Shown: piece by piece, positions 1-64,000 of the stretch
How positions within the stretch are numbered: the first letter of the stretch is position 1
How the letters are laid out: the number at the start of each line of letters is the position of its first letter
Assembly (NCBI GenBank): GCA_002162075.1
Contig: CP021423.1
Location: 1,922,001-1,986,000, forward strand
Direction: 5' to 3'
Length of the DNA stretch: 64,000 nt
DNA from: Armatimonadetes bacterium Uphvl-Ar1
Lineage (GTDB): Bacteria > Armatimonadota > Fimbriimonadia > Fimbriimonadales > Fimbriimonadaceae
Program-made: the position numbers and the translations under genes
Notes under the pieces: model-generated
The model's database searches: none
Told to the model about the DNA's origin: nothing
Seen by the model: the letters and a program-made list of their open reading frames with translations, nothing else

Positions 1-1
1 C

Positions 2-412
2 ATTGCTGGGCTCCAACAATCTGACTCCCAAGGAAACCCCGCCGAAAACGTCAATGGGGTGATTACCATATGCCCAATCACCGACATTCGGAATCCCCAA
101 GAAACCCAATACCCAATCTCAATGTCCTTTCTCGAGCAGTTTATGGACTGCTCATACAGCCAATTTCCAGAAAAATACGCCGATGCATCTCCGATCACCC
201 ATATCAACGAAAACGCCCCTCCATTTCTGATCTTCCATGGAGATAGCGACGACATTGTCCCGCCAGAACAAAGCAAAGACCTCTACGTCCATCTCTGCCA
301 AGCTGGCATTCCTGCGGAATATCACAGTCTCCCCGGGGAAGGTCACTCTTTCACAATGGAAAGTTGGCTCCACATTCGGGATCTGAGCCTCGAATTTGTT
401 CGCACTTTATAG
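2..412 (+). CDS. Alpha/beta hydrolase, C-terminal part (5' end outside window)
   Basis: The reading frame is open from base 2, so the gene starts upstream of the window; an internal GTG at 59 is not taken as the start. The visible C-terminal half fits the esterase/dipeptidyl-peptidase-like (BD-FAE type) alpha/beta hydrolases. FHGDSDDIVP carries the acid (Asp) of the catalytic triad, and GEGHSF carries the catalytic His about 50 residues later. The nucleophile Ser would lie upstream. It ends 9 bp before the threonine aldolase gene on the same strand, so the two are probably co-transcribed. Substrate cannot be inferred. Confidence 0.8.
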   Translation: MAGLQQSDSQGNPAENVNGVITICPITDIRNPQETQYPISMSFLEQFMDCSYSQFPEKYADASPITHINENAPPFLIFHGDSDDIVPPEQSKDLYVHLCQAGIPAEYHSLPGEGHSFTMESWLHIRDLSLEFVRTL

Positions 413-421
413 AAAACTACG

Positions 422-1438
422 ATGATCATTGACCTTCGATCCGACACTGTCACCAAACCAACGCCGGAAATGCTCCAGGCAATGATCTCAGCGCCGGTCG
501 GTGACGATGTCTTGGGCGATGACCCCACCGTCCAAGCCCTGGAACAAAAAATCTGCGATCTAACCGCGATGGAAGCCGCCGTTTTTGTCCCCAGCGGCAC
601 AATGGGCAACCAAATTGGAATCGCCGCGCTCACCAATCCAGGCGACAGCATCTTGGTCGAAGACGAAGCCCACATTCTTCACTATGAAGTCGGTGCCCTC
701 GCCGTTCTCAATGGACTCACAATTCGCACTTACGAAACCGAACGCGGCACCCCCACTCCAGACTTAATCCGAAGAAAGTACCTCGCGGCTTCCCTCCACA
801 CGCCCGGAACGACTTTACTCTGCCTCGAGAACACCCATAACCGTCACGGCGGCTCAATTCTGAGTCCAAACGAGCATTTTGAACTTCGCCAAACCGCAAA
901 CGAACTCGGCATCCGAATCCACCTCGATGGAGCGCGACTGTGGAATGCCGCTGCCGCCTTAAACAAGCCCATCAGCGAGTTCACAAACCACGTTGACAGC
1001 GTCAGCCTGTGTCTCAGCAAAGCCCTTGGTACGCCCGTCGGAAGCGTCCTCGCCGGAACTACTTATCACATTGAACGAGCCAGAATATGGCGAAAGCGCC
1101 TCGGGGGTGGTATGCGACAATCCGGACTTCTTGCTGCCGCTGGGCTCTACGCAATCAAACACCAATTTCCAAAATTAAACGAAGACCACTCCCGGGCAAA
1201 ACAATTCTCCGAGTTCATCAATACAAACACCCAATGGAAATCTCCTGAACCCGAAACAAACATTGTTATGCTCGACCTTGACCAACCGGCATCAGAGATT
1301 GCCGAACTATGCGAGTCAAAAAATCTGCGGGCATATCCTTTTGGGCCACAGCGAATGCGGTTCGTTTTTCACCACCAAATCAACGATGAAATGCTAGAAG
1401 AGGCGTGCCGACGGTTGGTCGAAATCAGCCGGAGTTAA
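422..1438 (+). CDS. ltaE: Low-specificity L-threonine aldolase
   Basis: PLP enzyme (fold type I) cleaving L-threonine/L-allo-threonine to glycine and acetaldehyde. The 338-residue length is normal for the family. It opens with the typical MIIDLRSDTVTKPT; PSGTMGNQ near residue 58 binds the cofactor phosphate; HLDGARLWNA near 167 holds the PLP-ring Asp and Arg; and SLCLSKALGTPVGS places the Schiff-base lysine at K200. ATG 422 gives the family N-terminus exactly. Its last 45 bp overlap the convergent exonuclease-like gene on the other strand. Confidence 0.95.
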   Translation: MIIDLRSDTVTKPTPEMLQAMISAPVGDDVLGDDPTVQALEQKICDLTAMEAAVFVPSGTMGNQIGIAALTNPGDSILVEDEAHILHYEVGALAVLNGLTIRTYETERGTPTPDLIRRKYLAASLHTPGTTLLCLENTHNRHGGSILSPNEHFELRQTANELGIRIHLDGARLWNAAAALNKPISEFTNHVDSVSLCLSKALGTPVGSVLAGTTYHIERARIWRKRLGGGMRQSGLLAAAGLYAIKHQFPKLNEDHSRAKQFSEFINTNTQWKSPEPETNIVMLDLDQPASEIAELCESKNLRAYPFGPQRMRFVFHHQINDEMLEEACRRLVEISRS

Positions 1439-2188
1439 TCCTGCCATTCCCAAAGTTTCATCGCGCAATTTGCCGTAGGTAATTGCCGCCAAAACTTCCA
1501 AATTAACAACGTCCTCTCGGTTGTACTCGATCAATGTTTCAAGCGATGAATCGTCCCCTCGTTGATATTGTCTCCACAACCGAATCGCATCCATTCCCGA
1601 CAAACCGTCCGTCTCGTCACCTCTCGCAATCCCAAATTGCTTCTCAATTTTCTTGAGCCCACCTCTAACCCCAACTCGCTTCAGCGCAAAACACAAATCG
1701 AGATGAATCTGATCAAAAGGCACAAGAGGAAAAGCCTTCTTTAGCATAGGAATATCAAAGCCTTGTCCAAAAAATGTCACGAGCATTCCTGCCCGGCTAA
1801 TCACGTCAGGAAAGTCCCCCAAATCTTGCCCTTTGACCAAGCAAGTAAACTCCTTTCCATCGTACAGTCCAACTGTTGTGATGGAGTCCCCCGATTGACC
1901 ACCATCGGTTTCGATATCCAGATAGAAAATCTTGTCGCCAAATTCTGGCCAAGCCCGCCAAGCTTCCTTACTGCTCAAAGAGTCAGCAAAATACTGGTGG
2001 TTACGCTCAGCAAGTGCTTCCGTAGACTCCTCGATCGCTCGTTTTGCTTCGTCGCGACTCACTGCGCCCGTCGAAAACTCATGCGAATGTTCCAGGAAGT
2101 AATCCCAATGCCTACATCCCGACCGCCACAGCTCCCTTTCGGTATGCGCACCAAGCCGAGGAATGTGGCAAAAGGTGTGGGTCAGCAA
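1394..2188 (-). CDS. YprB-type RNase H-like 3'-5' exonuclease domain protein
   Basis: A 264-residue protein. After a ~95-residue N-terminal region comes a DEDDy-type exonuclease core: IFYLDIETDG (first Asp and Glu), TFFGQGFDIPMLKKAF (second Asp block), HLDLCFALKR, then a C-terminal block with YNREDVVNL carrying Tyr and Asp. This matches the YprB/DnaQ-like ribonuclease H family, often associated with DNA repair helicases. Overlapping 3' ends with ltaE suggest no dedicated terminator between them. Natural substrate unknown. The preceding minus-strand gene ends 3 bp before... its 5' side neighbour at 2192-2761 lies upstream on the opposite flank, so the two may form a short operon. Confidence 0.8.
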   Translation of the reverse strand: MLTHTFCHIPRLGAHTERELWRSGCRHWDYFLEHSHEFSTGAVSRDEAKRAIEESTEALAERNHQYFADSLSSKEAWRAWPEFGDKIFYLDIETDGGQSGDSITTVGLYDGKEFTCLVKGQDLGDFPDVISRAGMLVTFFGQGFDIPMLKKAFPLVPFDQIHLDLCFALKRVGVRGGLKKIEKQFGIARGDETDGLSGMDAIRLWRQYQRGDDSSLETLIEYNREDVVNLEVLAAITYGKLRDETLGMAGLTPADFDQPSARLF

Positions 2189-2191
2189 AGG

Positions 2192-2761
2192 TCAGTTTCC
2201 GCCCGCTGCTCCGCCCTTGCGAGGAGTCGGCTTGATGTTGCGATTAGCACCGTACTCTGGTGGCGGAATCGCCAAACTAATAACGCTTGATGCTGGAAAT
2301 GGATTTTTTGCCGCTGGATCCTCATACCAATAAAAACCCGTCTGCATGTTGCGGTCGAATTCACCGCTGACCCGTACAAAGCCCTTTCCGTATTTCACAG
2401 CTGTGAGGTCACTGCCAAACCATTGGATACCCCGCCACTTGCCCGTCAAGATCACACGCGCTTGGCCCGTATAGACGGTGCGATTGTTCTTGGAATACTC
2501 CTTTCTCAAGTTCCCTGAAACGACGCGCATCTCTCCGTCTGTGTGATGAGAAACCAAAAGCGTGCCCTTGAACGAGAAATCCACTCGACCTTCGCCGTTG
2601 ATCATTTTAAAGCTCCCCAGTTTCGTTTGCATGTGGAACATCCCCATATCACCACGATTTGCATATGGCCCCATCTGCTCGGGTGTCGCTTTTTGGGCAA
2701 AGTTTGGCGCGCTCACTGCGAGCAATCCCCCAACCACGGCTAATTTTGCAAGTGCATTCAT
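2192..2761 (-). CDS. Secreted protein of unknown function
   Basis: The 189-residue product has a clear signal peptide (MNALAKLAVVGGLLAVSAPNFAQ, cleavage after AQ). The mature part has alternating beta-strand-like segments with FSFKGTLLVSH, VYTGQARVILTG and FVRVSGEFDR, recalling LptA/OstA-like beta-jellyroll proteins or a surface lectin-like fold. I cannot assign a family. The C-terminus is basic and Gly-rich (PTPRKGGAAGGN). It sits 3 bp upstream of the YprB-like gene on the same strand, so co-transcription is likely. Confidence 0.65.
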   Translation of the reverse strand: MNALAKLAVVGGLLAVSAPNFAQKATPEQMGPYANRGDMGMFHMQTKLGSFKMINGEGRVDFSFKGTLLVSHHTDGEMRVVSGNLRKEYSKNNRTVYTGQARVILTGKWRGIQWFGSDLTAVKYGKGFVRVSGEFDRNMQTGFYWYEDPAAKNPFPASSVISLAIPPPEYGANRNIKPTPRKGGAAGGN

Positions 2762-2935
2762 AACGTCTTAACGCTCAACTCAAATCTGTTCCGCCAGTTT
2801 ATCCCAATTCACCAAGAAACCAGGCAACCAGACCCGCGCTCTCTATGTAATGCTTCATCGCTCAGCCTTGTTCCCTACTCGGCGGAAATCTTTCTCGGGC
2901 CTTGCCTGAACCTAACGTACAATGAGGTTAAGGCC

Positions 2936-3340
2936 ATGAGTAATGCCAAGTCTCTCGTCGGAATTGTCGCCGGAGTGATTGCCCTCTCGACCGTCGCGTT
3001 TGTGATGCTCTCCAATGCAAGCCCATACGTCACCGTCGCTGAGGCGAAGAAAACCGATGCAGATAATCTACATATCCAAGGTGATCTCCTAAAGGAGACT
3101 GTTCAAGTCGATATCAATACCCAGAAAGTCCGTTTTGCCATGCGCGACGACAACGGCGACACAGTTAACGTCCTTTTTCACGGATTACCCCCGGCGAATA
3201 TGGGAGAAGCGACCCGAGTTGTAGCTGTCGGAGGGATGAAAGGCGAAACGTTCGAGAGCCACAAAATCCTCACCAAGTGCCCCAGTAAGTACGAAAGCGA
3301 TCCAAAAGCTCTCAAAAAAACAAAAGCTGAACTTAATTAA
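2936..3340 (+). CDS. ccmE: Cytochrome c maturation protein CcmE, cysteine (CxxxY) variant
   Basis: CcmE is the membrane-anchored periplasmic haem chaperone that passes haem from CcmABCD to CcmF/H. The 134-residue product has one N-terminal membrane anchor (about residues 7-25), then an OB-fold with FHGLPPANMGEATRVVAVGGMKG, the family signature. The classic haem-binding histidine (HxxxY) is replaced by cysteine: LTKCPSKYES, with Cys115 and Tyr119. CxxxY-type CcmE is known from archaea, Desulfovibrio-type bacteria and some others. It lies 6 bp upstream of ccmF, so the pair is co-transcribed. Confidence 0.92.
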   Translation: MSNAKSLVGIVAGVIALSTVAFVMLSNASPYVTVAEAKKTDADNLHIQGDLLKETVQVDINTQKVRFAMRDDNGDTVNVLFHGLPPANMGEATRVVAVGGMKGETFESHKILTKCPSKYESDPKALKKTKAELN

Positions 3341-3346
3341 AATCAG

Positions 3347-5797
3347 ATGAATTTCGAATTCTTCACCCTCTGGGCTCAAACTGCCCCGGTTCCCGTCAAC
3401 AGCCTGACCTGGGTAGGAACGCTCGGTCGCATTCTAGTGGCACTGGGGGGCATCCTCGCTTTCACAAGCTTTGTTGCTGCCGCCCGAAATAACCAAAATA
3501 TAGCGGTCAAAGCACTGCATGGAGCCAGCATTTCATTCGGCACTGGCTTTCTTTCCCTCCTAACCCTGTTCCTCACCTCCCAGTTTCAATTCCGATATGT
3601 ACAGCGTCATTCCGCACTCGATCACGAACTCCAGTACAAATTCGCTGGAGTCTGGTCAGGTCAAGAGGGCTCTTTTCTCCTCTGGACGATATGCTCCGCC
3701 CTGTTCCTCAGCCTTGCGGTGAGAAAAGCAAATGGGTACGAGCGCTGGTTTGCCGGTGTCGGAAGCCTGTTCCTCGCCGCTCTTGCGGGAATTCTTTCAT
3801 TTGAATCTCCATTCGCACTCAACCCCGCAGGAACTGACCTTGCAGACGGATTTGGCATGGCTCCCAGCCTTCTCAACTATTGGGTCGTCATTCACCCCCC
3901 CACGATATTTCTCGGCTTCGGCTGTCTTACCGCTTTATTTGCATGGTCAGTTGCCGCCATGCTTCATCGAGACCTCGATACTTGGATCGATCAAGTACGC
4001 CCGTGGGCTCTCGTGGCTCTCTCGCTCACCGGAGTCGGCCTCTGCATGGGCGGATTCTGGGCCTACGAAACCCTTGGATGGGGTGGTTTCTGGGCCTGGG
4101 ATCCAGTTGAAAACACGTCGCTCGTCCCATGGTTGATCCTCGCCGCTCTCGTCCACGGCATGATCGTCCAAAAAGCCCGCAACAAGTGGCACATTGGAAA
4201 CGTTGCCCTTGCCGCTTCTCCATTCCTGACATTTGTATACGGCACGTTTCTCACGCGAAGCGGGTTCCTTGGCGACACCAGTGTTCACAGTTTTGCCCAG
4301 ATGGATCGCTCAGCCCTTTGGATTCTCACCGGCCTCGGAATCGCCGCGCTCATTGGTTTCCTCGCTGTGCTCGTCCCTACTAAGAAATGGTGGGCAACCA
4401 TCGCCCCGCCCGCACCAAAAGTTGAAGGCTTTTTCACCAAGGACACCTTTTACGCCTACGGAAACTGGCTCCTTATTCTTGTCGGGGTGATCGCCGGATT
4501 CGGCATGAGTGTCCCCCTCATCCAGTCCCTCCAGGGCCAATCACCCAAAGTGGTTGAAGAATCGCTCTATAACACCGTAACCGCATTTCCATTCCTCCCG
4601 CTCGTCCTTCTCATGGCAATTGGCCCCTTCCTTACATGGAGAAAAGCCGACCTCAAATCCAAATCCAGCCTTTTCATCAATTGCCTCGCTGCAACAATTG
4701 CAACCACCGGATTCTTGCTCCTGTGGCTCAAGTGGGGAGGTCGCGAAGTCGCGTTCGGAAGTTTTATTGTCGGATTCCCCGGTCGCAGTGCTGATCCCAC
4801 CAAAGCAACTGAGCTGCTTCTGGGACAAGCCACCATTCCGACTACACCATGGGTGCTTTTCCTGTTTGCTGTCTGTTCCTTTGCAATTTTTGCAAACCTC
4901 GCCAAAGGAATCCAGCTTTTCCGCAAGAACAAACTGTCATCGGCGGGAATGCTCACTCACTTGGGTGTAGTCCTCACCCTCGCCGGATTGATCTTCTCCC
5001 GAGGTCTAGAACAGAAGTTCGAAGGAGTCGTTCACGAGTCCAAAACCATCCAAGCATTTGGCTACGATATAGACCTCCTGGACTACACCTCAACTTTTGC
5101 CGACCGCAACAACAAAGTGCGGATGAATTTCCGCAAAGGGCCAAACCAATTCACTGCAACCCCCGGCCTCTATTTCATCCCTGGACAAGACGGTTCACCC
5201 CAAGAGTTCCTCTGGCCCTACATTCACTCCTGGCCCCTCTATGATCTCTATGTCGTTGCCCGCGCTTTTCACATCGAGGAAGAAGGCACTCTCGATTTTG
5301 GCGGGAGCGAACCCGTCAGTCTCTTGCCCGGTCAGCGTGCCGAGTTCAACCGAGTACTCATTTCCTACCAAGGCATGGAAACTGAAGGAACACCGGGAAC
5401 GTTCGGGGCAAAATTCTCAACTGTTCTGACCGTCACAAGCCCCGCCGGCGAAGAAGTCATCAAACCTTACGTCAAGCTCCTCGGCCCTGGCGAAATGGAG
5501 CGGCCCGTAGTTGAAATCGGTCGGGGACTAGGCATCTATGTGGACAGCATCAACGCAGCCGATAAATCCGCTGCCCTAGTCATCAAATATACGACTCCGG
5601 CCTACCCGGTTCAAATTTTCTATAAGCCCTTGACTATTCTCGTCTGGTACGGGGTCGGTATCATGGCCCTCGGCGGAACGCTCGGCGCGATTTACCGTCG
5701 AAATAGACCGAAGACTCCGAAAAATCCGGACGATTCAAACGCCGCCGAACCGGAAACGGAACAAGCAGATGCAACTGAAAACCTTGTTGAAGTCTAA
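3347..5797 (+). CDS. ccmF: Cytochrome c haem lyase subunit CcmF
   Basis: An 816-residue polytopic inner-membrane protein that ligates haem from CcmE to apocytochrome c. The tryptophan-rich WWD motif is visible as WGGFWAWDPVENTSLVPWL (about residues 245-263), flanked by conserved periplasmic regions (HPPTIFLGFG, TFLTRSGFLGDTSVHSF). A large soluble domain lies near the C-terminus before a last membrane helix and an acidic tail. The gene begins 6 bp after ccmE, and its last 29 bp overlap the start of panD, suggesting translational coupling. The CcmE partner is of the cysteine type. Confidence 0.95.
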   Translation: MNFEFFTLWAQTAPVPVNSLTWVGTLGRILVALGGILAFTSFVAAARNNQNIAVKALHGASISFGTGFLSLLTLFLTSQFQFRYVQRHSALDHELQYKFAGVWSGQEGSFLLWTICSALFLSLAVRKANGYERWFAGVGSLFLAALAGILSFESPFALNPAGTDLADGFGMAPSLLNYWVVIHPPTIFLGFGCLTALFAWSVAAMLHRDLDTWIDQVRPWALVALSLTGVGLCMGGFWAYETLGWGGFWAWDPVENTSLVPWLILAALVHGMIVQKARNKWHIGNVALAASPFLTFVYGTFLTRSGFLGDTSVHSFAQMDRSALWILTGLGIAALIGFLAVLVPTKKWWATIAPPAPKVEGFFTKDTFYAYGNWLLILVGVIAGFGMSVPLIQSLQGQSPKVVEESLYNTVTAFPFLPLVLLMAIGPFLTWRKADLKSKSSLFINCLAATIATTGFLLLWLKWGGREVAFGSFIVGFPGRSADPTKATELLLGQATIPTTPWVLFLFAVCSFAIFANLAKGIQLFRKNKLSSAGMLTHLGVVLTLAGLIFSRGLEQKFEGVVHESKTIQAFGYDIDLLDYTSTFADRNNKVRMNFRKGPNQFTATPGLYFIPGQDGSPQEFLWPYIHSWPLYDLYVVARAFHIEEEGTLDFGGSEPVSLLPGQRAEFNRVLISYQGMETEGTPGTFGAKFSTVLTVTSPAGEEVIKPYVKLLGPGEMERPVVEIGRGLGIYVDSINAADKSAALVIKYTTPAYPVQIFYKPLTILVWYGVGIMALGGTLGAIYRRNRPKTPKNPDDSNAAEPETEQADATENLVEV

Positions 5798-6130
5798 ACT
5801 CCACCACGGACGCATTACATATGCGAATCCCGACTATGTCGGCAGTATCGAAATCGATGCTGACCTGCTCAGGGCGGTCGGAATCGAAGATGGCGAGCTT
5901 GTCCACATCTGGGCCGTAGATCACAAATCCCGCATCCAAACCTACGCCTTTTCTGGCCCCAAAGGTGTGATTGGGCTTAACGGTGGAGCCGCTCACTTTT
6001 TCGAAAAGGGCGACCGAATTATAATCGCTGCATTCGCACTCGCTGATGAACCAGTTACCCCCAAATTGTCCTCCTGGGCGATAACAACGAGATTATCCGC
6101 GACCTCAGTCCATTCTCCGTCTTAGGCTAA
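5769..6130 (+). CDS. panD: Aspartate 1-decarboxylase, frameshifted near its 3' end
   Basis: PanD converts aspartate to beta-alanine for pantothenate/CoA synthesis, using a pyruvoyl group made by self-cleavage. The cleavage site is visible as DYVGSIEID (Gly25-Ser26), and NGGAAHFFEKGDRIII matches the family. The uninterrupted frame runs off after ADEPVTPK into an unrelated tail ending at 6125. Adding one C to the C5 run at 6058-6062 restores a normal ending (PQIVLLGDNNEIIRDL...VLG) with a TAA at 6128-6130, 2 bp before pyrE. This is either a one-base sequence error or a very recent mutation. The start overlaps the end of ccmF. Confidence 0.88.
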
Positions 6131-6132
6131 AT

Positions 6133-6705
6133 ATGACCAACAATCGTGAAATGCTCGAACAGCTTCTCCAAGATTCGGGAGCTATTCTTAAAGGTCACTT
6201 CAAACTCACATCTGGCCGCCACTCCAATATCTACTTCGAAAAATTCCGAGTCCTTGAAAATCCCAAAGCTCTCTCAGCTCTCTGTACAGAAATTGCTGAC
6301 CACTTTGCCGGACAAATTGATATCGTCGCTGGACCTACCACTGGCGGAATCATCATAGCCTTTGAAGTTGCCCGCCAAATGGGATTAACCGCAATATATG
6401 TTGAAAGCGTTGATGGAATGAAAATGATCCGCCGCAACGCTTCAATTCCCGAAGGAGCCCGAGTCCTGATTGTTGATGATGTCCTGACCACGGGTCTCAG
6501 CGTTCAAGAAACCGCCCAAGCCATCACCCTCGCCGGCGGGAACATCGCTGGTGTGGGCGTCCTGATCGACCGCGCAACCAATGACATCAACTTCGGCGCT
6601 CCACTCTTTGCCAGCTACAAAGTCGAAGCCGAATCCTGGGCGGAGCACGAAATCCCGGACTGGCTCCGAGAAATCGAAATCACCAAACCCGGCACTCGAA
6701 GCTAG
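6133..6705 (+). CDS. pyrE: Orotate phosphoribosyltransferase
   Basis: Makes OMP from orotate and PRPP in pyrimidine synthesis. The 190 residues contain LTSGRHSNIYFEKFRV near the N-terminus, VAGPTTGGIIIAFEVAR (substrate loop) and the PRPP-binding motif ARVLIVDDVLTTGLSV (about residues 114-129). All catalytic features look intact. It follows the restored panD stop by 2 bp, so ccmE-ccmF-panD-pyrE read as one operon mixing haem lyase, CoA and pyrimidine genes. Confidence 0.95.
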   Translation: MTNNREMLEQLLQDSGAILKGHFKLTSGRHSNIYFEKFRVLENPKALSALCTEIADHFAGQIDIVAGPTTGGIIIAFEVARQMGLTAIYVESVDGMKMIRRNASIPEGARVLIVDDVLTTGLSVQETAQAITLAGGNIAGVGVLIDRATNDINFGAPLFASYKVEAESWAEHEIPDWLREIEITKPGTRS

Positions 6706-6708
6706 ATT

Positions 6709-6999
6709 CTAGAATTTGAAATTTGAAGCGGAATGTACCAAAGCCCTCACGAAAATTGATTCCCCTACCCATTCGAAGACGATGTAATGTCCGTGATCCG
6801 CACCCGACCACCTTGCCAGGTAGTACCAACAATTGGGTACTGATCGAAGCGGTTTGCCCGAAAGCTCTTTCGACTCCAAAGAATGCATGAGGTCAAACAG
6901 AAAATCTTAATATATGAGCGATTGGCGATGCCCCCAAACCCGCTCGGTATAGAATCCAATTTCAGCCAAATCGGCAAGTGCAAATGCTGAAAGGGTCAT
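6709..6999 (-). pseudogene. RelE/ParE-family toxin interrupted by an ochre codon
   Basis: Starting at the ATG that overlaps the antitoxin stop (TAATG), the frame reads MTLSAFALADLAEIGFYTER, typical of the ParE/RelE toxin N-terminus. It meets TAA at codon 31 (6907-6909). The same frame then continues without any shift through DFLFDLMHSLES, GKPLRSVPN and HYIVFEWVGESIFVRALVHS, the rest of a normal ParE fold, to TAG at 6709-6711 (97 codons including stops). A single substitution therefore inactivates the toxin. No homopolymer is involved, so this one looks like a real nonsense mutation. Confidence 0.75.
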
Positions 7000-7166
7000 T
7001 ATGCGGAATCTTGGTCTACGATTCGATTCATCTCTCGAACTCGTCGCCGTATTTCCACCCGAGCTTCTTCTTCCCCATAAACTTTGCCTTCTCGAATATC
7101 TTTTGCCCCTTGCTCAATTCGTTTCAATTGCTCCGGAGTCGGAACCCACTCTTCTTGCTGATCCAT
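6999..7166 (-). CDS. Small antitoxin-like protein (partner of the broken ParE-type toxin)
   Basis: A 55-residue acidic/helical protein starting MDQQEEWVPTPEQLKRIEQG, with IREGKVYGEEEARVEIRRRV. This is the usual shape of RelB/ParD-like antitoxins (a DNA-binding or dimerising N-terminus plus a toxin-wrapping helix). It is placed directly upstream of the toxin frame with a 1-base TAATG overlap, the classic antitoxin-toxin order. The gene is intact while its toxin carries a stop codon. Assignment rests on gene order and general composition, not a strong motif. Confidence 0.65.
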   Translation of the reverse strand: MDQQEEWVPTPEQLKRIEQGAKDIREGKVYGEEEARVEIRRRVREMNRIVDQDSA

Positions 7167-7191
7167 TCCCATAGTCTACGCCAACTCCGTC

Positions 7192-8181
7192 CTAATACAA
7201 ACCCATCGCCGACCGAACCCGATCCATCGTATCTGCTGCCACCGACCGAGCCTTCTCCGCCCCGGTCATCAAAATTTCCTCAACCGCACCATCGTCCAAT
7301 GCCGCGCGCCGCTCCCGCATGGGGCGCAAAAACTCGTTGATCACCTCCGTCAACTCCTTCTTGCTCTGAAAACAACCCCGCTCTCCCGCAACATCCTCCG
7401 CCCACTGACGCTCCCAATCCGGCGAGTAAAGCTTCAAATACTGACAAACCGCACAACCCTCTGGGACACCCGGATCTTCCTTCCGAAGCTTTGTAGGAGT
7501 CGTAAAAGCACTCTTGATTTTTGCCGCCGTCTCATCCGCAGTGTCGCTTAGATAAATACAGTTGTCATAACTCTTACTCATCTTTCGCATGTCCAGCCCC
7601 GGCAGCTTCGCCCGATTTTCATCCTTCGGGATCAAATACTGGTACGGCTCAAACAACTCAACATCGAACAGTCGATTGAATCTTTGACCGATATCATTTC
7701 CGATTTCCAAATGCGGAGCTTGGTCTCGACCCACCGGAACCCCTACTGGACGATAGAGCAAGATGTCCGCCGTTTGCAAAACCGGATAGCCAAGCAAGCC
7801 GTACGGTTCCCGCTCCACCCCCAGAATGTCCGCTTGCTTTTCCTTGTAGGTAGGATTTCGCTCGAGCCATCCGAGCGGCGTGATCATGCTCAACAGCAAA
7901 TGAAACTCCGCATGCTCCTTGACATGGCTCTGTATAAATACCGCTGACTTCGCCGGATCAATCCCTCCGGCAATAAAATCCTTTGCCACTTCACGTGCGA
8001 ATCGCCCCGAGTCCTTCCCTTCCATCGTCGTGAGCGCGTGCCAATCCGCAACCATGCAGAACATCTCATACCCCTCGTCCTGCATCTGAACCCAGTTCCG
8101 CAAGGCACCTTCATAGTTCCCGATGTGCAACTTCGGGCTTGTGCTTCGCATCCCACTCAGAATCCGTTTATTCTCGCTCAC
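7192..8181 (-). CDS. trpS: Tryptophanyl-tRNA synthetase
   Basis: Class I synthetase charging tRNA-Trp. The 329 residues carry the HIGH-type signature KLHIGNYEGAL (H19-I-G-N22) and the KMSKS loop MRKMSKSYDN, plus VGRDQAPHLEIGNDIGQRFN and LQTADILLYRPVGVPVG of the tryptophan pocket. Length and order are standard for bacterial TrpS. It is read on the minus strand, with 25 bp separating its stop side from the antitoxin start at 7166. Confidence 0.96.
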   Translation of the reverse strand: MSENKRILSGMRSTSPKLHIGNYEGALRNWVQMQDEGYEMFCMVADWHALTTMEGKDSGRFAREVAKDFIAGGIDPAKSAVFIQSHVKEHAEFHLLLSMITPLGWLERNPTYKEKQADILGVEREPYGLLGYPVLQTADILLYRPVGVPVGRDQAPHLEIGNDIGQRFNRLFDVELFEPYQYLIPKDENRAKLPGLDMRKMSKSYDNCIYLSDTADETAAKIKSAFTTPTKLRKEDPGVPEGCAVCQYLKLYSPDWERQWAEDVAGERGCFQSKKELTEVINEFLRPMRERRAALDDGAVEEILMTGAEKARSVAADTMDRVRSAMGLY

Positions 8182-8227
8182 AACCCCACATTATCCCGAT
8201 TCATGCCAAAACAGCCCGATCCAAGCC

Positions 8228-8884
8228 TCAAACGCCCAGCAAAAACTTCAGCAGGAACGTAGCCGGAGTCTGAATAATCATCCCAATGAGGCTAACTCCA
8301 GTGAATTGACCGATCAAGATCACGCCCAACAAGATCATTCCCCCCTGAACACGGTTGAACTGAAACCACTTTGTCCGCGTCGGTTCCGGCAACATGTAGC
8401 CCAAGAGCCAATGGCCATCCAACGGGCCAAACGGAATCAGATTGAACAGCATCAAGGAAATATTGATCAAGACCCCCAGAAAAAGAAAAATATAGAGGAA
8501 TCCGTCCGGATCCAACACTGGAACTGTAGCTGTAACCAACCGAAAAACAACCGCAAAAACCATCGCTTGCAACAAATTAGATAGCGGTCCCGCCGCAACG
8601 CTGGCGACGTGATCCCATTTCGGATTCTTCATTTTGCTCGGATTCACCATAACTGGCTTCCCCCAGCCAATCCCAAACCCCGCTAGTGTTGTAAAAATAA
8701 TCATCATGGTTCCAATCGGATCAAAGTGCTTTGTCAAATTCAAAGTAACTCGCCCTTGGAGTCGAGGCGTCGGATCGCCCGCCAGATCGGCAACTTTTGC
8801 ATGCGCATACTCGTGCAACCCAATGGCCAAGAAAATGACCGATAGGGCCGCCAGCACATATTCAATGGATATATCACCGAACAT
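8228..8884 (-). CDS. Site-2-protease-family (M50) membrane metalloprotease
   Basis: A 218-residue polytopic protein. The zinc-binding HExxH is visible as HEYAH (H24-H28) in the first membrane segment region. The second metal/catalytic motif is FNLIPFGPLDGHW (about residues 152-164), as in the compact YwhC/Rip3-like M50B peptidases. The role would be intramembrane proteolysis; substrate unknown. Its ATG begins immediately after the lysA stop (TAA-ATG with no gap), so the two genes are translationally linked. Confidence 0.9.
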   Translation of the reverse strand: MFGDISIEYVLAALSVIFLAIGLHEYAHAKVADLAGDPTPRLQGRVTLNLTKHFDPIGTMMIIFTTLAGFGIGWGKPVMVNPSKMKNPKWDHVASVAAGPLSNLLQAMVFAVVFRLVTATVPVLDPDGFLYIFLFLGVLINISLMLFNLIPFGPLDGHWLLGYMLPEPTRTKWFQFNRVQGGMILLGVILIGQFTGVSLIGMIIQTPATFLLKFLLGV

Positions 8885-10174
8885 TTAGTTCAAATCCTCC
8901 GGCAATACTTCTCGACTCAGCATTTGTTCAAAATTCTCCGCACGTTGCAACACCGCAAACCCACCATTTTCTCGCACCAAAACCGTCATCGGTCGAGGAT
9001 AGCGGTTATAGTTGCTTGCCATGCTACTGGAATACGCTCCTGTCGTCAATACTGCAACAAAATCTCCCGCGCTCAGGTCGTTCGGCAAATCAACATCATC
9101 AAAGAGCTGGTCAACTTCGCAATGTCTCCCGCTCACCGTTGCTGGGCTCAGATCAGCCAATTGCCGACCATCTCCCGATACTCCAACTACACCATAGCGA
9201 GCTCCGTACAATGCAGGTCGAGGATTATCCGCCAGACCCCCATCAACAACGACAAATCGTCTTCTCCCGCCACCGGATCGAGCAACATCCTTAACTACGC
9301 CCACCCGGTAGATCGTCACCCCCGCTTCTGCAATCAGCGAACGCCCAGGCTCCTGAACCAAAACAGGGTTCAAGCCACTCCCCTCTAGCGCTGACCTTAC
9401 CCCCCCAACAAGCCGTTCGTTGTAATGATCCAACGGAACTGGATTTTCGTCGGTATACCGAACTGCTCTCCCTCCCCCGACATTCAAAATCTTTAAATCA
9501 AATCCAAATCGATCATGCATTCTCCGGGCAAAATTAGCCAAGATTCGCCCCGCCGCAATCTGTGCCTCGGGATCAAGAAGCTGAGACCCAACATGGCAAT
9601 GAAAACCAACCAAATTCAGACCTGAATCGATACAAAACTCCACCGCCCGCTCTGCATCGCCGTCAACTATCGAAAATCCGAATTTAGTATCCGATTGACC
9701 AGTCGAAATCTTCTCATTGGTAACCGGCAAAACCCCGGGTGCCAGACGCAACACCACTTCAACCCCTGCCCCGGCATCCTGAAGAAACTCAAGCTCCTCG
9801 CGGTTATCCGCGACAATTTGACCAATTCCTTGCTCAATTGCAAAATCAAGCTCTGAGCGTGACTTATTGTTTCCGTGGAGATGGCAATCTTTCGCGGGAA
9901 CGCCCGCCATCAAAGCCGCTCTCAGTTCTCCTTCACTTGCACAATCAATCAAACACCCTTCCGAATGAGCGATTTTCAAAACCCCCACCACCGAGTTCGC
10001 TTTGCTTGCAAATGTCAAAACCCCACCCGGATCAAACTTCAAAAAAGATGCACGATACTCACGGATTTTTGATCGAAAACTCGCCTCATCAATAACATAA
10101 ATGGGAGTACCAAATTCAATCGCCAACTGTCGCACTAACCCATCCGTAGGGCACCAGCGCGGATCGCTCACCAT
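8885..10174 (-). CDS. lysA: Diaminopimelate decarboxylase
   Basis: PLP enzyme (fold type III) performing the last step of lysine synthesis, meso-DAP to lysine. The 429 residues include FASKANSV (Schiff-base lysine, K58), CHLHGNNKS, GFHCHVGSQLLD, NVGGGRAVRY (glycine-rich phosphate loop) and, near the end, GAYSSSMASNYN with the substrate-binding Tyr. EPGRSLIAEAG is also present. It is divergent from the parvulin gene at 10261, leaving an 86-bp shared promoter region. Confidence 0.95.
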   Translation of the reverse strand: MVSDPRWCPTDGLVRQLAIEFGTPIYVIDEASFRSKIREYRASFLKFDPGGVLTFASKANSVVGVLKIAHSEGCLIDCASEGELRAALMAGVPAKDCHLHGNNKSRSELDFAIEQGIGQIVADNREELEFLQDAGAGVEVVLRLAPGVLPVTNEKISTGQSDTKFGFSIVDGDAERAVEFCIDSGLNLVGFHCHVGSQLLDPEAQIAAGRILANFARRMHDRFGFDLKILNVGGGRAVRYTDENPVPLDHYNERLVGGVRSALEGSGLNPVLVQEPGRSLIAEAGVTIYRVGVVKDVARSGGGRRRFVVVDGGLADNPRPALYGARYGVVGVSGDGRQLADLSPATVSGRHCEVDQLFDDVDLPNDLSAGDFVAVLTTGAYSSSMASNYNRYPRPMTVLVRENGGFAVLQRAENFEQMLSREVLPEDLN

Positions 10175-10260
10175 CGCCGGATTATGGCACTACCGGACTT
10201 TCTGGCCCACCTCCTGATTCTTTCGACCAAGACACTCGTCAGAATGCTAGGACAACTCAC

Positions 10261-11202
10261 ATGAAACGATTTCTACTCGCCTCCCTCGCCGTAGCGATGC
10301 TGACCAGTTTCGCCACCGCGCAAGATGACAAACCGATGATTGTTGTCAACGGAGAACCGATCCTCCGCGGCAATTACATCAAACGAATGGAAGTCCTTCC
10401 CGGAGTCGGTAAGCAGGTCGGGAACCAATTCATTACTCTCCAGCCTGGCTTCATCACCCTCCAAACTCTCATCAACGAAATGCTGATGCTCCAGCTCGCG
10501 AAGGAAAAGAACGTCCTCCCGACCGAGCAGCAAATCACCGATGAGCTCAATGCTCGAATCGCGGAAAATCCTGACTACTCAAAGGCTTTCACGATGCTTG
10601 GTTTCACCCAAGCCGACTTGCGGTACGACCTAAAAGTTCAACTTTCCGAGTTCAACTTGGTAACAATGGGCATCAATATCGCGGATGCTCAGATCAATCG
10701 GTTCTACGAAGATCGAAAAGCGGACTTCACCCTTCCCAAGCGGTACCGGCTCAGAGTCATTGCTGTCAATTCCGATGATCTCAAGAAGAAAGTCGATGCC
10801 GAACTTGCCTCGGGGAAAGCCTTTGGAGCCGTTGCCAGAGAGCACAGCGTGGATGTCTCGACGAAATTTGATGACGGGAAAATGGGGGACATCGCCGAAG
10901 ACAGTCTCGGTGGTGAGGTTAAGACGCTAGTCACTGGGCTCAAAGCCGGACAATCCACATCATGGCTCAAGGCTTCCACCAGCGAATTGAAGCTTTTCGT
11001 TGAAGCCATTCTCCCGGCCGAAGTGATCAAACTTGACGACGTACTCAAGCGCAAAATCCGGCGAAAACTCATGGTCGATCGTGGTGCCGTCCGGAATGAT
11101 ATGAGCAAAATGATGGCCGAGATGCGAGCAAAAGCCCGCATCGAATACCAAGGCAGCCCATTCGACGAAGACATCAAACAAATGATGTCCGGCGGAAACT
11201 AA
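10261..11202 (+). CDS. Exported parvulin-type peptidyl-prolyl isomerase / SurA-PrsA-like chaperone
   Basis: 313 residues with a signal peptide (MKRFLLASLAVAMLTSFATAQ). An N-terminal SurA-like helical region (VNGEPILRGNYIKRME, TLINEMLMLQLAKEK) is followed by a parvulin domain of about residues 150-255 (RYRLRVIAV, FGAVAREHSVDVSTKFDDGKMGDIAEDSLGGE). A Lys/Arg- and Met-rich C-terminal helix ends the protein. The general role would be folding of exported proteins. It is followed by a long inverted repeat and mazG. Confidence 0.85.
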   Translation: MKRFLLASLAVAMLTSFATAQDDKPMIVVNGEPILRGNYIKRMEVLPGVGKQVGNQFITLQPGFITLQTLINEMLMLQLAKEKNVLPTEQQITDELNARIAENPDYSKAFTMLGFTQADLRYDLKVQLSEFNLVTMGINIADAQINRFYEDRKADFTLPKRYRLRVIAVNSDDLKKKVDAELASGKAFGAVAREHSVDVSTKFDDGKMGDIAEDSLGGEVKTLVTGLKAGQSTSWLKASTSELKLFVEAILPAEVIKLDDVLKRKIRRKLMVDRGAVRNDMSKMMAEMRAKARIEYQGSPFDEDIKQMMSGGN

Positions 11203-11211
11203 GTATCTCCT

Positions 11212-11255
11212 CCTCATCCGTGGGAAAGCTCCAGCGAGAACTCCCATGGATGAGG
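11212..11255. promoter_or_regulatory. Long inverted repeat between the isomerase and mazG genes
   Basis: Two 14-nt arms, CCTCATCCGTGGGA (11212-11225) and TCCCATGGATGAGG (11242-11255), pair with one wobble position around a 16-nt loop. No T-tract follows, so this is not a textbook terminator. It covers the GTG at 11220 and the ATG at 11250, which makes the ATG at 11268 the more plausible start of mazG. It may be a terminator/attenuator or an RNA-processing hairpin. Confidence 0.55.
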
Positions 11256-11267
11256 TATCCCCCTGTC

Positions 11268-12254
11268 ATGCCGGATTCAGTCGAATCACTTCTTCGAGAG
11301 CGAAATCTTTCCGGCTCATATCAAGTCCACTACTCGCCTCTGATCCTATCAATCGACCACCGCGCCCATCAAATTTTCTTTGACTTTGACCACTTATTTC
11401 TTCAAACCGAACTAAACCGCATCTACGGCCAATCAATTGAAGTTAACAATTCAAATCCTATCGTGATCCCGGCCCAAGAAACTGAACACCCAGGAGGATT
11501 ATCGGGGCTCGTTCTCATCGTAGACCGACTCCTCGGCCCCGGCGGATGCCCCTGGGATCAAGCCCAAACTCACGAATCGCTTAAGAAATATCTGCTCGAA
11601 GAATCTTACGAGCTGATTCAAGCCATTGACGAGAAAAACGAAGCTGACATGATCGAAGAGCTTGGCGATGTGCTCCTCCAACCCCTTATGCACACGCAAA
11701 TCAAAAGGCTAGAAGGCAAATGGGGCATCGAAGAAGTCACGCACGCGATCAACTCAAAACTGATCCGCCGACACCCTCACGTCTTTGGTGATGTTTCCGC
11801 CAACACCCCGGAAGAAGTTCTCAAAAATTGGGATGCGATCAAACGATCCGAAAAAGTCGATCAGAACAAGGCGGAATCAACCTTAGCTGGAGTACCTTCC
11901 GCAATGCCCGCTCTCATGCTCGCAATGGAAATTTCAAAGCGAGCCGCCCGTGCCGGGTTCGAGTGGCCCAACATCGACGGCGTATGGGAAAAATTTCGAG
12001 AAGAAGAAGGTGAGCTTCGCGAAGCACTTGAAAAAGGCTCATCGGAAGAACAGTCCGCCGAGCTCGGCGACCTCCTGTTCACCGTTGTCAACCTCGCGCG
12101 TTGGGCCAAAATCGACCCCGAAGACGCACTTCGTACAATGGTCGAACGATTCCGGAAACGGTTCATGACGATGGAATCCCTCTCGCCTCGACCATTGACC
12201 GAGTTGACTCCCGGAGAATGGGATAGCCTCTGGAATCAAGCCAAAGAAAATTAA
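11268..12254 (+). CDS. mazG: Nucleoside triphosphate pyrophosphohydrolase with N-terminal extension
   Basis: House-cleaning NTP pyrophosphatase. Two MazG modules are seen: the first with LLGPGGCPWDQAQTHESLKKYLLEESYELIQAI and MIEELGDVLLQ, the second with SKRAARAGFEW, EEGELREAL and AELGDLLFTVVNLARW. The EExxE/ExxD metal ligands are present in both. About 80 residues precede the first module; they could be a relic of the tetrapyrrole-methylase domain of YabN-type fusions. I chose ATG 11268 because earlier in-frame starts lie inside a hairpin. It ends with a 4-bp convergent overlap with the next gene. Confidence 0.9.
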   Translation: MPDSVESLLRERNLSGSYQVHYSPLILSIDHRAHQIFFDFDHLFLQTELNRIYGQSIEVNNSNPIVIPAQETEHPGGLSGLVLIVDRLLGPGGCPWDQAQTHESLKKYLLEESYELIQAIDEKNEADMIEELGDVLLQPLMHTQIKRLEGKWGIEEVTHAINSKLIRRHPHVFGDVSANTPEEVLKNWDAIKRSEKVDQNKAESTLAGVPSAMPALMLAMEISKRAARAGFEWPNIDGVWEKFREEEGELREALEKGSSEEQSAELGDLLFTVVNLARWAKIDPEDALRTMVERFRKRFMTMESLSPRPLTELTPGEWDSLWNQAKEN

Positions 12255-12688
12255 CCAAGTTCGTCCAAATCGGCCAAGTCTTTCTTTCGACCGGAAGCCC
12301 GCTTATTTTTAATCAAGTCTTCTCGTGAAATTACTCTCAGTTGGATACCGCCGAAGTCAGCAAAAATGGCACGAGCAAAGGCTTGTTCAAACTGAACGCC
12401 ATCAATATCGTTTAACAAATCAATTCTAAATGGTTCCCGTCCAAGCATGAAAACCTGCGGCTTCGACTCAAGCTTACCAATTTCAATCGCTCCAAACCCA
12501 AACTCTTTGAGAACCTGATTCAACTTTTCACAGTTCTCTCTGGCAGTTCCGAAAAAACAATCTAGATCGCTAGTGAACCTAGGGTAGCCATGAATCGCAA
12601 CTGCATGGCCGCCAATCAAGAGAAATTCAACGTTTTTCTCGACGAGCAATTGTAAGAATTCTTTCCAATCGGGGTGGATTGTCTCCAT
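12251..12688 (-). CDS. Nucleotidyltransferase-fold protein (AbiEii/MNT-like)
   Basis: A 145-residue protein with the minimal nucleotidyltransferase signature: GGHAVAIHGYPRFTSDLDCFF (the GGxA..R.T.DLD core, catalytic Asp pair) plus a third acidic region FRIDLLNDIDG. A Lys/Arg-rich end reads KNKRASGRKKDLADLDEL. Such proteins occur as toxin-antitoxin type partners and in many uncharacterised two-gene units. Its first 62 bp overlap a small upstream gene, suggesting translational coupling. Confidence 0.75.
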   Translation of the reverse strand: METIHPDWKEFLQLLVEKNVEFLLIGGHAVAIHGYPRFTSDLDCFFGTARENCEKLNQVLKEFGFGAIEIGKLESKPQVFMLGREPFRIDLLNDIDGVQFEQAFARAIFADFGGIQLRVISREDLIKNKRASGRKKDLADLDELG

Positions 12689-12809
12689 AGTACATCATGA
12701 TCAAGCGATTCTGAACCGCAAGCCGTTCCTCCGGAGTCATCGCGTGATTCCGCTCTCGGGTAATCCGATCAGATTCCTCCGGCGAAACCATCCGAATCAC
12801 CTTATCCAT
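12627..12809 (-). CDS. Small protein paired with the nucleotidyltransferase
   Basis: A 60-residue charged protein, MDKVIRMVSPEESDRITRER, with MTPEERLAVQNRL and RLERILTIARR. Short 'MTPEER...' proteins directly upstream of a nucleotidyltransferase-fold gene are a recurrent bacterial arrangement, probably a complex or toxin-antitoxin-like pair. Function is not established. The overlap of 62 bp with the next gene supports a real unit. Confidence 0.65.
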   Translation of the reverse strand: MDKVIRMVSPEESDRITRERNHAMTPEERLAVQNRLIMMYYGDNPPRLERILTIARREKR

Positions 12810-12814
12810 ACCAC

Positions 12815-13363
12815 CTATTTTACCTTTGATGACCCAAAAACTACTGCGTAAGCCACCACACTCGCCGCACTGGTGACATTCAAACTTCGCCCCTTGCCAA
12901 ACATCGGAATAAACACCGACCCATCACACTCGTGCATAACATTCCCATAAACTCCCCCTCCTTCATTTCCCAAAATCAAACAAACTTTTTCTGGCCAAAT
13001 ATAATCGTTCACGTCCACTGCACCATCCGCTATCTCCACCGCGACCAGACGCCAACCTTCACTCTTGAGCTGAGCCACCGCATCATCATGCCGGTCAAAG
13101 TACCGCCACCGAATCCGGCGATGCTGCCCCATACTCGTCACAGCAATCATCGGATTCTCTTCCGGCTTGGGGGTCTTCCCCGTCAAAACAATTTCGCTCG
13201 CCCCACACCCATCAGCCAGGCGAAAAAGTCCCCCCACGTTGTATCCATCCTCCCAATCCTGAGCAAAAAAACAAATTTCCGACCGAACCACGTACTTCCT
13301 TTTCATTTCCTTGTGCACCGCACGCACCCCGGTTTTGCTCACAATGGTCTTGCCCTTCGCCAC
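12815..13363 (-). CDS. SpoU/TrmH-family RNA 2'-O-methyltransferase
   Basis: A 182-residue SPOUT-fold methylase. The three family motifs are visible: NVGGLFRLADGCGASEIVLTG (motif 1), VCLILGNEGGGV (motif 2) and SLNVTSAASVVAYAV (motif 3), forming the knotted SAM site. It lacks the long N-terminal RNA-binding extension of TrmH proper, so the target (tRNA or rRNA) cannot be said. It lies 5 bp from the small nucleotidyltransferase partner on the same strand. Confidence 0.88.
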   Translation of the reverse strand: MAKGKTIVSKTGVRAVHKEMKRKYVVRSEICFFAQDWEDGYNVGGLFRLADGCGASEIVLTGKTPKPEENPMIAVTSMGQHRRIRWRYFDRHDDAVAQLKSEGWRLVAVEIADGAVDVNDYIWPEKVCLILGNEGGGVYGNVMHECDGSVFIPMFGKGRSLNVTSAASVVAYAVVFGSSKVK

Positions 13364-13522
13364 ATTTCAAATCCTACCAGGCCCCAAAAATTCAATTCGA
13401 TGGAATCAATTCCGTCTAACAATCGTTAAACCATCACAACCATGAGACAAAAATCCCCGATTTCGCCGAATTTGTCACAAATGCGGGTGCAACTCACCCC
13501 CCAAAATGGCGTATCTTGGGGT

Positions 13523-14272
13523 GTGAAACGCGTTGGATGGATGTTGGCCCTGGGGTGTGTGCTCGCCCTGACCGGATGTGGAGCAGTTGATCAAGTCAAA
13601 GATCAAGTCACTCGAGAAACTTTTGCCCCAACTCAACCCACAACCAATGGTGTTGTGATGCACGTCTATCTTGATCGAAGCGGCTCCGCCAAAGACCTCC
13701 GCCCGGAAATCAGCAAGCAGGTCATGCAACTTCTCGACCTCTATCCCAATGCGCCCGAGGTCACACTTCACTGGTACTCCCAAGAGTGCAAAAAAATCAC
13801 AACCACCGTTTCGAGCCTGCCAAACCTCACTGGAATCATGGATGACTATGTCAAAGATACCAATGATGACGATAAAGGTATTAAAGGAACCAATCTTTCC
13901 GTCGCATTTCGTGATCTCCAAACCCAAGCTACCCGAGCCGGATCAGCCCAAGTCATTGGCGTTTTCGTCACGGATGGCGGCTTCGAAGACGACCAATCCG
14001 TTCTTGGCAAAGAAACCGAAGTCCTTCGCGATATGCCGAATGTCACCACCCTTGTCTTCATCGGACTCGACGCCGACGGAACCACCAAACTCACCACTCT
14101 CGACAGCGTCGTCCGCGACAGATTTGTGATGGGAACAGGCGGCGAGGCCCAAAAACAATTTTTTGATATCACTTTGGAGAATGGTGGCCCGAAACTTGAT
14201 CAAGCTAAAAGTGCGATCCAAGGCCAAATCGCCAGCGCAACCCCCGCCGCAACCGAATCTGCCGCCGAGTAA
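13523..14272 (+). CDS. Lipoprotein with von Willebrand A-like domain
   Basis: I choose GTG 13523, giving MKRVGWMLALGCVLALTGCG, a lipoprotein signal with lipobox LTGC. An upstream ATG at 13442 would bury it. After the anchor, VMHVYLDRSGSAKDLRPE matches the MIDAS metal site (DxSxS) of a vWA domain, and VIGVFVTDGGFEDD carries the later MIDAS Asp (TDGG). It is first in a five-gene unit with two vWA proteins and three membrane proteins. Function unknown; likely an extracytoplasmic adhesion/assembly partner. Confidence 0.75.
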   Translation: MKRVGWMLALGCVLALTGCGAVDQVKDQVTRETFAPTQPTTNGVVMHVYLDRSGSAKDLRPEISKQVMQLLDLYPNAPEVTLHWYSQECKKITTTVSSLPNLTGIMDDYVKDTNDDDKGIKGTNLSVAFRDLQTQATRAGSAQVIGVFVTDGGFEDDQSVLGKETEVLRDMPNVTTLVFIGLDADGTTKLTTLDSVVRDRFVMGTGGEAQKQFFDITLENGGPKLDQAKSAIQGQIASATPAATESAAE

Positions 14273-14278
14273 ACAAGC

Positions 14279-15448
14279 ATGAGCACTACGTTCGACCGAC
14301 CGCCCGCCATCCCCGTCCCGCCCGTGCGAGAGCGCATCGTTTCGCGCCCGAACCCCGAACAGCAACTCGCCCAAGAACAACCCCGACTCGTCACCGATTC
14401 CGAGCGAGACGAACTCGCGGCAACGGTCGAAAACGACATGATGCAAATGGGATTCATGTCGCGACACGTCTGGGAAGCAAAACAATTTCTTCAAGCCTAC
14501 GTTCGGCTCACTCAGCAATGGCACGCTTCGCACGAGGCGCTCCAACGGGATGAGCAAATGAATGGCGGATTCGCGGCCCGCGCCGCCGAATTCATCGAAG
14601 ATTGCCGCAGCATCGGCGGCCGAGTCAAAGCACCAAAATATGCCGACGCCATCGGGCTAGAAAAGGTTTATTTGACGGCCCTCAACCATAGTCATACAAC
14701 CACGAAAAAGTTAACAGGCGGATTCTTCGCCCTCTTTGTGGCAATCGTACTGAAAGCCTATCTCCTCCTACCGTTAGCTGAAACACTCATCAGCGCCGTC
14801 CAATCAACCGACGGCATCATCAAAACAACTCTTTCTCTCATCCTCGCCGTCGCCCTCAGTTATGGCATTACCTTTATGACTAGATTTATCATGATGATGA
14901 TCGTCTCATTATCTCCAGGCGAGGGATTCAAAGAGGTCAGAACGGCTGGTCAAATGCTAGGCAGAAAAATGACCGTTGCCCTGCTCGTCATTATGTCAGT
15001 CGCACTTGTCGGATCCCTCCTCGCATTCCTCCGGATCGACATGGAATCATTGACCAGGAGTGGCGAGCTCCAAAATCCGGTTGTTGCTGCCGGCGGCCTT
15101 GCCCTCCTCTTTGTTGGCACCGTTCTCGCGTACGAGTTTTTCGTCACTTACAAAATTCTGCGCCATCAACAAGAACCTCAAGCCCCAGACAAAGAACGTC
15201 TGCGCGATTCCTATCTCACCGCCCTCAAACGCTATAACGACGAAGTCGCCCTCGCCCAAGGTCGAACCCTTGCCCTCCATGCCCAAGATGCTTGGCAAAC
15301 CTTCATGGCTCAACTGGATGCGGTGAATCCCGAAAGCACAAAAGCCCAAGAGCAAAGAGCCCGCGCCCTCCGCACCATTCGCGGAGTCGCTACAGAGTTC
15401 AAAAACCTCGGCAGCAAACCCAAATCGAACCGGGCGTATATCAAGTAA
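14279..15448 (+). CDS. Membrane protein of unknown function in the vWA operon
   Basis: 389 residues. A Pro-rich N-terminus and a helical region (residues ~35-140) are followed by four hydrophobic segments (GGFFALFVAIVLKAYLLL, TLSLILAVALSYGITF, TVALLVIMSVALVGSLLAF, AAGGLALLFVGTVLAYEFF). A long soluble helical C-terminus ends in basic residues. I recognise no family. It lies 6 bp after the vWA lipoprotein. Confidence 0.65.
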   Translation: MSTTFDRPPAIPVPPVRERIVSRPNPEQQLAQEQPRLVTDSERDELAATVENDMMQMGFMSRHVWEAKQFLQAYVRLTQQWHASHEALQRDEQMNGGFAARAAEFIEDCRSIGGRVKAPKYADAIGLEKVYLTALNHSHTTTKKLTGGFFALFVAIVLKAYLLLPLAETLISAVQSTDGIIKTTLSLILAVALSYGITFMTRFIMMMIVSLSPGEGFKEVRTAGQMLGRKMTVALLVIMSVALVGSLLAFLRIDMESLTRSGELQNPVVAAGGLALLFVGTVLAYEFFVTYKILRHQQEPQAPDKERLRDSYLTALKRYNDEVALAQGRTLALHAQDAWQTFMAQLDAVNPESTKAQEQRARALRTIRGVATEFKNLGSKPKSNRAYIK

Positions 15449-15460
15449 AGGCACACAACT

Positions 15461-15730
15461 ATGATTCCCAACCCCTGGCTCGTTCGTGGAGGCGTCATCC
15501 TCGGGGTCGCCGCGGTCATTCTGCTTACTGTGACCACGGTCAATGCCGGAGCATCCCCAAGTATCTACAATCAAGCCGGGCGTGAAGGCGTCTTGATGCC
15601 AGAAGTCATTGCTAAAAAGGATTCTAGCAAAGCCAAACCAGAAATTGTCCGCGAAGAACCCAAGAAGATTTACACCCGGAAAGTCAATTTCCGAGTCCCG
15701 AAGAGGAAATTGACCGCCTTAGCTTCGTGA
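15461..15730 (+). CDS. Small single-pass membrane protein, vWA operon
   Basis: 89 residues. One N-terminal membrane segment (WLVRGGVILGVAAVILLTVTTVNAG) is followed by a basic tail (KKIYTRKVNFRVPKRKLTALAS). Its TGA overlaps the GTG of the next gene (GTGA), indicating translational coupling. No family recognised. It could anchor the following vWA protein. Confidence 0.55.
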   Translation: MIPNPWLVRGGVILGVAAVILLTVTTVNAGASPSIYNQAGREGVLMPEVIAKKDSSKAKPEIVREEPKKIYTRKVNFRVPKRKLTALAS

Positions 15731-16647
15731 GTCTCACCAAAGACGTGACGCTCCGCATCCTCGACGTCAACCCAATCACCGAAACCACCCGAGATGAACG
15801 AGGCAAATCCATCATGCTGCTCCTCGACAACAGTTACAGCATGGTGCAACCCTCTCCCCCAAGCCCATGGAACGATGATTGGCTCCCCGCCGCCGACCGC
15901 GATTACAAACGGATCGAAGCCGTCAAGGCCCTCTTAGAAGTCCTCTCGGGTGAAGATCGTGTCGCTCTCGCCACATTCCCCCGTCTAAACCCGATGCCCG
16001 GTTACCGCATCCCCCGCGTCGAACCCCCTGCCATCCTAAAAAATTTCGGCTCTCCCATCACCGTTCTGCCTGAACTCGACAAGCTCAAATCCAACGAGAA
16101 TTCCGGCACCCCCCTCTATCGGGTCATTGGCGATTCCGTGGAGTGGATGGCTGGCGAACCTGCGGATCGCCCCAAAATCGCTGTCCTCCTGACTGATGGT
16201 CGAGATACCGAAAGCAATAGCGGTGTTCCCCCTGGACTGGCAGAAAAAGTCAAAGAAAGTGGCATCACCCTCATCACGATCGCGCTAGGCCCCGCGCCCG
16301 ATCTGGATGCCCTCCGCACACTATCGACCGAAGTTATTTCTGTTTCGGAAAGTGATCAACTTGTCCCAACATTCCGACGCCTTGCCGAAAAACTGAAAAC
16401 GTTGACCATCGGTTGGGAAGTCAACCTTGAACTCAAGCGACCCGGTCAACCTTTCGCAAATGACGATGAAGAAGTAAAAATCGGCTACCGTTCCGGCAAA
16501 TCACCCAAGCGAACCGATGTCCGAGTGGGCGGCCCCGCCCCCATCGCATCGCCCGTCCCCGCACCATCGGACAAAGTGAGTTCAGCCCCGTCGACCAAAC
16601 CGCAAACTCGCACCCCCCAAACCCGATCTGGAGAAGAGAAAATTTGA
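15727..16647 (+). CDS. von Willebrand A domain protein
   Basis: 306 residues from GTG 15727. The vWA domain starts at about residue 28: SIMLLLDNSYSMVQPS (DxSxS MIDAS, here DNSYS), TPLYRVIGDSVEW (MIDAS Thr) and KIAVLLTDGRDTE (TDG). A Pro/Ser/Thr-rich low-complexity tail follows. No signal peptide is visible, so it may act in the cytoplasm or use the small membrane protein encoded just before it. Batf/BatA-type stress operons and MoxR-vWA pairs are comparable, but no MoxR ATPase is present here. Confidence 0.75.
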   Translation: MSLTKDVTLRILDVNPITETTRDERGKSIMLLLDNSYSMVQPSPPSPWNDDWLPAADRDYKRIEAVKALLEVLSGEDRVALATFPRLNPMPGYRIPRVEPPAILKNFGSPITVLPELDKLKSNENSGTPLYRVIGDSVEWMAGEPADRPKIAVLLTDGRDTESNSGVPPGLAEKVKESGITLITIALGPAPDLDALRTLSTEVISVSESDQLVPTFRRLAEKLKTLTIGWEVNLELKRPGQPFANDDEEVKIGYRSGKSPKRTDVRVGGPAPIASPVPAPSDKVSSAPSTKPQTRTPQTRSGEEKI

Positions 16648-17147
16648 CGTTCCTCAAACACTTCATCCTTCTCGCCGCCCTATTCATAAGCCTCCCCCTC
16701 CTTGGTAGGCTGTTCATCAATCGAATCAACCGTCGTGCTGGCGTCGCTGCCGTTCCCATTGATCTTCCGTTCCTCCTCCAAACCGTAGCCCTCGGCATCC
16801 TGTTCCCCATCGCCGCCGACGGCGGATTCGTTGTCTTCTCTCAGCTCAATCTTCCCGGTCAACTGCCCCGATTCCTCAGCCTCGGTCTGATCGGTTTACT
16901 CTACGGCTGGTTCTTCGGCCTCCAACCATACGTCTACACATGGCCCTCGATCATCTTGGGGCTGATCGGAGGTCTACTCACCGCATTTCTCTATACAGTC
17001 CTTCCATTCAATCTTATAACCTTAGCCCTTTTCGCCGCGACCTTCACCATCCTTCCTCTTCTTGCGATGGAATTCCCCGAAGGGCCAGTCGGACGAATCC
17101 TCCAAGCGGGATCAACCCTCCTTCCGATTCGCGGATATCTCAGATAA
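16644..17147 (+). CDS. Membrane protein of unknown function, end of vWA operon
   Basis: A 167-residue hydrophobic protein with about five membrane segments (FILLAALFISLPLLG, TVALGILFPIAADGGFVVF, LSLGLIGLLYGWFFGL, IILGLIGGLLTAFLY, LITLALFAATFTILPLL). The start is TTG 16644, overlapping the previous stop by 4 bp. No family recognised. It is followed by the hairpin shared with the EF-G-like gene. Confidence 0.6.
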   Translation: MTFLKHFILLAALFISLPLLGRLFINRINRRAGVAAVPIDLPFLLQTVALGILFPIAADGGFVVFSQLNLPGQLPRFLSLGLIGLLYGWFFGLQPYVYTWPSIILGLIGGLLTAFLYTVLPFNLITLALFAATFTILPLLAMEFPEGPVGRILQAGSTLLPIRGYLR

Positions 17148-17180
17148 AAAAAGTGCCCCCGACCCAAACGAGCCAGGGGC
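17146..17180 (-). terminator. Rho-independent terminator of the EF-G-like gene
   Basis: On the minus strand a GC hairpin (GCCCC...GGGGC, 17154-17180) is followed by ACTTTTTTT. It sits 11 bp beyond the minus-strand stop at 17191. The plus-strand operon ends at the same spot, so the hairpin may also slow transcription from that side. Confidence 0.7.
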
Positions 17181-17190
17181 GTGACTGCAC

Positions 17191-19260
17191 CTAATGCAAT
17201 TCCGCGTGGCTGTGCGCCGCCGCATGAGCTTTGATCAATGGTTCAGCCTCATGGGCCGGGACATCCGCATAACGAGCAAATTCCGAACGGAACATCCCGC
17301 GCCCTTTCGTCAACGAACGCAAATCAAGCGCATACCGCATCATCGTCGCCATCGGTACTTCCGCCATGATCCGGGTCTTCCCGGGCGAACACGGTTCCAT
17401 TCCTGACATATGACCTCGACGCGTATTCAGATCACCAACGACATCACCAACCGATTCATCCGGCACGTCCACCTCCACCTTCATGATCGGCTCCATCAGA
17501 ACAGGTTTCGCTTGATCAGTCGCCGCCCGAAACGCAAGCTGGCCTGCCATCTTGAACGCCGCCTCACTAGAATCAACATCGTGATAACTGCCATCGTAAA
17601 CCGTCGCTCTGATGTCCACCACCGGATAACCGGCGAGCGAGCCTTTTGTCATGGCTTCAATCACCCCCTTCTCCACAGCTGGGATATAGTTTTTGGGAAT
17701 TGCGCCGCCAACCACTTTGTTGACGAACTCAAATCCCGAACCAGGCGGCATTGGTTCCAATTCCAGCCAGCAATCGCCATACTGGCCCTTTCCGCCCGAC
17801 TGCCGCTTGAACTTCCCTTGCGATTTTGCCGACCCGCGAATCGTCTCACGGTAAGGCACCTTCGCCTCCCCGGTTTCAACTGAAACTCCAAATCGATTCT
17901 TCAATTTTTCAATCGTCGTATCAATATGAATATCGCCAAGTCCTTCGATCAATTCTTGATGCAATTCTGCATCGCGCGTGTATCGAAGTGTAGGATCTTC
18001 ATCGAGCAGACGCTCCATAGCTGAACCCAATTTATCTTCATCCGACTTTGAAACGGGCGTAATCGCAACTCGATAAACCGGATTGGGGAAGTCAGGCATC
18101 CACATTTTGACAGGCTTGTCCTTGCTACAGAGCGTGTCCCCGGTTCGAGTTTCCGAAAGCTTCGCGACGACGCAAATATCACCAGCGACAACCTTGTCAA
18201 TCGGCTCAGGATTCTTACCGTGCGGAGTCAGCAAGTTATGGACTCGCTCCATCTCGCCCGTTGTTGTATTGAGGACATGGTCGTCCGCTTTCAACGTCCC
18301 GGAGAACAACCGAATGTAATTCAACTTCCCAACATAAGGGTCAGCCGTGGTCTTGAAAACGTACGCAATCAACGGCCCGTCCGGATCTTCCTCATAGTGA
18401 ACGCCATTGATATCCATCGGTTTATAAACCGGTGATGGTAGCTCCCCGATGATCCGATCGAGCAAAGTCGCTACGCCAATTCCCGAATGCGCTGAACCCA
18501 GCAACACCGGAACAACCGCACCTTTTCTTGTCCCTTCGAGCAATCCATGTTCAACCTCATCGGGAGTAAGTTCCTGACCTTCCAAGAACTTCATCGCCAG
18601 TTCGTCATCCCCCTCGGCCGCCGCTTCCATCATTTTCTCATGGCGCTCATCTGCTTCGGCCCGCATCGAATCGGGAATGTCTTCAACAATCTCGCCGCGA
18701 TCCTTACCCTTGTAGACTTTCATTTGGACAAGATCAAGCACTCCACTGAAAGTCGCTTGCCGACCAATCGGGATCTGGACATTCACAATCCGCCGGCCGT
18801 ATCGCTGGTGGAGCGTATCAATCAACCCTTCGTAGTCTGCATTATCCCGCTCAAGTTTATTGATATAGATGCACTTCGCAAGTCCGTGCTTCTCCGCAAC
18901 TTCCCAGGCCAAATCAAATCCCACATCTAAATCCGCCTTTGCTTCGCAGACAAAAATGAACGAACCAACGACTTCCGCCACCGCGTTCAAATCTCCGGCA
19001 AAGTCGGGAAACCCCGGAACATCAATCAAGTTAATCTTGTGGTCGTGATATTCCAGCGGTGTGACGCTTGCATTAACGCTGATCTTCCGCCGAATCTCTA
19101 GCGGATCATAGTCGCTTTGCGTGTTTCCCGCTTCCACGGTTCCCACTCGGTCGGTCGCTCCGGCGGTAAAGAGCATATGTTCCACCAGCATCGTTTTGCC
19201 GGCACCGCCGTGGCCTACAATAGCCACGTTTCTGATTTTGTCGGGTGTGTATTGTTTCAC
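17191..19260 (-). CDS. Translation elongation factor G-like GTPase (EF-G2 type)
   Basis: 689 residues, full EF-G domain order I-V. GTPase motifs: G1 GHGGAGKT, G3 DVPGF, G4 NKLE; the domain IV region is intact (YGDCWLELEP, NKVVGGAIPKNYIPAVEKG, DGSYHDVDSSEAAFKMAG). Compared with canonical EF-G (GHVDHGKT, DTPGH, NKMD), the catalytic His of switch II is Phe and G4 is NKLE. This is the pattern of EF-G paralogues (FusA2/EF-G2), so it may not be the main translocase. It has its own terminator and no str-operon neighbours. Confidence 0.88.
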   Translation of the reverse strand: MKQYTPDKIRNVAIVGHGGAGKTMLVEHMLFTAGATDRVGTVEAGNTQSDYDPLEIRRKISVNASVTPLEYHDHKINLIDVPGFPDFAGDLNAVAEVVGSFIFVCEAKADLDVGFDLAWEVAEKHGLAKCIYINKLERDNADYEGLIDTLHQRYGRRIVNVQIPIGRQATFSGVLDLVQMKVYKGKDRGEIVEDIPDSMRAEADERHEKMMEAAAEGDDELAMKFLEGQELTPDEVEHGLLEGTRKGAVVPVLLGSAHSGIGVATLLDRIIGELPSPVYKPMDINGVHYEEDPDGPLIAYVFKTTADPYVGKLNYIRLFSGTLKADDHVLNTTTGEMERVHNLLTPHGKNPEPIDKVVAGDICVVAKLSETRTGDTLCSKDKPVKMWMPDFPNPVYRVAITPVSKSDEDKLGSAMERLLDEDPTLRYTRDAELHQELIEGLGDIHIDTTIEKLKNRFGVSVETGEAKVPYRETIRGSAKSQGKFKRQSGGKGQYGDCWLELEPMPPGSGFEFVNKVVGGAIPKNYIPAVEKGVIEAMTKGSLAGYPVVDIRATVYDGSYHDVDSSEAAFKMAGQLAFRAATDQAKPVLMEPIMKVEVDVPDESVGDVVGDLNTRRGHMSGMEPCSPGKTRIMAEVPMATMMRYALDLRSLTKGRGMFRSEFARYADVPAHEAEPLIKAHAAAHSHAELH

Positions 19261-19445
19261 TGATTCTTCCTCCGTTGGAAGGTCAGGCGCCCCCGCTTTA
19301 TGCGCAAGCGTCGAACCCTAACCTCAGCTTAACAAAGTCCGACTCTTTCGCCAAACATTTTCTTCAAATATTCAGATGAGAAAGACTTACCGTCCCCAGA
19401 GAAATCATAAAAGCAAAGCTGATTTCTCATACGTCTGTACAGTTA

Positions 19446-20396
19446 GTGTTCCCCTTCGTCTTCGCTTTGGTTCTGGCCCAAAACTCACCTCAACAATTCG
19501 GCGACCTGCTCATCCAAACTGCATATGAGTTCAAAGCCCAGCCCGAACAATCAAACTTTCGCGCCTGGGTCGCAGAGGTCAAAACCGCTTCGGGAGCCGT
19601 CACTCAAATCATCAGCATTGTCGAAACTGACCTCACCAAGCTCGAAAACAAACCCACCCCCCAACTCATCTGCGATCTCCACGACCGCGCAAACCGCACC
19701 CGACAAGGCTTCTCTGGCCAACTTTTCAAGACCGAACTCACCGAAATCAACGGGCTACCGATGGTCGTATTAGTCGGAAGTGCCCTCACTAGAGATGTCG
19801 CCCAACGCCCAATCAACACCTATCACGTGTCAGCTGCCCTGAGCACAGAATCCAAAGCGTACGAGATCACTTGGCTGACCTACAATGGCGGCGATGACTA
19901 CACAAACGCGATCAAAGCCGTTCGATCAGTTCAACTCAAATCAGACTCGATAACCCACACACCCAAGGCTCTCGTTGGCACCGTCGGCCCCTACACGCTT
20001 CTTGGCGCACCATTCAAATTTCTGCTCAACAAACCGGCATCAGCGAATACCGAAGTCCGCCCCTCCGATGGACAAACTGGACGATATATCGGGAGCATTT
20101 CCGAACCAGGATGGTACGCCACCGCCGAAATCGCACTTTATTCGGACAACCCCTCTCAAATCACCGCCGAGAGCCTCCTGACTGCCTTAGGCTACCAAGA
20201 ATGGCTTAAATCTGAACCTAAACCAATCGCAAAGTTGATAGATGGAATTCATGTTTTTGAGAATGTCAAGGTCAGCGACAAACGCCACGCTCGGATTGAT
20301 ATCGCGACTCAAGGAAAGTTCATCTGTGCCGTCATCGTGAGCGCAGATTCCGACAAACCCCTCCCAGACCGCAAGACCATCGCGCTCCTTCCCTAG
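19446..20396 (+). CDS. Putative exported protein of unknown function
   Basis: 316 residues from GTG 19446. A short hydrophobic start (MFPFVFALVLAQ) resembles a signal peptide with an AQ cleavage point. The rest alternates strands and helices with no catalytic motif I recognise; similarity between residues 20-160 and 175-310 (both start with an amphipathic 'GPYTLLG/FGDLLIQ' segment) might reflect an internal duplication. It lies just upstream of tRNA-Leu, outside the mobile element. Confidence 0.55.
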   Translation: MFPFVFALVLAQNSPQQFGDLLIQTAYEFKAQPEQSNFRAWVAEVKTASGAVTQIISIVETDLTKLENKPTPQLICDLHDRANRTRQGFSGQLFKTELTEINGLPMVVLVGSALTRDVAQRPINTYHVSAALSTESKAYEITWLTYNGGDDYTNAIKAVRSVQLKSDSITHTPKALVGTVGPYTLLGAPFKFLLNKPASANTEVRPSDGQTGRYIGSISEPGWYATAEIALYSDNPSQITAESLLTALGYQEWLKSEPKPIAKLIDGIHVFENVKVSDKRHARIDIATQGKFICAVIVSADSDKPLPDRKTIALLP

Positions 20397-20450
20397 CCCC
20401 AAAATTCAGTCGAAGTGCCGTGATCAAGCGGGTATATTTGAAACCCCTGT

Positions 20451-20537
20451 GCCCAGGTGGCGGAATTGGTAGACGCGCTAGTTTCAGGTACTAGTTCTCG
20501 CAAGGGAGTGAAGGTTCGAGTCCTTTCCTGGGCACCA
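20451..20537 (+). tRNA. tRNA-Leu (anticodon CAG)
   Basis: An 87-nt gene including encoded CCA. Acceptor GCCCAGG (20451-20457) pairs with CCTGGGC (20527-20533), discriminator A, CCA. The anticodon arm CTAGT-TTCAGGT-ACTAG gives CAG (leucine codon CUG). A long variable arm (TCTCGCAAGGGAG) is typical of tRNA-Leu, and the T arm contains GGTTCGAGTCC. Its 3' end is the insertion site of the following element, which leaves the gene intact. Confidence 0.96.
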
Positions 20538-20569
20538 TAAATCCGCTCTGGTTCAATTGAACCTACCGT

Positions 20570-21646
20570 CTAGGCCCTTGTAGCCCACTGTTCTGGGACA
20601 CAAACTGTAGAAACCTGATCCCAAAACCGATTCATCCACCGAATTTTTTGTTCGATTTTTACATGCGAATACCCATCAGTCGTAGACTGCGGAGCATGAC
20701 CAGCTAGAGCCATGACGACAGTTCGAGGTGCCTCGATGTCGTTGTCCATCAGCGATATAAATGTGTGGCGGAGCTCATGAGGCGACACTCTAGGCACTCC
20801 CGCAATGGTGCAAGCCTCAGTGAGCTTTTTCAAAATGAGCGTCGGCCTCAGAAAGCCACCGCTGTTGCTGTCTGAGCACACCCAGATACTGCTTCCTGAG
20901 TTGAATCCCAGTAGTTGATTGAGCAATCCGGACGGTAAAGGGATTTCTCTATAGCTATTCTCTGTTTTTAGCTTTGGCGATACGACTGCCCCACCACGGA
21001 GTTGCTGTACTTGCTGACGGATACTCAAGACGCCCCCTCGACTTATCGCACCTTTGGTAACGCCTAACGCCTCGCCACGCCTTAACCCGCAACATCCTGT
21101 GAGCAAGACAAATGGCCGGATAACTTCAGGTGATGCCTCAATAAGACGGCGCAGTTCATCGAGGGTCAGAACCGTCTTCTCCTCCCGTCGGGGCTCCCTC
21201 AGCCGAACAAACTCCGATGGATTACTCTGGATAAGTTCATCAGCAATCGCAAGACGCAGCACGCCAGAAAAAACAATCTTCATCTTAGAAACTGTCGTTG
21301 GCTTCAGAGTTACCGCCAGATCATTGAAGAACTGCTGGAGTTCCGCTCTCTTGATTTCACGAATATCATGATCACCAAATCTGGGGAGAACGTAGCGATC
21401 CATAGTCCATGCGATTTGGTTGAGCCAATTCTCACTTCGGTGCTTGACTGTCGGCAAATAGACTCTACTGTAGAAATCGAACAGCTTGTATTCTTGCTCA
21501 TTGGCGAACGATCCATACGCCAATCGTGTAGCCTCCTCAGGGCATTTTGCGTAGTATGTCTTTCGTTTTAGGGTACTCGGATCGACCCCCTTTGCAGCCC
21601 AGAGACCTGGGCGATTTTTGACTGGATATGCTGTAGGTAGCTTCAT
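20570..21646 (-). CDS. Tyrosine-recombinase integrase of the element
   Basis: 358 residues. A SAM-like core-binding domain lies at about residues 55-160. The catalytic set follows: Arg in TGCCGLRRGEAL, Lys in PKLKTENSYREIPL, HxxR in SPHELRHTF, His in MALAGHAPQST and the nucleophile Tyr in TDGYSHV. It reads towards tRNA-Leu, the usual polarity for tRNA-targeting elements, and should integrate at and excise from the 13-bp core. Its 5' part overlaps the excisionase-like gene by 110 bp. Confidence 0.93.
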   Translation of the reverse strand: MKLPTAYPVKNRPGLWAAKGVDPSTLKRKTYYAKCPEEATRLAYGSFANEQEYKLFDFYSRVYLPTVKHRSENWLNQIAWTMDRYVLPRFGDHDIREIKRAELQQFFNDLAVTLKPTTVSKMKIVFSGVLRLAIADELIQSNPSEFVRLREPRREEKTVLTLDELRRLIEASPEVIRPFVLLTGCCGLRRGEALGVTKGAISRGGVLSIRQQVQQLRGGAVVSPKLKTENSYREIPLPSGLLNQLLGFNSGSSIWVCSDSNSGGFLRPTLILKKLTEACTIAGVPRVSPHELRHTFISLMDNDIEAPRTVVMALAGHAPQSTTDGYSHVKIEQKIRWMNRFWDQVSTVCVPEQWATRA

Positions 21647-21863
21647 GTCGAACTCGTTTTACTGCTTCGTCTCTCTCGTTGCGAAGCCGACTCATGGCGA
21701 GGTCGAGGTCGTCATACGAATACCAGTTCTTGCGAACGACTGGTATATAACCACGACTTCTTAACTCTTTAAACATTGAATCGGAACAGCCCAAATAGAC
21801 ACATGCCCCATGCGCATCTGTACCTATGGGTTTTGGATCGTTATTGCTCATTTCGTTTTTCAC
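21537..21863 (-). CDS. Excisionase-like helix-turn-helix protein
   Basis: A 108-residue protein. Residues 15-60 (GACVYLGCSDSMFKELRSRG, IPVVRKNWYSYDDLDLAM) look like the winged MerR/Xis-type HTH_17 domain that reads a short motif and ends in a tyrosine-rich wing. A basic tail follows. It lies upstream of and overlaps the integrase, the usual xis-int order. The 110-bp overlap is long, so the true C-terminus could be shorter if a frameshift is present. Confidence 0.65.
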   Translation of the reverse strand: MKNEMSNNDPKPIGTDAHGACVYLGCSDSMFKELRSRGYIPVVRKNWYSYDDLDLAMSRLRNERDEAVKRVRHEATYSISSQKSPRSLGCKGGRSEYPKTKDILRKMP

Positions 21864-22069
21864 TCTTATCTTTCCTGAACAGTTCCAGCTGGAAACTATT
21901 CAATCCGTTCTCAATGCATTAATCAAGATGAAATTACATTTATCAAATACCAAAACAAAATGAGTTAGTGAAGTAGTAATTTCGCAGATAACTACAACCA
22001 GAGAAATTTCGAGTTAAATCTCTCAAAATTTGTGACAGAAATCCTACGAGTATTTCCGGCAAGTCAGAT

Positions 22070-22243
22070 TCAGCTACACAATCTAGCGAAAGACCACCGG
22101 AAAGTACTTGAAGGGGCCAGCGCCCAATCGAGCGCAACGTCTGCTTCGCGCACACCTCCGGCAACCGCCCCCGGATCAAACACGCCCGGCGTCCTGTTAC
22201 TCATTCCGTGCCCGGCATCCAGGCAAATTCGATCAAACGGCAT
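22070..22243 (-). pseudogene. Truncated N-acetylmuramoyl-L-alanine amidase fragment
   Basis: From ATG 22243 the frame reads MPFDRICLDAGHGMSNRTPG, then VFDPGAVAGGVREADVALDW. This matches the N-terminal zinc-binding part of the Amidase_3 protein encoded at 44982-45551 (CIDPGHGLGNRSKEVYDPGA, then GVSEADIVLAY). It ends after ~57 residues without the later His and Glu ligands, so it cannot be an active amidase. It is probably left over from a deletion or recombination at the integrase end of the element. Confidence 0.65.
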
Positions 22244-22335
22244 CTCGCTACTCTCGGATCCACCCGGCTTAAAAAGGTTCGGGCCGACCCTCGTCACCAT
22301 AGGAATCGGCCCACGCTCTCATGCACCTGGCTTCA

Positions 22336-22371
22336 ATAAAAAAGCCGGAGAACCAACTGGCTCACCGGCTT
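22336..22371 (-). terminator. Rho-independent terminator ending the element's replication-gene operon
   Basis: On the minus strand, AAGCCGG...CCGGCTT forms a stem with a loop of about 16 nt (22342-22371), followed by TTTTTTATT. It lies downstream of the minus-strand run 26768-22485 and upstream of the amidase fragment and xis-int, separating the two transcription units. Confidence 0.75.
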
Positions 22372-22484
22372 CTTCGGTCACTCACAATTTTAATGACCGT
22401 ACACCTATCATGCAACCCCCACCTACTCCTTGTCAACCCTCTCTGCAATTTTTTGCAAAAAAGACCCATTTTGAACCACCGCAG

Positions 22485-22736
22485 TCACTTCACCTCTTTA
22501 ACCGACTCCACCAACTTCTCCATCGCCACGACCATTCGATTCGTCGTGGTCGTGCCGCCAGCATCCACAAGCACCGCTTCCACCCCACTAACAGCCGGCC
22601 ACTTTTTACTTTGCTCGCTTAACCTATGCTCTACCCTGACCATTTGCAGATGCAACGCTTTCAGGTCAACGAGCAATCCGATCAAATCGCTTGCCTTCTC
22701 TCGCTCCCTTCTTTTGTTTACCATTACCTCTCTCAT
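22485..22736 (-). CDS. Small element protein, unknown function
   Basis: 83 residues. A helical N-terminus (NKRREREKASDLIGLLVDLKALHLQMVRVEHRLSEQ) looks coiled-coil-like, then VEAVLVDAGGTTTTNRMVVAMEKLVESVKEVK. Its ATG overlaps the previous stop (ATGA). No family recognised; it is last of the minus-strand replication-gene series. Confidence 0.55.
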   Translation of the reverse strand: MREVMVNKRREREKASDLIGLLVDLKALHLQMVRVEHRLSEQSKKWPAVSGVEAVLVDAGGTTTTNRMVVAMEKLVESVKEVK

Positions 22737-22924
22737 CCCTTCGCCTCCAACAACTGAATCAATCCATCCACCGCTTCTCGTGCCTTATGATACTCATCCT
22801 TCACCTGCAACGCGTTCATTGCTTCATACAGCCGCTCCGCCACCCGCTCGTCCGGCAAATCAGAGTAAACATTTTCCGCCAATCTCAACCCTGAACGCAT
22901 CTCCCTCTGCGCCCGGTCAATCAT
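22733..22924 (-). CDS. Small helical element protein, unknown function
   Basis: 63 residues from ATG 22924 (MIDRAQREMRSGLRLAENVY...), chosen because this ATG overlaps the upstream stop as ATGA. It is all-helical and charged (ERLYEAMNALQVKDEYHKAREAVDGLIQLLEAKG). No family recognised. It overlaps both neighbours by 4 bp. Confidence 0.55.
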   Translation of the reverse strand: MIDRAQREMRSGLRLAENVYSDLPDERVAERLYEAMNALQVKDEYHKAREAVDGLIQLLEAKG

Positions 22925-23121
22925 TCCGACGCGGCATCCCACCAAGGCACTTCCCATCCATCTGAGGTGTAGTATCTTGTTTCTGGTTCATGCGCACAAG
23001 TTGCGTCACAGCATCTCGGGCAAAGAATCTCGGCTACGTCGGCGCGTTTAGGGTCACCTATTTCCCTTTGTGCTTTTTTCTCTTTCCGGCATCGAGGGCA
23101 TCGAATCAGAATCTTACTCAC
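22921..23121 (-). CDS. Small zinc-ribbon protein
   Basis: 66 residues from GTG 23121, which overlaps the preceding TGA (GTGA). Two cysteine pairs, IRCPRCRKEKK and ILCPRCCDATC, form a probable zinc ribbon, followed by an aromatic acidic end (GWEVPWWDAASE). Such proteins are common in phage and satellite genomes. Specific role unknown. Confidence 0.6.
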   Translation of the reverse strand: MSKILIRCPRCRKEKKAQREIGDPKRADVAEILCPRCCDATCAHEPETRYYTSDGWEVPWWDAASE

Positions 23122-23621
23122 GGACGCCACCCCGCCGCCATCGCCGCCCGCCGATCCACCTCTGTCATCTGCCCATAACCCGGCAACTCCAACGCCACCG
23201 GCTTCGCCACCGCCGACCGTGCCCGATCCATCACCGACCAATCCACATCCTCCGCCAGCGACACCCGCACCTTCCCCCGAAAATCACGCCACATCTCGCC
23301 CGCCAGCCACGCAAGGCCCATCGCCCAAGCCTTATCCTTCCCGCACACCTGGCGCGCATACTCCTCCACCGTCAAAATCCCCCGCACAAACAGGCCGTCC
23401 GCGACCTTTCGCACCAGCGGCGTCTCACTATCCAGCAACCGCTCGATATGCAAGTACCGCTCCGCACTTTGCGGTAACCCACTTCCGTTCCGAGCCGTAC
23501 CCCCCGAGCGAAAATCACTCACCGGATACCCCACCCCACCATCACGACGGAACGCGACCACCGCGCCCCAATCTTCCAAGTACCGATCAACGTCATCTTT
23601 GCCTATTCTGATTCTCTGCAT
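23118..23621 (-). CDS. Element protein of unknown function
   Basis: 167 residues: MQRIRIGKDDVDRYLEDWGA, then YLHIERLLDSETPLVRKVADGLF, WAMGLAWLAGEMWRDFRGKVRVSLAEDVDW. Its helical, phage-like composition matches no family I recognise. The ATG lies 18 bp inside the end of the upstream (frame-corrected) gene. Confidence 0.55.
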   Translation of the reverse strand: MQRIRIGKDDVDRYLEDWGAVVAFRRDGGVGYPVSDFRSGGTARNGSGLPQSAERYLHIERLLDSETPLVRKVADGLFVRGILTVEEYARQVCGKDKAWAMGLAWLAGEMWRDFRGKVRVSLAEDVDWSVMDRARSAVAKPVALELPGYGQMTEVDRRAAMAAGWRP

Positions 23622-23958
23622 GGGAACATCTCCTTCACCGTCGCCCTCAACGCATCACCCATCAACACATCATCAACTCGGCGAAGCGGCAAATAACCCG
23701 CCTCGACCAAAACCTTCCGCGTCGCCTCCGCAAGCTCGCGCCGCCACACTTCCCCCGACCCTCACACGCAAACCGCTGCATCTCCGCCACCCGCATCTCC
23801 GCCGAACGCCGCGCATCCGAATCCGGACGACCCCTCAACCAAAACTCCAAACCCAAACCCACCCGCATCAACTCCCGATCAAAGTCACTCACCACCATAA
23901 CCCCCGAAGCCAAGGGCATCTGAGATGCCACGTTTCGCTCCCAAGCCTTACCCACCAA
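23603..23958 (-). CDS. Element protein of unknown function, frameshifted at a C5 run
   Basis: The N-terminal frame (GTG 23958, MVGKAWERNVAS...) reads to RFACEGRG and then degenerates into an Arg/Ser-rich tail. Adding one base to the homopolymer at 23752-23756 switches to a clean frame, EVWRRELAEATRKVLVEAGY, then VDDVLMGDALRATVKEMFPC, ending at TAG 23603. That stop overlaps the next ATG, as elsewhere in this operon. The corrected protein has ~118 residues, helical, family unknown. Confidence 0.55.
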
Positions 23959-23978
23959 GCACCCCCAAACAAACAGAA

Positions 23979-24261
23979 GTGACGACCTGGTGACGACCTA
24001 AGCTGAACCAAGAGTGACGACCTGGTGACGACCTCAAAAACCCACAAATAGATTCAAAGTGACGACCGTGACGACCTTTCTTGCGTTCTTTGCGCATACG
24101 CGCAAGCGTGTACGCGCATCTACGCGCGCGCGCGCCCCCCCGCCCCCGCATAAAAGCCCCCCCAAGGTCGTCACGGTCGTCACTTGAACCTAAAATCACC
24201 AAACAAGGTCGGCACCAGGTCGTCACTTTGAACGTTCGCATAGTCGTCACCAGGTCGTCAC
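23979..24261. other. Candidate replication origin: mirror-symmetric GTGACGACC iterons
   Basis: Twelve copies of the 9-mer GTGACGACC are arranged in six pairs. Left, top strand: 23979/23990, 24014/24025, 24059/24068. Right, bottom strand: 24166/24175, 24207/24218, 24242/24253. Ten are exact; 24207 and 24242 differ by one base. Within-pair spacing is 11, 11, 9 | 9, 11, 11, so the two halves form a ~98-bp inverted array around an 89-bp spacer of alternating GC and C-rich DNA (24077-24165). It abuts the primase-helicase stop codon. P4-type satellites have an iteron origin read by their primase-helicase, which makes a replication origin the best reading. Confidence 0.7.
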
Positions 24262-26768
24262 TACTCCGCATCAAAATCCCACTCCTCCTCGAACTTCAAC
24301 GAGTGATCCATCAACTTCTTCCCCTTATTGGTCGCCGTATAAATCACATCACTTCTCAGTTTCAACTTTGCCCCAAAATCATTCTTATTCAAATAGAACT
24401 TATTACCGATTTTCTTATTGTATTTCTCGTACGCTTCAAACAACTCTTGTCCACCAATCGTGAAGCCAGTTTTATAATCCGTACACGCCACCAAAAACTT
24501 ACGGATCGTATCACTTGATCGTTTATATTCGTCTAAATGCGATTGAACCTCTTCCGGAGTTGGCAGACCATTCGCATACCAATCCTTCGCCCCACTCACC
24601 GCCCAAAGCAAAATCCCCGGCAACTCACGCTCCAACGTCTCCCCGAGCTTCTGATCCTGGAACTTCCCCACCCTCGAATTTGGAAACTCGACCGGCAACA
24701 CCCGCGTCCAAAACGCATCATCCTCACCCCGAACCCTCGGCTTCTCATTACCCACCGCCAACATCTTAAAGGTCGGATAGAAATCGTAAGAGTTCTCATT
24801 CAGCTTCCGCGCATTGATCATATCCTCTCCGGTCACTTCTTTCAACTTCGCCTCGTCCCACCGGTCGCGAGAATCCACCTCGTTGATCACCATGAGACGT
24901 TTCCCTTTCGCCCTCGCCCAATGCTCCGCAATCGTCACCGGGAAATTCGACTTCATAATAAATTGCTTCTGCAAAACCACCGACAAATTCCCCATCAACT
25001 TCTGCAATATCCGAATGCACGTCCCCTTCCCGCTCCTCGGCGGACCATAGAAAAACCAAAACTTCTGCTCGCTCGTTCGCCCCGTCAGCAAGTAGCCGAC
25101 CACCATCCGCATATACTCCGTCATCTGCGGACTCCCCAGCGACTCGTCGAGGAACTTGATCCACTCCGGACAATCCGCCTGCTCGTCGTAAATTAAATTC
25201 ACGCACCCCGTAAACAAATGCGCCGGATCCGCTGGCACCAAAATCCCCCGCCGCAAATCCACCGTCCCGTTCGCCACCGGCAAATAATCAAGCTCCTGGT
25301 CCAGCTCGTCCGGACTCACCGGCACCGGATACACCCGCTTCGCCAAACCCTCCACCGAACTCGCCCCCTGGCTGCTCAACACCCGCCCCACCTGAGTCTT
25401 CACCTTCTTCAAAAAGTCGCTGCCGTACTTCTGCTCATCCAGAATCTTCGCGCCCACACATTCCTGCTCCCGTGCAAATCCCCGCCACTCCGTCAAAAAC
25501 GCCTCGCCCCCCTTGTCATCCTCCGCCCAATAAGCCCCCGTCCACCTCAGCCAATAACCAAACTTCGCGCAAAACCTCAGCCGCGCTCCCCGCTCCGCCA
25601 CAAATGCCTCCGCCAAATCCATATCGTGGAAATAAAACGGCTCGCGTGAAGACCGTGACGACTCGCCTCCGTTGTCCGGGAGGGGGGGGTCTGGGGGGGT
25701 CTGGTCATCAGAATCCGGCGAATCGGTCAAAGACTCAAGACAGGTATCCGGCCCTGATTCTTTGGCGGCCAATATACGCAACTCCGCCTCTGGATCAATC
25801 TCCCGGAACCCCTCCCGAGTCCCACCTTTCAGCAAAAACTCCTCTGCGTCCTTCCCCTCGCCCGGAACCACCACCCGAACCACCGGCGCCGGATCAAACG
25901 CCATCAGCGCATCCCGCTTCCGGATCGCCCCGCTGAGGCCCGGCTTATCGTTGTCCGCCACGATCACCACCGTCCCGAACTTCGCCAAAAACTCCGTATA
26001 CTCCGCCCGCCACGTATGCGCCCCCGCATCCGCCGTCGTACTGCTCACACCAAGCGAACGCCGGAGAACTACCGCATCCGGCTCACCCTCGCACACCCAC
26101 ACCTCCCGCACCCCACTCTGCAAATCCGCCACGAGCATCGGCAAATCAAACAACACCCGCCTCGGCGCATCAAACCACTCTGCCCCATCTTTGGGCTTCT
26201 CATCCACTCGGTGCTGCGACTCGTTTCTCAGGTACTCCCACCGCCGACGCTTCGGATTGAACTCGTGCCAACCCCCATCCATCCCCCAAATCACATTCCC
26301 GTTCGCCGCCTTCCGCGAGAACGCAAAGCTCTTCTGCTTCTTCGCCATCTCCGGCGTATTCCGGTACTTTTCCTCCGGCCGGTACCTGAGCTTTTCATAA
26401 AGTAGCGTCCCCTGCTCATCGAGATACAAGTAAGCGCAAACCAAATCCCACTTCACAAATACGTCTTCACCCTGGATCCGCTCCTGGGTCCACTTGTCGG
26501 TCGGCTTACTCGCCCGCCGCTTCACCCCATGCCGGTGGTTCGTGTTATCCGGGAGTAAATCCTGCCACGAGAGTCCCACCGCCGCCAAAATCGCATCCCG
26601 CTCGCATCGCTGACTAAAACAAGTGAGCTGCACTTTCCCGTCCGGCAACTCCCGCACACTTAAACTCTGAGAATCCCCCCCGTGCGCCGGACAATTACAC
26701 CGAACCGACCGCCCCTTTGCCGATACCCCGAGCGCATCGCAAACCCGCTGATAAGCCCTCATACACAT
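24261..26768 (-). CDS. Primase-helicase (P4-alpha/D5-like replication initiator)
   Basis: 835 residues. The N-terminus has a CHC2-type zinc finger (CNCPAHGGDS ... LTCFSQRCERDA). A TOPRIM-like primase centre follows at about residues 210-300 (WVCEGEPDAVVLRRSLG, VVIVADNDKPGLSGA). The C-terminal half is an SF3 helicase: Walker A YGPPRSGKGT, Walker B RLMVINEVDSRDRWDEAKLKEVTG, motif C KMLAVGNEKPRV. The order primase-helicase in one chain is that of phage P4 alpha protein, which also binds origin iterons; such iterons directly follow this gene. ATG 26768 or 26762 could be the start. First in a minus-strand operon, divergent from the repressor gene. Confidence 0.9.
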   Translation of the reverse strand: MCMRAYQRVCDALGVSAKGRSVRCNCPAHGGDSQSLSVRELPDGKVQLTCFSQRCERDAILAAVGLSWQDLLPDNTNHRHGVKRRASKPTDKWTQERIQGEDVFVKWDLVCAYLYLDEQGTLLYEKLRYRPEEKYRNTPEMAKKQKSFAFSRKAANGNVIWGMDGGWHEFNPKRRRWEYLRNESQHRVDEKPKDGAEWFDAPRRVLFDLPMLVADLQSGVREVWVCEGEPDAVVLRRSLGVSSTTADAGAHTWRAEYTEFLAKFGTVVIVADNDKPGLSGAIRKRDALMAFDPAPVVRVVVPGEGKDAEEFLLKGGTREGFREIDPEAELRILAAKESGPDTCLESLTDSPDSDDQTPPDPPLPDNGGESSRSSREPFYFHDMDLAEAFVAERGARLRFCAKFGYWLRWTGAYWAEDDKGGEAFLTEWRGFAREQECVGAKILDEQKYGSDFLKKVKTQVGRVLSSQGASSVEGLAKRVYPVPVSPDELDQELDYLPVANGTVDLRRGILVPADPAHLFTGCVNLIYDEQADCPEWIKFLDESLGSPQMTEYMRMVVGYLLTGRTSEQKFWFFYGPPRSGKGTCIRILQKLMGNLSVVLQKQFIMKSNFPVTIAEHWARAKGKRLMVINEVDSRDRWDEAKLKEVTGEDMINARKLNENSYDFYPTFKMLAVGNEKPRVRGEDDAFWTRVLPVEFPNSRVGKFQDQKLGETLERELPGILLWAVSGAKDWYANGLPTPEEVQSHLDEYKRSSDTIRKFLVACTDYKTGFTIGGQELFEAYEKYNKKIGNKFYLNKNDFGAKLKLRSDVIYTATNKGKKLMDHSLKFEEEWDFDAE

Positions 26769-26835
26769 ATGGTGCCATTTTTAGTACTATAATATTACTG
26801 GTTTTTCCACAATTAACCGGGGTATATTCCTCCGA
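26769..26835. promoter_or_regulatory. Divergent control region between primase and repressor genes
   Basis: 67 bp separating the two divergent starts. AT-rich, with an imperfect palindrome AGTACTATAATATTACT (about 26781-26797) containing a TATAAT-like -10 sequence usable on either strand. Placement next to a CI-like gene suggests an operator controlling replication genes. Not confirmed by a second copy in the window. Confidence 0.4.
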
Positions 26836-27555
26836 ATGCTCAATGGTCAGGTACTTAAGAACTGGAGAATGAACCAAAAGCCCAAGATCTCAAGGATCAA
26901 GTTGGCTGAATTTCTCTCCGAATCGCTGAACGCCAAAATCACGGCAACGGTGATTCGGGATATTGAAGAGGAAAGGTCTGCCAAATGGGTGGTGGAGTAT
27001 GGGGAATGGGCCAAAGCCAACTGGAAGGAGTCAACGAGACCACTCACGTTCGACGCTATCCACCCGCGTGATCTTGAGAAAAGAACTGAAAATTACGTTC
27101 CTGACGTCCTCCTCCACTTCCTTGACACCTCGCCAGGACAAGATTCCAATTGGAGGGTGAAACAGAGCAATGAATGGTGGTCATGCCCATTTATCTTGCC
27201 AAGCTTCTATGACAAATACATCTTTGTACAAATCAACGGCAGTGGCCTTGAACCCGCATTTTCCCACGCCTCAATTCTTGTATTCAAAGCAATGACGGTT
27301 CCGCCGCTTGGGAGTCTAATTCTAAGGCGAGTTTCAGAAGAATTTGAGATCGGCTTCCTTCAATCTACGGAGACTGGAATCCAAATGAGAACCTTTCCAT
27401 CAAAATCTCATGGCTATGAAGGCATCGTCTTCGGGGCCCTTCTCGGGATCTTTAGGCAGTGGCAAATGGCAAGTACAAAGAATCACGCCAATATTGAGTG
27501 GAATGGCGGAAGGCCAATCATGTTCACAGATGACTGTCGCGGACTTCTCAGCTAA
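26836..27555 (+). CDS. CI/LexA-like repressor with degenerate S24 domain
   Basis: 239 residues. The N-terminal ~65 residues look like an XRE-type helix-turn-helix (KISRIKLAEFLSESLNAKITATVIRDIE). The C-terminal half follows the S24 peptidase/LexA pattern: YIFVQINGSGLEPAFSHASILVF, then GSLILRR, and YEGIVFGALLGIFRQWQ. At the usual GDSMEP position the sequence is GSGLEP, so the self-cleavage serine appears to be glycine. It would then be a non-cleavable repressor, or the alignment is shifted by one. Divergent from the primase operon, the typical place of the element's master regulator. Confidence 0.65.
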   Translation: MLNGQVLKNWRMNQKPKISRIKLAEFLSESLNAKITATVIRDIEEERSAKWVVEYGEWAKANWKESTRPLTFDAIHPRDLEKRTENYVPDVLLHFLDTSPGQDSNWRVKQSNEWWSCPFILPSFYDKYIFVQINGSGLEPAFSHASILVFKAMTVPPLGSLILRRVSEEFEIGFLQSTETGIQMRTFPSKSHGYEGIVFGALLGIFRQWQMASTKNHANIEWNGGRPIMFTDDCRGLLS

Positions 27556-28267
27556 AATCCCTCAACAATACTCATTCAGAAGAGTACTTCCCTCAACTAA
27601 GAATCGAATGGTGGCAGACAAATTATTCAAAATTGAGAAAGGAAAGCACGGACAAAAATTATCAGCAGAGAAAGCACGAGTGAAGACCGGCAAAACACCA
27701 ACTCTATCAGCAGAGCAAATGCGCCAGCTCTTTGATTCCTTCGATCCCTCAAAACCAAATGATCTCAGAGACCGGGCTCTCATTGCTGTAATGAGCTATT
27801 CCCTTGCCAGGGTATCCGCTGCCCTCGATCTCCGCGCCAGTGATCTCATGGACTTAGGGCGCACTCAAGTGCTAAGGCTTCAAGAGAAAGGCGGAGTGCA
27901 AAGAGATATTCCCGCTCATCCAAAGCTCGTTGAATATCTCGATGAATGGATAGACCATGCTCAGCTGAGAGGCTCAGACTTCCTCTTCCCTGCCCTTCCC
28001 CGCAACGGGGGAGTGGACAGCAGCAAATCAATGACGAGGGGTGATGCGCTTCGCATGGTGAAACGAAGACTCCTTAAAGCCGGAATCCCACCCGTATTTT
28101 CCAACCACAGTTTCCGTGCAACCGGGATCACCGAGTTCCTCACCAACGGCGGTGATCTAGAAACCGCTCAGCAACTGGCCAATCATGCAGACTCAAGAAC
28201 AACGAAGCTCTACGATAGGAGAGCCAGCAGATTGGAGCTAGAAGAAATCGTGCGGATTCGGTTCTAG
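27530..28267 (+). CDS. Second tyrosine recombinase, N-terminally short
   Basis: 245 residues from ATG 27530 (overlapping the repressor end by 26 bp; ATG 27608 is an alternative). The catalytic domain is complete: Arg in SLARVSAALDL, Lys in RLQEKGGVQRDIPAH, HxxR in SNHSFRATG, His in QLANHADSRTT and Tyr in KLYDRRAS. Instead of a ~100-residue core-binding domain there are only about 55 residues, rich in Lys (SFRRVLPSTKNRMVADKLFK). It is either a remnant of another integrase or a resolvase-like enzyme for the element. It is the only plus-strand gene besides the repressor inside the element. Confidence 0.7.
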   Translation: MTVADFSAKIPQQYSFRRVLPSTKNRMVADKLFKIEKGKHGQKLSAEKARVKTGKTPTLSAEQMRQLFDSFDPSKPNDLRDRALIAVMSYSLARVSAALDLRASDLMDLGRTQVLRLQEKGGVQRDIPAHPKLVEYLDEWIDHAQLRGSDFLFPALPRNGGVDSSKSMTRGDALRMVKRRLLKAGIPPVFSNHSFRATGITEFLTNGGDLETAQQLANHADSRTTKLYDRRASRLELEEIVRIRF

Positions 28268-28326
28268 TGGGAGAATCCTGCAGCCTTAGAACTTTAGTGT
28301 TTTCTCCTAAAGTATATTCGCCGACA

Positions 28327-28626
28327 CTAAACTCCTGCAATAGTGAGTCTAACAACGTAAAAGTAAAAGATAGCAAATGGTGCAAATATGGTGGCGATAC
28401 CAATTATCTTTCGATTTGTTTCAATTAGTGAGATGCCAATGTAAATTGGAATTATGTAAAATACGCTCGTTGCAGGAAAGAAGAAGGAATGCCTAGCATT
28501 AGACTCCAGAACAAGGTTATTGAGATGCATGAGTTGTGCACTACCAATACCCAGTATGAGCACCCATGCACAAATTAAGAGGATAACTGTATTATAGTTG
28601 CTATTTGTGCGATCATCGTGCCTCAT
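28327..28626 (-). CDS. Candidate immunity protein of Rhs module 5 (3-TM)
   Basis: 99 residues from ATG 28626, 8 bp after the module 5 toxin stop. Three hydrophobic segments (VILLICAWVLILGIGSAQ, FFFPATSVFYIIPIYIGISL, IIGIATIFAPFAIFYFYVV) suggest an inner-membrane protein. Assignment as immunity protein follows from its position directly after the toxin, the toxin's membrane-like C-terminus and the repeated toxin/small-gene pattern of the locus. No sequence family recognised. It is the last gene of the cargo series. Confidence 0.6.
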   Translation of the reverse strand: MRHDDRTNSNYNTVILLICAWVLILGIGSAQLMHLNNLVLESNARHSFFFPATSVFYIIPIYIGISLIETNRKIIGIATIFAPFAIFYFYVVRLTIAGV

Positions 28627-28636
28627 GACTATTCTA

Positions 28637-29557
28637 TCAAAACATGTGTGGACATGATGCTCCGAAGATTCTGCTGATAAAGCTGCGCAACGCACCAGAT
28701 AGACCCTGTGCCCAAGGAACTGTCAGCCCATTCATAGTTGGTTTTCCCATAGTGATTTGAAATCCTCCGTGAAGTAAATTCTGATTGACCCCGCCCGGCC
28801 TTACATTGAAGTAAAGTCCGTTGATACACCCCATTACAGCTGAAATAACAGCAGTTGCGAGTTTGCACGGATCACCCCCTAATTCGGCAAACGGGTTCTT
28901 ATTACATCCGGTCACCAAATTATCACAGACACTATTAAGCACTTGACCCAGAAGCCCCGTAATAGCCCCCGCTATGCACCCTCCAATCGGCCCGCATGCA
29001 ACGCCGACTGCCCCAGTTATACCAGCCATAAAACATGCGACGCCAGCCTTGCAAAGCCATGCCGGATCGGATCCTTGTGGACTCATGAATGATCCAAGAG
29101 CTGAGCCGATGAATCCGCCTGCACAACCTATGCCCATTCCCAGTCCAAGGCCAGCTAATCCTGTGACGAGTGCCGGGCAATTTCCGCTGGGATCGTTGTT
29201 CATCGCCGGATTCCCGTCCACGTATTGATACGCCTTCTGCCAAGGCCACAGCGGATCTATACTCCCCCAACTCCCACTCACCCTCGAATACCAACGCGCT
29301 CTCACATAACTCGTCAAATGACTCCAACCAGTAGCAAAATAGCCAAGCGCGCCAATAAACGTAAAAGGAGTCACGTTTGTCCCTGCATGCGTCACCTGAC
29401 CATAAGGAGTATAGCTATAAGTATCCGTCACATTCGAGGAATCCAACAGGTAACGAGTATTACCCATCTCATCATGAACATAAGTACGCTCAACACCACC
29501 ACGATCCTCATGAACCAACATCCCACCAAAATTCGTATACAAAACACTCGCCGACAT
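28637..29557 (-). CDS. Orphan Rhs tip, module 5: Rhs core plus glycine-zipper/Cys-rich C-terminus
   Basis: 306 residues from ATG 29557 behind AAGGAGGAG. Residues 1-115 are the shared core (SASVLYTNFGGMLVHEDRGG ... YVDGNPAM) ending in the Rhs-typical NNDPSG. Then comes a toxin-like region of small residues with TM-length glycine-zipper stretches (TGLAGLGLGMGIGCAGGFIG, AGITGAVGVACGPIGGCIAG) and about eleven Cys residues, ending GASCPHMF. No nuclease, deaminase or protease motif seen. The pattern fits a pore-forming effector. It is unlike the other modules in that remnant Rhs DNA, not a fused immunity gene, precedes it. Confidence 0.75.
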   Translation of the reverse strand: MSASVLYTNFGGMLVHEDRGGVERTYVHDEMGNTRYLLDSSNVTDTYSYTPYGQVTHAGTNVTPFTFIGALGYFATGWSHLTSYVRARWYSRVSGSWGSIDPLWPWQKAYQYVDGNPAMNNDPSGNCPALVTGLAGLGLGMGIGCAGGFIGSALGSFMSPQGSDPAWLCKAGVACFMAGITGAVGVACGPIGGCIAGAITGLLGQVLNSVCDNLVTGCNKNPFAELGGDPCKLATAVISAVMGCINGLYFNVRPGGVNQNLLHGGFQITMGKPTMNGLTVPWAQGLSGALRSFISRIFGASCPHMF

Positions 29558-29606
29558 CACTTCTCCTCCTTCAAATAGTCCGAACCATCATAAATCACTG
29601 ACCAGA

Positions 29607-30158
29607 TCATTTCTTTATGCTTTCGTCCGATCCAATAGTTGACGCCCAGCGATTTAAGACGGAACGACTACTATGTCGAAGATTGATTGAATGACCTTTC
29701 ACACTCTCCCACAAGGCATTACGATAAATCATGATCTTCTGAGTCCACGGAAAGAAGTATGTCGACTTTTCAAGCAGTAACGTCACTCCCCTAGATTCAT
29801 TTCTGAGGGATCCGTCAAATTCCATCAGTAACGATTTAGAAGCCTTTTCTATAACACGATAGCTTACGAAAGGAGCATTTCCAATACATTTGAGCAAAGA
29901 CTCAAACTCTTGCCCCGATATGACTTTGCTGCTCAAGTTATCGAGAATCCGAATTACAGTTGAATTAAATTTTCTTAGAACAATTGCAACCAATGCAGCT
30001 GAAATCAAAAATGCAGGAATTACAACGATCCGCACCAAGTGAGTCGCATTCTCCTTGAATAAAATCATTACAACCCAACTTGCAATCAAAGGCACTAAAA
30101 TTATAAGAGTAACATAGTGCGGGTATCGCGATAAAAAACCTAGCTCACTTTTTAACAA
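29607..30158 (-). CDS. Candidate immunity protein of Rhs module 4 (2-TM)
   Basis: 183 residues from TTG 30158, overlapping the module 4 toxin stop by 7 bp and preceded by GGGGAG at good distance. Two membrane segments (YVTLIILVPLIASWVVMIL, IVVIPAFLISAALVAIVL) are followed by a soluble domain. It ends before the next module, with ~50 bp of leftover Rhs repeat between; unlike the immunity genes of modules 2 and 3 it does not carry the DYLKEEK tail. Confidence 0.6.
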   Translation of the reverse strand: MLKSELGFLSRYPHYVTLIILVPLIASWVVMILFKENATHLVRIVVIPAFLISAALVAIVLRKFNSTVIRILDNLSSKVISGQEFESLLKCIGNAPFVSYRVIEKASKSLLMEFDGSLRNESRGVTLLLEKSTYFFPWTQKIMIYRNALWESVKGHSINLRHSSRSVLNRWASTIGSDESIKK

Positions 30159-30976
30159 ATGTCGCTCCCCGCTATGCCCGCCGTAACCATGAGTTCTCTT
30201 AGTAATGCTTCGATTTTGAGTCCAATATCGCCTAGAGCAGAGCCAATAATCCCTGATAAACAGCCGCCAAGTGCCTGACCAACTAACTTAATATAGTCGC
30301 AAACATTTGGAATCTTCTGGCACCCACTTTGAGAATCACAGTACCACGACATCACTTCGGCGAGAATACCTGCAACCATGCCTCCAAGGCAAGCTGCTAA
30401 GATAGGTGTTATGGCCGCCGCGAATATTGTCTGAATAAACCAACCTACAATACTCGCCAAACATCCATGCTTAATTTCACATAGATAACGACCGAGGCTA
30501 CTATTTCCGCCACCACCTGCTACAAGTCCGGTAATTGCTCCTGCAATGCCCCCTCCGCAGGAAAAGACCAAATCCCAGAGGTCGAATTTGGATCTGATTT
30601 TTCCATCAGGATCAACGTACATCGCCGGATTCCCGTCCACGTATTGATACGCCTTCTGCCAAGGCCACAGCGGATCTATACTCCCCCAACTCCCACTCAC
30701 CCTCGAATACCAACGCGCTCTCACATAACTCGTCAAATGACTCCAACCAGTAGCAAAATAGCCAAGCGCGCCAATAAACGTAAAAGGAGTCACGTTTGTC
30801 CCTGCATGCGTCACCTGACCATAAGGAGTATAGCTATAAGTATCCGTCACATTCGAGGAATCCAACAGGTAACGAGTATTACCCATCTCATCATGAACAT
30901 AAGTACGCTCAACACCACCACGATCCTCATGAACCAACATCCCACCAAAATTCGTATACAAAACACTCGCCGACAT
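30152..30976 (-). CDS. Orphan Rhs tip, module 4: core plus glycine-zipper/Cys-rich C-terminus
   Basis: 274 residues; the core is identical to modules 3 and 5 over ~115 residues and ends YVDPDG. The variable part starts KIRSKFDLWDLVFSC and shows zippers (CGGGIAGAITGLVAGGGG, ILAACLGGMVAGILAEV, LGGCLSGIIGSALGDIG) with a spaced Cys series (C-x5-C, WYCDSQSGC, NVCDY). It ends in SDIC. The ATG overlaps the preceding immunity stop (TGATG). Candidate membrane-active effector. Confidence 0.75.
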   Translation of the reverse strand: MSASVLYTNFGGMLVHEDRGGVERTYVHDEMGNTRYLLDSSNVTDTYSYTPYGQVTHAGTNVTPFTFIGALGYFATGWSHLTSYVRARWYSRVSGSWGSIDPLWPWQKAYQYVDGNPAMYVDPDGKIRSKFDLWDLVFSCGGGIAGAITGLVAGGGGNSSLGRYLCEIKHGCLASIVGWFIQTIFAAAITPILAACLGGMVAGILAEVMSWYCDSQSGCQKIPNVCDYIKLVGQALGGCLSGIIGSALGDIGLKIEALLRELMVTAGIAGSDIC

Positions 30977-31350
30977 CACTTCTCCTCCTTCAAATAGTCG
31001 TCGAAATCCTTCTTGGCAAGTCCATGGATGTCTCTGTTTTCCAGAAGGCTACCGATTACCTTCCCCCTTCCCACCATAAGATTCAATTGTCTTATTTCCC
31101 ACTTATCTATATATTCTAATAATTTTCTTCTTATAACATAATGTACAAAGAATATCCATATCAACAAGAATACGCTGACGATAAAGAAAGTAGCGGTAAT
31201 GTCCAGATTCATGCGATTATTAAAAATTAATCGTAAATTATAAGAGGACAAAGCGATGACGACTACTCCCAGAAATGACAGTACATCGACCCGTTCTACA
31301 ACAGCACACATAACCTTATGGCGCCTCACTACGTAATCACTTTCTAGCAC
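30976..31350 (-). CDS. Candidate immunity protein of Rhs module 3 (2-TM), fused tail
   Basis: 124 residues from GTG 31350, overlapping the module 3 toxin stop by 7 bp. Two membrane segments (VLSFLGVVVIALSSYNL, ATFFIVSVFLLIWIFFVHYV) and a basic helical end. Its last residues, DYLKEEK, are those of the main Rhs protein before module 1. They come from the repeat that brought in module 4, so the gene's 3' end marks a recombination joint. Confidence 0.6.
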   Translation of the reverse strand: MLESDYVVRRHKVMCAVVERVDVLSFLGVVVIALSSYNLRLIFNNRMNLDITATFFIVSVFLLIWIFFVHYVIRRKLLEYIDKWEIRQLNLMVGRGKVIGSLLENRDIHGLAKKDFDDYLKEEK

Positions 31351-32285
31351 GTCGTACCCTTGCCCGCGATCAGGCCAATTAAGACAGCGCGTATCTCATT
31401 GAGCGGACCAACAAATCCAGGGGCCGTTCCTGTCTGGGAACCGTGGCCCAATCCTGACCCCCAAGTGCCCCCATTATAAAATCCTGTGTTTTGACCTGGA
31501 TCAGTCACTCCTCCAGCTATCCCACCGCCAAGACATGCTATCGCCCCTCTAAGCAATGAGTCTATAAGCAGACAAGGAAGCGGATTTTCTTCAAATGTAC
31601 AAGATGATTTAGGAATTAACGCATCACAAAGAAACCCCACAATATCAGCAAGCACACTTCCTACGAAAGCCCCAGCACAACCCGCAAAGAATGAACCAAC
31701 TCCAGAAGATGTCAAAACTGCACCAACGATAAGTCCTGCAATAGCACCAAGGCAAGCTCCTCCCGCTTTACATAGACTCAATGAGCCTCGACTACCAGTT
31801 AGACTTCCAAGTCCTCCACTAAGAATGGGCTCAACCAATGATGAAAACAGAGCAATTCCACAAGTTTTCATTACTTCCCAAATCAACTTTCCAACATTTG
31901 CAGGCATCAACCCGCTGGGATCAACGAACATCGCCGGATTCCCGTCCACGTATTGATACGCCTTCTGCCAAGGCCACAGCGGATCTATACTCCCCCAACT
32001 CCCACTCACCCTCGAATACCAACGCGCTCTCACATAACTCGTCAAATGACTCCAACCAGTAGCAAAATAGCCAAGCGCGCCAATAAACGTAAAAGGAGTC
32101 ACGTTTGTCCCTGCATGCGTCACCTGACCATAAGGAGTATAGCTATAAGTATCCGTCACATTCGAGGAATCCAACAGGTAACGAGTATTACCCATCTCAT
32201 CATGAACATAAGTACGCTCAACACCACCACGATCCTCATGAACCAACATCCCACCAAAATTCGTATACAAAACACTCGCCGACAT
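31344..32285 (-). CDS. Orphan Rhs tip, module 3: core plus glycine-zipper/Cys-rich C-terminus
   Basis: 313 residues from ATG 32285 (a longer frame to 32336 ignores the Shine-Dalgarno start). The core ends FVDPSG. The variable part contains CKAGGACLGAIAGLIVGAVL, FFAGCAGAFVGSVLADIVGF, LCDALIPKSSC, PLPCLLIDSL and AIACLGGGIAGG, the same Cys/zipper order as modules 1, 4 and 5. A Gly/Asn-rich segment (DPGQNTGFYNGGTWGSGLGH) follows, then the end KGTTC. Confidence 0.75.
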   Translation of the reverse strand: MSASVLYTNFGGMLVHEDRGGVERTYVHDEMGNTRYLLDSSNVTDTYSYTPYGQVTHAGTNVTPFTFIGALGYFATGWSHLTSYVRARWYSRVSGSWGSIDPLWPWQKAYQYVDGNPAMFVDPSGLMPANVGKLIWEVMKTCGIALFSSLVEPILSGGLGSLTGSRGSLSLCKAGGACLGAIAGLIVGAVLTSSGVGSFFAGCAGAFVGSVLADIVGFLCDALIPKSSCTFEENPLPCLLIDSLLRGAIACLGGGIAGGVTDPGQNTGFYNGGTWGSGLGHGSQTGTAPGFVGPLNEIRAVLIGLIAGKGTTC

Positions 32286-32902
32286 CACTTCTCCTCCTTC
32301 AAATAGTCTATGTAATGGGGCCTTAGCGAGCTCCATTGCACAATCATAGAGTCAAATGTTTGCTTAGCACCTACTTCTCCCTTAAGGACATAAAGAAAAA
32401 CATAGTCCAATATAGTGCCAAGTTGTTTTTCATTGTAGACATCTCCCAATAACTTTAATTTCCGGCTAGTAATGGTAAGGAAGTCCATATCTGATGAATG
32501 AAAAGTAGGGCGCAGTTGAATTATATTAGATTCTCGTATCCCTGCAGTCTTGCGCACAGTTTGCCCATCGGCTAAAACGAGATACGGCCAAAGACGAGCC
32601 CAAACTTCCGATGGCAATAATCCTACTGGGGCCCTACCACACAGGCTTAGGACACTTTCCCAATTAGTAGAATCTACAATCGCGACTAGCAAATTCTTGA
32701 CTTCCCATTGTTGCTCAAGATTAAACTCATCGCGGTTTATCGCCATAAAACTTGAGATAAAGTTCCTAAGAGGCACTACATTCTGCACATGGAAATTATC
32801 CACTACTGCAATAGCAATGTCAGTTTGGAATTGTTCTATCTCAGGAATGATTTCCATGGTGGGGTCCATCGGTTTGGCCATCTTCCGTCCATACCTGCGC
32901 AC
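32285..32902 (-). CDS. Candidate immunity protein of Rhs module 2 (soluble), fused tail
   Basis: Up to 205 residues; the start is uncertain (ATG 32902, 32881, 32869 or 32857; the first overlaps the toxin end by 67 bp). No membrane segment, helical and mildly acidic (EIIPEIEQFQTDIAIAVVDN, LPSEVWARLWPYLV). It is the only soluble candidate immunity protein and pairs with the only toxin that lacks the shared Cys/zipper plan. It ends IDYLKEEK, the recombination joint to module 3. Confidence 0.55.
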   Translation of the reverse strand: MRRYGRKMAKPMDPTMEIIPEIEQFQTDIAIAVVDNFHVQNVVPLRNFISSFMAINRDEFNLEQQWEVKNLLVAIVDSTNWESVLSLCGRAPVGLLPSEVWARLWPYLVLADGQTVRKTAGIRESNIIQLRPTFHSSDMDFLTITSRKLKLLGDVYNEKQLGTILDYVFLYVLKGEVGAKQTFDSMIVQWSSLRPHYIDYLKEEK

Positions 32903-33687
32903 TTCATGAGGAATATCAGTTCACAGTTTATGGCTCCTGCAGTAGCATTTAGCCATTCTCCGACATGAGTTGCAGATCGACTTGATGCCGGATAGCAAAG
33001 CATCATCTCCAACATTCTCAAGTTCGCGCAAGCAGACCACGCGGCTGCTTTGTACATTAATGAAGAACATGAGTCTCCCCAGGTGCAATCCCCGCAAACG
33101 TCACTTGCTCGACCTGGTGTATCGTCTCCACAAGTATCCTTCATTCTCTTCCTGATCGCCTTACACAAAAGGCTCCTCAACAAGTTGATCGCATGAAGGA
33201 GTAACCAAACTACCACGGCTAGAGTTGCTCCAATTAGGATTGCAATCAACCAAGCCGGTAAAGTTATTCCAATACCAATTCCAAGAGCAAGTCCAGCTAC
33301 TACGGCCATGAACCCACTCGGATCAGCTTTCATCGCCGGATTCCCATTCACATACCCATATGCAGGTTCCATGGGCCATATTGGATCAACACTCCCCCAA
33401 CTGCCACTCACACTCGAATACCAACGCGCTCTCACATAACTCGTCAAATGACTCCAACCAGTAGCAAAATAGCCAAGCGCGCCAATAAACGTAAAGGGAG
33501 TCACACTCGTCCCAACATGCGTCACCTGACCATAAGGAGTATAGCTATAGGTATCTGTCACATTCGAGGAATCCAACAAGTAACGAGTATTACCCATCTC
33601 ATCATGAACATAAGTACGCTCAACACCACCACGATCCTCATGAACCAACATCCCACCAAAATTCGTATACAAAACAGAAGCTGACAT
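32836..33687 (-). CDS. Orphan Rhs tip, module 2: core plus a different C-terminus
   Basis: 283 residues; the core is of the module 1/2 subtype (THVGTSVTPFTF, PIWPMEPAYGYVNGNPAM) and ends KADPSG. The variable part has two hydrophobic segments (VAGLALGIGIGITLPAWLIAI, GATLAVVVWLLLHAINLL), then a soluble Cys-rich domain (DTCGDD, VCGDCTWGDSC, KCAGMDGRWPNRW) with no family match. It differs from the other four C-termini. Confidence 0.7.
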   Translation of the reverse strand: MSASVLYTNFGGMLVHEDRGGVERTYVHDEMGNTRYLLDSSNVTDTYSYTPYGQVTHVGTSVTPFTFIGALGYFATGWSHLTSYVRARWYSSVSGSWGSVDPIWPMEPAYGYVNGNPAMKADPSGFMAVVAGLALGIGIGITLPAWLIAILIGATLAVVVWLLLHAINLLRSLLCKAIRKRMKDTCGDDTPGRASDVCGDCTWGDSCSSLMYKAAAWSACANLRMLEMMLCYPASSRSATHVGEWLNATAGAINCELIFLMKCAGMDGRWPNRWTPPWKSFLR

Positions 33688-33860
33688 CACTTCTCCTCCT
33701 TCAAATAGTCCGAACCATCATAAATCACTGTCGTCACCGCCCCGCTTGGAGTCAAGGTCAACCTCCTCAACCCATCCGCACCATAAGTATACGTCGTTCT
33801 CGTCATATCTGGATGAACAATTGCCGTCATTTTATTGTCCTGGTCATAAACGAATGTGCT
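33687..33860 (-). pseudogene. Remnant of the main Rhs 3' end between modules 1 and 2
   Basis: About 57 residues (VYDQDNKMTAIVHPDMTRTT ... VIYDGSDYLKEEK) are identical to the end of the main Rhs protein at 35348-35520. They appear without the rest of the gene, joined to the end of the module 1 immunity region. This is what unequal recombination between two rhs copies would leave, and it explains how module 2 came to sit beside module 1. Confidence 0.75.
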
Positions 33861-34503
33861 CTCCACTATGGCCAGTACAGTTCTCGAACGTGCATCCCAT
33901 GAAGTGACTAGATTCCAAGTTGGATTCATCGAATCTGCAACTAACAAAATTACAACCCCTCAATTCTGTGTCACAATAGTGAACTCTTCCAAAATCGCAG
34001 TTAACATAGTTACAATTCGAAGATTGAAGTGAAAGCACGGCAATATACGCAGACTTTACAAAGCACAATTTAAACATTAGAAATAGAAACAGCGCAACTA
34101 TCGCTGAGGACACAATCAAAAAACCATAGTCAGTTATTAGTTTTTCTGAACTATTGAATGCTAGTATTTCTCGATTTAGGAAAGTGCCAGAAAGGAGTGC
34201 GACAGCCACAACTAGAGTAGAATAATATAGCAAGTAGCGCTTCGGCCTTGAATGAGTGTAGACGTAATAGAATATGCCAAATATTATGGTGCCAACAATT
34301 GACAAGCCAAGAATTTCATAGCTCACAGGTCTTGCGGCTATGATCGCAAATACCGATACCCCAGTAAGACCGAATGATCCCGCAAGTGCTTTCAACTTAG
34401 TAAAGCAGTAGTCTTCCGCAATAATCAAGTCGCTAATTCTAGAACCCACATGTCGGACTCTTCGGATTACCCCTTGCGCGTTATCTATTTGGGCATCGAC
34501 CAC
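33844..34503 (-). CDS. Candidate immunity protein of Rhs module 1 (multi-TM plus pentapeptide repeats)
   Basis: 219 residues from GTG 34503, which has GGAGG six bases upstream and overlaps the toxin stop by 19 bp. Four membrane segments (about residues 40-150: GLTGVSVFAIIAARPV, ILGLSIVGTIIFGIFYYVY, LLYYSTLVVAVALLSGTF, YGFLIVSSAIVALFLFLMF). A C-terminal domain has pentapeptide-like repeats (CNYVNCDFGRVHYCDTELRG, CNFVSCRFDESNLESSHFMG). The 3' end runs into the Rhs remnant. Confidence 0.6.
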   Translation of the reverse strand: MVDAQIDNAQGVIRRVRHVGSRISDLIIAEDYCFTKLKALAGSFGLTGVSVFAIIAARPVSYEILGLSIVGTIIFGIFYYVYTHSRPKRYLLYYSTLVVAVALLSGTFLNREILAFNSSEKLITDYGFLIVSSAIVALFLFLMFKLCFVKSAYIAVLSLQSSNCNYVNCDFGRVHYCDTELRGCNFVSCRFDESNLESSHFMGCTFENCTGHSGEHIRL

Positions 34504-35348
34504 ACTATTCCTCCAGAAGGATCCATAGTTGAACAAGAAATTCCCCAAATACTATCCACCAAACCAAAGAGAAGACCAAGGAAAAAGGTCACTAAAGAAT
34601 TACCTAGATCTAATCCATCATTCCCAGTTCGGACTTTGCCCAATGCGCACCCGAATGCACCGAAGACCGCACTACTCAAAAGATCACAAGGCGATATGCC
34701 GCATTTCTCACATTTTGAACGACCAGCGTTCAAATAACACTTGCAAATATCCGACAAAACATTGGTAAGTGCACCGACTAATGCGCCAACTACACAACCT
34801 AAAAGTGCCCCAACAGGTGCAATTAGCGTAAGCACAAAAGCTTTGATACAACTGCCGAGTGAAGAACAAGCGATGTCAGCAGGAGTAGCATTTCCTCCAA
34901 ATACATTACTTAAAAGTAGCGTACCTGCCGAGATAACTCCTGCACCAATACAGGCCGCGATTGCAGGATGTAGTCCGAATTTATCTGTCCACATCGTCGG
35001 ATTTCCATCCACGTACTGGTACGCCTTCTGCCAAGGCCATATCGGATCAACACTCCCCCAACTGCCACTCACACTCGAATACCAACGCGCTCTCACATAA
35101 CTCGTCAAATGACTCCAACCAGTAGCAAAATAGCCAAGCGCGCCAATAAACGTAAAGGGAGTCACACTCGTCCCAACATGCGTCACCTGACCATAAGGAG
35201 TATAGCTATAGGTATCTGTCACATTCGAGGAATCCAACAAGTAACGAGTATTACCCATCTCATCATGAACATAAGTACGCTCAACACCACCACGATCCTC
35301 ATGAACCAACATCCCACCAAAATTCGTATACAAAACAGAAGCTGACAT
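34485..35348 (-). CDS. Orphan Rhs tip, module 1: core plus glycine-zipper/Cys-rich C-terminus
   Basis: 287 residues; the ATG shares one base with the TGA of the main Rhs gene and has AAGGAGGAG five bases upstream. The core ends WTDKFG (DxxG in place of DPSG). The variable part follows the common plan: ACSSLGSCIKAFVLTLIAPV, LLGCVVGALVGALTNVL, ICKCYLNAGRSKCEKC, SPCDLLSSAVFGAFGCALGK, ending SCSTMDPSGGIVWSMPK. As the first module it is probably the native tip of the main Rhs protein, now separated by a stop. Confidence 0.75.
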   Translation of the reverse strand: MSASVLYTNFGGMLVHEDRGGVERTYVHDEMGNTRYLLDSSNVTDTYSYTPYGQVTHVGTSVTPFTFIGALGYFATGWSHLTSYVRARWYSSVSGSWGSVDPIWPWQKAYQYVDGNPTMWTDKFGLHPAIAACIGAGVISAGTLLLSNVFGGNATPADIACSSLGSCIKAFVLTLIAPVGALLGCVVGALVGALTNVLSDICKCYLNAGRSKCEKCGISPCDLLSSAVFGAFGCALGKVRTGNDGLDLGNSLVTFFLGLLFGLVDSIWGISCSTMDPSGGIVWSMPK

Positions 35349-35365
35349 CACTTCTCCTCCTTCAA
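35346..35365 (-). promoter_or_regulatory. Stop/restart signal at the head of each Rhs module
   Basis: TTGAAGGAGGAGAAGTGATG (minus strand): the end of one frame (LKEEK, TGA), an ideal Shine-Dalgarno AAGGAGGAG, a 5-base spacer and ATG overlapping the stop by one base. The same 20 bases precede all five modules (ATGs at 35348, 33687, 32285, 30976, 29557). This sets the start of each tip and would couple its translation to the preceding gene. Confidence 0.75.
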
Positions 35366-38300
35366 ATAGTCCGAACCATCATAAATCACTGTCGTCACCG
35401 CCCCGCTTGGAGTCAAGGTCAACCTCCTCAACCCATCCGCACCATAAGTATACGTCGTTCTCGTCATATCTGGATGAACAATTGCCGTCATTTTATTGTC
35501 CTGGTCATAAACGAACTGAGTGACAACACCGCCCCGGTTCTCCGTCGTCATATTCCCTTTGTCGTCAAAGCTCAATGTCACTGCCTTTGGACCATCCTGC
35601 ATTGCAGCGATCTGACCAGCCAAGTTGTAGGTCATAGTGACTGGCAATCCTCCTTCCTGTTTCATGGTCATATTGCCCACTGAATCATATGTGTAAGTTC
35701 CTGCAATCCCTCCTTTGATCTGCCGACCAGTCAACCGGTCAACATTGTCATAAACCAACGTGGTTCGGATAGAAGATTTATCTTCATGTCCTTGTTCATC
35801 GATCAAAATCTTGCGCCCAGCCGAATCATAGGTGTAAGTAGAAGCAAGAACGCGCGTCGCGGACTTTGCACGGTGGGCGTTGTTGAGCAATCCTGTGGCA
35901 CCAAAAACTTGAGTGACCACTAAATTCGACTGGCTATCCGTAAACTTGGTTTGCTGACCGACTGCATCGTAGACAATCGTCATGACACGGCCATTCGGGT
36001 TAATCATAGTCACCGGCCGATTGATCGCGTCATAGGATGTCGTAAACCGGCCCCCACCAGGCTCCTGAAGGACATTACGGTTACCAACGGCGTCATAAGA
36101 CATCGTCAAGGTACGATTACCCGGCAGTTGTTGCTTTGTCAGTCTTCCATTTGCGTCATAAGTATTTGTCGTTTGACCGATGCGATCTTGAACGGAAGTC
36201 ATTCGACCAACCACATCATAGGTAAATGTATTCAGATTTCCGTTTTGATACACTTCGCCAGTCATTCGCCCCGCTGCATCATAAACCATCGTCTTGACCT
36301 GACCTAACGGGTCTTGAAGACCAATTTGGCGCCCTGCAGAATCATAGATCGAGGTATTGATTTTCCCAATTTCGTTTTGGATACTTTTTGCCTACCAGCA
36401 TTATCGTAAGTCCAAGAAATGACACCTCCATTTGCATTTTTCTGACTAATCTTCTGACCCGCCAGGTCATAGGAATACGTTGTTCGGTTCCCAATGGGAT
36501 CAACTGAAGCTTCAACTCGGTTTGAACTGGATGAATAAACCGTTGTCGAAACTCGTCCAAGGGGATCCTGCGCTGTAACCTGAGCGCCAACTCCGTTAAA
36601 GGTGAAGGTGCTGACATTTCCGAGCGCATTGCTCACGCTGACAACGCGGCCCGCCGCATCATAAACTGTGGTCTCCCGGTGACCCAGCGGATTCACTGAA
36701 GCCGTTTGACGATTAAGCGCATCGTAAACATAAGTGGAAACATTGCCAACTGCATTGACCGTGCTGACCACATTGTCAACTGCATCATAGGAGCTGGTGC
36801 TCACAAATCCAAGCGCATTCCGTACCCCAATTTGCCTTCCCAGGTTGTCATAGAGATACGTTGTTCGGTTTCCAAGCGGATCAACCGTTGCCTCGCGAAG
36901 CCCACTCACCGCATAAACCATCGTCGAGCGATTACCAAGGGGATCAACGACGGCGATTGTCCGCCCAATTGCGTCTGACACATATGTCGTTACATTGCCA
37001 AGCGGATCCATCATGGATGTGCGCTCTCCGAATCGCCCGTATGTATAAGATGTCCTATTCCCAAGCGGATCGACTGTTGCCTCAAGCAAACACGTGTTGT
37101 ATACATACCGAGTTTGCTCACCTGCACCATTGGTCATTGAGATAATGTGATCAGCATTGTCATACCCGTAAGAAGTCACTCGTCCAAGAGGATCCATCTT
37201 TGTAAGGACGCGAGACAATGAATCGTAAGTGAAGGTCTGAACTCCTCCATCAGACCCCATGACAGTCTGCAATCGCCCGGTTCCATCGTAAGAGTTAGTT
37301 GTCACTAAACCACGAGCATCTCTTACGGTCAGTACTTGACCAGATGCATTGTAGCTCAAAGTTGTAAAGTTACCCAGTGGATCCTTAATTGAAGTCATGT
37401 TTCTACTGGCATCGAACCCTCTGACTGTAACGTTACTTAACGCATTTGTAATTGTGGTCAAGTTCCCTGAGGAATCATATTGATAACTCGTCACCCTTCC
37501 CAGTGCATCAGACGACGCTACCAACCTATTTGCAGAGTCATAACTCATGCTCTGCTTGAACCCAATTTGAGTTTGCTCTTTAGTTAGGAGTCCGAGGGTG
37601 TTAAATGTATAAGTCGAAACGACACCAATTGGAGTAGCTTTCGCAGACAGTGACCCTTGTGCACCGCCATACGTAAAAGTTGTCCTTGCACCAAATGGAT
37701 CAACTTCAACAGTGGTTGCAGGTTGAGAGTAAATCCAAGTCCAAGTAGCCGAACCGGCAATCATGGTGGTTACTCGGGCACTTGAGTCGTATGAGTATGT
37801 TGTCCGATAGCCTCTAGGGTCTTCAATACCGCTAACGAGCGAAATATTATTGATCGTTGTATAAAAATACTGAGTAGTACACCCTTCCGGAGTCTCGAAT
37901 TCGGATAAATTTCTGTTCGCATCATAAGAGAATGACCACGTTCTTCCACCCCAATCTTGCACGTTTGATAGCAGAGACGTTGGCGAACTCGGAGAGTAAC
38001 TAAATGTAACCTTGTCCCCTCCAGAAACCTCTATTGACTTTAAAAGTCCGGTCTCACCGGGTGTAGAGCTGTAGGAGTATGTGTGAATATTTCCATTCAA
38101 ATCTTCAACTTTGACTGGTTGAAATTTACCAGATGCAGAAACGATTTCAGCAAAAGTAGCCTTAGTACCATCCAAATATGTTTCTACATATTGTCCTGTT
38201 GAGGAATCGAAGCTGATTGTATTGATAAAGCCAGAGCGACTGACACCGCCATAGACGGTCACGGTTCCTGAGCTTGAAATTTGACTAAGTCCAAAAATCA

Positions 38301-38571
38301 GAAGGTCGCCGCGATAGTAATTTATTCCAAGCAACTCCGACTCCTTTATAAATGGAGCAACCGACATATTTCGACCACGACCGAGGGGCTCATTTGAGTT
38401 CACCCTAGATGAGTAGAAGAATCCAATTTCAAGTGCCATACCTTTTGATGGCAGATAAATCTCGGGATCTATCTCTAGGCTACCATTGATGGGGTTCGGC
38501 GTCGGGCGGTACGGAGCGCGACTATGGGTATTCGGCTCAGAAATTCCAAAGTTAAATCTCTTTTCTGACAT
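35348..38571 (-). CDS. Rhs (YD-repeat) protein, frameshifted at an A-run; core without tip
   Basis: Two frames (36304-38571, and 35348 onwards) join if one base is added to the T5 run at 36385-36389 (A5 on the coding strand). This restores GRQKSIQNEIGKINTSIYDS and gives a ~1074-residue protein. It has a DUF6531-like start (PINGSLEIDPEIYLPSKG), then dozens of YDxxG-type repeats (SYDSANRLVASSDALGRVTSY) that form the toxin-enclosing shell. No signal peptide, PAAR or VgrG-like part is seen. It stops at DYLKEEK-TGATG, where module 1 starts. Confidence 0.85.
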
Positions 38572-38583
38572 ATCGTTTCTCAG

Positions 38584-39252
38584 TTAGTACTCCACCCGCA
38601 TCGCACACGCTGTTTTGTTATGGTGAACGATTCCATCAGCAATAAACATGTGGTGAGGCTTTACCTCTATCGCCACCACTGGCCTTGTCCCAATATCCTC
38701 AATAGAGATGATTTCGATCAATGATCCATCGGTTGACAACACCGAGTCACCACATTTTAGACTCATTACAGGCACCTCAACGACACCTGCACCTATGAAG
38801 ACGTGTCCCTTGGAGCAGATTATTACGTGTTCTGCAAATGACACCCTAAGGCACTCAGACTCAATGTGCGCTAGATTGACGACAGTCTGATTAGCGATGT
38901 CTCCAGTGCAGTCTATGCCGAGAATAATGTCACCCTTCGCGATGTTTTTCAATTTGCTGGCAGTGCCATCCTCATTTAAAACTTCGACGTTGCCATCCAA
39001 GCAATTCACTGGATTAGCTGGCGTAAAGTTACTGGCATCACAAGGAGAAGATGGGTTCGGAAGATTGCCGCTGGCACCTCCGACGCAGTATCCATAAACC
39101 GCATTCCCTTGACCACCAGATCCGGAAAACCCGGTTCCTCCTGCTCCTGAGCCACCAACACCTCCATTCTGGCCTGACTGACCCGGTGCACCACCACTTG
39201 TTTGAGATGCGATTGCACCTCCGAAGCCAGAAAATACTGGTGGCAAGCTCAA
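38584..39252 (-). CDS. Gly-rich protein with C-terminal Hint (intein-like) domain
   Basis: 222 residues. Residues 1-60 are Gly/Ser/Gln-rich and disordered. From residue 84 a Hint domain runs to near the end: first Cys in NCLDGNVEVL, block B-like ICSKGHVFIG (His150), LKCGDSVLSTDGS, and the end VKPHHMFIADGIVHHNK (His210-His211-Asn212). Lys, not Ser/Thr/Cys, follows the terminal Asn, so protein splicing is unlikely; self-cleavage as in bacterial intein-like domains is the expected chemistry. Ten residues (KTACAMRVEY) would be released. It is 12 bp upstream of rhs. Confidence 0.75.
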   Translation of the reverse strand: MSLPPVFSGFGGAIASQTSGGAPGQSGQNGGVGGSGAGGTGFSGSGGQGNAVYGYCVGGASGNLPNPSSPCDASNFTPANPVNCLDGNVEVLNEDGTASKLKNIAKGDIILGIDCTGDIANQTVVNLAHIESECLRVSFAEHVIICSKGHVFIGAGVVEVPVMSLKCGDSVLSTDGSLIEIISIEDIGTRPVVAIEVKPHHMFIADGIVHHNKTACAMRVEY

Positions 39253-39274
39253 TTTAATTCTCCTAGCGTTGCTT

Positions 39275-39667
39275 TCATGATCTCACAAGTTCATCCTTTT
39301 CATCTTTCCTCTTGCATTCAATTCTCTCGATGGCTCTTACTACGAATTCAGGGATCGCCTCCTTACCTTCAGTCGTTCTCCCCAAAATAGCCTTAACTAC
39401 AGGAACCGAGACACGAGCAGCAGCCTCCAATTCCCTACCGCTCAAAAGTGTCCCAATGATTTCACAGGAAGCCATTGTTGTCGGGCATCCATTACACTTG
39501 TAACCAATATCTTCAATCACTCCATTCGGCGCATAGATTTCGAACGTGGCATAGTCACCTGCGCCTTCATCCCCAACATGGCCAATATGAGTCGCCACAT
39601 CAAGACGTTTGCGAAACTGAGCGTCTCGCAAAAGCTGGAGGGCTATTTCAGTAAAACCGTCCGTCAT
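39275..39667 (-). CDS. NifU/IscU-like scaffold-fold protein with missing ligands
   Basis: 130 residues that follow the IscU/NifU N-terminal fold: GHVGDEGAGDYATFEIYAPN, VIEDIGYKCNGCPTTMASCE, GTLLSGRELEAAA, VPVVKAILGRTTEGKEAIPEFVVRAI. In true scaffolds the first motif is GxxxCGD; here it is GAGD (Ala36). The middle Cys is present (Cys61, with Cys58 and Cys68 nearby), and the third ligand after VPVVK is absent. It therefore probably does not build Fe-S clusters in the standard way. Lies between the Hint and glycosyltransferase genes in the toxin cargo. Confidence 0.7.
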   Translation of the reverse strand: MTDGFTEIALQLLRDAQFRKRLDVATHIGHVGDEGAGDYATFEIYAPNGVIEDIGYKCNGCPTTMASCEIIGTLLSGRELEAAARVSVPVVKAILGRTTEGKEAIPEFVVRAIERIECKRKDEKDELVRS

Positions 39668-39703
39668 AACTTAAAAGAGCATTTCTGCTCCCTCGTACAA
39701 TTA

Positions 39704-42700
39704 CTATAAACCAGAAATTCTCTCACTGTGTTCCACTTTTTCAAGAATTTCTAAATTTTGCTTAGCCCCAACGTGATTTTCATCAATTCTTAATGTTTCT
39801 TGCCAGAGGCTCAAAGCTTCAGCTTCATATCCTGCGTTGGCATAAGCAACCCCTGCAAGAAAGAACGAATGGGCATTCCCTGACGACTGGAGAGCAGAGA
39901 GAATCGGCGTTGCTTCCTGCAACCGTCCCTCTTCAAGGAGATACCGGGCCCATGCAAGCCCAACTCCTTCATCATGCGGATACATGCGCTGATACTGGGC
40001 AAACTTCTGAGATGGATCAACCCCCTGCACAAGCGCCAGGTGAGTCACCATCTCTCCCCACTTTTCACGTTCGTGTGAGTGCATGAGGAGGCTCATGAGT
40101 GCCTCTTCGCAAAGTGCATAACTCCGGCGCCTAAGACCTGACTCAAATACGGCAACTCCAACCGAAACAGAGCCAGGAGCCAGTCCTGATGCTTTCCTAA
40201 GGTAGTGCTCCTCGCCCACGTGATCTCCCATCTCTGCGCAGCAGATACTCAGGTTGAGAAACTTCTTGTACCCCTGTATGGAAGTATCAAAAGAAGCGAA
40301 GTGGTTTGGTGTTTCTTCAGGAATAGACTCCAGGTCTATTCTGGCCTCGCCAAACTTTCTCAGTTCCATCAAGATCACTCCGCGAATAAACTTGAGCTCG
40401 GGATCATCTGGGAATTGAAGGAGGCCATCTGTAACAACCTTCAAAGCAACGTTGTTGTCTCTCAATGCCCGAAATGAATTTGTCAGAAGGGCATAAACCT
40501 TTCGGACATGTGACTCTTCCACTTTAGAAACAGAGAGACATTCATTGAACCAATCTATGGCCTTTTCATGGTCATCGTTGTAGTGCGCCGTCATGCCAAG
40601 GTTAAAGAGCACAAAGGGATGACCAGGTCGGTCCGCTAAGTCAAGTTTAAGAAGCGTATCGTCTCGCTTTCGCTTTTTCGCTTGTCCAGTTTCACTTGTA
40701 TCGTAGCCAGAGTGCAAAACAACTGCTTCAAGACGTTGAATCTCGCCACCAGACTTCCGTAGAGAGCCCAGAATCTGTTCATGAATCCGGCCCTCAAATT
40801 CGAGACCAGGCAGATTGCGAAAGAGCTTAACATGATCTACCCTTGTTCCATTCCCCATTTCATCTTCAACAAACTGAACCGGAATAACAAAACCAACCAC
40901 CCACTCTGGCGCGGTGATTGCTGCATCCAAAATCCTCTCCGCCGACCATGAAGGCAATACATCATCGGCATCCATCCAGAAAATCCACTTCCCCGATGCG
41001 CCCTCAATACTCTTGTTACGGGCCAGAGCAAAACTCTCGGGCCATTCCATTTCCCGAACCGTGACATCAAATTCATTTTGCAAAATAGCAAGGGTTCCAT
41101 CTTTGGAACCCGTATCCACGATGATGCGCTCGGTGAAAATATCCTCTGTGGATCCCAGGCAATCTCTAATCACCCGTTCTTCATCCCGAACAATCATGCA
41201 GAGTGAAATCTGAGCTTCTTTCGCTTTCTCTCGAAGGCTTTGGCGAAGCGCATCTGGGTGGCGAGCGGGATTAAAACGGATCGGGTCACGTCGCTCACCC
41301 GGAAGGTGAGATGCATAGCCGGAGAGCACCTGACCCCGCCGCAAATCTTCAAAGACCTTAGCGTTTGAGTCCATCAGCCGCTTTGGGTTTGCAATTGCCC
41401 GGCGAATGGACTTTGAACCCTTGTGGTAGACGAACGCCGAATGGATCAGATGGAGTTCATATCCAAGCTCTTGAACCCTAAAGCACAGTTCATTGTCCTC
41501 ATACATTCCCGCGCCAAATTCCGGGCTAAAACCACCAATGTGCCGCGCAAGATCGGTTGGCATTGCGATACAAAAACCAACGAGCATTGAGACCGCTTCC
41601 GAGGGCTTTTTAGACCAGCTCAAATCCGTTGCAAATCCATCGATTGCCTTGGCATCTGATACTGGCGCATTGACTTGCTGGTAGTAGGCAACAGCATTGG
41701 AAACCGGGCCAACCATGCCAATTCGGGCATCTTCCATGAGACCATTGATGAGGCTAATGAGACCACTTCGAGGGACAATCGTATCGCTGTTAAGAAAAAC
41801 CGTGACATCTCCTTTTGCTGCGGCTAAACCATCATTGCATGCCGCCGCAAACCCCCCGTTCTTGTCTCTTCGAAGCACATGAGCGATCCCCATTTCTTCT
41901 GCGATCTGAGCTGAGTTATCCGGGCTCAAATCATCAACAACAATAATTTCACTCAGCAAATCAAGTGAGTTTTTGAGGCTCTCTAGACAATCCCGAATAT
42001 CCTCTTCCCCGCCGTAAAGCGGAATAACGATTGAAATACTCGGCCAATTTTTGATTGGATGAGGCGGCTCAGGAACTTCGCGACCAGAGTCAACGCCCGC
42101 CAGAACCTCCGGGACACCGCGTCTCTCAATTTGCCGAAAAGCTATTGGATGGGTGGGATGAAGGTTTTGCGTGCAGGGATCCTTGTCCCAGCCGAGCCAT
42201 TTCTCGTTCCACCAAGCATCCAAGACTTCATGCTTGTGGCTCCAGCCCTTGATTTTCTTTTCAATTCTGGAATCTGGCCCGACGTACGAGAGATGATGAA
42301 GGAGTCCATGCTCTCTCCCCAGCACGATTTCACTTCCGCCATCAAATTCACGAATGTACCGATGCTCACAGTTCTGCACATTGAGAAGCAATACTGGGGC
42401 AAGTTCCTCCGGCGGAACAACAACGTGCTCGGTGGTCTTCCAATAGGTTGCCATCCGCACTCTGACCTTGTCGGCTAAACCGACCTCTGCGATCTTGAGG
42501 AGATTCTCAAGAAGCTCAGCCTCTGGAATTTCATCCGAGTCCGGGATGAGAACATGCGTCATGCCTTTCGACTTGAGATATTCGATGGCAAACTTTCTAT
42601 GAGTCGATTCATCCGCCCAGTCACCAGTCACAACAGTTGCCCCACATTCGTCCGCGATACGGACTGCCTCTTCCCAGTTTTCTGCTTCCCCTGACCAAGG

Positions 42701-42811
42701 AAGTCTAGAAACGAATACAAATACCTCACCTACAGGCTGAAAAGCCGAGATGACGTGGCTCAGAAAAAGGTTGTCATCGTGAATACAAATCGCTGAAGGT
42801 AACTTTGGCAT
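39704..42811 (-). CDS. Large multidomain glycosyltransferase with TPR tail
   Basis: 1035 residues. (1) ~1-245: GT-A-like domain with THVLIPDSDEIPEAE. (2) ~250-500: family 2 domain, ISIVIPLYGGEEDIRD, IIVVDDLSPDNS, NGGFAAACNDGL, FLNSDT, and YEDNELCFRVQE. (3) ~530-760: second GT2, ISLCMIVRDEERVIRD, IIVDTGSKDGT, ARNKSIEGA, WMDADD. (4) ~770-1030: TPR-like helices. The third domain plus TPR resembles SunS/TPR glycosyltransferases that can sugar-modify peptides. In this locus it may modify a cargo protein, but the target is not known. Confidence 0.8.
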   Translation of the reverse strand: MPKLPSAICIHDDNLFLSHVISAFQPVGEVFVFVSRLPWSGEAENWEEAVRIADECGATVVTGDWADESTHRKFAIEYLKSKGMTHVLIPDSDEIPEAELLENLLKIAEVGLADKVRVRMATYWKTTEHVVVPPEELAPVLLLNVQNCEHRYIREFDGGSEIVLGREHGLLHHLSYVGPDSRIEKKIKGWSHKHEVLDAWWNEKWLGWDKDPCTQNLHPTHPIAFRQIERRGVPEVLAGVDSGREVPEPPHPIKNWPSISIVIPLYGGEEDIRDCLESLKNSLDLLSEIIVVDDLSPDNSAQIAEEMGIAHVLRRDKNGGFAAACNDGLAAAKGDVTVFLNSDTIVPRSGLISLINGLMEDARIGMVGPVSNAVAYYQQVNAPVSDAKAIDGFATDLSWSKKPSEAVSMLVGFCIAMPTDLARHIGGFSPEFGAGMYEDNELCFRVQELGYELHLIHSAFVYHKGSKSIRRAIANPKRLMDSNAKVFEDLRRGQVLSGYASHLPGERRDPIRFNPARHPDALRQSLREKAKEAQISLCMIVRDEERVIRDCLGSTEDIFTERIIVDTGSKDGTLAILQNEFDVTVREMEWPESFALARNKSIEGASGKWIFWMDADDVLPSWSAERILDAAITAPEWVVGFVIPVQFVEDEMGNGTRVDHVKLFRNLPGLEFEGRIHEQILGSLRKSGGEIQRLEAVVLHSGYDTSETGQAKKRKRDDTLLKLDLADRPGHPFVLFNLGMTAHYNDDHEKAIDWFNECLSVSKVEESHVRKVYALLTNSFRALRDNNVALKVVTDGLLQFPDDPELKFIRGVILMELRKFGEARIDLESIPEETPNHFASFDTSIQGYKKFLNLSICCAEMGDHVGEEHYLRKASGLAPGSVSVGVAVFESGLRRRSYALCEEALMSLLMHSHEREKWGEMVTHLALVQGVDPSQKFAQYQRMYPHDEGVGLAWARYLLEEGRLQEATPILSALQSSGNAHSFFLAGVAYANAGYEAEALSLWQETLRIDENHVGAKQNLEILEKVEHSERISGL

Positions 42812-42885
42812 ACACCAGAATATTACTGCTTTAGGCTCTCAATTCGTTACACACCGGAGTAACATTCCCCAGCAAACTCTGGTCG

Positions 42886-44985
42886 CTATTCAAGCAGAGA
42901 TGATTCGGCCATGCCAGATTGCTCTATAGTCTGAACTTGACGCTCCGTTGCCTTGTTAAGCATCTTAAGCAACGCACTACCTGGTTGGCTGAAGTAGTTT
43001 CTGTATAAGTGTAGCAAGCCACAGCCGATTGCTAACAGCAAAACCCATGCAAAGGCTCCCGCAGACGTAAGAAGTGGCAAAACCCTAGTAACCGATAAAC
43101 CGAAAAGGAGTAGCGATGAAACAACCAATCCAACACCTATCCACAGAGACAATGTTCTAATAAGAGGTACAAATTTGAAATACCGACCAATTGCCTCCGA
43201 CAGATTTTGCTCAAATCGAGATCGATCTTTCGATGGTAACGCAGCATAACTATTTGGAACGTTAGGATTTGGCAGAATTGCATTTGGGGTGAGCTTATTC
43301 CAATGCCGCTCACTAGCAACCGTGAGTCGATGCAGTTTTTCTTCAGCAATCCACTCACTTAGCCATGCACTAGCACTCTTCATTCCAATGATAAAGTCTC
43401 GCTTCATGAAGTCTTCATTGATGAATCCACCAAAGTTTCCCATGAACTGAGAATTGAGCCTCTCCGTCGCTCGGATTTGTGCGACATGTAATTCGTGTTT
43501 CTGCGCATTACCGTGCACGAAATCATTGAGGAGAATATTAAGAACCAGGTGAAAAAATTGTACACTTGTCATTCGATGCTGTCTACCCATTTCCTGCACT
43601 GTATCTCGATACGCTACCTGCCTCAAAGTGAAACGGTACTTAGACCTTACATACTTCTTATTAGGATTCGATTTACCTTCCGAAATTAAGTTTAAAATAT
43701 CGAGCCGCATTTGTGAACACTCGCTGACAAGAGTCTTTCGAGCGAGGAGTTTCGTATATCGAGCGAATTGCGGCCAAAGGAGGTGCTGTCGGTTTTTCAA
43801 CTGCTCATTGATACGTTTAGCATCTCTGAGATCGTCAAAAAATGACTGTTCTCTCACAGATTCAAAAAGTGCTCCAGCAAGCACCCCTTGCCGAAACAAC
43901 GGATATCTCCCCGGATCAATACCACTACTCAACGAAGGGTCTGTTCTAATTCGGTACTGGCTGTCCGCCAAATCCGTACTGATGAAAATATAGGTTCGCT
44001 TATCAAACAGTCCGGCTTGATCACCCCCTTCCATCTGAGAATAATCTCTCAGTACTTTACATGCGCGATCGAGCGGCATATTGTCAATAATCCCGCCATC
44101 TGAATACTTCATCTCACGAAATCCGGTACGACCGTACTCAACATCCGGATAATAGCGAGTAGATCGTTCCATTTGAATTGGATTCCAGGCAAAAGGAAAT
44201 GCTCCTGATGCTAGAGCACTCCACTTCAGCCTTGTCCAAAGGACGCTTAGGCTGTCGCGACCTGCAAAACCCTCCTTGTCACTCGCGATCTCTTCGAAAA
44301 CGATATCCCCGGATCGATATACAAGATTCCTTGAAGGATATTGATCTTGGAACGAATGAATCCGAAATGTTATCCAATCGCGACGCGTCCTTCCGAGCAT
44401 ATCTACTAATCGGTCTGAGGATTCTTCAAAAACACAAGGAGCGGCGTCCATTTCCAACTCATAGTTGACTGGGTCAACACCTGTCAATGTGCAGGTATAG
44501 ATGAGACGCTTTTGACCTGACGGGAGGGATGGCTTAATCACGGGAATCATTTTCCCGGCGATAGCCTCAATGGGATCCGGGTTGAGAATGCTCGTACGAT
44601 TGACTCCCTTACTGAGTAGGGACTCCATATTGAGATATTCCTGACACCAAGCGTCAAAATTATTCTGCAACCAGACCATTAGCCTTTTTTCGAGATCATC
44701 CGGTTGACCCATTTCAGAGGTCTTATAAAAATTTGAACCGATGAACTGAAACAGCATTGCGCCAGTTAGAGCCCCCGCACTCGCTCCACTGATGACATCA
44801 AGATGAATTGCCGGAAGATCATCCTGACCGCTTGTTCTCAAATCATCCCATTTTGCGAGAAAAAATCCAATCTGTGCTATTGCGCCAGCATAGTATGCGC
44901 CTAGCGCTACGCCCCCCGGGATCACCAGGCTTATGTAACGATCTCTAGCAACTCCAACTTCCCCGGACTCCTGTTCGGAAGTCAT
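42886..44985 (-). CDS. Patatin-like phospholipase with C-terminal membrane segments
   Basis: 699 residues. Oxyanion glycine motif PGGVALGAYYAG near residue 23; nucleophile elbow SGASAGAL (Ser69 in GxSxG); catalytic Asp in KYSDGGIIDNMPL. The fold is a large patatin with a long insertion, as in DUF3376-type bacterial enzymes. Two or three C-terminal membrane segments (LSLWIGVGLVVSSLLLFGL, AFAWVLLLAIGCGLLHL) would anchor it. ATG 44985 overlaps the amidase stop (ATGA). Together with the amidase it is a plausible envelope-damaging or release pair. Confidence 0.85.
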   Translation of the reverse strand: MTSEQESGEVGVARDRYISLVIPGGVALGAYYAGAIAQIGFFLAKWDDLRTSGQDDLPAIHLDVISGASAGALTGAMLFQFIGSNFYKTSEMGQPDDLEKRLMVWLQNNFDAWCQEYLNMESLLSKGVNRTSILNPDPIEAIAGKMIPVIKPSLPSGQKRLIYTCTLTGVDPVNYELEMDAAPCVFEESSDRLVDMLGRTRRDWITFRIHSFQDQYPSRNLVYRSGDIVFEEIASDKEGFAGRDSLSVLWTRLKWSALASGAFPFAWNPIQMERSTRYYPDVEYGRTGFREMKYSDGGIIDNMPLDRACKVLRDYSQMEGGDQAGLFDKRTYIFISTDLADSQYRIRTDPSLSSGIDPGRYPLFRQGVLAGALFESVREQSFFDDLRDAKRINEQLKNRQHLLWPQFARYTKLLARKTLVSECSQMRLDILNLISEGKSNPNKKYVRSKYRFTLRQVAYRDTVQEMGRQHRMTSVQFFHLVLNILLNDFVHGNAQKHELHVAQIRATERLNSQFMGNFGGFINEDFMKRDFIIGMKSASAWLSEWIAEEKLHRLTVASERHWNKLTPNAILPNPNVPNSYAALPSKDRSRFEQNLSEAIGRYFKFVPLIRTLSLWIGVGLVVSSLLLFGLSVTRVLPLLTSAGAFAWVLLLAIGCGLLHLYRNYFSQPGSALLKMLNKATERQVQTIEQSGMAESSLLE

Positions 44986-45551
44986 TGGAGACCATATTCC
45001 TTTTCAAGAGTATCGAGAATGGCATGTGCCACAGCCAGTCTAGATGATCTAAGGAGAAGCTTCTCTCGATTATTCGTATTTGAAATAAATCCAAGTTCGA
45101 TGAGGCAAGCTGGGCCGTCAAAATCCAGAACTGATAGTCTTGGGTGTTGGGTTTTCGATTCGTGCTTCACTCCACGGTCTCGAAACTGCAATGCAGCCAA
45201 AACGGCCGAATTCAACAGCTTTGCAAGTTTCTTGTCTTCATCATCTCGATAAAAGGTCTCTGTCCCATTCGCGGAGGGAGACGCAGCATTGCAGTGCAGA
45301 CTCACGAACAAATCACAGCCAGCTTCGCTAGCCAAATTGTCACGCCTTCCAACTGGAGTGACTTCATTTTCCGACTCCCGAGTCAAAAAGACGTCAATCC
45401 CTCTACTCTTTCCGATCCATTTTATTGCTAACCCATATGCCAACACAATGTCAGCTTCAGATACTCCTGCAGAAATCGCACCTGGATCATAAACTTCTTT
45501 AGACCGGTTCCCAAGACCATGACCCGGATCGATACAAAGCTTTTTCTTCAC
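44982..45551 (-). CDS. N-acetylmuramoyl-L-alanine amidase (Amidase_3)
   Basis: 189 residues, essentially just the catalytic domain. Zinc ligands: DPGHG (His), GVSEADIV (Glu), SLHCNA (His); catalytic Glu in LIELGFISN. No signal peptide or binding domain. It would cut the lactyl-peptide bond of peptidoglycan, acting in the cytoplasm unless exported by another route, or be used as an endolysin-like release factor. A truncated relative lies at the left end of the element. Confidence 0.9.
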   Translation of the reverse strand: MKKKLCIDPGHGLGNRSKEVYDPGAISAGVSEADIVLAYGLAIKWIGKSRGIDVFLTRESENEVTPVGRRDNLASEAGCDLFVSLHCNAASPSANGTETFYRDDEDKKLAKLLNSAVLAALQFRDRGVKHESKTQHPRLSVLDFDGPACLIELGFISNTNNREKLLLRSSRLAVAHAILDTLEKEYGLQ

Positions 45552-45562
45552 TCTTGGTATCC

Positions 45563-46045
45563 CTAGAAAATTTCCTTTATCAGTCGCTTTGAGAGCTTGA
45601 GGATTTCGCTTACGTCATACGATATCCCAAGTTCCTTACCCACGGCCCTGCCCACCATCCTGCTAACTAGGAGCACCAGGTCGTCCACATCTTCGCTGTT
45701 CTTGCGACCCAGAATCTCCTTAGTGCGACTGTGGTTAATGATCTCTGACGAAAGCAAATCTGCTGTTCCAGGCGACAATACTGAAAATATTGAAGCTGCA
45801 TCACTATGGATACTACGAGTCACCTTTGAGCCACCTTTTCGCGCAACTTCTTGGCCAATTCTTCGCCCCGTCATTCTAACGATCATTGCCACAAGATCGT
45901 TGTGCTTGCTAGTCTCTTTAATATCCCTTTCCGCTTGAGTATTAAACTCATCGTTGCTCAAGATTTCAGAGCAGATTCCTGCATGTGTGCCACCCTTCCA
46001 AATCTTCCAAAATGATGAGCTTTCCTTGTCTAGATTGAACGCCAT
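45563..46045 (-). CDS. Small protein of unknown function at the head of the cargo operon
   Basis: 160 residues from ATG 46045 (MAFNLDKESSSFWKIWKGGT...), preferred over an upstream start at 46108 because the preceding segment is low-complexity. Two similar helical repeats are visible: DLVAMIVRMTGRRIGQEVARKGG and DLVLLVSRMVGRAVGKELGI, i.e. an internal duplication. No family recognised. As first gene of the series it marks where the cargo promoter should lie (46046-46200). Confidence 0.55.
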   Translation of the reverse strand: MAFNLDKESSSFWKIWKGGTHAGICSEILSNDEFNTQAERDIKETSKHNDLVAMIVRMTGRRIGQEVARKGGSKVTRSIHSDAASIFSVLSPGTADLLSSEIINHSRTKEILGRKNSEDVDDLVLLVSRMVGRAVGKELGISYDVSEILKLSKRLIKEIF

Positions 46046-46795
46046 TGTAATCCTTATGTTGCTAATGGAACTCGTACTAGAAATCTCCGTTTCTAGACAC
46101 AAGTCCAATATGCTTCCTCAATTTACTAAGGTACCCTTGACTCATTCGACTTCAATCGAGTACTGCACATTCTTGCTACAAAAACCGCAAGAACTTACCC
46201 TACGCCTTTCTATGATAACCTTCTCATTATCAACACGTTAAGGAAGAGCCGCCCTCTACTTGAGCGTGGCGACGCTCCCCGCAGGCCTTTGCTCATGCCT
46301 TGGCAAGGACGGTGAAACAAGCCGCCGTTGCCCCGCTCTCCGCTCTTTTACGGCAGCAAAGACCGCTCCTCACCGCGATCCCACCCGCATCATGCTTCAG
46401 GCTCACTTCAAGAGCCGTTGAGCTTTCCAGTCTCCCCAAAGTGAGCAGGAGCAAATTGCCTTTTGAATCCTAGCTTTAAGTCAACGCCACTAGCCCCTTC
46501 CTTTTGTCAAAGACAAGGGCTCCCAGTTTATGCATCACCTTCTAATACTGTTAGCAGATTCACGGTATGATCCCCCCGAATATTGCTTATGGTGCAGATG
46601 CTCTTCATTTGCTCGCTCAAACGATTAATGGCTCCTTTCTCTTGGCAACCATCAAAAGCTGGAATTCGAAAGAGTCACCAGGTCAAATAGTGTCGCCCAC
46701 TTTGTAGCCCAGCGACTCACTCTAACCTGGCTCTAACCCCTCTCTTACTCGAAGTTTCTACTATCTCCTAGATTCATTCTAGTGGACGTTCCAAC
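46046..46795. other. Gene-poor right end of the element
   Basis: 750 bp without a supported gene. 46250-46480 is distinctly GC-rich; on the minus strand (about 46290-46466) there is a 57-codon frame without ATG (SKGNLLLLTLGRLESSTALE ... CFTVLAKA) whose composition looks neither clearly coding nor random. Promoter DNA for the cargo operon must lie in the first ~150 bp. I see no IS inverted repeats. Confidence 0.5.
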
Positions 46796-46808
46796 TCCTG
46801 GGCACCAT
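46796..46808 (+). repeat. Candidate attR, 13-bp copy of the tRNA-Leu 3' end
   Basis: TCCTGGGCACCAT is identical, and in the same orientation, to 20526-20538, which spans the acceptor 3' strand, discriminator and CCA of tRNA-Leu. No tRNA 5' half is found upstream of this copy, so it is not a second tRNA gene. A gene-poor stretch precedes it and unrelated chromosomal genes follow, as expected of attR. Confidence 0.65.
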
Positions 46809-46962
46809 TATTCTCATAACAAAAGACCCAAAAAAATTGATACCCACCTAGCGGCTCACCCTTCTTCCGACCTCGAAGTCAACGGACGGACAAGCGGTTT
46901 CCGATTTACTTATTCCTACTCCTCAGCAAACGGTGAAAACAAGAATCCGATCCGAATTGAAG

Positions 46963-46993
46963 ACTGGCGGGACGAGTACGTCCAGCCAGTCTT
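46963..46993. terminator. Hairpin at the 3' end of the first PEBP gene
   Basis: GACTGGCGGGAC (46963 on) pairs with GTCCAGCCAGTC (to 46993) around a 6-base loop, with one mismatch. It is 12 bp beyond the minus-strand stop at 47005. No long T-tract follows, so it is a weak terminator call. Confidence 0.45.
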
Positions 46994-47004
46994 CTAACTC
47001 TCGA

Positions 47005-48192
47005 TTATTGCGTGTACTGCGCAGTGCGGCGCCCAACAATCAGCTCCAAGTTCGAGCAGTTTAGGGCGGCAGATACCGCGCAACTCGCTGTGAGTTCTGG
47101 TACTCCAGCAATGGGCAGACCTCTTTGCCACACTGGACGACTGGCATGGATTAATAATGCAGGGATCTCGTAGGTGCCCATCAGTTCTGCCTTAGCCAGA
47201 ACGCTGCTGTCTAAGACTTTTAGAAATTCTTCCGAGCTGAGATTCGGATCCAACACGTGAACCCGATCCATTGCGAAAATTGTGAAAATATAGCGATGCT
47301 GTCCGCTGCCCGCGGGAGGCAAAGGTCCGGAATATCCCAACTTATCGAAGCCATTGGGACCTTGTACAGCCCCCAAAGGGTTGGAGAGTTGTTCTAAGGC
47401 TGGCACGCCGGCCAACAAATTGTTTGTAGTCGCCGGAATGTTCAAGATGATCCAGTGCACAAAAGGATTAGGATCTGGATTTGCGGGGCTGGGTGCATCA
47501 GGATCGGTGCAGATGATCATGAATGACTTGGTCCCAGCGGGCGCACCTTTCCAAGCTAGTGGGGGCGAAGTGTTAGCGCCGACGCCCGTATGCTCGACGG
47601 GGATTCTTGTTCCGTTCTGGAAAGCCGGGCTTGAAAGCGTAAACTCTTCCTTGACCGCGACACCGGTCGGGATATCAGTTTTTTCAAGCACCCACATTTG
47701 GCCCCTGACATCAGCAGCCGGGTTCATGACGAGCCTCTTTTCGGGGTCTAAGTCTTCAGTCGCTTCTAGAAAACGATAACTGTTTCTATCAGTCAAGCCG
47801 ATGACGCTACCACCAAAATGCTTAACCTTAAATGTCTGGGTCATCCAATATTGTTGCGAAGAGAATCGTAGCATCAATTTATTGTCATTATGGAAATCAA
47901 GAACATGTTCCATATTGTTCCTCTCTAAGCCATTGGCCAGGCGGTAAACATCGCCAGCATCCTCCACAAACTTCCAAAGTTGACCGCGAGACTCAAGCCT
48001 CTGTGCAAGCGCTGGCCTCGACCATCCTTCAAGTACGGTGAGAAACCCATGATCCTCCGAGTCGGTCGTGCCGCTTTGCAAACGGTAATAGAACTTTGTA
48101 TCAATAGCCGCTGCAGGAGTAGCCTGTGCGTGAGCAAGCACGAACAGAAGAAGAAGACTGAGAACGGAGAGGAAGAAGCGCATTTGGAGCAT
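47005..48192 (-). CDS. Secreted ricin-like lectin domain plus YbhB/PEBP domain protein
   Basis: 395 residues. A signal peptide (FFLSVLSLLLLFVLAHAQ) is followed by a ricin B-like region of ~150 residues (YYRLQSGTTDSEDHGFLTVLEG, GQLWKFVEDAGDVYRLANGL) and a C-terminal YbhB/YbcL (Raf-kinase-inhibitor-like) domain: SPPLAWKGAPAGTKSFMIICTDPDAPSP, FVHWIILNIPA, HRYIFTIFAM. Ligand unknown. It is a tandem paralogue of 48415-50063 and shares its promoter region with it in sequence. Confidence 0.8.
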   Translation of the reverse strand: MLQMRFFLSVLSLLLLFVLAHAQATPAAAIDTKFYYRLQSGTTDSEDHGFLTVLEGWSRPALAQRLESRGQLWKFVEDAGDVYRLANGLERNNMEHVLDFHNDNKLMLRFSSQQYWMTQTFKVKHFGGSVIGLTDRNSYRFLEATEDLDPEKRLVMNPAADVRGQMWVLEKTDIPTGVAVKEEFTLSSPAFQNGTRIPVEHTGVGANTSPPLAWKGAPAGTKSFMIICTDPDAPSPANPDPNPFVHWIILNIPATTNNLLAGVPALEQLSNPLGAVQGPNGFDKLGYSGPLPPAGSGQHRYIFTIFAMDRVHVLDPNLSSEEFLKVLDSSVLAKAELMGTYEIPALLIHASRPVWQRGLPIAGVPELTASCAVSAALNCSNLELIVGRRTAQYTQ

Positions 48193-48264
48193 GGGGAATC
48201 TTTGAAGTGGCTAAGGTGCCAAGCCGACAGCTTCGTCGCCGCCGTAACCCCCTACCAAGCGCTA

Positions 48265-48294
48265 ACTATAGCAGGAAACCATTTCTGGAAGCAA
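48265..48294 (-). promoter_or_regulatory. Conserved promoter-like block upstream of the PEBP genes (copy 1)
   Basis: On the minus strand TTGCTT (48289-48294), 18 bases, TATAGT (48265-48270). The surrounding GGTTTCCTGCTATAGT and about 60 bp of leader are also conserved in front of the paralogue (TATAGT at 50135-50140), where the -35 is less clear. Conservation between the copies supports the -10 assignment. Confidence 0.5.
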
Positions 48295-48358
48295 TTTTTT
48301 GATATTAAGGTTCAAAATAGAGGCAGATCCGGAGGGGATTCTTGATTCGTTCGCCTGC

Positions 48359-48389
48359 GAATAAAAACGGGCCGCCTTGAAGGCGACCC
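48359..48389 (-). terminator. Rho-independent terminator of the second PEBP gene
   Basis: Minus strand: GGGTCGCCTTCAAGGCGGCCC hairpin (48369-48389) followed by GTTTTTATT. It lies 26 bp beyond the stop at 48415. Confidence 0.75.
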
Positions 48390-48414
48390 ATCACTCTCTT
48401 TCCTGCCGCTTTCC

Positions 48415-50063
48415 CTACCTGCGTTCAGGCTGAATGAGTGTCTTGGTGCTTACGTTGCTCCAATGAGACGACCGAAGTGCCATGTTAAGACTGGTTCTAA
48501 ACATCAGGCGACCGTCTTGCATTGATGTTGCACGAACTTCGTAGGTTCCCATTAGTTCTGCTTTAGCCAGAACGCTACTCTCCAAGATCTTGGAGAACTC
48601 TTCTATGGTCATATTGGGGTCGATGACGTGTACCCGGTCCATTGCGAAAATTGTGAAGAAGTAGCGATGCTTTCCACTGCCCGCTGGGGCATGGGTCCGA
48701 TATATCCTGTTTCACCTGTGCCATTAAAAAGTTGGACAGCTCCGACGGGGGTGGATACTTGTTGTAGGCGAGGTATCCCGGCCAACAAATAATTTGTATC
48801 GGCCGGAATGTTCAGCATGAACCAGTGAACGAAAGGATTGGGATCTGGATTTGCCGGGCTGGGTGCATCAGGATCGGTGCAGAGGATCATGAACGACTTG
48901 GTTCCGGCGGGTGCGCCTTTCCAAGCCAGCGGCGGGGAGATACCATCTTTGCCCGTATAGGTGGCTGGGATTTCCGCACCGTTTACGAAAGCTGTGCTCG
49001 TTAGCTCGAATTCCGCCTTGACCGGGACATCAGTCTTTATCAGTATCCAAATTGTGCTTACGCCTCTCTCAGTTTTGGTGATTCTTAGTCTCTTGACGAC
49101 ATCCTGGTCTTGGGTCGCTTCCAGCCTCCCGCCCCCACCATTGACCAAGATGAAGGTGTCTTCTCGTCCTGTAGCTTCAGCAATATAGAAAGGAACCCAA
49201 GCCTGTGTCCCAGTCTGCTCTGTCTTGCTGAGTACCAATCGTCCGTCGGACTTGTTAATACTAAGAGACTGATCCTTAAGCAACCCGTTGGTCAGGCGGA
49301 AATATGGGTCTCCCATGTCCTCGATCCTCCAAAGTTGCCCGGGAGACTGCATGGACTGCGCTAGTCCCGGCTGCAACCAACCTTCGAGTACTGTCAGAAA
49401 TCCATGATCATCTTTTGTAAGAAAGCCATTTTCATCCCGGGCGTAGGTGGCGCTTTGCAGACGGTAATAAAAGTTTTTATCAAGTCTCTCCGCGTCACCA
49501 TAATTTGCGTTAACAGGCCCGAACATCAAAGGCGTCTCTGCCTGAACAGGTTCGACCTTGATGTCAGTCTTGTTCAATTTCCACACTTGGCCGTCGGTTT
49601 GTCGAGTTTTACCGAGTTTCGTTCCCATTTCGTCGTCCTCGATAGACTGGTCCGCTTGCCAGCGATTAGTCAGGCGAAAGCCGTTTGCATTACCAGATAT
49701 CTTCCATTGTTGGGCTGTTCGATCTGCAGTTGGGCGGAGCGCCATGTAGCGGTAATCGGGGATATCTTTGCTTTGGACGACCTCAAGAGACATGTTGGGC
49801 TGCGAGGTGTGGATCATACGGAAGAAGCCGTTGCCCAAGTCCTGGAATCTCCAAAGCGGCCTGAGTGCTTCAGACGGATTCCTCATTGCCGGTTTGATAC
49901 CTTCTTCATCCTCTCTTAGATCTAGAACCCAGTCTTCCGTGCCTGTGTCCTTAGCGTCGCTGGTCAGGCGGTAGTAAACCTTTGAATCAATACTCTGTGC
50001 GTGAACCGACACGAACAGAAGAAGAAGACTGAGAACGGAGAGGAAGAGGCGCAAATGATGCAT
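48415..50063 (-). CDS. Secreted double ricin-like plus PEBP protein, frameshifted
   Basis: The frame starting at ATG 50063 (signal peptide LRLFLSVLSLLLLFVSVHAQ) has two ricin-like regions of ~150 residues, then the PEBP domain (FVHWFMLNIPADTNY). It breaks at GYIGPMP. Adding one base to the G4 run at 48686-48689 restores GYIGPMPPAGSGKHRYFFTIF and joins the frame ending at 48415, as in the paralogue. The restored length is ~549 residues. The relationship to the shorter neighbour suggests tandem duplication, with the extra ricin repeat gained here or lost there. Confidence 0.75.
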
Positions 50064-50462
50064 GGAGTCCCTTTGAAGTGGCCGAGGTGCCCTGCCGACA
50101 GCTTCGTCGTCGCAGCACCCCCTATCAAGCGCTGACTATAGCAGGAAACCGCTGCTGATTTCATTTTTTGTCATTAAGGTTTGAAAAGCCGGCGGATCTG
50201 AAAGGACTCAATTCCCTGAAGCCATTTTGAAGACTGCAATCGCCCAGGTTAAACGCAACCGAAGGACTTCAACCCCTGAACCTCAATGGGTGTAACAAAA
50301 ATAATAATCATGAAGAAAGAACTCGATATATAACATCACCAACAATTTCCTCCATGCATTCGCACACCGATGCTCGACAACCTTGAGCTTAGCTCCTTGG
50401 GGCTAGACATTTCTAAAATCCTATAGGATCATTGGGGTGGACTCCCAACTCCTCTACTGTTC
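50064..50462. other. Intergenic region upstream of the second PEBP gene
   Basis: 399 bp. The first ~100 bp match the leader and promoter block of the other PEBP gene (TATAGT at 50135-50140, minus strand). I see no gene, repeat or terminator with a T-tract in the rest. Confidence 0.5.
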
Positions 50463-51076
50463 TCAAAACTGATACCCCGCCGAGAGGCTCACACGCTTAC
50501 CCGCAACATAAATCAATCCCACCGAATAGTGACCAAACGACCGTTGAAAAAACGGATTGTGATCGCGCCCATCGAACTGATTGCCAAAAAACCAAACCCC
50601 ATCCGGACTCCACTTCGCTCCATAAATGAACCGATTTCGAGCATCCGTTTGCCGACTCGCCCCCGCATAAAGGTTCAATGATCCCCGCTCAAGCCGTGGG
50701 TTCCATTCCAATGTCGAAGAAACACCCGTCGCCCCTGATTCCTGGTTCTGAAATCCATAGCCGATGTTCAAGCCTAAATCTGGACCAAGATTCGGAATTA
50801 ACCGGTACGAGAACAGCCCCCGCACAGCTTCTGAAGACGAATGAAAGCCGACTCCTAATTGCAAACGATCTACCCCCTGGTACCACAACGCACCGCCAAC
50901 CGAATTCCCTGAAACAAACCAATCCTTCCCCGCCGCCGATGTGCTCGATGCGTACCCATTCGCCACGCAAACCGGACAAAACACCTTGCCCTGCTCAGGC
51001 GATCCACCCTCTTCTTGTGCAGATCCAAAAGAAACCCCCGCCAACCCCCAACCAGAATTGCAACGCCAAACTTCAT
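50463..51076 (-). CDS. Secreted barrel-like protein of unknown function, frameshifted in its signal peptide
   Basis: From ATG 51076 the protein reads MKFGVAILVGG, then the frame is lost. Adding one base to the C5 run at 51045-51049 gives LAGVSFGSAQEEGGSPEQ, completing a normal signal peptide, and joins the 193-residue frame ending at 50463. The mature part has alternating strands (LQLGVGFHSS, LNIGYGFQNQESGATG, VSLSAGYQF) with a terminal Phe, as in outer-membrane beta-barrels, and two cysteines in FCPVCVANGY near its start. Confidence 0.65.
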
Positions 51077-51164
51077 GTCAAATTGCAAAGGCATCAGCGC
51101 GAAACTTAGTTCCAAAAATCTTTACAAATTTCCTAATGATTGTCCAAAACATTGTAACACCATC

Positions 51165-51194
51165 AAGTTGGAGCGATTCTCATCGCTCCAACTT
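51165..51194 (-). terminator. Perfect hairpin at the end of the protease operon
   Basis: AAGTTGGAGCGAT (51165-51177) and ATCGCTCCAACTT (51182-51194) pair perfectly around TCTC, 16 bp beyond the minus-strand stop at 51210. No poly-T follows on either strand, so termination may be weak or the hairpin may stabilise the mRNA end. Confidence 0.6.
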
Positions 51195-51209
51195 GTTAAT
51201 AAATCCTCC

Positions 51210-52529
51210 TTAGAACCCGTCAACTGAATTGAAAACGTTCAGCGTTCCCATACCAAGATTCACATCCGGATTAAAACTCGATCGTCCCAAAGCACTTTGC
51301 AGATCACTGTAAGTAGCGTCTGGCTTTCGAGAAAGCATCTTAGCCGCCATCCCCGACACCAGTGGAGCCGCGAACGAAGTCCCCCATCCACCTGCGTACC
51401 GTTGACCAGGGAATGGCAAGTAAAGCCCTTCACCCGGAGCCGCAACCCAAGTGACATCTACTCCGGCATTGCTAAACCGACTCCGAACATTCCGAGCATC
51501 CACAGATGCCACACTCGTAACTTTCTCATGCCGGGCCGGATAGCTCAGCGGATTCGTCAAGCCATCATTCCCGGCGGATGCGACCAATATAATCCCCCGA
51601 TCCGAGACATCATTGACCGTTCTCTCCATTTCCGAAGAATAAGTATAAGTATTCAGCGACAGATTGACAACTTTCGCTCCTCGTTGCTCCGCCAAGTGAA
51701 TTCCTTCGATCACATGGAATAGTCGGCCCTGCCCATTCTGACCAAACGCCCGAATCGGCAGAATACGAGCCGTCGGCGCAACCAGGTGAATGGCCCCCGC
51801 CACCATCGTCCCATGGCCCAGTCCAATCGGAATCTGACTGAAGGACGAATTGAGCCGAACACTTCTTTCCCACGCTGGTGCGTGACCATTGGACAAATGA
51901 TTAAAGTCCCGTTGCAACAACGGAATGGTCGTTGGGTTGATGATCGCCAAAATGTTTGTCGGAAGTCCAGTCAACTCAGATCCCGTCCCCCGTCGATCAA
52001 TCAAGTCAATTCCAGAAACCACAACCCGGCTGAGTGAGGTATGAGTACCGTCAACTCCTGTATCGATCACTGCTACCGTTCCCGACCCACCTCCATGAAC
52101 ACCCCAAGAAGGCACGGCGTTGGTTTGGTACCCTGCCAATTGCTGGACAAATCCCCCCGGAAGACTCGAACCAAAAAAGTTGGTTGGTCTCGTATTCTTG
52201 AACGCCATCGTCAAAGCCCGCTCTCCAGATACCTCAGGCTGCCTAAAATTCAATATCGGGAGCCGTACGATTTGATCCTGCTCAATCGAAACGTCGTCAT
52301 CCGTTTCATCCGAAATCTGCTGGATCAACGCCGCTGGATTCCGACGCAATGGGTCAATCACCGCATGAATCGGTCGATTCGCAACCGTCCGTTCCAGTTT
52401 CAACTGATACCGCGCCAGGAATGAGCTCAACGGCTCACTCTCCGTGTAACGCATGATGAAACGAGACTGGGCGGAAGCAACGGAACTCACGGCAACAAGG
52501 CCGATCAAAATCAAGGACTTAACTTTCAT
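51210..52529 (-). CDS. Secreted subtilisin-like (S8) serine protease
   Basis: 439 residues from ATG 52529 (signal peptide MKVKSLILIGLVAVSSVASAQ); a longer frame to 52781 is ignored because it overlaps the previous gene. A propeptide-like region lies before residue ~100. Triad: Asp156 in VAVIDTGVD, His239 in GHGTMVAGA, Ser385 in GTSFAAPLVSG; oxyanion Asn321 in ASAGND. All are present, so it is likely active outside the cytoplasm. It is the last gene of an ECF/CHAT operon and overlaps the previous gene by 11 bp. Confidence 0.92.
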   Translation of the reverse strand: MKVKSLILIGLVAVSSVASAQSRFIMRYTESEPLSSFLARYQLKLERTVANRPIHAVIDPLRRNPAALIQQISDETDDDVSIEQDQIVRLPILNFRQPEVSGERALTMAFKNTRPTNFFGSSLPGGFVQQLAGYQTNAVPSWGVHGGGSGTVAVIDTGVDGTHTSLSRVVVSGIDLIDRRGTGSELTGLPTNILAIINPTTIPLLQRDFNHLSNGHAPAWERSVRLNSSFSQIPIGLGHGTMVAGAIHLVAPTARILPIRAFGQNGQGRLFHVIEGIHLAEQRGAKVVNLSLNTYTYSSEMERTVNDVSDRGIILVASAGNDGLTNPLSYPARHEKVTSVASVDARNVRSRFSNAGVDVTWVAAPGEGLYLPFPGQRYAGGWGTSFAAPLVSGMAAKMLSRKPDATYSDLQSALGRSSFNPDVNLGMGTLNVFNSVDGF

Positions 52530-53052
52530 TGGGAATCTCCACTCGGAAAATCTGGTTGGTTTGCAAAACGTGAAACTGCAAAGTGCGCGACTGATCCAGA
52601 TGCAAGCTGAATTGACCATCTTCATCGCAAGAAGTGAGCCATTCCGACTCAGTCCCGACCCGAACATCAACTGGCTCGTCGGATTCAAAAACCCCAGCAA
52701 CAAAAACTTTGTCTGCCTGAATGTCAAACTCGGTCCGAACATCCAAGAGAGCTCCATCAAACTCAAATCGGAACGAATCAACTTTAGACGCGGTTGAACG
52801 GAGTCCCGTCGGGCCGGCTGGGGAAGGAATCAGCTTTCCAAAAAGCAAAGGAATCGTCCGATCTTGACCAACCAGAAGAGCCTTTGCTCTGAGCTTCCAA
52901 AGCTCCGGTGCCTCTTCTCGCCCTGCTTCATGCACGGCAAGCATTTGGCTCGCCTTTGTCATTGCATCCGGATCAGCTTCAATCGCCGACACAATATCCG
53001 GCGCCGCAATTCCTCGAGCATAGTCAACAATCTGTTCCCAGGTCGGTTTCAT
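52519..53052 (-). CDS. Protein of unknown function between CHAT and subtilisin genes
   Basis: 177 residues. An acidic helical N-terminal half (IVDYARGIAAPDIVSAIEAD, PELWKLRAKALLVG) is followed by a beta-rich C-terminal half (FRFEFDGALLDVRTEFD, VFVAGVFESDEPVDVRVG). No membrane segment. By position it could be an anti-sigma factor, a CHAT substrate or a partner of the sigma factor. No motif supports any one of these directly. Confidence 0.6.
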   Translation of the reverse strand: MKPTWEQIVDYARGIAAPDIVSAIEADPDAMTKASQMLAVHEAGREEAPELWKLRAKALLVGQDRTIPLLFGKLIPSPAGPTGLRSTASKVDSFRFEFDGALLDVRTEFDIQADKVFVAGVFESDEPVDVRVGTESEWLTSCDEDGQFSLHLDQSRTLQFHVLQTNQIFRVEIPNES

Positions 53053-53061
53053 CGGTCTCTC

Positions 53062-55638
53062 TCATCTGTCATGGACACCCTGATCGAACATCAGGACATC
53101 TTTTTCACAATCTAATCCTGTAAATGCAAAAGTCGCCCAATCACCAGGATGAGGCCACTGCTCTCGGGTTTTCCGACACGCTTCTGCGTACGAAGCCAAA
53201 GGCGTCTGTGTTTGTAACCCCTGGTAAAAGTTCGACATCCACGCCAAAGCTGGCTCATCCGCCGCATCCCACAGCGAAGCCACTACCGACCGGCAACCCG
53301 AAGCAAACATGGCCTCAATAAACCCTTGCGATTCAAATGCTTCACCGAGAAGAGAAACCCCGGTCGAACACCCACTCAACACAACTAAATCTGCCTCCAT
53401 GTCCATTTGTAAAACCTCCAATACCGTAAATCGATTCTCGCCTAACTGCATCGCGCTGAAGAGCGGCAAATCTTCCCTGACAATCCCATGAGCTGCAATA
53501 TGAATATGTTGAGCACCGGAAATTTCTGATCTCAAAGCATGGAACTCCCGAACAGGAGTAACTCCCGCGAAATGGCTTACAATCTCAACTTCTCGGGCAA
53601 TTTGCGGCGCATTGTCATCTGCAAAACCCAGAACAACGCTTCCCTTACCTCGCCGGCGATCTCGACTCAGCATCGAACGCCAAGCCGAAAAGCTGGGTGC
53701 ATATCCAATCGCGACTTCATCAATCATCGACCCCGAACCGTAGGGCAACGCATGGAACGGAATCGTTAAAATCGGACCGTCTCGACCGATAGTAACCACA
53801 TTCGTATTCTCACCAAAAGCGGGTTCGATAAAATCCATAATTCGTCGGAGTGCTTTATCAACAAGTCTCTCCCCACTCACCGACCTCCGCAATCGGTTCA
53901 AATGGAAAAAGTGAATCGAGTTTCTCAATTCAGATAGCTCACCTAGCCGATGCTCCTGAATCCCCGACGAAGAAATTGAAAACGCAAACAAGGTGCCGCA
54001 ATCAACAAAAAACTCTATAAAGCCATGACCTTCATTCATCGTTGATATCGTTTGCTCTTGGTCCAAAGGCGCATAGGTCAGAGTCAAATTTTCTCTGTAC
54101 GTCCGAACTGCTTCCACTTCTCCAGTTCCTTCACGCTGATCAGACGACCTTTGCCCCGTACGGCTCGTACGAATCATCTCGCCCAAGCCCTGGTCTTTCA
54201 GCCGCGCAACAACGCCAAGGCGTTCACCCGGTGAGCTGAGTGTTCGGAAGCACTCGCGCAGCGCCAACTCATTTGCTACAGCATGGGCTCGCCGCAATCC
54301 GTGAGAACCTAACTGGCTTCGCGCCCCGTCGTACTCCGACAAAGCTTGCCGGGCAAATTCTCGGGCAGGGTCGGGAAGCTGAACCGTCCGGTAAAAAGCC
54401 GCTTTTAAATCCGGCGATTGATCAACCTTCAAAAGCTCATTTGCTTCACCGTAATCACCCGCTTCAAGCGCAAGCTGAATCGCCGTCCTCCGAATCAAGG
54501 GGATCCGTTCCGCCGAAGGCTCCAGGGCCAACGCTTGAGTGATGTGCAATCTCGCCTTATTCACTTGACCTAATCGCATCAAAATTTCTGAAGCGTTTAG
54601 CTCGGCCAATGCGAGCCAGTTCAAACTCCTCTCTTTCCCCAGCCGCTTTTTCGCTGCCTGTAGGAGTTCTCGTGCGACCTGGACTTGACCTCGTTTCAAA
54701 GATGCAATCGACTCTATGAGGTAGCTCTTTCCAATTTCCAACCGGGCACCAACTGATTCAAAGACATCCCTTGCATCGCGAGCCGCTTGAATGGCATCGC
54801 TGAAGAGCCCCGCATTCAACATAAAATCTGACTGATCTAGCAAGCAGTGTCCTACTTTCAATCCCGCATTCGGCGGGCGCCGCTCCAGCAAACTTCTGTA
54901 AAGCGTAAGAGATTCAAACAAATTGCCCTTTCTTCCCAAAAGGTATGCCTGGTTAAGCTCTACCTCATACGCCAAAAGCGACTGCTCGGTCGACGTGAAG
55001 AACTCAAATGCCTTCTGAAACAATTCTTGTGCCCGATCAAACTCCAATTGCGCCATGAGGCAAACCGCAAAATTGTGAGCAACTATTGCCGCATCCGCTT
55101 CCGCACCATTCTCTATGAGAGTCGGAAAAGCAATCTCAAATTGAACGATCGCTTCCTCAAGCCGGTCCTGGCGATGCAACATATTTCCAAAGTTCGCTCG
55201 GACTCTCGCCGCCCGAAAAAAATCGCCAATATCCTCAAAAGTTGTGATCGCCCCGCCGGCAATCCGCTCCGCATCATCATATCGCCCAACATAACCGAGA
55301 GCCTGAATCATCGCAACGGCCGTATTCGCCCGCTCAACCGCATCCGATTCAAACTGAATCAAGGCCTCTTGATATTTTAGAATCGCATCTTTCGGTTGAT
55401 CACTCAGCAAAAAGACATGTCCCGCAAATCGATGAGCCTGGCCCGCAAGCACTGGTTCACCCAGGGACTGAGCGAGTTTCTCCGCACTTTTTGCCAGAAC
55501 TCCGGCCCGCCGAACATCTTCGCGAATCGCCCCCATCCCATTCTGAATCAAAAGCCCAACGGTTTCCGGAGTTCTCAAGGCTGCGGGTGGGAGCTTGGCT
55601 CGACCCGATAACCCCGAAATCCAATCCTCCGCTTTCAT
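53062..55638 (-). CDS. TPR-CHAT caspase-like protease
   Basis: 858 residues. The N-terminal ~440 residues are TPR-type helical repeats (LAQSLGEPVLAGQAHRFAGH, AEADAAIVAHNFAVCLMAQL). A linker follows, then a CHAT (caspase-HetF-associated) domain with His717 in HIHIAAHGIVRED and Cys757 in LVVLSGCSTGVSLL, the catalytic dyad of clan CD. The end has VVASLWDAADEPALAWMSNFY. Its ATG overlaps the ECF sigma factor's stop (ATGA). Substrate and trigger unknown. Confidence 0.92.
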   Translation of the reverse strand: MKAEDWISGLSGRAKLPPAALRTPETVGLLIQNGMGAIREDVRRAGVLAKSAEKLAQSLGEPVLAGQAHRFAGHVFLLSDQPKDAILKYQEALIQFESDAVERANTAVAMIQALGYVGRYDDAERIAGGAITTFEDIGDFFRAARVRANFGNMLHRQDRLEEAIVQFEIAFPTLIENGAEADAAIVAHNFAVCLMAQLEFDRAQELFQKAFEFFTSTEQSLLAYEVELNQAYLLGRKGNLFESLTLYRSLLERRPPNAGLKVGHCLLDQSDFMLNAGLFSDAIQAARDARDVFESVGARLEIGKSYLIESIASLKRGQVQVARELLQAAKKRLGKERSLNWLALAELNASEILMRLGQVNKARLHITQALALEPSAERIPLIRRTAIQLALEAGDYGEANELLKVDQSPDLKAAFYRTVQLPDPAREFARQALSEYDGARSQLGSHGLRRAHAVANELALRECFRTLSSPGERLGVVARLKDQGLGEMIRTSRTGQRSSDQREGTGEVEAVRTYRENLTLTYAPLDQEQTISTMNEGHGFIEFFVDCGTLFAFSISSSGIQEHRLGELSELRNSIHFFHLNRLRRSVSGERLVDKALRRIMDFIEPAFGENTNVVTIGRDGPILTIPFHALPYGSGSMIDEVAIGYAPSFSAWRSMLSRDRRRGKGSVVLGFADDNAPQIAREVEIVSHFAGVTPVREFHALRSEISGAQHIHIAAHGIVREDLPLFSAMQLGENRFTVLEVLQMDMEADLVVLSGCSTGVSLLGEAFESQGFIEAMFASGCRSVVASLWDAADEPALAWMSNFYQGLQTQTPLASYAEACRKTREQWPHPGDWATFAFTGLDCEKDVLMFDQGVHDR

Positions 55639-56201
55639 ATCACGCCACGCGACCGAAGCGCCTTGGACAGAGCTTCCAAGCAGCGAAGCCTTGTATTTCC
55701 CATACTTCCCGCACTGAGCCCCATTTCTTCTGCAATCTCCGCATAACTCCGCGGCTCCTCTTCAAAGAACAACGCACGAATCAACTTTTGGCACTGCTCT
55801 TTGAGTGAAGATACAGCCAAATCAACCAAAAGAACTCGCTCAGATGCCTCGACTTCGTCAACATGCGAACCATCAATGAGGAGTTCTTCATGGGTCAATT
55901 CAGTGAACCTCTCTAACTTCTTTCTGAGCCGAATTGCATGGCGAACCGTCGTCTGCCGAATCCATGGACCCAAATAGTCTCGGTTTTGCATCGATGGCAA
56001 TGCTTTGAACAATTCAACAAAAACATACTGAAAGGCGTCAGGTTGCTCCGCTTCTGGCAAGCGAGTCGACCGCAACAAACTCATTACATAACTCGAATAG
56101 CGATCAACAATTTTCGCCCAGGCATCGGCATCATTCACCAGGGCTCGGCGCACGAGTGGGCCATCGTCCCACTTCCCTTCCTGGATATTTCGCCTGAACA
56201 T
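55635..56201 (-). CDS. ECF-type RNA polymerase sigma factor
   Basis: 188 residues from ATG 56201; a longer frame to 56315 is unlikely because it begins with a Cys-rich low-quality segment. Sigma-2 region: DADAWAKIVDRYSSYVMSLL, PEAEQPDAFQYVFVELFKAL (QDVFQ-like); sigma-4: SSLKEQCQKLIRALFFEEEP, SYAEIAEEMGLSAGSMGNTRLRCLEALSKAL (HTH). First gene of the operon with TPR-CHAT, unknown and subtilisin genes, so it may control their expression. Confidence 0.92.
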   Translation of the reverse strand: MFRRNIQEGKWDDGPLVRRALVNDADAWAKIVDRYSSYVMSLLRSTRLPEAEQPDAFQYVFVELFKALPSMQNRDYLGPWIRQTTVRHAIRLRKKLERFTELTHEELLIDGSHVDEVEASERVLLVDLAVSSLKEQCQKLIRALFFEEEPRSYAEIAEEMGLSAGSMGNTRLRCLEALSKALRSRGVI

Positions 56202-56318
56202 TGAACCTAATTTACCTCTCAACAAAAAATTACAAAAACAAATGTCACTCATCGCTGATGCTTTGTCCCTTTGATGATGTGGCAACCCCAGCAGGGGCAC
56301 AAGACAGGAAAACAAAAA

Positions 56319-57236
56319 ATGAAAAACCTCATCTTCACAATTGCAAGCAGCATGGTCGCAGCCGTGGCCCTCGGTAACAACGTCAGCGCAGAACTCACGA
56401 GTAACGACCTAAACATCTACGGAGATGCCTTCAGCAACGACGTCCGCGTTGTCCAAATCGTCGGTGGCGTCCGCGTGATTGGACAAAACGGCACTCTCGT
56501 CAATGGCCTCCCGAGCGTCACCTTCCGCACTGGATCGCTTGTCAACGTGACCGGACTCATGGATGGCGGCAACGACCGACTCGCATTTGTTGCCATCGGC
56601 AATATCGGCGACATCAGCATGGAAGGCGGACAAGGTGACGACCAACTCATTTTGACTCGCGCCGCTGGCCAAGGCAACGTCTCATTGAAGGGCGAAGAGG
56701 GCAACGATCGAGCCGTCTTCACCGATTCAAGTGCCGCTGGTGATGTTATTCTTGACCTCGGAATTGGCGCAAACGTCATCAATGCTCAACGATTTACTTC
56801 TGGGTTCAACTTCGAAGCATTTGGTGGAGATTTGAACGACAACTTCAACATCGGTGCCAGCACAATCGGTGGAAGCCTCAGCCTCAATGCTGACAAAGGC
56901 AACGACATCATCAATATCTCGAACGTTTTGACAGGAATCTCTGCCGGAATTTTCACCGACGAAGGAGCAGATCGAGTAACCGTTTCCGGTCTCCAAGCCG
57001 GTTTCGACGTGATTGTTGGCACAGGTGCCCAAAATGACATTGTCAGCCTGACCAACGTCACGGCCCTCGCTAATCTTGAAGTGAACCTCGACGAAGGTAA
57101 TGACACATTCACCGCGTCCAGCGTCTCGGCGGCGTTCGATGCAAAAGCAATCGGCGGCTCCGGAACCGACCGATTCCGCAACTTTGGATTTGCCGGCGGA
57201 CTCAAGACCGAAGTTCTTGAATTCGAACTTTTCTAA
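56319..57236 (+). CDS. Secreted Asp-rich repeat protein (calcium-binding-like)
   Basis: 305 residues from ATG 56319 (signal peptide MKNLIFTIASSMVAAVALGN...SAE). At least nine DxGND-type repeats of 20-24 residues are seen: GGNDRLAFVA, GQGDDQLILT, GEEGNDRAVFT, DKGNDIINIS, DEGADRVTVS, DEGNDTFTAS, GGSGTDRFRNF. These resemble RTX-like or Ca-binding beta-roll turns and could form a parallel beta structure. Followed by a strong terminator. Divergent from the ECF operon, 118 bp away. Confidence 0.75.
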   Translation: MKNLIFTIASSMVAAVALGNNVSAELTSNDLNIYGDAFSNDVRVVQIVGGVRVIGQNGTLVNGLPSVTFRTGSLVNVTGLMDGGNDRLAFVAIGNIGDISMEGGQGDDQLILTRAAGQGNVSLKGEEGNDRAVFTDSSAAGDVILDLGIGANVINAQRFTSGFNFEAFGGDLNDNFNIGASTIGGSLSLNADKGNDIINISNVLTGISAGIFTDEGADRVTVSGLQAGFDVIVGTGAQNDIVSLTNVTALANLEVNLDEGNDTFTASSVSAAFDAKAIGGSGTDRFRNFGFAGGLKTEVLEFELF

Positions 57237-57262
57237 CCCATTAATTGCTCGAACCTGAGTTG

Positions 57263-57293
57263 GGAGCTGGCTTACCGCCAGCTCCACTTTTTT
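57263..57293 (+). terminator. Rho-independent terminator
   Basis: GGAGCTGGC (57263-57271), 5-base loop, GCCAGCTCC (57277-57285), then ACTTTTTT. A textbook terminator 27 bp after the Asp-rich repeat gene. Confidence 0.9.
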
Positions 57294-57324
57294 GAATATC
57301 CCCCATGCGTAATAATCACACCAA

Positions 57325-58206
57325 GTGAAGCGATCAATCACCACAAAACTTAAAAACATTTTCAACTATCTGGGAATCGCTGCCGAAACCGCTGACCGAT
57401 TGATCTCTCATCGCCAGTCAAAATGGATTCGGAACACGAAGCAAGACAGTGTGATCATCTTCGTTCATGGGTTTCTGAGCAAAGGCGAAAAAGCCTGGTC
57501 CACCCGAACCTCTAACTGGTTTACCATCATCCAAAACGACCCTGAATTAAACCACTGCGATATCTTTCAAGCCGAGTGGTACACGACTTCCCTGTCGGGG
57601 AGCTACGACCTCGAAGACGCCGCAAAGTCACTCCTAACCGAACTAGCCACACCTCAACTCCCCCATCGCTCGGTTTGGGAATATCCAAATATCGTCATGG
57701 TCGGCCACAGCATGGGCGGCATCGTGATCCGAAAAGTGCTCATCGAGCATCCTGAGATCATCAGCAAATCAACTGTTAAGCTTCTCAGTCTTTCAACTCC
57801 CGCAACTGGTGTCAACCTCATCAACCACCTTCTCAAGTGGAAGTGGCTCCCTCGAAACGCCATGCTTCAAGAGCTTCAACCGACCAACGAGGAACTAACA
57901 GAAGTCCACAAGCAGTTTCAAATTCTTGTAGAAAACCCGGCCAACAAATTATCTGGAATCGAGCTATATGAATCACATTTAGTTGCTCCGAAACACCCCT
58001 CCCTCGAAAAAGTCTACGCCACCCTCGGTCAGCCAGAGCCACTCGTGCCAGTTTCAACCCAAGGCAACTACTTCGGTCCGGCCGTGGAAGTGCTTGATTC
58101 AGATCACCGGAGCATTTCCCGTCCAACTTCCTCTGAATCCGCTACACATCAATTTCTTAAGAGTCTTGTTTTCGGAAAGACATATCATCAAACACGAACG
58201 CTCTAA
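57325..58206 (+). CDS. Alpha/beta hydrolase, lipase-like
   Basis: 293 residues from GTG 57325. VIIFVHGFLSKGEKAWS gives the oxyanion strand, VMVGHSMGGIVIRK the nucleophile elbow (GHSMG), LDSDHRSI the probable catalytic His/acid region. This is the pattern of serine esterases acting on lipid-like or thioester substrates. No signal peptide, so cytoplasmic. It is 56 bp from the D-aminoacylase gene in the same direction. Confidence 0.75.
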   Translation: MKRSITTKLKNIFNYLGIAAETADRLISHRQSKWIRNTKQDSVIIFVHGFLSKGEKAWSTRTSNWFTIIQNDPELNHCDIFQAEWYTTSLSGSYDLEDAAKSLLTELATPQLPHRSVWEYPNIVMVGHSMGGIVIRKVLIEHPEIISKSTVKLLSLSTPATGVNLINHLLKWKWLPRNAMLQELQPTNEELTEVHKQFQILVENPANKLSGIELYESHLVAPKHPSLEKVYATLGQPEPLVPVSTQGNYFGPAVEVLDSDHRSISRPTSSESATHQFLKSLVFGKTYHQTRTL

Positions 58207-58279
58207 ATTTTCAATCGTAGTTCTTTCGATCAAAATGTGCCAGTACTGATCGAATTGGCCGATGGGTAATCTGAGAGTA

Positions 58280-59881
58280 ATGCTCTTCGCCATCAATCCC
58301 CCGATCCAATACGACCTTGTGATTCGGAATGCAACTATCGCTGATGGCACTGGAAACCCTACATATCGAGCTGACATTGCCATCGCTAACGACAGAATCG
58401 CCGAAATCGGATTCAACCTCATGCCCGGAAAATCTGAGATTGATGCAAAAGGCAAAGTTGTCACTCCCGGGTTCATCGATGTCCATACCCATGCCGAGAA
58501 CGTCACCGAGCTTCCCAATGCCGAAAATTTCGTCCGCATGGGCGTGACAACAATCGTCATCGGAAACTGTGGCGGCTCGGCCCAAGATATCAGTAATTTC
58601 TTCAGCGAAATCACTCGCAACCCCGTCTCCGTCAACGTTGCGTCTCTGATCGGTCACAACACAATTCGACGGGCTGCAATGGACGGGAACCATGACCGGC
58701 CGCCAACTATTGAAGAACTGCAATCCATGAAGGAGATGGTTCAAAAAGCAATGGAAGACGGAGCTGTTGGCCTGTCTACTGGCCTGATCTACCTCCCCGG
58801 AACCTATTCCAAAACTGAAGAAATCATTGAACTGGCCCGAGTCGCCGCCAAAAACCAGGGTCTATACGCCACCCACATGAGAAGCGAAGGAACCGAAATC
58901 TTTGATGCGATCGAAGAAATGATCACCATCGGCAAAGAATCTGGCGCACGAGTCCAATACTCGCACATCAAACTTTCGGGGAAAAACATGTGGGGCAAAA
59001 CAAATCAAGTTCTCAGCCGATTAGAGCAAGCACGCAGAGAAGGACTTGAACTCACTCAAGATCAATACGCCTACACCGCAAGTAGCACCAGCATCTCAAC
59101 TCTAATTCCTGATTCAGCTCTCGATGGAGGTACAGCTGAGTTCAAAAAACGACTCGACGATCCTGAACAAAAATCGAAAATCGTTAAGTACATGAAAGAT
59201 CGGCTCGCCCTCCGTCTGCAAACTGACTACGACTATGCCGTCATCGCCTCATGCCGGGCCGACTCACGTCTCAATGGCAAAACGATCGTTGAAGCCACGC
59301 AGATTCGGCTTGGCACATCAACCCTCGATGACCAAATTGATACAATCTTCTGGATGCAACTCAACGGTGGAGCGAGCGGTGTTTTTCACGGGATGGATGA
59401 ACAAGACATCAAGTCATTCATGGCCCACCCCAATACAATGATTGCTTGCGACGCTTCATGCCGGGAGTTCAACTCAGGAGTCCCTCACCCCCGCGGGTAC
59501 GGCAACAATGTCCGAGTCCTCCAAAAATACGTACAGCAAGAGAATCATCTCCGACTCGAAGACGCCGTTCGACGCATGACGTCGCTCCCTGCCCAAACCT
59601 TTCGATTCCAAAATCGCGGCTTGATCAAACCCGGATTCTTTGCCGACCTCAACATATTTGATCCGGCAAGTCTCAAAGAAAACACAACCTACGCCGCCCC
59701 TCACGCTTATTCCACTGGTTTCAACGCCGTCATTGTCAACGGAAAAATTGTCGTCCGCGAAGACACTCATGCAAATCTCCGACCGGGACAACCCCTCCGA
59801 CGAATCGGTTCAACTCCTCATGATAATGCAACATTATTTCAAAAACCAAATTGCAATGATATTGCATTATGTTGCCAATAA
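58280..59881 (+). CDS. N-acyl-D-amino-acid deacylase (D-aminoacylase)
   Basis: 533 residues from ATG 58280. Amidohydrolase superfamily: VVTPGFIDVHTHAE (HxH metal site), GNCGGSAQD, the family DGAVGLSTGLIYLPGTYS, GLYATHMRSEG, QYSHIKLSG and the late HPNTMIACDAS. It would release D-amino acids from N-acyl-D-amino acids. About 20 unusual residues (DNATLFQKPNCNDIALCCQ) extend past the normal C-terminus, perhaps through loss of the original stop. Confidence 0.9.
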   Translation: MLFAINPPIQYDLVIRNATIADGTGNPTYRADIAIANDRIAEIGFNLMPGKSEIDAKGKVVTPGFIDVHTHAENVTELPNAENFVRMGVTTIVIGNCGGSAQDISNFFSEITRNPVSVNVASLIGHNTIRRAAMDGNHDRPPTIEELQSMKEMVQKAMEDGAVGLSTGLIYLPGTYSKTEEIIELARVAAKNQGLYATHMRSEGTEIFDAIEEMITIGKESGARVQYSHIKLSGKNMWGKTNQVLSRLEQARREGLELTQDQYAYTASSTSISTLIPDSALDGGTAEFKKRLDDPEQKSKIVKYMKDRLALRLQTDYDYAVIASCRADSRLNGKTIVEATQIRLGTSTLDDQIDTIFWMQLNGGASGVFHGMDEQDIKSFMAHPNTMIACDASCREFNSGVPHPRGYGNNVRVLQKYVQQENHLRLEDAVRRMTSLPAQTFRFQNRGLIKPGFFADLNIFDPASLKENTTYAAPHAYSTGFNAVIVNGKIVVREDTHANLRPGQPLRRIGSTPHDNATLFQKPNCNDIALCCQ

Positions 59882-59979
59882 GCCTAGCTAAAAGTTTACA
59901 TTTGAACCTGATTAACTCACATGGAACTGATTAATTTTTGATCGCATTATACTAAGACGTCCATTCAAGGACTTTGCTT

Positions 59980-60318
59980 ATGAAAAACCAACTCCTCACC
60001 CTTGTCGCTGCAGTTGCCTGTAGCTTTGCCATCATCGGGTGTTCCACCACCGAAGCTCCTGCTACCGACACCAAGCCCGCCGAAACCGGTTCAACCGCAA
60101 CCGCTGAAAAAGCAACCTGCACCGATTGCGGACACGAGATGGACAAGTCCGCTATGAAAGAAGTGGATGGCAAAATGGTCTGTGTCAACTGTGCCGAAAA
60201 GGGTGAAGGAATGCAAACCGCCGACATGATCGACTGCCCCTGTGGTAAGCAAATCGCGGCCGCAGATGCTGTCGAAAAAGATGGCAAAAAAGTCTGCGCC
60301 GACTGCGCTAAAATGTAA
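59980..60318 (+). CDS. Small lipoprotein with Cys-pair (zinc ribbon-like) domain
   Basis: 112 residues from ATG 59980. Lipobox IIGCST near residue 22, then a Thr/Ala/Pro linker. The C-terminal half has eight cysteines as pairs: CTDCGHEM, VCVNCAEK, DCPCGKQI, VCADCAKM. These look like two metal-binding ribbons (or a Ca2+/Zn2+ or thiol store) in the periplasm. No catalytic motif. An ATG codon 2 residues into an annotated longer frame is used because TTG 59974 lacks support. Confidence 0.65.
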   Translation: MKNQLLTLVAAVACSFAIIGCSTTEAPATDTKPAETGSTATAEKATCTDCGHEMDKSAMKEVDGKMVCVNCAEKGEGMQTADMIDCPCGKQIAAADAVEKDGKKVCADCAKM

Positions 60319-60326
60319 TGGACTCA

Positions 60327-60353
60327 GGGAGAGGACATCAATTGTCCTCTCCC
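60327..60353. terminator. Bidirectional terminator hairpin
   Basis: GGGAGAGGACA (60327-60337) pairs with TGTCCTCTCCC (60343-60353) across a 5-base loop. It lies between the convergent lipoprotein and PEP-CTERM genes and would serve both; no long T-run follows closely on either side. Confidence 0.6.
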
Positions 60354-60360
60354 AAGTTGC

Positions 60361-61653
60361 CTACTTTTTCTTACGTTTGAGTGCCAACGCGCCGAGTCCG
60401 AGGAGCACCAACGTCGCTGGCTCCGGCACCGCCTCAAAATTGCTCGCCAGAACACCATCACCAATCGCTGTTCCCAACGCGAGACCATCTGTATTGTCAA
60501 AGTTAAAGTGAATACCGCCGTAAATGCGACTCATTCCTGCTTCCATCGCCATATCAGAGAGCGACGCAAACGACCGAGTGATTCCATCTGAGGTCAGCGT
60601 AACCGAAACCTGATCACTGCCCAATATTCCGCGCAAAGCTGCCGCCCCCGCTGAACTAAAGGTGCTGTGTCCAGAGACATAACTCGGGTGGTTCGGTGTC
60701 GCCAAAAGCGGAACCCACGAGTCGTCTTCCGTAGTCAAGATGTTGCCATCTGTTCCGGCGTTGTGAATCGCCGTCATTGGGCGCCAAAAGGAATCTGTAT
60801 ATTTAACATCCCAGGCCGCGATACCGGCATCTGCCATTGCCACATTCATCGCCCCGAACATACGAGCTGTTTCCATCAAGCCCATATCGCGGTCGGAAGC
60901 AATCTGACCACCGATCAAATTCCACATGCCCGGAGGGGTCACCGTGCCCGAGCCTGCCGCCCAAAAATAAGCCATGTCAGTCTGATCCTGCGTTCGCATA
61001 ACGCTGTTCACCGAACCAAATGCTTTCACTTCATTAAATGCATGGGCATATTCAGCTGACCCGAGTTGGGGTGCCCCCGGCGCAGTATTCAGCCCCGAGC
61101 TTGCCACCCACATCGTCTGATTCCCCCAATTTGGCAATGCTCCCGGTTTGTACCCGTCGGGTGTCGGGCGCCATTGTCCGTCCAAGTTTCCACCTGTATA
61201 AATGCCACCCGTGTTCATTCCGTCGTTTGCCCGCAGCTGAATCACCGCATTGGCCGCCTTATTACCAGCGGCAATTCCTGCATCGCGACTCGCCGAATCC
61301 GGAACGCGACCCAAGGTGTCATTCAACTGCGCCCGATAAACCGCTTCTTGATCCGGGAACAACGTGCTCAAAATTCGGTATGAACTCTGGGCCGTAGCCG
61401 CCTCCATCGAAGCTCCCGCGTCTGCCTGGTCAAAGCTCGCAAATCCCTTGTATCCGCCCTGGATAGAGTTCAAAGCGTCGTACTGTGCGGTACTGAGCAT
61501 CGCGAGAGCCCGGGTCACCACCGGCGGGGCCACGGATTTCTGTTGAATCGTTGTGAGCGCTGTTTGGTTCCAAGTGGTCACTTCATTACCACTAAATCCA
61601 AGCGCCGACAATACTGCCATAAAGGCCACAACTCCAAGTCGTCTAAGTGCCAT
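60361..61653 (-). CDS. Vanadium-haloperoxidase/PAP2-like phosphatase with PEP-CTERM sorting tail
   Basis: 430 residues from ATG 61653 (signal-like MALRRLGVVAFMAVLSALGFS). The catalytic fold shows KYTDSFWRPMTAI (phosphate-binding Lys/Arg), HPSYVSGHSTFSSAGA (central His), SRIYGGIHFNFDN (second His). The end, AVPEPATLVLLGLGALALKRKKK, is a PEP-CTERM signal: PEP box, hydrophobic stretch, basic tail, to be cut and anchored by an exosortase not present in this window. Confidence 0.9.
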   Translation of the reverse strand: MALRRLGVVAFMAVLSALGFSGNEVTTWNQTALTTIQQKSVAPPVVTRALAMLSTAQYDALNSIQGGYKGFASFDQADAGASMEAATAQSSYRILSTLFPDQEAVYRAQLNDTLGRVPDSASRDAGIAAGNKAANAVIQLRANDGMNTGGIYTGGNLDGQWRPTPDGYKPGALPNWGNQTMWVASSGLNTAPGAPQLGSAEYAHAFNEVKAFGSVNSVMRTQDQTDMAYFWAAGSGTVTPPGMWNLIGGQIASDRDMGLMETARMFGAMNVAMADAGIAAWDVKYTDSFWRPMTAIHNAGTDGNILTTEDDSWVPLLATPNHPSYVSGHSTFSSAGAAALRGILGSDQVSVTLTSDGITRSFASLSDMAMEAGMSRIYGGIHFNFDNTDGLALGTAIGDGVLASNFEAVPEPATLVLLGLGALALKRKKK

Positions 61654-61767
61654 ACCGCCCGACCCTGCAAATCCAATTCCCAAACCGATATTCTCACTAT
61701 TTTGTGAAGGTTTAGAGTGGAAAACTTAAAGTGAATTATGAGAATTCACAGGCATATAGTCCATCAA

Positions 61768-62520
61768 TCACTTGCGGCGATTCAGCGTCGCTTTCAGTGC
61801 ATAAGGCAACGATTTGACTACCTGGGCAATCCCTGCCTCCTCTGGCAAATAGTACGAATTTTTCATCTCATAAATCTTCGGATGCACCACATCAATCATC
61901 CTGCGATCCGTCGCCCTGGCCCACTCACCGAGACTCGGCTTTTGATCAACTAATTCCTCCGAAACATAGAGAATTCCGTTTTGAGCATACACAACTCCTG
62001 CATCCAAATTGGTCCAGATCCGCTTCCGAATCTCATCAATCGGCGCATATCCGTATCGCCCAAACAATTCCATCCAATAACTCTGCGGTCGCTCATTGAT
62101 ATGCCCCGTTCCACCCTGTCGGGGAATCGCCGCCGAAAACCAAACCGCCGGAGCGAGCCGAACTAAATCCTCGACGAAGCTTTCGCCTCTTTCGGGCGGC
62201 AAATGTTCTGCTGTCTCCAAACTCATGGCCAGATCAAACTTTCGGTCTAGACCAACACGACCCCGCAGGTCAAACGCCGAAAATCGATCTGCCCCCGCCA
62301 AAAAGTCACTCGCTCCAACCTCACCCCCATCAAATCCGGCAACATCGCTCACCCCGGCATCTTGAAAAGCCTTGAGCCATGCCCCCCTGCCACATCCCAA
62401 ATCAACAACTGAACGAGGATCGACAAGCTCAATCAAATGAGGCACAATCAACCCCGCTGCCCGGTAACTGGCTTGCGTAATCTCATCAAAAAACGCCTTG
62501 TCGTAGAGCTGATCCGCCAT
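61768..62520 (-). CDS. SAM-dependent methyltransferase
   Basis: 250 residues from ATG 62520. Class I methylase motif I SVVDLGCGRGAWLKAF, motif II VAGFDGGEVG, motif IV LAMSLETAEHLPP. This fits the FkbM/Methyltransf_23-like group often found in surface polysaccharide clusters. Adjacent, divergent GT2 and a SGNH hydrolase gene suggest a glycan-synthesis or -modification neighbourhood. Confidence 0.85.
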   Translation of the reverse strand: MADQLYDKAFFDEITQASYRAAGLIVPHLIELVDPRSVVDLGCGRGAWLKAFQDAGVSDVAGFDGGEVGASDFLAGADRFSAFDLRGRVGLDRKFDLAMSLETAEHLPPERGESFVEDLVRLAPAVWFSAAIPRQGGTGHINERPQSYWMELFGRYGYAPIDEIRKRIWTNLDAGVVYAQNGILYVSEELVDQKPSLGEWARATDRRMIDVVHPKIYEMKNSYYLPEEAGIAQVVKSLPYALKATLNRRK

Positions 62521-62572
62521 TCCCTCCATTCTGAACAAATTTCCATTCCAAAGGTACAGTCAAACCGAGCGA

Positions 62573-63559
62573 ATGCCCCAGGTCACCGTCATCATCCCCA
62601 GCTATAACCATGCCGCTTATCTTCCGGCATGTATCGAGTCTATTCAGAATCAAACATTTACCGATTGGCAAATCATCCTCATTGATGACGGCAGTACCGA
62701 TGACTCAGTTGAAATCGCCCGATTAATTGCCCAATCAGAGCCGCGACTTCAAGTCCATCAGAACCCCAATAACCTCGGCACCTACGGCACCGAGCAGCGA
62801 GGACTCGACCTCTCCGAATCACCTTATGTCGCAATCATGAACAGCGACGATGTTTGGTCGCCCGAGAAGCTTGAACGCCAAATTATGCAACTTGAAGCCG
62901 ACCAAACTTTAGTGCTCAGCTACTGTCTCGGTTCGCTGATCGACGATCAGGGCCAAGAAATCCCCGATGACAGCGTCCACGCCGACTGGCCCACAAATTC
63001 TCCCCAAAACCCTCTCCCCTGGCTCCTTTACGAGAACCGCATACTCGCATCCGGCGTCCTTTGGCGCAGGGAAAACCTCCGCTTCGAAACCACCTGCCGT
63101 TACTCTGGTGACTGGGTTGCCCTCCTTGAAGCCGCAACTCGCGGCCCATTTGGCTGCATCCCCGAGAATCTGACATTCTGGCGGCAACACGATACGAACT
63201 CCTATCGCCTCTCAATCCGCCAGGCCGCCGAAGAAATCCGGGTTCGAGAAGCGATCCACCGCCAGATCAGTTCCTTCCGCACCCACACCCCCGATTGGCA
63301 ACGCGGCTACGCCCAAAATCTGATGAATCTAACTAGCCTCTATGCATTCTTCTATCAGCCCCAAAAGGCGAGAGCGGCCCTGAAAACCAGTCTCAGTGCC
63401 GCTCCCAATAAACGCCAAGTCCTCAAACGACTCGCCGGAAGTTATCTCCCCATCGAAAAATTCCGCCGCCACCTTTGGAAAGCTGATATTGATAGCTTTA
63501 GTCGAGAAGATCTGGCGAAACAATTCAAAAGTATCAATTCACTCACCCTTCAAGTCTAG
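62573..63559 (+). CDS. Family 2 glycosyltransferase
   Basis: 328 residues: VTVIIPSYNHAAYLPACIES, IILIDDGSTDDSVEIA, MNSDDVWSPEKLE (DxD-like), YSGDWVALLEAATRG. An inverting GT-A enzyme of unknown acceptor, with a helical C-terminal region. Its stop overlaps the convergent SGNH hydrolase stop by 4 bp. Confidence 0.9.
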   Translation: MPQVTVIIPSYNHAAYLPACIESIQNQTFTDWQIILIDDGSTDDSVEIARLIAQSEPRLQVHQNPNNLGTYGTEQRGLDLSESPYVAIMNSDDVWSPEKLERQIMQLEADQTLVLSYCLGSLIDDQGQEIPDDSVHADWPTNSPQNPLPWLLYENRILASGVLWRRENLRFETTCRYSGDWVALLEAATRGPFGCIPENLTFWRQHDTNSYRLSIRQAAEEIRVREAIHRQISSFRTHTPDWQRGYAQNLMNLTSLYAFFYQPQKARAALKTSLSAAPNKRQVLKRLAGSYLPIEKFRRHLWKADIDSFSREDLAKQFKSINSLTLQV

Positions 63560-63999
63560 ATCAGCAAGGCAGACCGCATGATCTCCGCGATCCGAACCTG
63601 TCCTGCATCGTTTGGATGCAACTGATCCGCCATAAGTGCCGGAGTGTAAGCATCACCAAATCCCCCAAACACATCAACAAATCCATAACCATTTGCCGAG
63701 CATAAAGTGATAAGGGCATCCCGATACTGCCCTTCCAAAGGCGAAATTCCACCGCCACTGGGCGCACACGATTTCACCAAGACATCCGGTGCCGATGCCA
63801 ATCCTCGACAGAAGGAAGCCAGTGCCGCCACATCTGCCGTGAATTGCCCCACCGGACGAGACGCCATCGCCTCATTGATGCCACATCCAATCACTACCAA
63901 ATCCGGTTGGAGTGCCGCGAGCAATGACGGTGAATTCCAGCCTGAACCTGGAAGGCTGAAATCAGCAACCCGCGCCCCCGGAATGGAACCATTAAAAAT
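63556..63999 (-). CDS. SGNH/GDSL-type hydrolase, partial (5' end outside window)
   Basis: The frame is open to the window's end, so the N-terminus with the catalytic Ser block is missing. Visible: VVIGCGINEAMAS (block III, GxNE), then YRDALITLCSANGYGFVDVF and ALMADQLHPNDAGQVRIAEIM, with Asp and His of the DxxH block V. The family cleaves acyl esters on glycans or lipids. Confidence 0.8.
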   Translation of the reverse strand: MFNGSIPGARVADFSLPGSGWNSPSLLAALQPDLVVIGCGINEAMASRPVGQFTADVAALASFCRGLASAPDVLVKSCAPSGGGISPLEGQYRDALITLCSANGYGFVDVFGGFGDAYTPALMADQLHPNDAGQVRIAEIMRSALLI

Positions 64000-64000
64000 C

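Follow-up and report, generated by a model that had tools for sequence, protein, structure and literature searches.

The ccmEF locus encodes a Cys-type CcmE

The window, a stretch of 64,000 nucleotides, comes from the genome of Armatimonadetes bacterium Uphvl-Ar1, which is 2.99 Mb in a single contig and 98.8% complete. The ccmE gene in the window directly precedes ccmF, and the following features were assigned at this locus:

2936..3340, + strand: ccmE, Cys-type haem chaperone with a membrane-anchored OB fold, 134 aa (Pfam CcmE, E 3e-16; AlphaFold; Foldseek)
2942..3013, + strand: CcmE N-terminal anchor helix, residues 3-26 (AlphaFold model)
3275..3292, + strand: CcmE haem-attachment motif KCPSKY (C115 codon TGC at 3278-3280; Y119 codon at 3290-3292)
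3347..5797, + strand: ccmF, cytochrome c haem lyase, 816 aa (match to 6zmq, E 2e-45)
4076-4111, + strand: CcmF WWD region (conserved in the alignment)
3893, 4154, 4286 and 4958, + strand: first bases of the codons for the conserved CcmF histidines H183, H270, H314 and H538 (alignment)
5012..5260, + strand: CcmF periplasmic beta domain 1, residues 556-638, common to short CcmF (AlphaFold; profile comparison)
5264..5605, + strand: additional beta domain of CcmF, approximately residues 640-753, which is a divergent duplicate of the periplasmic domain (AlphaFold; profile comparison)

The AlphaFold model of CcmE is an anchored OB fold with a mean pLDDT of 87. When this model was submitted to Foldseek, ranks 1-4 and 6 were CcmE structures (8ce8_E, 1lm0, 1j6q, 1sr3 and 2kct), and the lower matches were other OB-fold proteins. 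At E 0.001, the sole PDB match by sequence was 2kct, the CcmE of D. vulgaris, which is described as a CxxxY protein (PMC3884852). The top-scoring named relative, at 57% identity, was from a Fimbriimonadaceae MAG. C115 aligned with H130 of E. coli K-12 and Y119 with Y134 in all 77 rows of an alignment made of the window protein and 76 of the 80 relative loci (L005, L027, L028 and L081 were left out). The first-pass annotation had read KCPSKY, with C115-x3-Y119, as the haem-attachment motif of a CcmE, and the open reading frame and this alignment bear it out. The motif is present as described; the start given for it, 3279, falls one base inside the Cys codon. The further statement that CxxxY is known from archaea and sulfate reducers agrees with the published System I* (PMC3601427). 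The window encodes a genuine CxxxY CcmE, and the cysteine is not an error.

Cysteine is the usual CcmE residue in Armatimonadota

One reading of the Cys codon is that it arose by a mistake in sequencing or assembly and that the CcmE is an ordinary HxxxY protein; its one point in favor is that the residue differs from that of E. coli. A profile search that makes no demand for a cysteine covered 201 Armatimonadota genomes, sampled from a larger group, and found CcmE in 127. The motif was read in all 127 and was CxxxY in 119, CPSKE in four and SPSKY in one; three proteins had no motif and none had HxxxY. The first-pass annotation had proposed aligning CcmE homologues of the lineage and had named relatives with a normal HxxxY and a sequence error at this codon as what would refute it; no such relative occurred in this set. 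The same-genus genomes L124, L129, L136 and L234 agree with the Cys reading. Also, a change from CAY (His) to TGC takes two base changes, so a one-base error cannot produce the Cys codon. An error is almost certainly not the explanation and was dropped, since it is refuted by the relatives. Because CxxxY was found in so many of these genomes and HxxxY in none, the cysteine is very old in the phylum. It is the usual CcmE residue of the sampled genomes and no peculiarity of the host genome. A peptide-based search for relatives likewise gave a cysteine at the motif site in all 81 CcmE loci, host genome included, although this set is biased because TKCPSKYE was one of the six query peptides.

Two variants of the motif were seen in Armatimonadota. 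Four genomes (L171, L172, L173 and L206) have KCPSKE, in which the cysteine is retained and the tyrosine is replaced by glutamate. One genome (L214:5116-5607, - strand) has KSPSKY, with serine in place of cysteine, within a ccmABCEF cluster whose ccmB gives matches in two frames.

CcmF carries a second periplasmic beta domain

The cysteine is of a known kind, that of System I*, and the more interesting part of the locus is the CcmF domain duplication together with its pattern in the phylum. The CcmF of the window reads WGGFWAWDP and keeps the WWD region. The term WWD appears in the title of PMC10746174. This region and the four histidines were invariant in 65 CcmF rows, and the histidines were found in 176 of 176. 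CcmF frames below 610 aa were dropped, as were duplicates of loci already included. The entries removed before alignment were four truncated proteins (L099, L149, L167 and L179), four repeats (L001, L002, L006 and L244) and a near-copy from another genome (L234); the 176 still hold one repeat, L040 being the same protein as L263. The first-pass annotation had called this a CcmF of ordinary WWD type, which is true of the WWD region and the histidines but not of the 816 aa chain as a whole, with its extra periplasmic beta domain.

Between aligned positions 633 and 761, the window CcmF has 128 residues compared to 22 in the 647 aa CcmF of E. coli, and the extra part is about 110 residues long. 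Across the 176 proteins, this stretch was either 22-27 residues (short CcmF, n=43) or 117-202 residues (long CcmF, n=133), with none intermediate. AlphaFold modelled the extra part confidently as a second beta domain, with a mean pLDDT of 84-95 per ten-residue block over residues 651-760 and 55 at the joint (641-650). A profile of the insert was compared with two profiles of the periplasmic domain. With that of 11 short CcmF it scored 56.8 over 92 columns (P 1.3e-10), and with that of domain 1 from 147 CcmF it scored 40.9 over 58 columns (P 6e-8). The corresponding controls reached at most 14.9 and 12.7 in 60 column shuffles, and 21.4 and 15.9 with the reversed profile. The extra domain is homologous to the periplasmic beta domain of CcmF itself, and we read it as a probable tandem duplication of that domain. 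In the titles and abstract starts of papers on CcmF, CcmH, insertion and periplasmic domain, no such duplication was found in print, and by title and abstract start no paper was found on cytochrome maturation in Armatimonadota.

Two other identities were considered for the insert. Comparison to a CcmE-like domain gave no support (hhalign score 12.7, E 0.16). A thiol oxidoreductase also fails, since cysteine is absent from 132 of 136 inserts and thiol chemistry is therefore not expected.

The host genome holds a System I* gene set

The ccmABC genes are together elsewhere in the host genome (C1 2,676,578-2,678,593), apart from ccmEF; CcmA was assigned from its ABC_tran match and its place in ccmABC. 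There are only two Cytochrom_C_asm proteins, CcmF and CcmC, and the window gene is the single CcmE match. No ResB was found by profile. The check for ccmH elsewhere in the genome that the first-pass annotation had proposed gave no CcmH by profile, in a search that a diverged CcmH, being short, may escape. Nor was CcmD found by profile, which for this short protein matched in just 2 of 14 control genomes. CXXCH is present in two ORFs whose PSCyt1 match exceeds the cut-off, and a further ORF matches below it, so cytochromes exist for maturation. The CXXCH DNA pattern occurred 193 times in the genome compared to 124 times in the reversed control.

System I* is the Ccm system with a Cys-CcmE of Allen 2006 and Goddard 2010, as given in Stevens 2011 (PMC3601427). 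The host genome shares with it the CPSKY at the haem-binding position (Cys at the H130 position with Tyr four residues on), the anchor and OB fold of CcmE, CcmA, CcmB, CcmC and CcmF, and the lack of a detected CcmH, which is a frequent and not a defining feature of System I*. It differs in that the host belongs to Armatimonadota and has ccmABC and ccmEF in separate places. The archaeal Ccm of Methanosarcina acetivorans also has a CxxxY CcmE and no CcmD or CcmH found, and CcmI is reported as absent there; its CcmF is split in two, in contrast to the one enlarged chain of the window (PMC9084895). E. coli System I shares the OB fold of CcmE and the WWD region and histidines of CcmF, but E. coli CcmE has a histidine where the window protein has a cysteine, and CcmD, CcmG and CcmH are annotated in E. 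coli. Two classical System I features, HxxxY in CcmE and a CcmH (by profile), are absent from the host genome, and the System II pair of ResB and ResC/CcsA was not found in it. We put the probability that the window CcmE serves as haem chaperone in cytochrome c maturation of the System I* type at roughly 0.93. Sequence, fold family, gene content and conservation in the lineage support this directly.

Alternatively, the window protein might be a degenerate paralogue of CcmE with no remaining role in cytochrome c maturation. CcmE-like OB-fold proteins without the haem motif do occur in ten genomes of the family (L221-L230, one of them same-genus), and the distance of ccmEF from ccmABC would also fit. 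However, the window gene is the sole CcmE match in its genome, has the full CPSKY motif and is immediately followed by the single ccmF; c-type cytochromes are also encoded in the genome, but ResB is not. This makes a degenerate paralogue very improbable. The motif-less protein of the ten genomes looks exported, judging by its sequence, and in most of them it adjoins a phosphoribosyltransferase-like gene, a name that is a reading of the sequence. Separately, two loci have a second, motif-less CcmE-like ORF between ccmE and ccmF (L016:10369-10749 and L076:10326-10784).

In a System I* pathway, the N-terminal helix of CcmE would be in the membrane with the OB domain outside, and CcmABC would deliver haem to it. 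Cys115 would bind the haem, probably by forming a thioether-like bond with a vinyl group, and Tyr119 would serve as a ligand. The haem would then pass to CcmF, which has the WWD surface, the haem b histidines and the duplicate of the periplasmic beta domain and may attach the haem to the CXXCH of the apocytochrome without CcmH. We infer covalent haem binding and the order of transfer from what has been published for Desulfovibrio and Methanosarcina. Desulfovibrio System I* is reported to function in E. coli when CcmH and CcmG are missing (PMC3601427), and C120 of Methanosarcina CcmE to be required for haem (PMC9084895). As a counterpoint, D. vulgaris CcmE has been reported as a non-covalent haem binder (PMC3884852).

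Cys-CcmE and CcmH are separate traits

CcmH was found by profile in 3 of the 201 Armatimonadota genomes and not in the other 198, and each of the three adjoins a Cys-CcmE. Among 38 other Cys-CcmE genomes, covered through 38 of the 80 relative loci, CcmH was over the cut-off in five, all Bacillaceae. It was below the cut-off in two more, where the matching gene does not belong to a ccm cluster in the fetched stretches. Two Bacillaceae plasmids have an annotated operon of the same kind, with a CPSKY CcmE and a CcmH. Cys-CcmE and CcmH occur together in Bacillaceae and in three Armatimonadota, so whether CcmE has His or Cys is a trait separate from whether CcmH is present. A rule that Cys-CcmE means no CcmH is ruled out by the five Bacillaceae loci, the two plasmids and the three Armatimonadota. 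The first-pass annotation had taken CxxxY to imply a different partner set; this is right for the host genome, which has no CcmH by profile, but does not extend to the genomes where Cys-CcmE is beside CcmH. A survey of 36 genomes by Stevens et al. 2011 reported Cys-CcmE and CcmH loss as separate, with CcmH in about one-third of the Cys-CcmE bacteria examined (PMC3601427).

The motif LRCXXC is named in PMC12285233. The five Bacillaceae CcmH (L033:9960-10442, L041:9133-9606, L044:12400-12885, L057:12432-12908 and L071:12378-12920) have no CxxC in their first 140 residues, and their remaining domain matches Pfam CcmH. Two proteins, one from an Ignavibacteria genome and one from a Melioribacteraceae genome (L241:1210-1971 and L242:1093-2091), have zinc-ribbon-like starts, apparently two CcmH-like Cys motifs and a CcmH match below the cut-off.

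The CcmF duplication as a possible replacement of CcmH

The extra domain could be a functional stand-in for CcmH, such that CcmF alone docks the apocytochrome. As judged from the fetched stretches, some of which are short or stop at a contig end, CcmH adjoins none of the 133 long CcmF but 15 of the 43 short ones (three Armatimonadota, five Bacillaceae loci, two plasmids, four from the phylum of a Deferribacteraceae genome, and E. coli). The short-CcmF Armatimonadota closest to the long clade also include three with CcmH (L217, L219 and L220). Set against this, the other 28 short CcmF have no adjoining CcmH, 25 of them from a search of the same Deferribacteraceae genome's phylum, and the inserts free of cysteine offer no thiol chemistry in its place. 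A tree was built by a quick method from 76 of the 176 CcmF rows, on the core without the trait columns. It comprised 46 long forms, 11 short forms accompanied by CcmH, 18 short forms lacking it, and the E. coli protein, and requires one change for the long form (SH-aLRT 100) and at least three for CcmH. The insert thus arose once and provides no independent cases. The group nearest the long clade has two CcmF with CcmH (L219 and L220) and two for which no CcmH was found (L125 and L128). In the latter two, ccmF is followed by an ORF that is CcmI-like by a purpose-built profile and has no Pfam match.

In the Deferribacteraceae genome's phylum, CcmF was found in 45 of 50 genomes, and all 29 CcmF measured were short. 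CcmE was also present in 21 of the 30 fetched stretches, always with CPSKY, and 46 of the 50 genomes had no CcmH match. This phylum, together with L125 and L128, rules out a rule that a system with no CcmH requires a long CcmF, and the duplication is no general need of CcmH-less systems. Given its single origin and the short CcmF without CcmH, any link between the duplication and CcmH loss is one historical event. A stand-in role is therefore doubtful.

A related proposal, which we also consider unlikely, concerns the large System I* clade to which Armatimonadota and Ignavibacteria belong. There, the CcmF domain may have been duplicated at about the time CcmH disappeared. At the WWD site, the new copy would hold either the apocytochrome or holo-CcmE, making one protein the whole CcmFH synthase. 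How System I* joins haem without CcmH was posed as an open question in the Stevens 2011 review, which stated that bioinformatics had revealed no compensatory feature (PMC3601427). If the proposal is true, the CcmF duplication would be a feature of that kind. A phylum rich in Cys-CcmE that has relatives with CcmH and a short CcmF provides natural pairs for testing this part of CcmF as a CcmH replacement.

A further deviation in CcmF was seen in five loci of one Armatimonadota family (L118, L130, L135, L139 and L161). Where other CcmF have about 70-110 residues from aligned position 431 to 538, these proteins have 17-25, as if membrane helices had been lost.

Follow-up and report, generated by a model that had tools for sequence, protein, structure and literature searches.

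CHAT proteases are common in bacteria, and to our knowledge few of their substrates are known. The CalpL/CalpT/CalpS system consists of a Lon-SAVED protease, CRISPR-T and a sigma factor, in which the partner of the sigma factor is cleaved by the protease. In Myxococcus, DdvS is the sigma partner of DdvA. DdvA has a CHAT domain and is, according to the title of its PDB entry (8rw5), an anti-sigma factor in its own right, and DdvS controls an antiphage island (PMC12288465). In type III-E CRISPR, Csx29 cuts Csx30, an inhibitor of an ECF sigma factor, and a parallel between Calp and this protease module was drawn in the same paper (PMC10028731). In the separases, the P1 arginine is held by an aspartate residue, which in the human enzyme is Asp2070, at Cys+41 (PMC12609080, PMC10317155).

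In Actinobacteria, the genes for ECF54 sigma factors are found with carboxypeptidase, subtilase and CHAT genes, as described in the review PMC8999054, which cites Casas-Pastor 2021 and Huang 2015. In that review, anti-sigma factors are said to be absent from the ECF54 loci, for which proteolytic control is proposed.

Gene Organization of the Locus

The window, that is, the whole stretch of 64,000 nucleotides that was analysed (C1:1922001-1986000), is from a single-contig genome of 2.99 Mb. Its closest public record is PNMZ01000001.1 of an uncultured bacterium, with 90% identity. Four consecutive genes of the window encode an ECF sigma factor, a TPR-CHAT protease, a small protein and an S8 subtilase (Table 1). 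The sigma factor and CHAT genes overlap by the 4 bases ATGA, the CHAT gene and that of the small protein are 9 bp apart, and the latter overlaps the subtilase gene by 11 bp. The ORF coordinates thus agreed in full with the layout, overlaps and gap given in the preliminary description of this DNA. The ATG at 56201 was preferred to the upstream in-frame starts of the sigma factor gene, because the gene of a relative (L095) starts there too, and the likely start of the subtilase gene is the ATG at 52529. The CHAT protein is present as a single copy in this genome.

Table 1. Features of the four-gene unit and its upstream region, in window coordinates.
Feature	Position	Strand	Description
ECF sigma factor	55635..56201	(-)	188 aa, regions 2 and 4; sigma70-ECF E=7.8e-19
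TPR-CHAT protease	53062..55638	(-)	858 aa; CHAT 5.2e-31, TPR_12 4.1e-9
Catalytic His717 codon, CHAT protein	53488..53490	(-)	computed
Catalytic Cys757 codon, CHAT protein	53368..53370	(-)	computed
ZAS-derived anti-sigma factor (predicted), soluble	52519..53052	(-)	177 aa; no match to any Pfam/NCBIfam family
Arg85 codon, 177-aa protein	52798..52800	(-)	candidate CHAT cleavage site (P1)
Secreted S8 subtilase	51210..52529	(-)	439 aa, signal peptide; Peptidase_S8 3.8e-38
Sigma/divergent-gene intergenic region	56202..56318	(.)	weak promoter-like element, putative
Divergent secreted-protein gene	56319..57236	(+)	~305 aa; conserved 5' of sigma in 7 loci

Elsewhere in the window, the secreted protein encoded at 48609-50063 combines ricin-like repeats with a phosphatidylethanolamine-binding (YbhB-like) domain. 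The region 60166-60313 contains two imperfect 34-nt direct repeats, which are 114 apart, 76% identical and not CRISPR-like.

Conservation and Gene Order

In a simple protein search, the 177-aa protein was found in 3 of 61 genomes, including that of the window. The CHAT relatives in the order to which this bacterium belongs, however, were often encoded between a sigma factor gene and an S8 gene, and a gene for a protein of ~180 aa, referred to as gene X, was located between the sigma factor and CHAT genes. The product of gene X was homologous to the 177-aa protein of the window (hhalign E=1.2e-8, probability 95.6). A joint profile of the two identified 40 places in 36 of the 113 genomes of the order, of which one was set aside as spurious (E=0.0075, without neighbours) and 39 were kept. 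An ECF sigma factor gene was found at all 39 places, a TPR-CHAT gene at 37/37 and an S8 subtilase gene at 35/35 of those with enough contig; the few places without a CHAT or S8 gene lacked it because the contig ended there. Outside the order, the phylum contributed 10 further full-length X genes from its other classes, which were beside CHAT genes in 9/9 and beside S8 genes in 8/8 of the places with enough contig. In these classes, the sigma factor gene was mostly adjacent to X or no more than 2 kb from it. In one case it was encoded on the other strand, and at 1 of the 10 places no sigma factor gene was found. The linkage of the four genes, on which the preliminary description depended, was found at every place of the order with enough contig and, with the sigma factor gene less tightly linked, in other classes, and the four genes almost certainly constitute a conserved unit.

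Two gene orders were observed. Most loci had sigma-X-CHAT-S8 (order 1), and the window and eight other loci had sigma-CHAT-X-S8 (order 2). The order-2 loci were monophyletic in all four gene trees (support 0.94, 0.96, 0.98, and 0.88). The distance matrices of the genes were correlated, with r ranging from 0.81 to 0.97, which was reached in none of 2000 permutations, and for order 1 alone r ranged from 0.59 to 0.82. Given the monophyly of order 2 and these correlations, the swap was most likely a single event, and the genes of the unit were inherited together.

L088:1113-2291 and L105:1599-2780 each contain an additional S8 subtilase gene close to the four-gene unit. In genome G040, L053:3686-7827 is an operon for a sigma factor, a 316-aa protein with the zinc motif HVAACKSC and a TPR-CHAT protein, without a subtilase. 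It is a second, separate sigma/ZAS/CHAT arrangement within the order.

The Small Protein as a Probable Anti-Sigma Factor

At one aligned place, 16 of 39 family members possess an H-x3-C-x2-C motif, which is the zinc motif of the ZAS anti-sigma factors. The zinc ligands are absent from the copy in the window. As individual sequences, members of the family matched Pfam zf-HC2 only weakly (E 0.005-0.26), below the Pfam cut-off. A phylum-wide search with the family profile, however, drew in many proteins that matched no more than its first ~80 positions. All 10 of those inspected contained the motif, 9 of the 10 adjoined an ECF sigma factor gene, and the three that were compared with Pfam matched zf-HC2 at E 1e-9 to 1e-10. 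No transmembrane-like stretch was found in any member of the family. The structure predicted from 38 sequences (pLDDT 86) had four helices within residues 5-59, a linker at ~60-90 and a beta sandwich at 91-172. The profile and the motif indicate that the family is very probably of the soluble ZAS type, and the small protein of the window is, by the same sequence evidence, highly likely to be an anti-sigma factor. It is called ZAS-derived rather than ZAS proper, because its own copy is without the motif, which is found in 16/39 members.

The preliminary description had compared the small protein to Csx30. A role as sigma inhibitor is very probable, as stated above, with a domain of the ZAS type. 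The family profile, however, found no sequence match among PDB chains, including Csx30. The C-terminal domain had only generic beta-sandwich matches, with Z up to 8.5 and without Csx30 among the fold matches listed, and homology to Csx30, which such comparisons may miss, was not supported.

The TPR-CHAT Protein

The CHAT protein is composed of a TPR solenoid (~24-490) and a caspase-like CHAT domain (~609-841), and its structure was predicted with a pLDDT of 90.2 and a pTM of 0.87. H713, H717, C757, W790, and D794 were invariant in 36/36 CHAT proteins, of which H717 and C757 are the catalytic pair. In fold comparisons, the model was closest to Csx29 (8eey_B; Z 29.1), followed by separases (~25) and Arg-gingipain (18.9), and it matched Myxococcus DdvA (8rw5) with Z 18.2 over 575 residues. 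Sequence profiles ranked Csx29-type proteins (E 8e-9) before DdvA (4.6e-7) and separase (3.5e-5). The CHAT domain is thus related to Csx29, DdvA and separase alike, and its closeness to Csx29 bore out its likening to the TPR-CHAT protein of type III-E systems. Against the Csx29 family NF041237 of NCBIfam, however, the protein scored 12.2 bits at a cut-off of 300, and it is a structural relative only. The relatives of the CHAT proteins on plasmids were generic CHAT proteins, except for a locus of Nonomuraea, and a search for defence systems gave only a weak match to BovA (1.6e-4) and a generic subtilase match.

By spacing, with the separase numbers taken from the papers, the residue at Cys+41 is Leu798, and the invariant Asp794 is located one turn earlier. 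As Leu798 is non-acidic, a separase-like S1 pocket was dropped as proof of arginine specificity, which is not readable from the sequence because the S1 aspartate has no acidic counterpart by spacing.

The Invariant Arginine of the Linker

Among 38 aligned family members, only Met1 and Arg85 were invariant. When members from other classes were included, Arg85 was conserved in 48/48 sequences, and the next-best interior column reached 90%. This residue is in the linker, in a context of mostly small residues, G/A-x-R-S/G/A, and next to residues 81-84, which were predicted with the lowest confidence (pLDDT <50). Retention of an arginine in a flexible linker, in a family of which the zinc site can be lost, would fit a protease site, and the alignment and the model together make Arg85 a predicted candidate for the P1 residue of a CHAT cleavage site in a disordered linker. 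Cleavage of the small protein by the CHAT protein is probable, and the chance that it occurs at Arg85 is about even. The invariant arginine could also be structural or could contact the sigma factor.

Subtilase, Divergent Gene, and Promoter Element

The triad Asp156, His239, and Ser385 and the oxyanion Asn321 of the S8 subtilases were invariant in 36/36. Their N-termini, as judged by eye from the listed starts, are hydrophobic signal sequences. The subtilase had been described as secreted and as the output of the cascade: the former was supported by the signal peptides, and the latter would follow from the mechanism proposed below. Secreted-protein genes were also found divergent from the sigma factor gene, and they belonged to a family of ~300 aa in 7 order-2 loci and to another family of 120-150 aa in 11 order-1 loci. 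The ~305-aa protein of the window had no match in Pfam, and its gene is a possible target of the sigma factor.

The preliminary description had also proposed a check for a promoter motif upstream of the sigma factor gene and the divergent gene. The element [AG][AG]G[AG]G-N14-18-TGATACA preceded the sigma factor gene in 8/34 loci, compared with a mean of 0.007 in shuffled sequences, and all eight were of order 1. In the form AAGAGG-N15-17-TGATACA it was found at L037, L041, L043, L087, L099, L101, L106, and L107, and it is a possible promoter of this sigma group. The window is not among these eight loci, and no more than a weaker variant of the element is located 5' of its sigma factor gene. 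Since the element was found in 8/34 loci, all of order 1, the suggestion of autoregulation by the sigma factor is limited to a part of the family. General sigma-70 promoters, like terminators, did not exceed chance.

Proposed Mechanism

As a whole, the explanation that we favor, and regard as somewhat better than evenly supported, is a chromosomal switch for sigma release. In the resting cell, the N-terminal anti-sigma domain of the small soluble protein would, by its homology to ZAS, hold the ECF sigma factor. The TPR-CHAT protein would be a cytoplasmic, separase-like cysteine protease, of which the TPR solenoid would take an internal signal. When active, it is predicted to cut the anti-sigma factor in the linker that joins its anti-sigma domain to its beta domain, with Arg85 as the most likely P1 residue. 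The cut would weaken or destabilize the inhibitor, and the sigma factor would be free to transcribe its own operon and probably also the divergent secreted-protein gene. The outputs would be the exported subtilase and the divergent secreted protein; the odds that sigma release occurs with the S8 subtilase as output are evenly divided. That a protease frees the sigma factor had been proposed before, and with a conserved unit that includes a very probable anti-sigma factor and an intact His/Cys pair this is still the most economical model, in which the cut itself is a prediction.

Of the other explanations, the one that survives best, at a low probability, is that the small protein is the anti-sigma factor without being a substrate of the CHAT protein. 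The TPR solenoid of the CHAT protein would instead bind the small protein or the sigma factor, as a non-proteolytic scaffold or co-inhibitor and a split version of DdvA. This would be consistent with the TPR-CHAT fold of DdvA, which its PDB title calls a transmembrane anti-sigma factor, and with the separase-type arginine pocket residue that is not kept by spacing. The catalytic His and Cys, however, would be needless in a pure scaffold and are nevertheless invariant, and the linker arginine was never replaced in the 48 family members.

It is improbable that there is no anti-sigma factor and that the CHAT protein, the subtilase or both degrade the sigma factor or an unrelated substrate, with the small protein as an adaptor. 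Proteolytic control of this kind was proposed in PMC8999054 for ECF54 loci that contain carboxypeptidase, subtilase and CHAT genes, and such a locus was seen in Nonomuraea. The small-protein family of this phylum, however, has a recognizable ZAS anti-sigma domain, and S8 subtilases with signal peptides should not meet the sigma factor. Similarly improbable is another CHAT target (the subtilase zymogen, the secreted protein while still in the cell, or a protein encoded elsewhere) with a sigma/anti-sigma pair that answers a different signal such as redox: certain relatives retain the zinc motif, of the type by which soluble ZAS proteins sense oxidative stress (PMC8999054), but most, including that of the window, have lost it and never the linker arginine, and the CHAT and small-protein genes stay adjacent even where the sigma factor gene is farther off.

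Comparison with Described Systems

In the four-gene unit, as in type III-E systems with Csx29, Csx30 and CASP-sigma (PMC10028731), a TPR-CHAT protease, an ECF sigma factor and an inhibitor of the latter, which is a probable one in the unit, are encoded together. Different from these systems, a subtilase is present, the candidate cut is after an arginine, and CRISPR and the RAMP protein are absent. A RAMP protein (PF03787; Cas7-11/gRAMP) was not found in the single-contig genome, and the same search gave matches in 4 control genomes. CRISPR-like repeats were not found in the 38-64 kb part of the window. Absence of gRAMP and CRISPR had been noted before and was upheld; a link to type III-E beyond the CHAT family was not found, whether as a match to Csx30, a RAMP protein or CRISPR-like repeats nearby. 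The search of the genome for the Csx29 family gave no match and was also silent in the controls, so that it carries no weight.

With its predicted anti-sigma function and a TPR-CHAT fold tied to an ECF sigma factor, the unit resembles DdvA-DdvS of Myxococcus. DdvA, however, is one membrane protein, whereas the parts are separate here, with a soluble anti-sigma factor and no adjoining defence genes. Given the antiphage role of DdvS, a phage-related signal would by analogy be possible for this unit too. Like eukaryotic separase, the CHAT protein combines superhelical repeats with a clan CD protease and its His/Cys pair; the two differ in their substrates and in the S1 aspartate, which is unmatched by spacing here. 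Calp also has a protease with a sigma-factor partner, but its protease is unrelated and functions within a CRISPR system.

Similar to the ECF54 loci, for which proteolytic control was proposed, an ECF sigma factor, a TPR-CHAT protein and an S8 subtilase are encoded together here. The ECF54 loci are described without an anti-sigma factor in PMC8999054, whereas the fourth gene here encodes a predicted ZAS-derived anti-sigma factor, and the phylum and the gene order are different. In Nonomuraea gerenzanensis, L158:2265-6945 encodes an S8 subtilase, a sigma factor, a 147-aa CarboxypepD_reg-like protein (E 0.005) and a CHAT protein. It looks like a published ECF54 context, and its "carboxypeptidase" may be just a regulatory-like beta domain that occupies the position of the anti-sigma factor. 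The 147-aa protein has TIRS ahead of the beta domain. Its homology to the 177-aa family is not claimed (hhalign E 0.09).

Because ECF sigma, CHAT and subtilase genes were already reported together for ECF54 in PMC8999054, the gene association itself is not new. A literature search for the four-gene unit found nothing beyond the ECF54 context. Added here are the identity of the anti-sigma factor, the invariant arginine, the phylum-wide survey and the history of the gene order, and the anti-sigma factor and the arginine appear to be new. We tentatively suggest, at somewhat less than an even chance, a phylum-wide, CRISPR-independent module in which a separase-like TPR-CHAT protease would cut a soluble anti-sigma factor after an invariant arginine and free an ECF sigma factor, with a subtilase as output. 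The ECF54 loci would then represent this module too, with an anti-sigma factor that is degenerate and went unrecognized, and the TPR-CHAT/sigma theme would have been adapted in other ways in type III-E CRISPR and in DdvA.

In this unit, a protease can be assigned a likely substrate and even a likely scissile residue, next to the sigma factor that would be freed, which makes the question of what stand-alone TPR-CHAT proteases cut directly testable in a system of four proteins. The unit also provides a possible answer to a question of the ECF literature, namely that of the loci with CHAT and subtilase genes that supposedly are without an anti-sigma factor. In addition, it shows that type III-E CRISPR is not the only setting in which CHAT proteins and sigma factors are paired.
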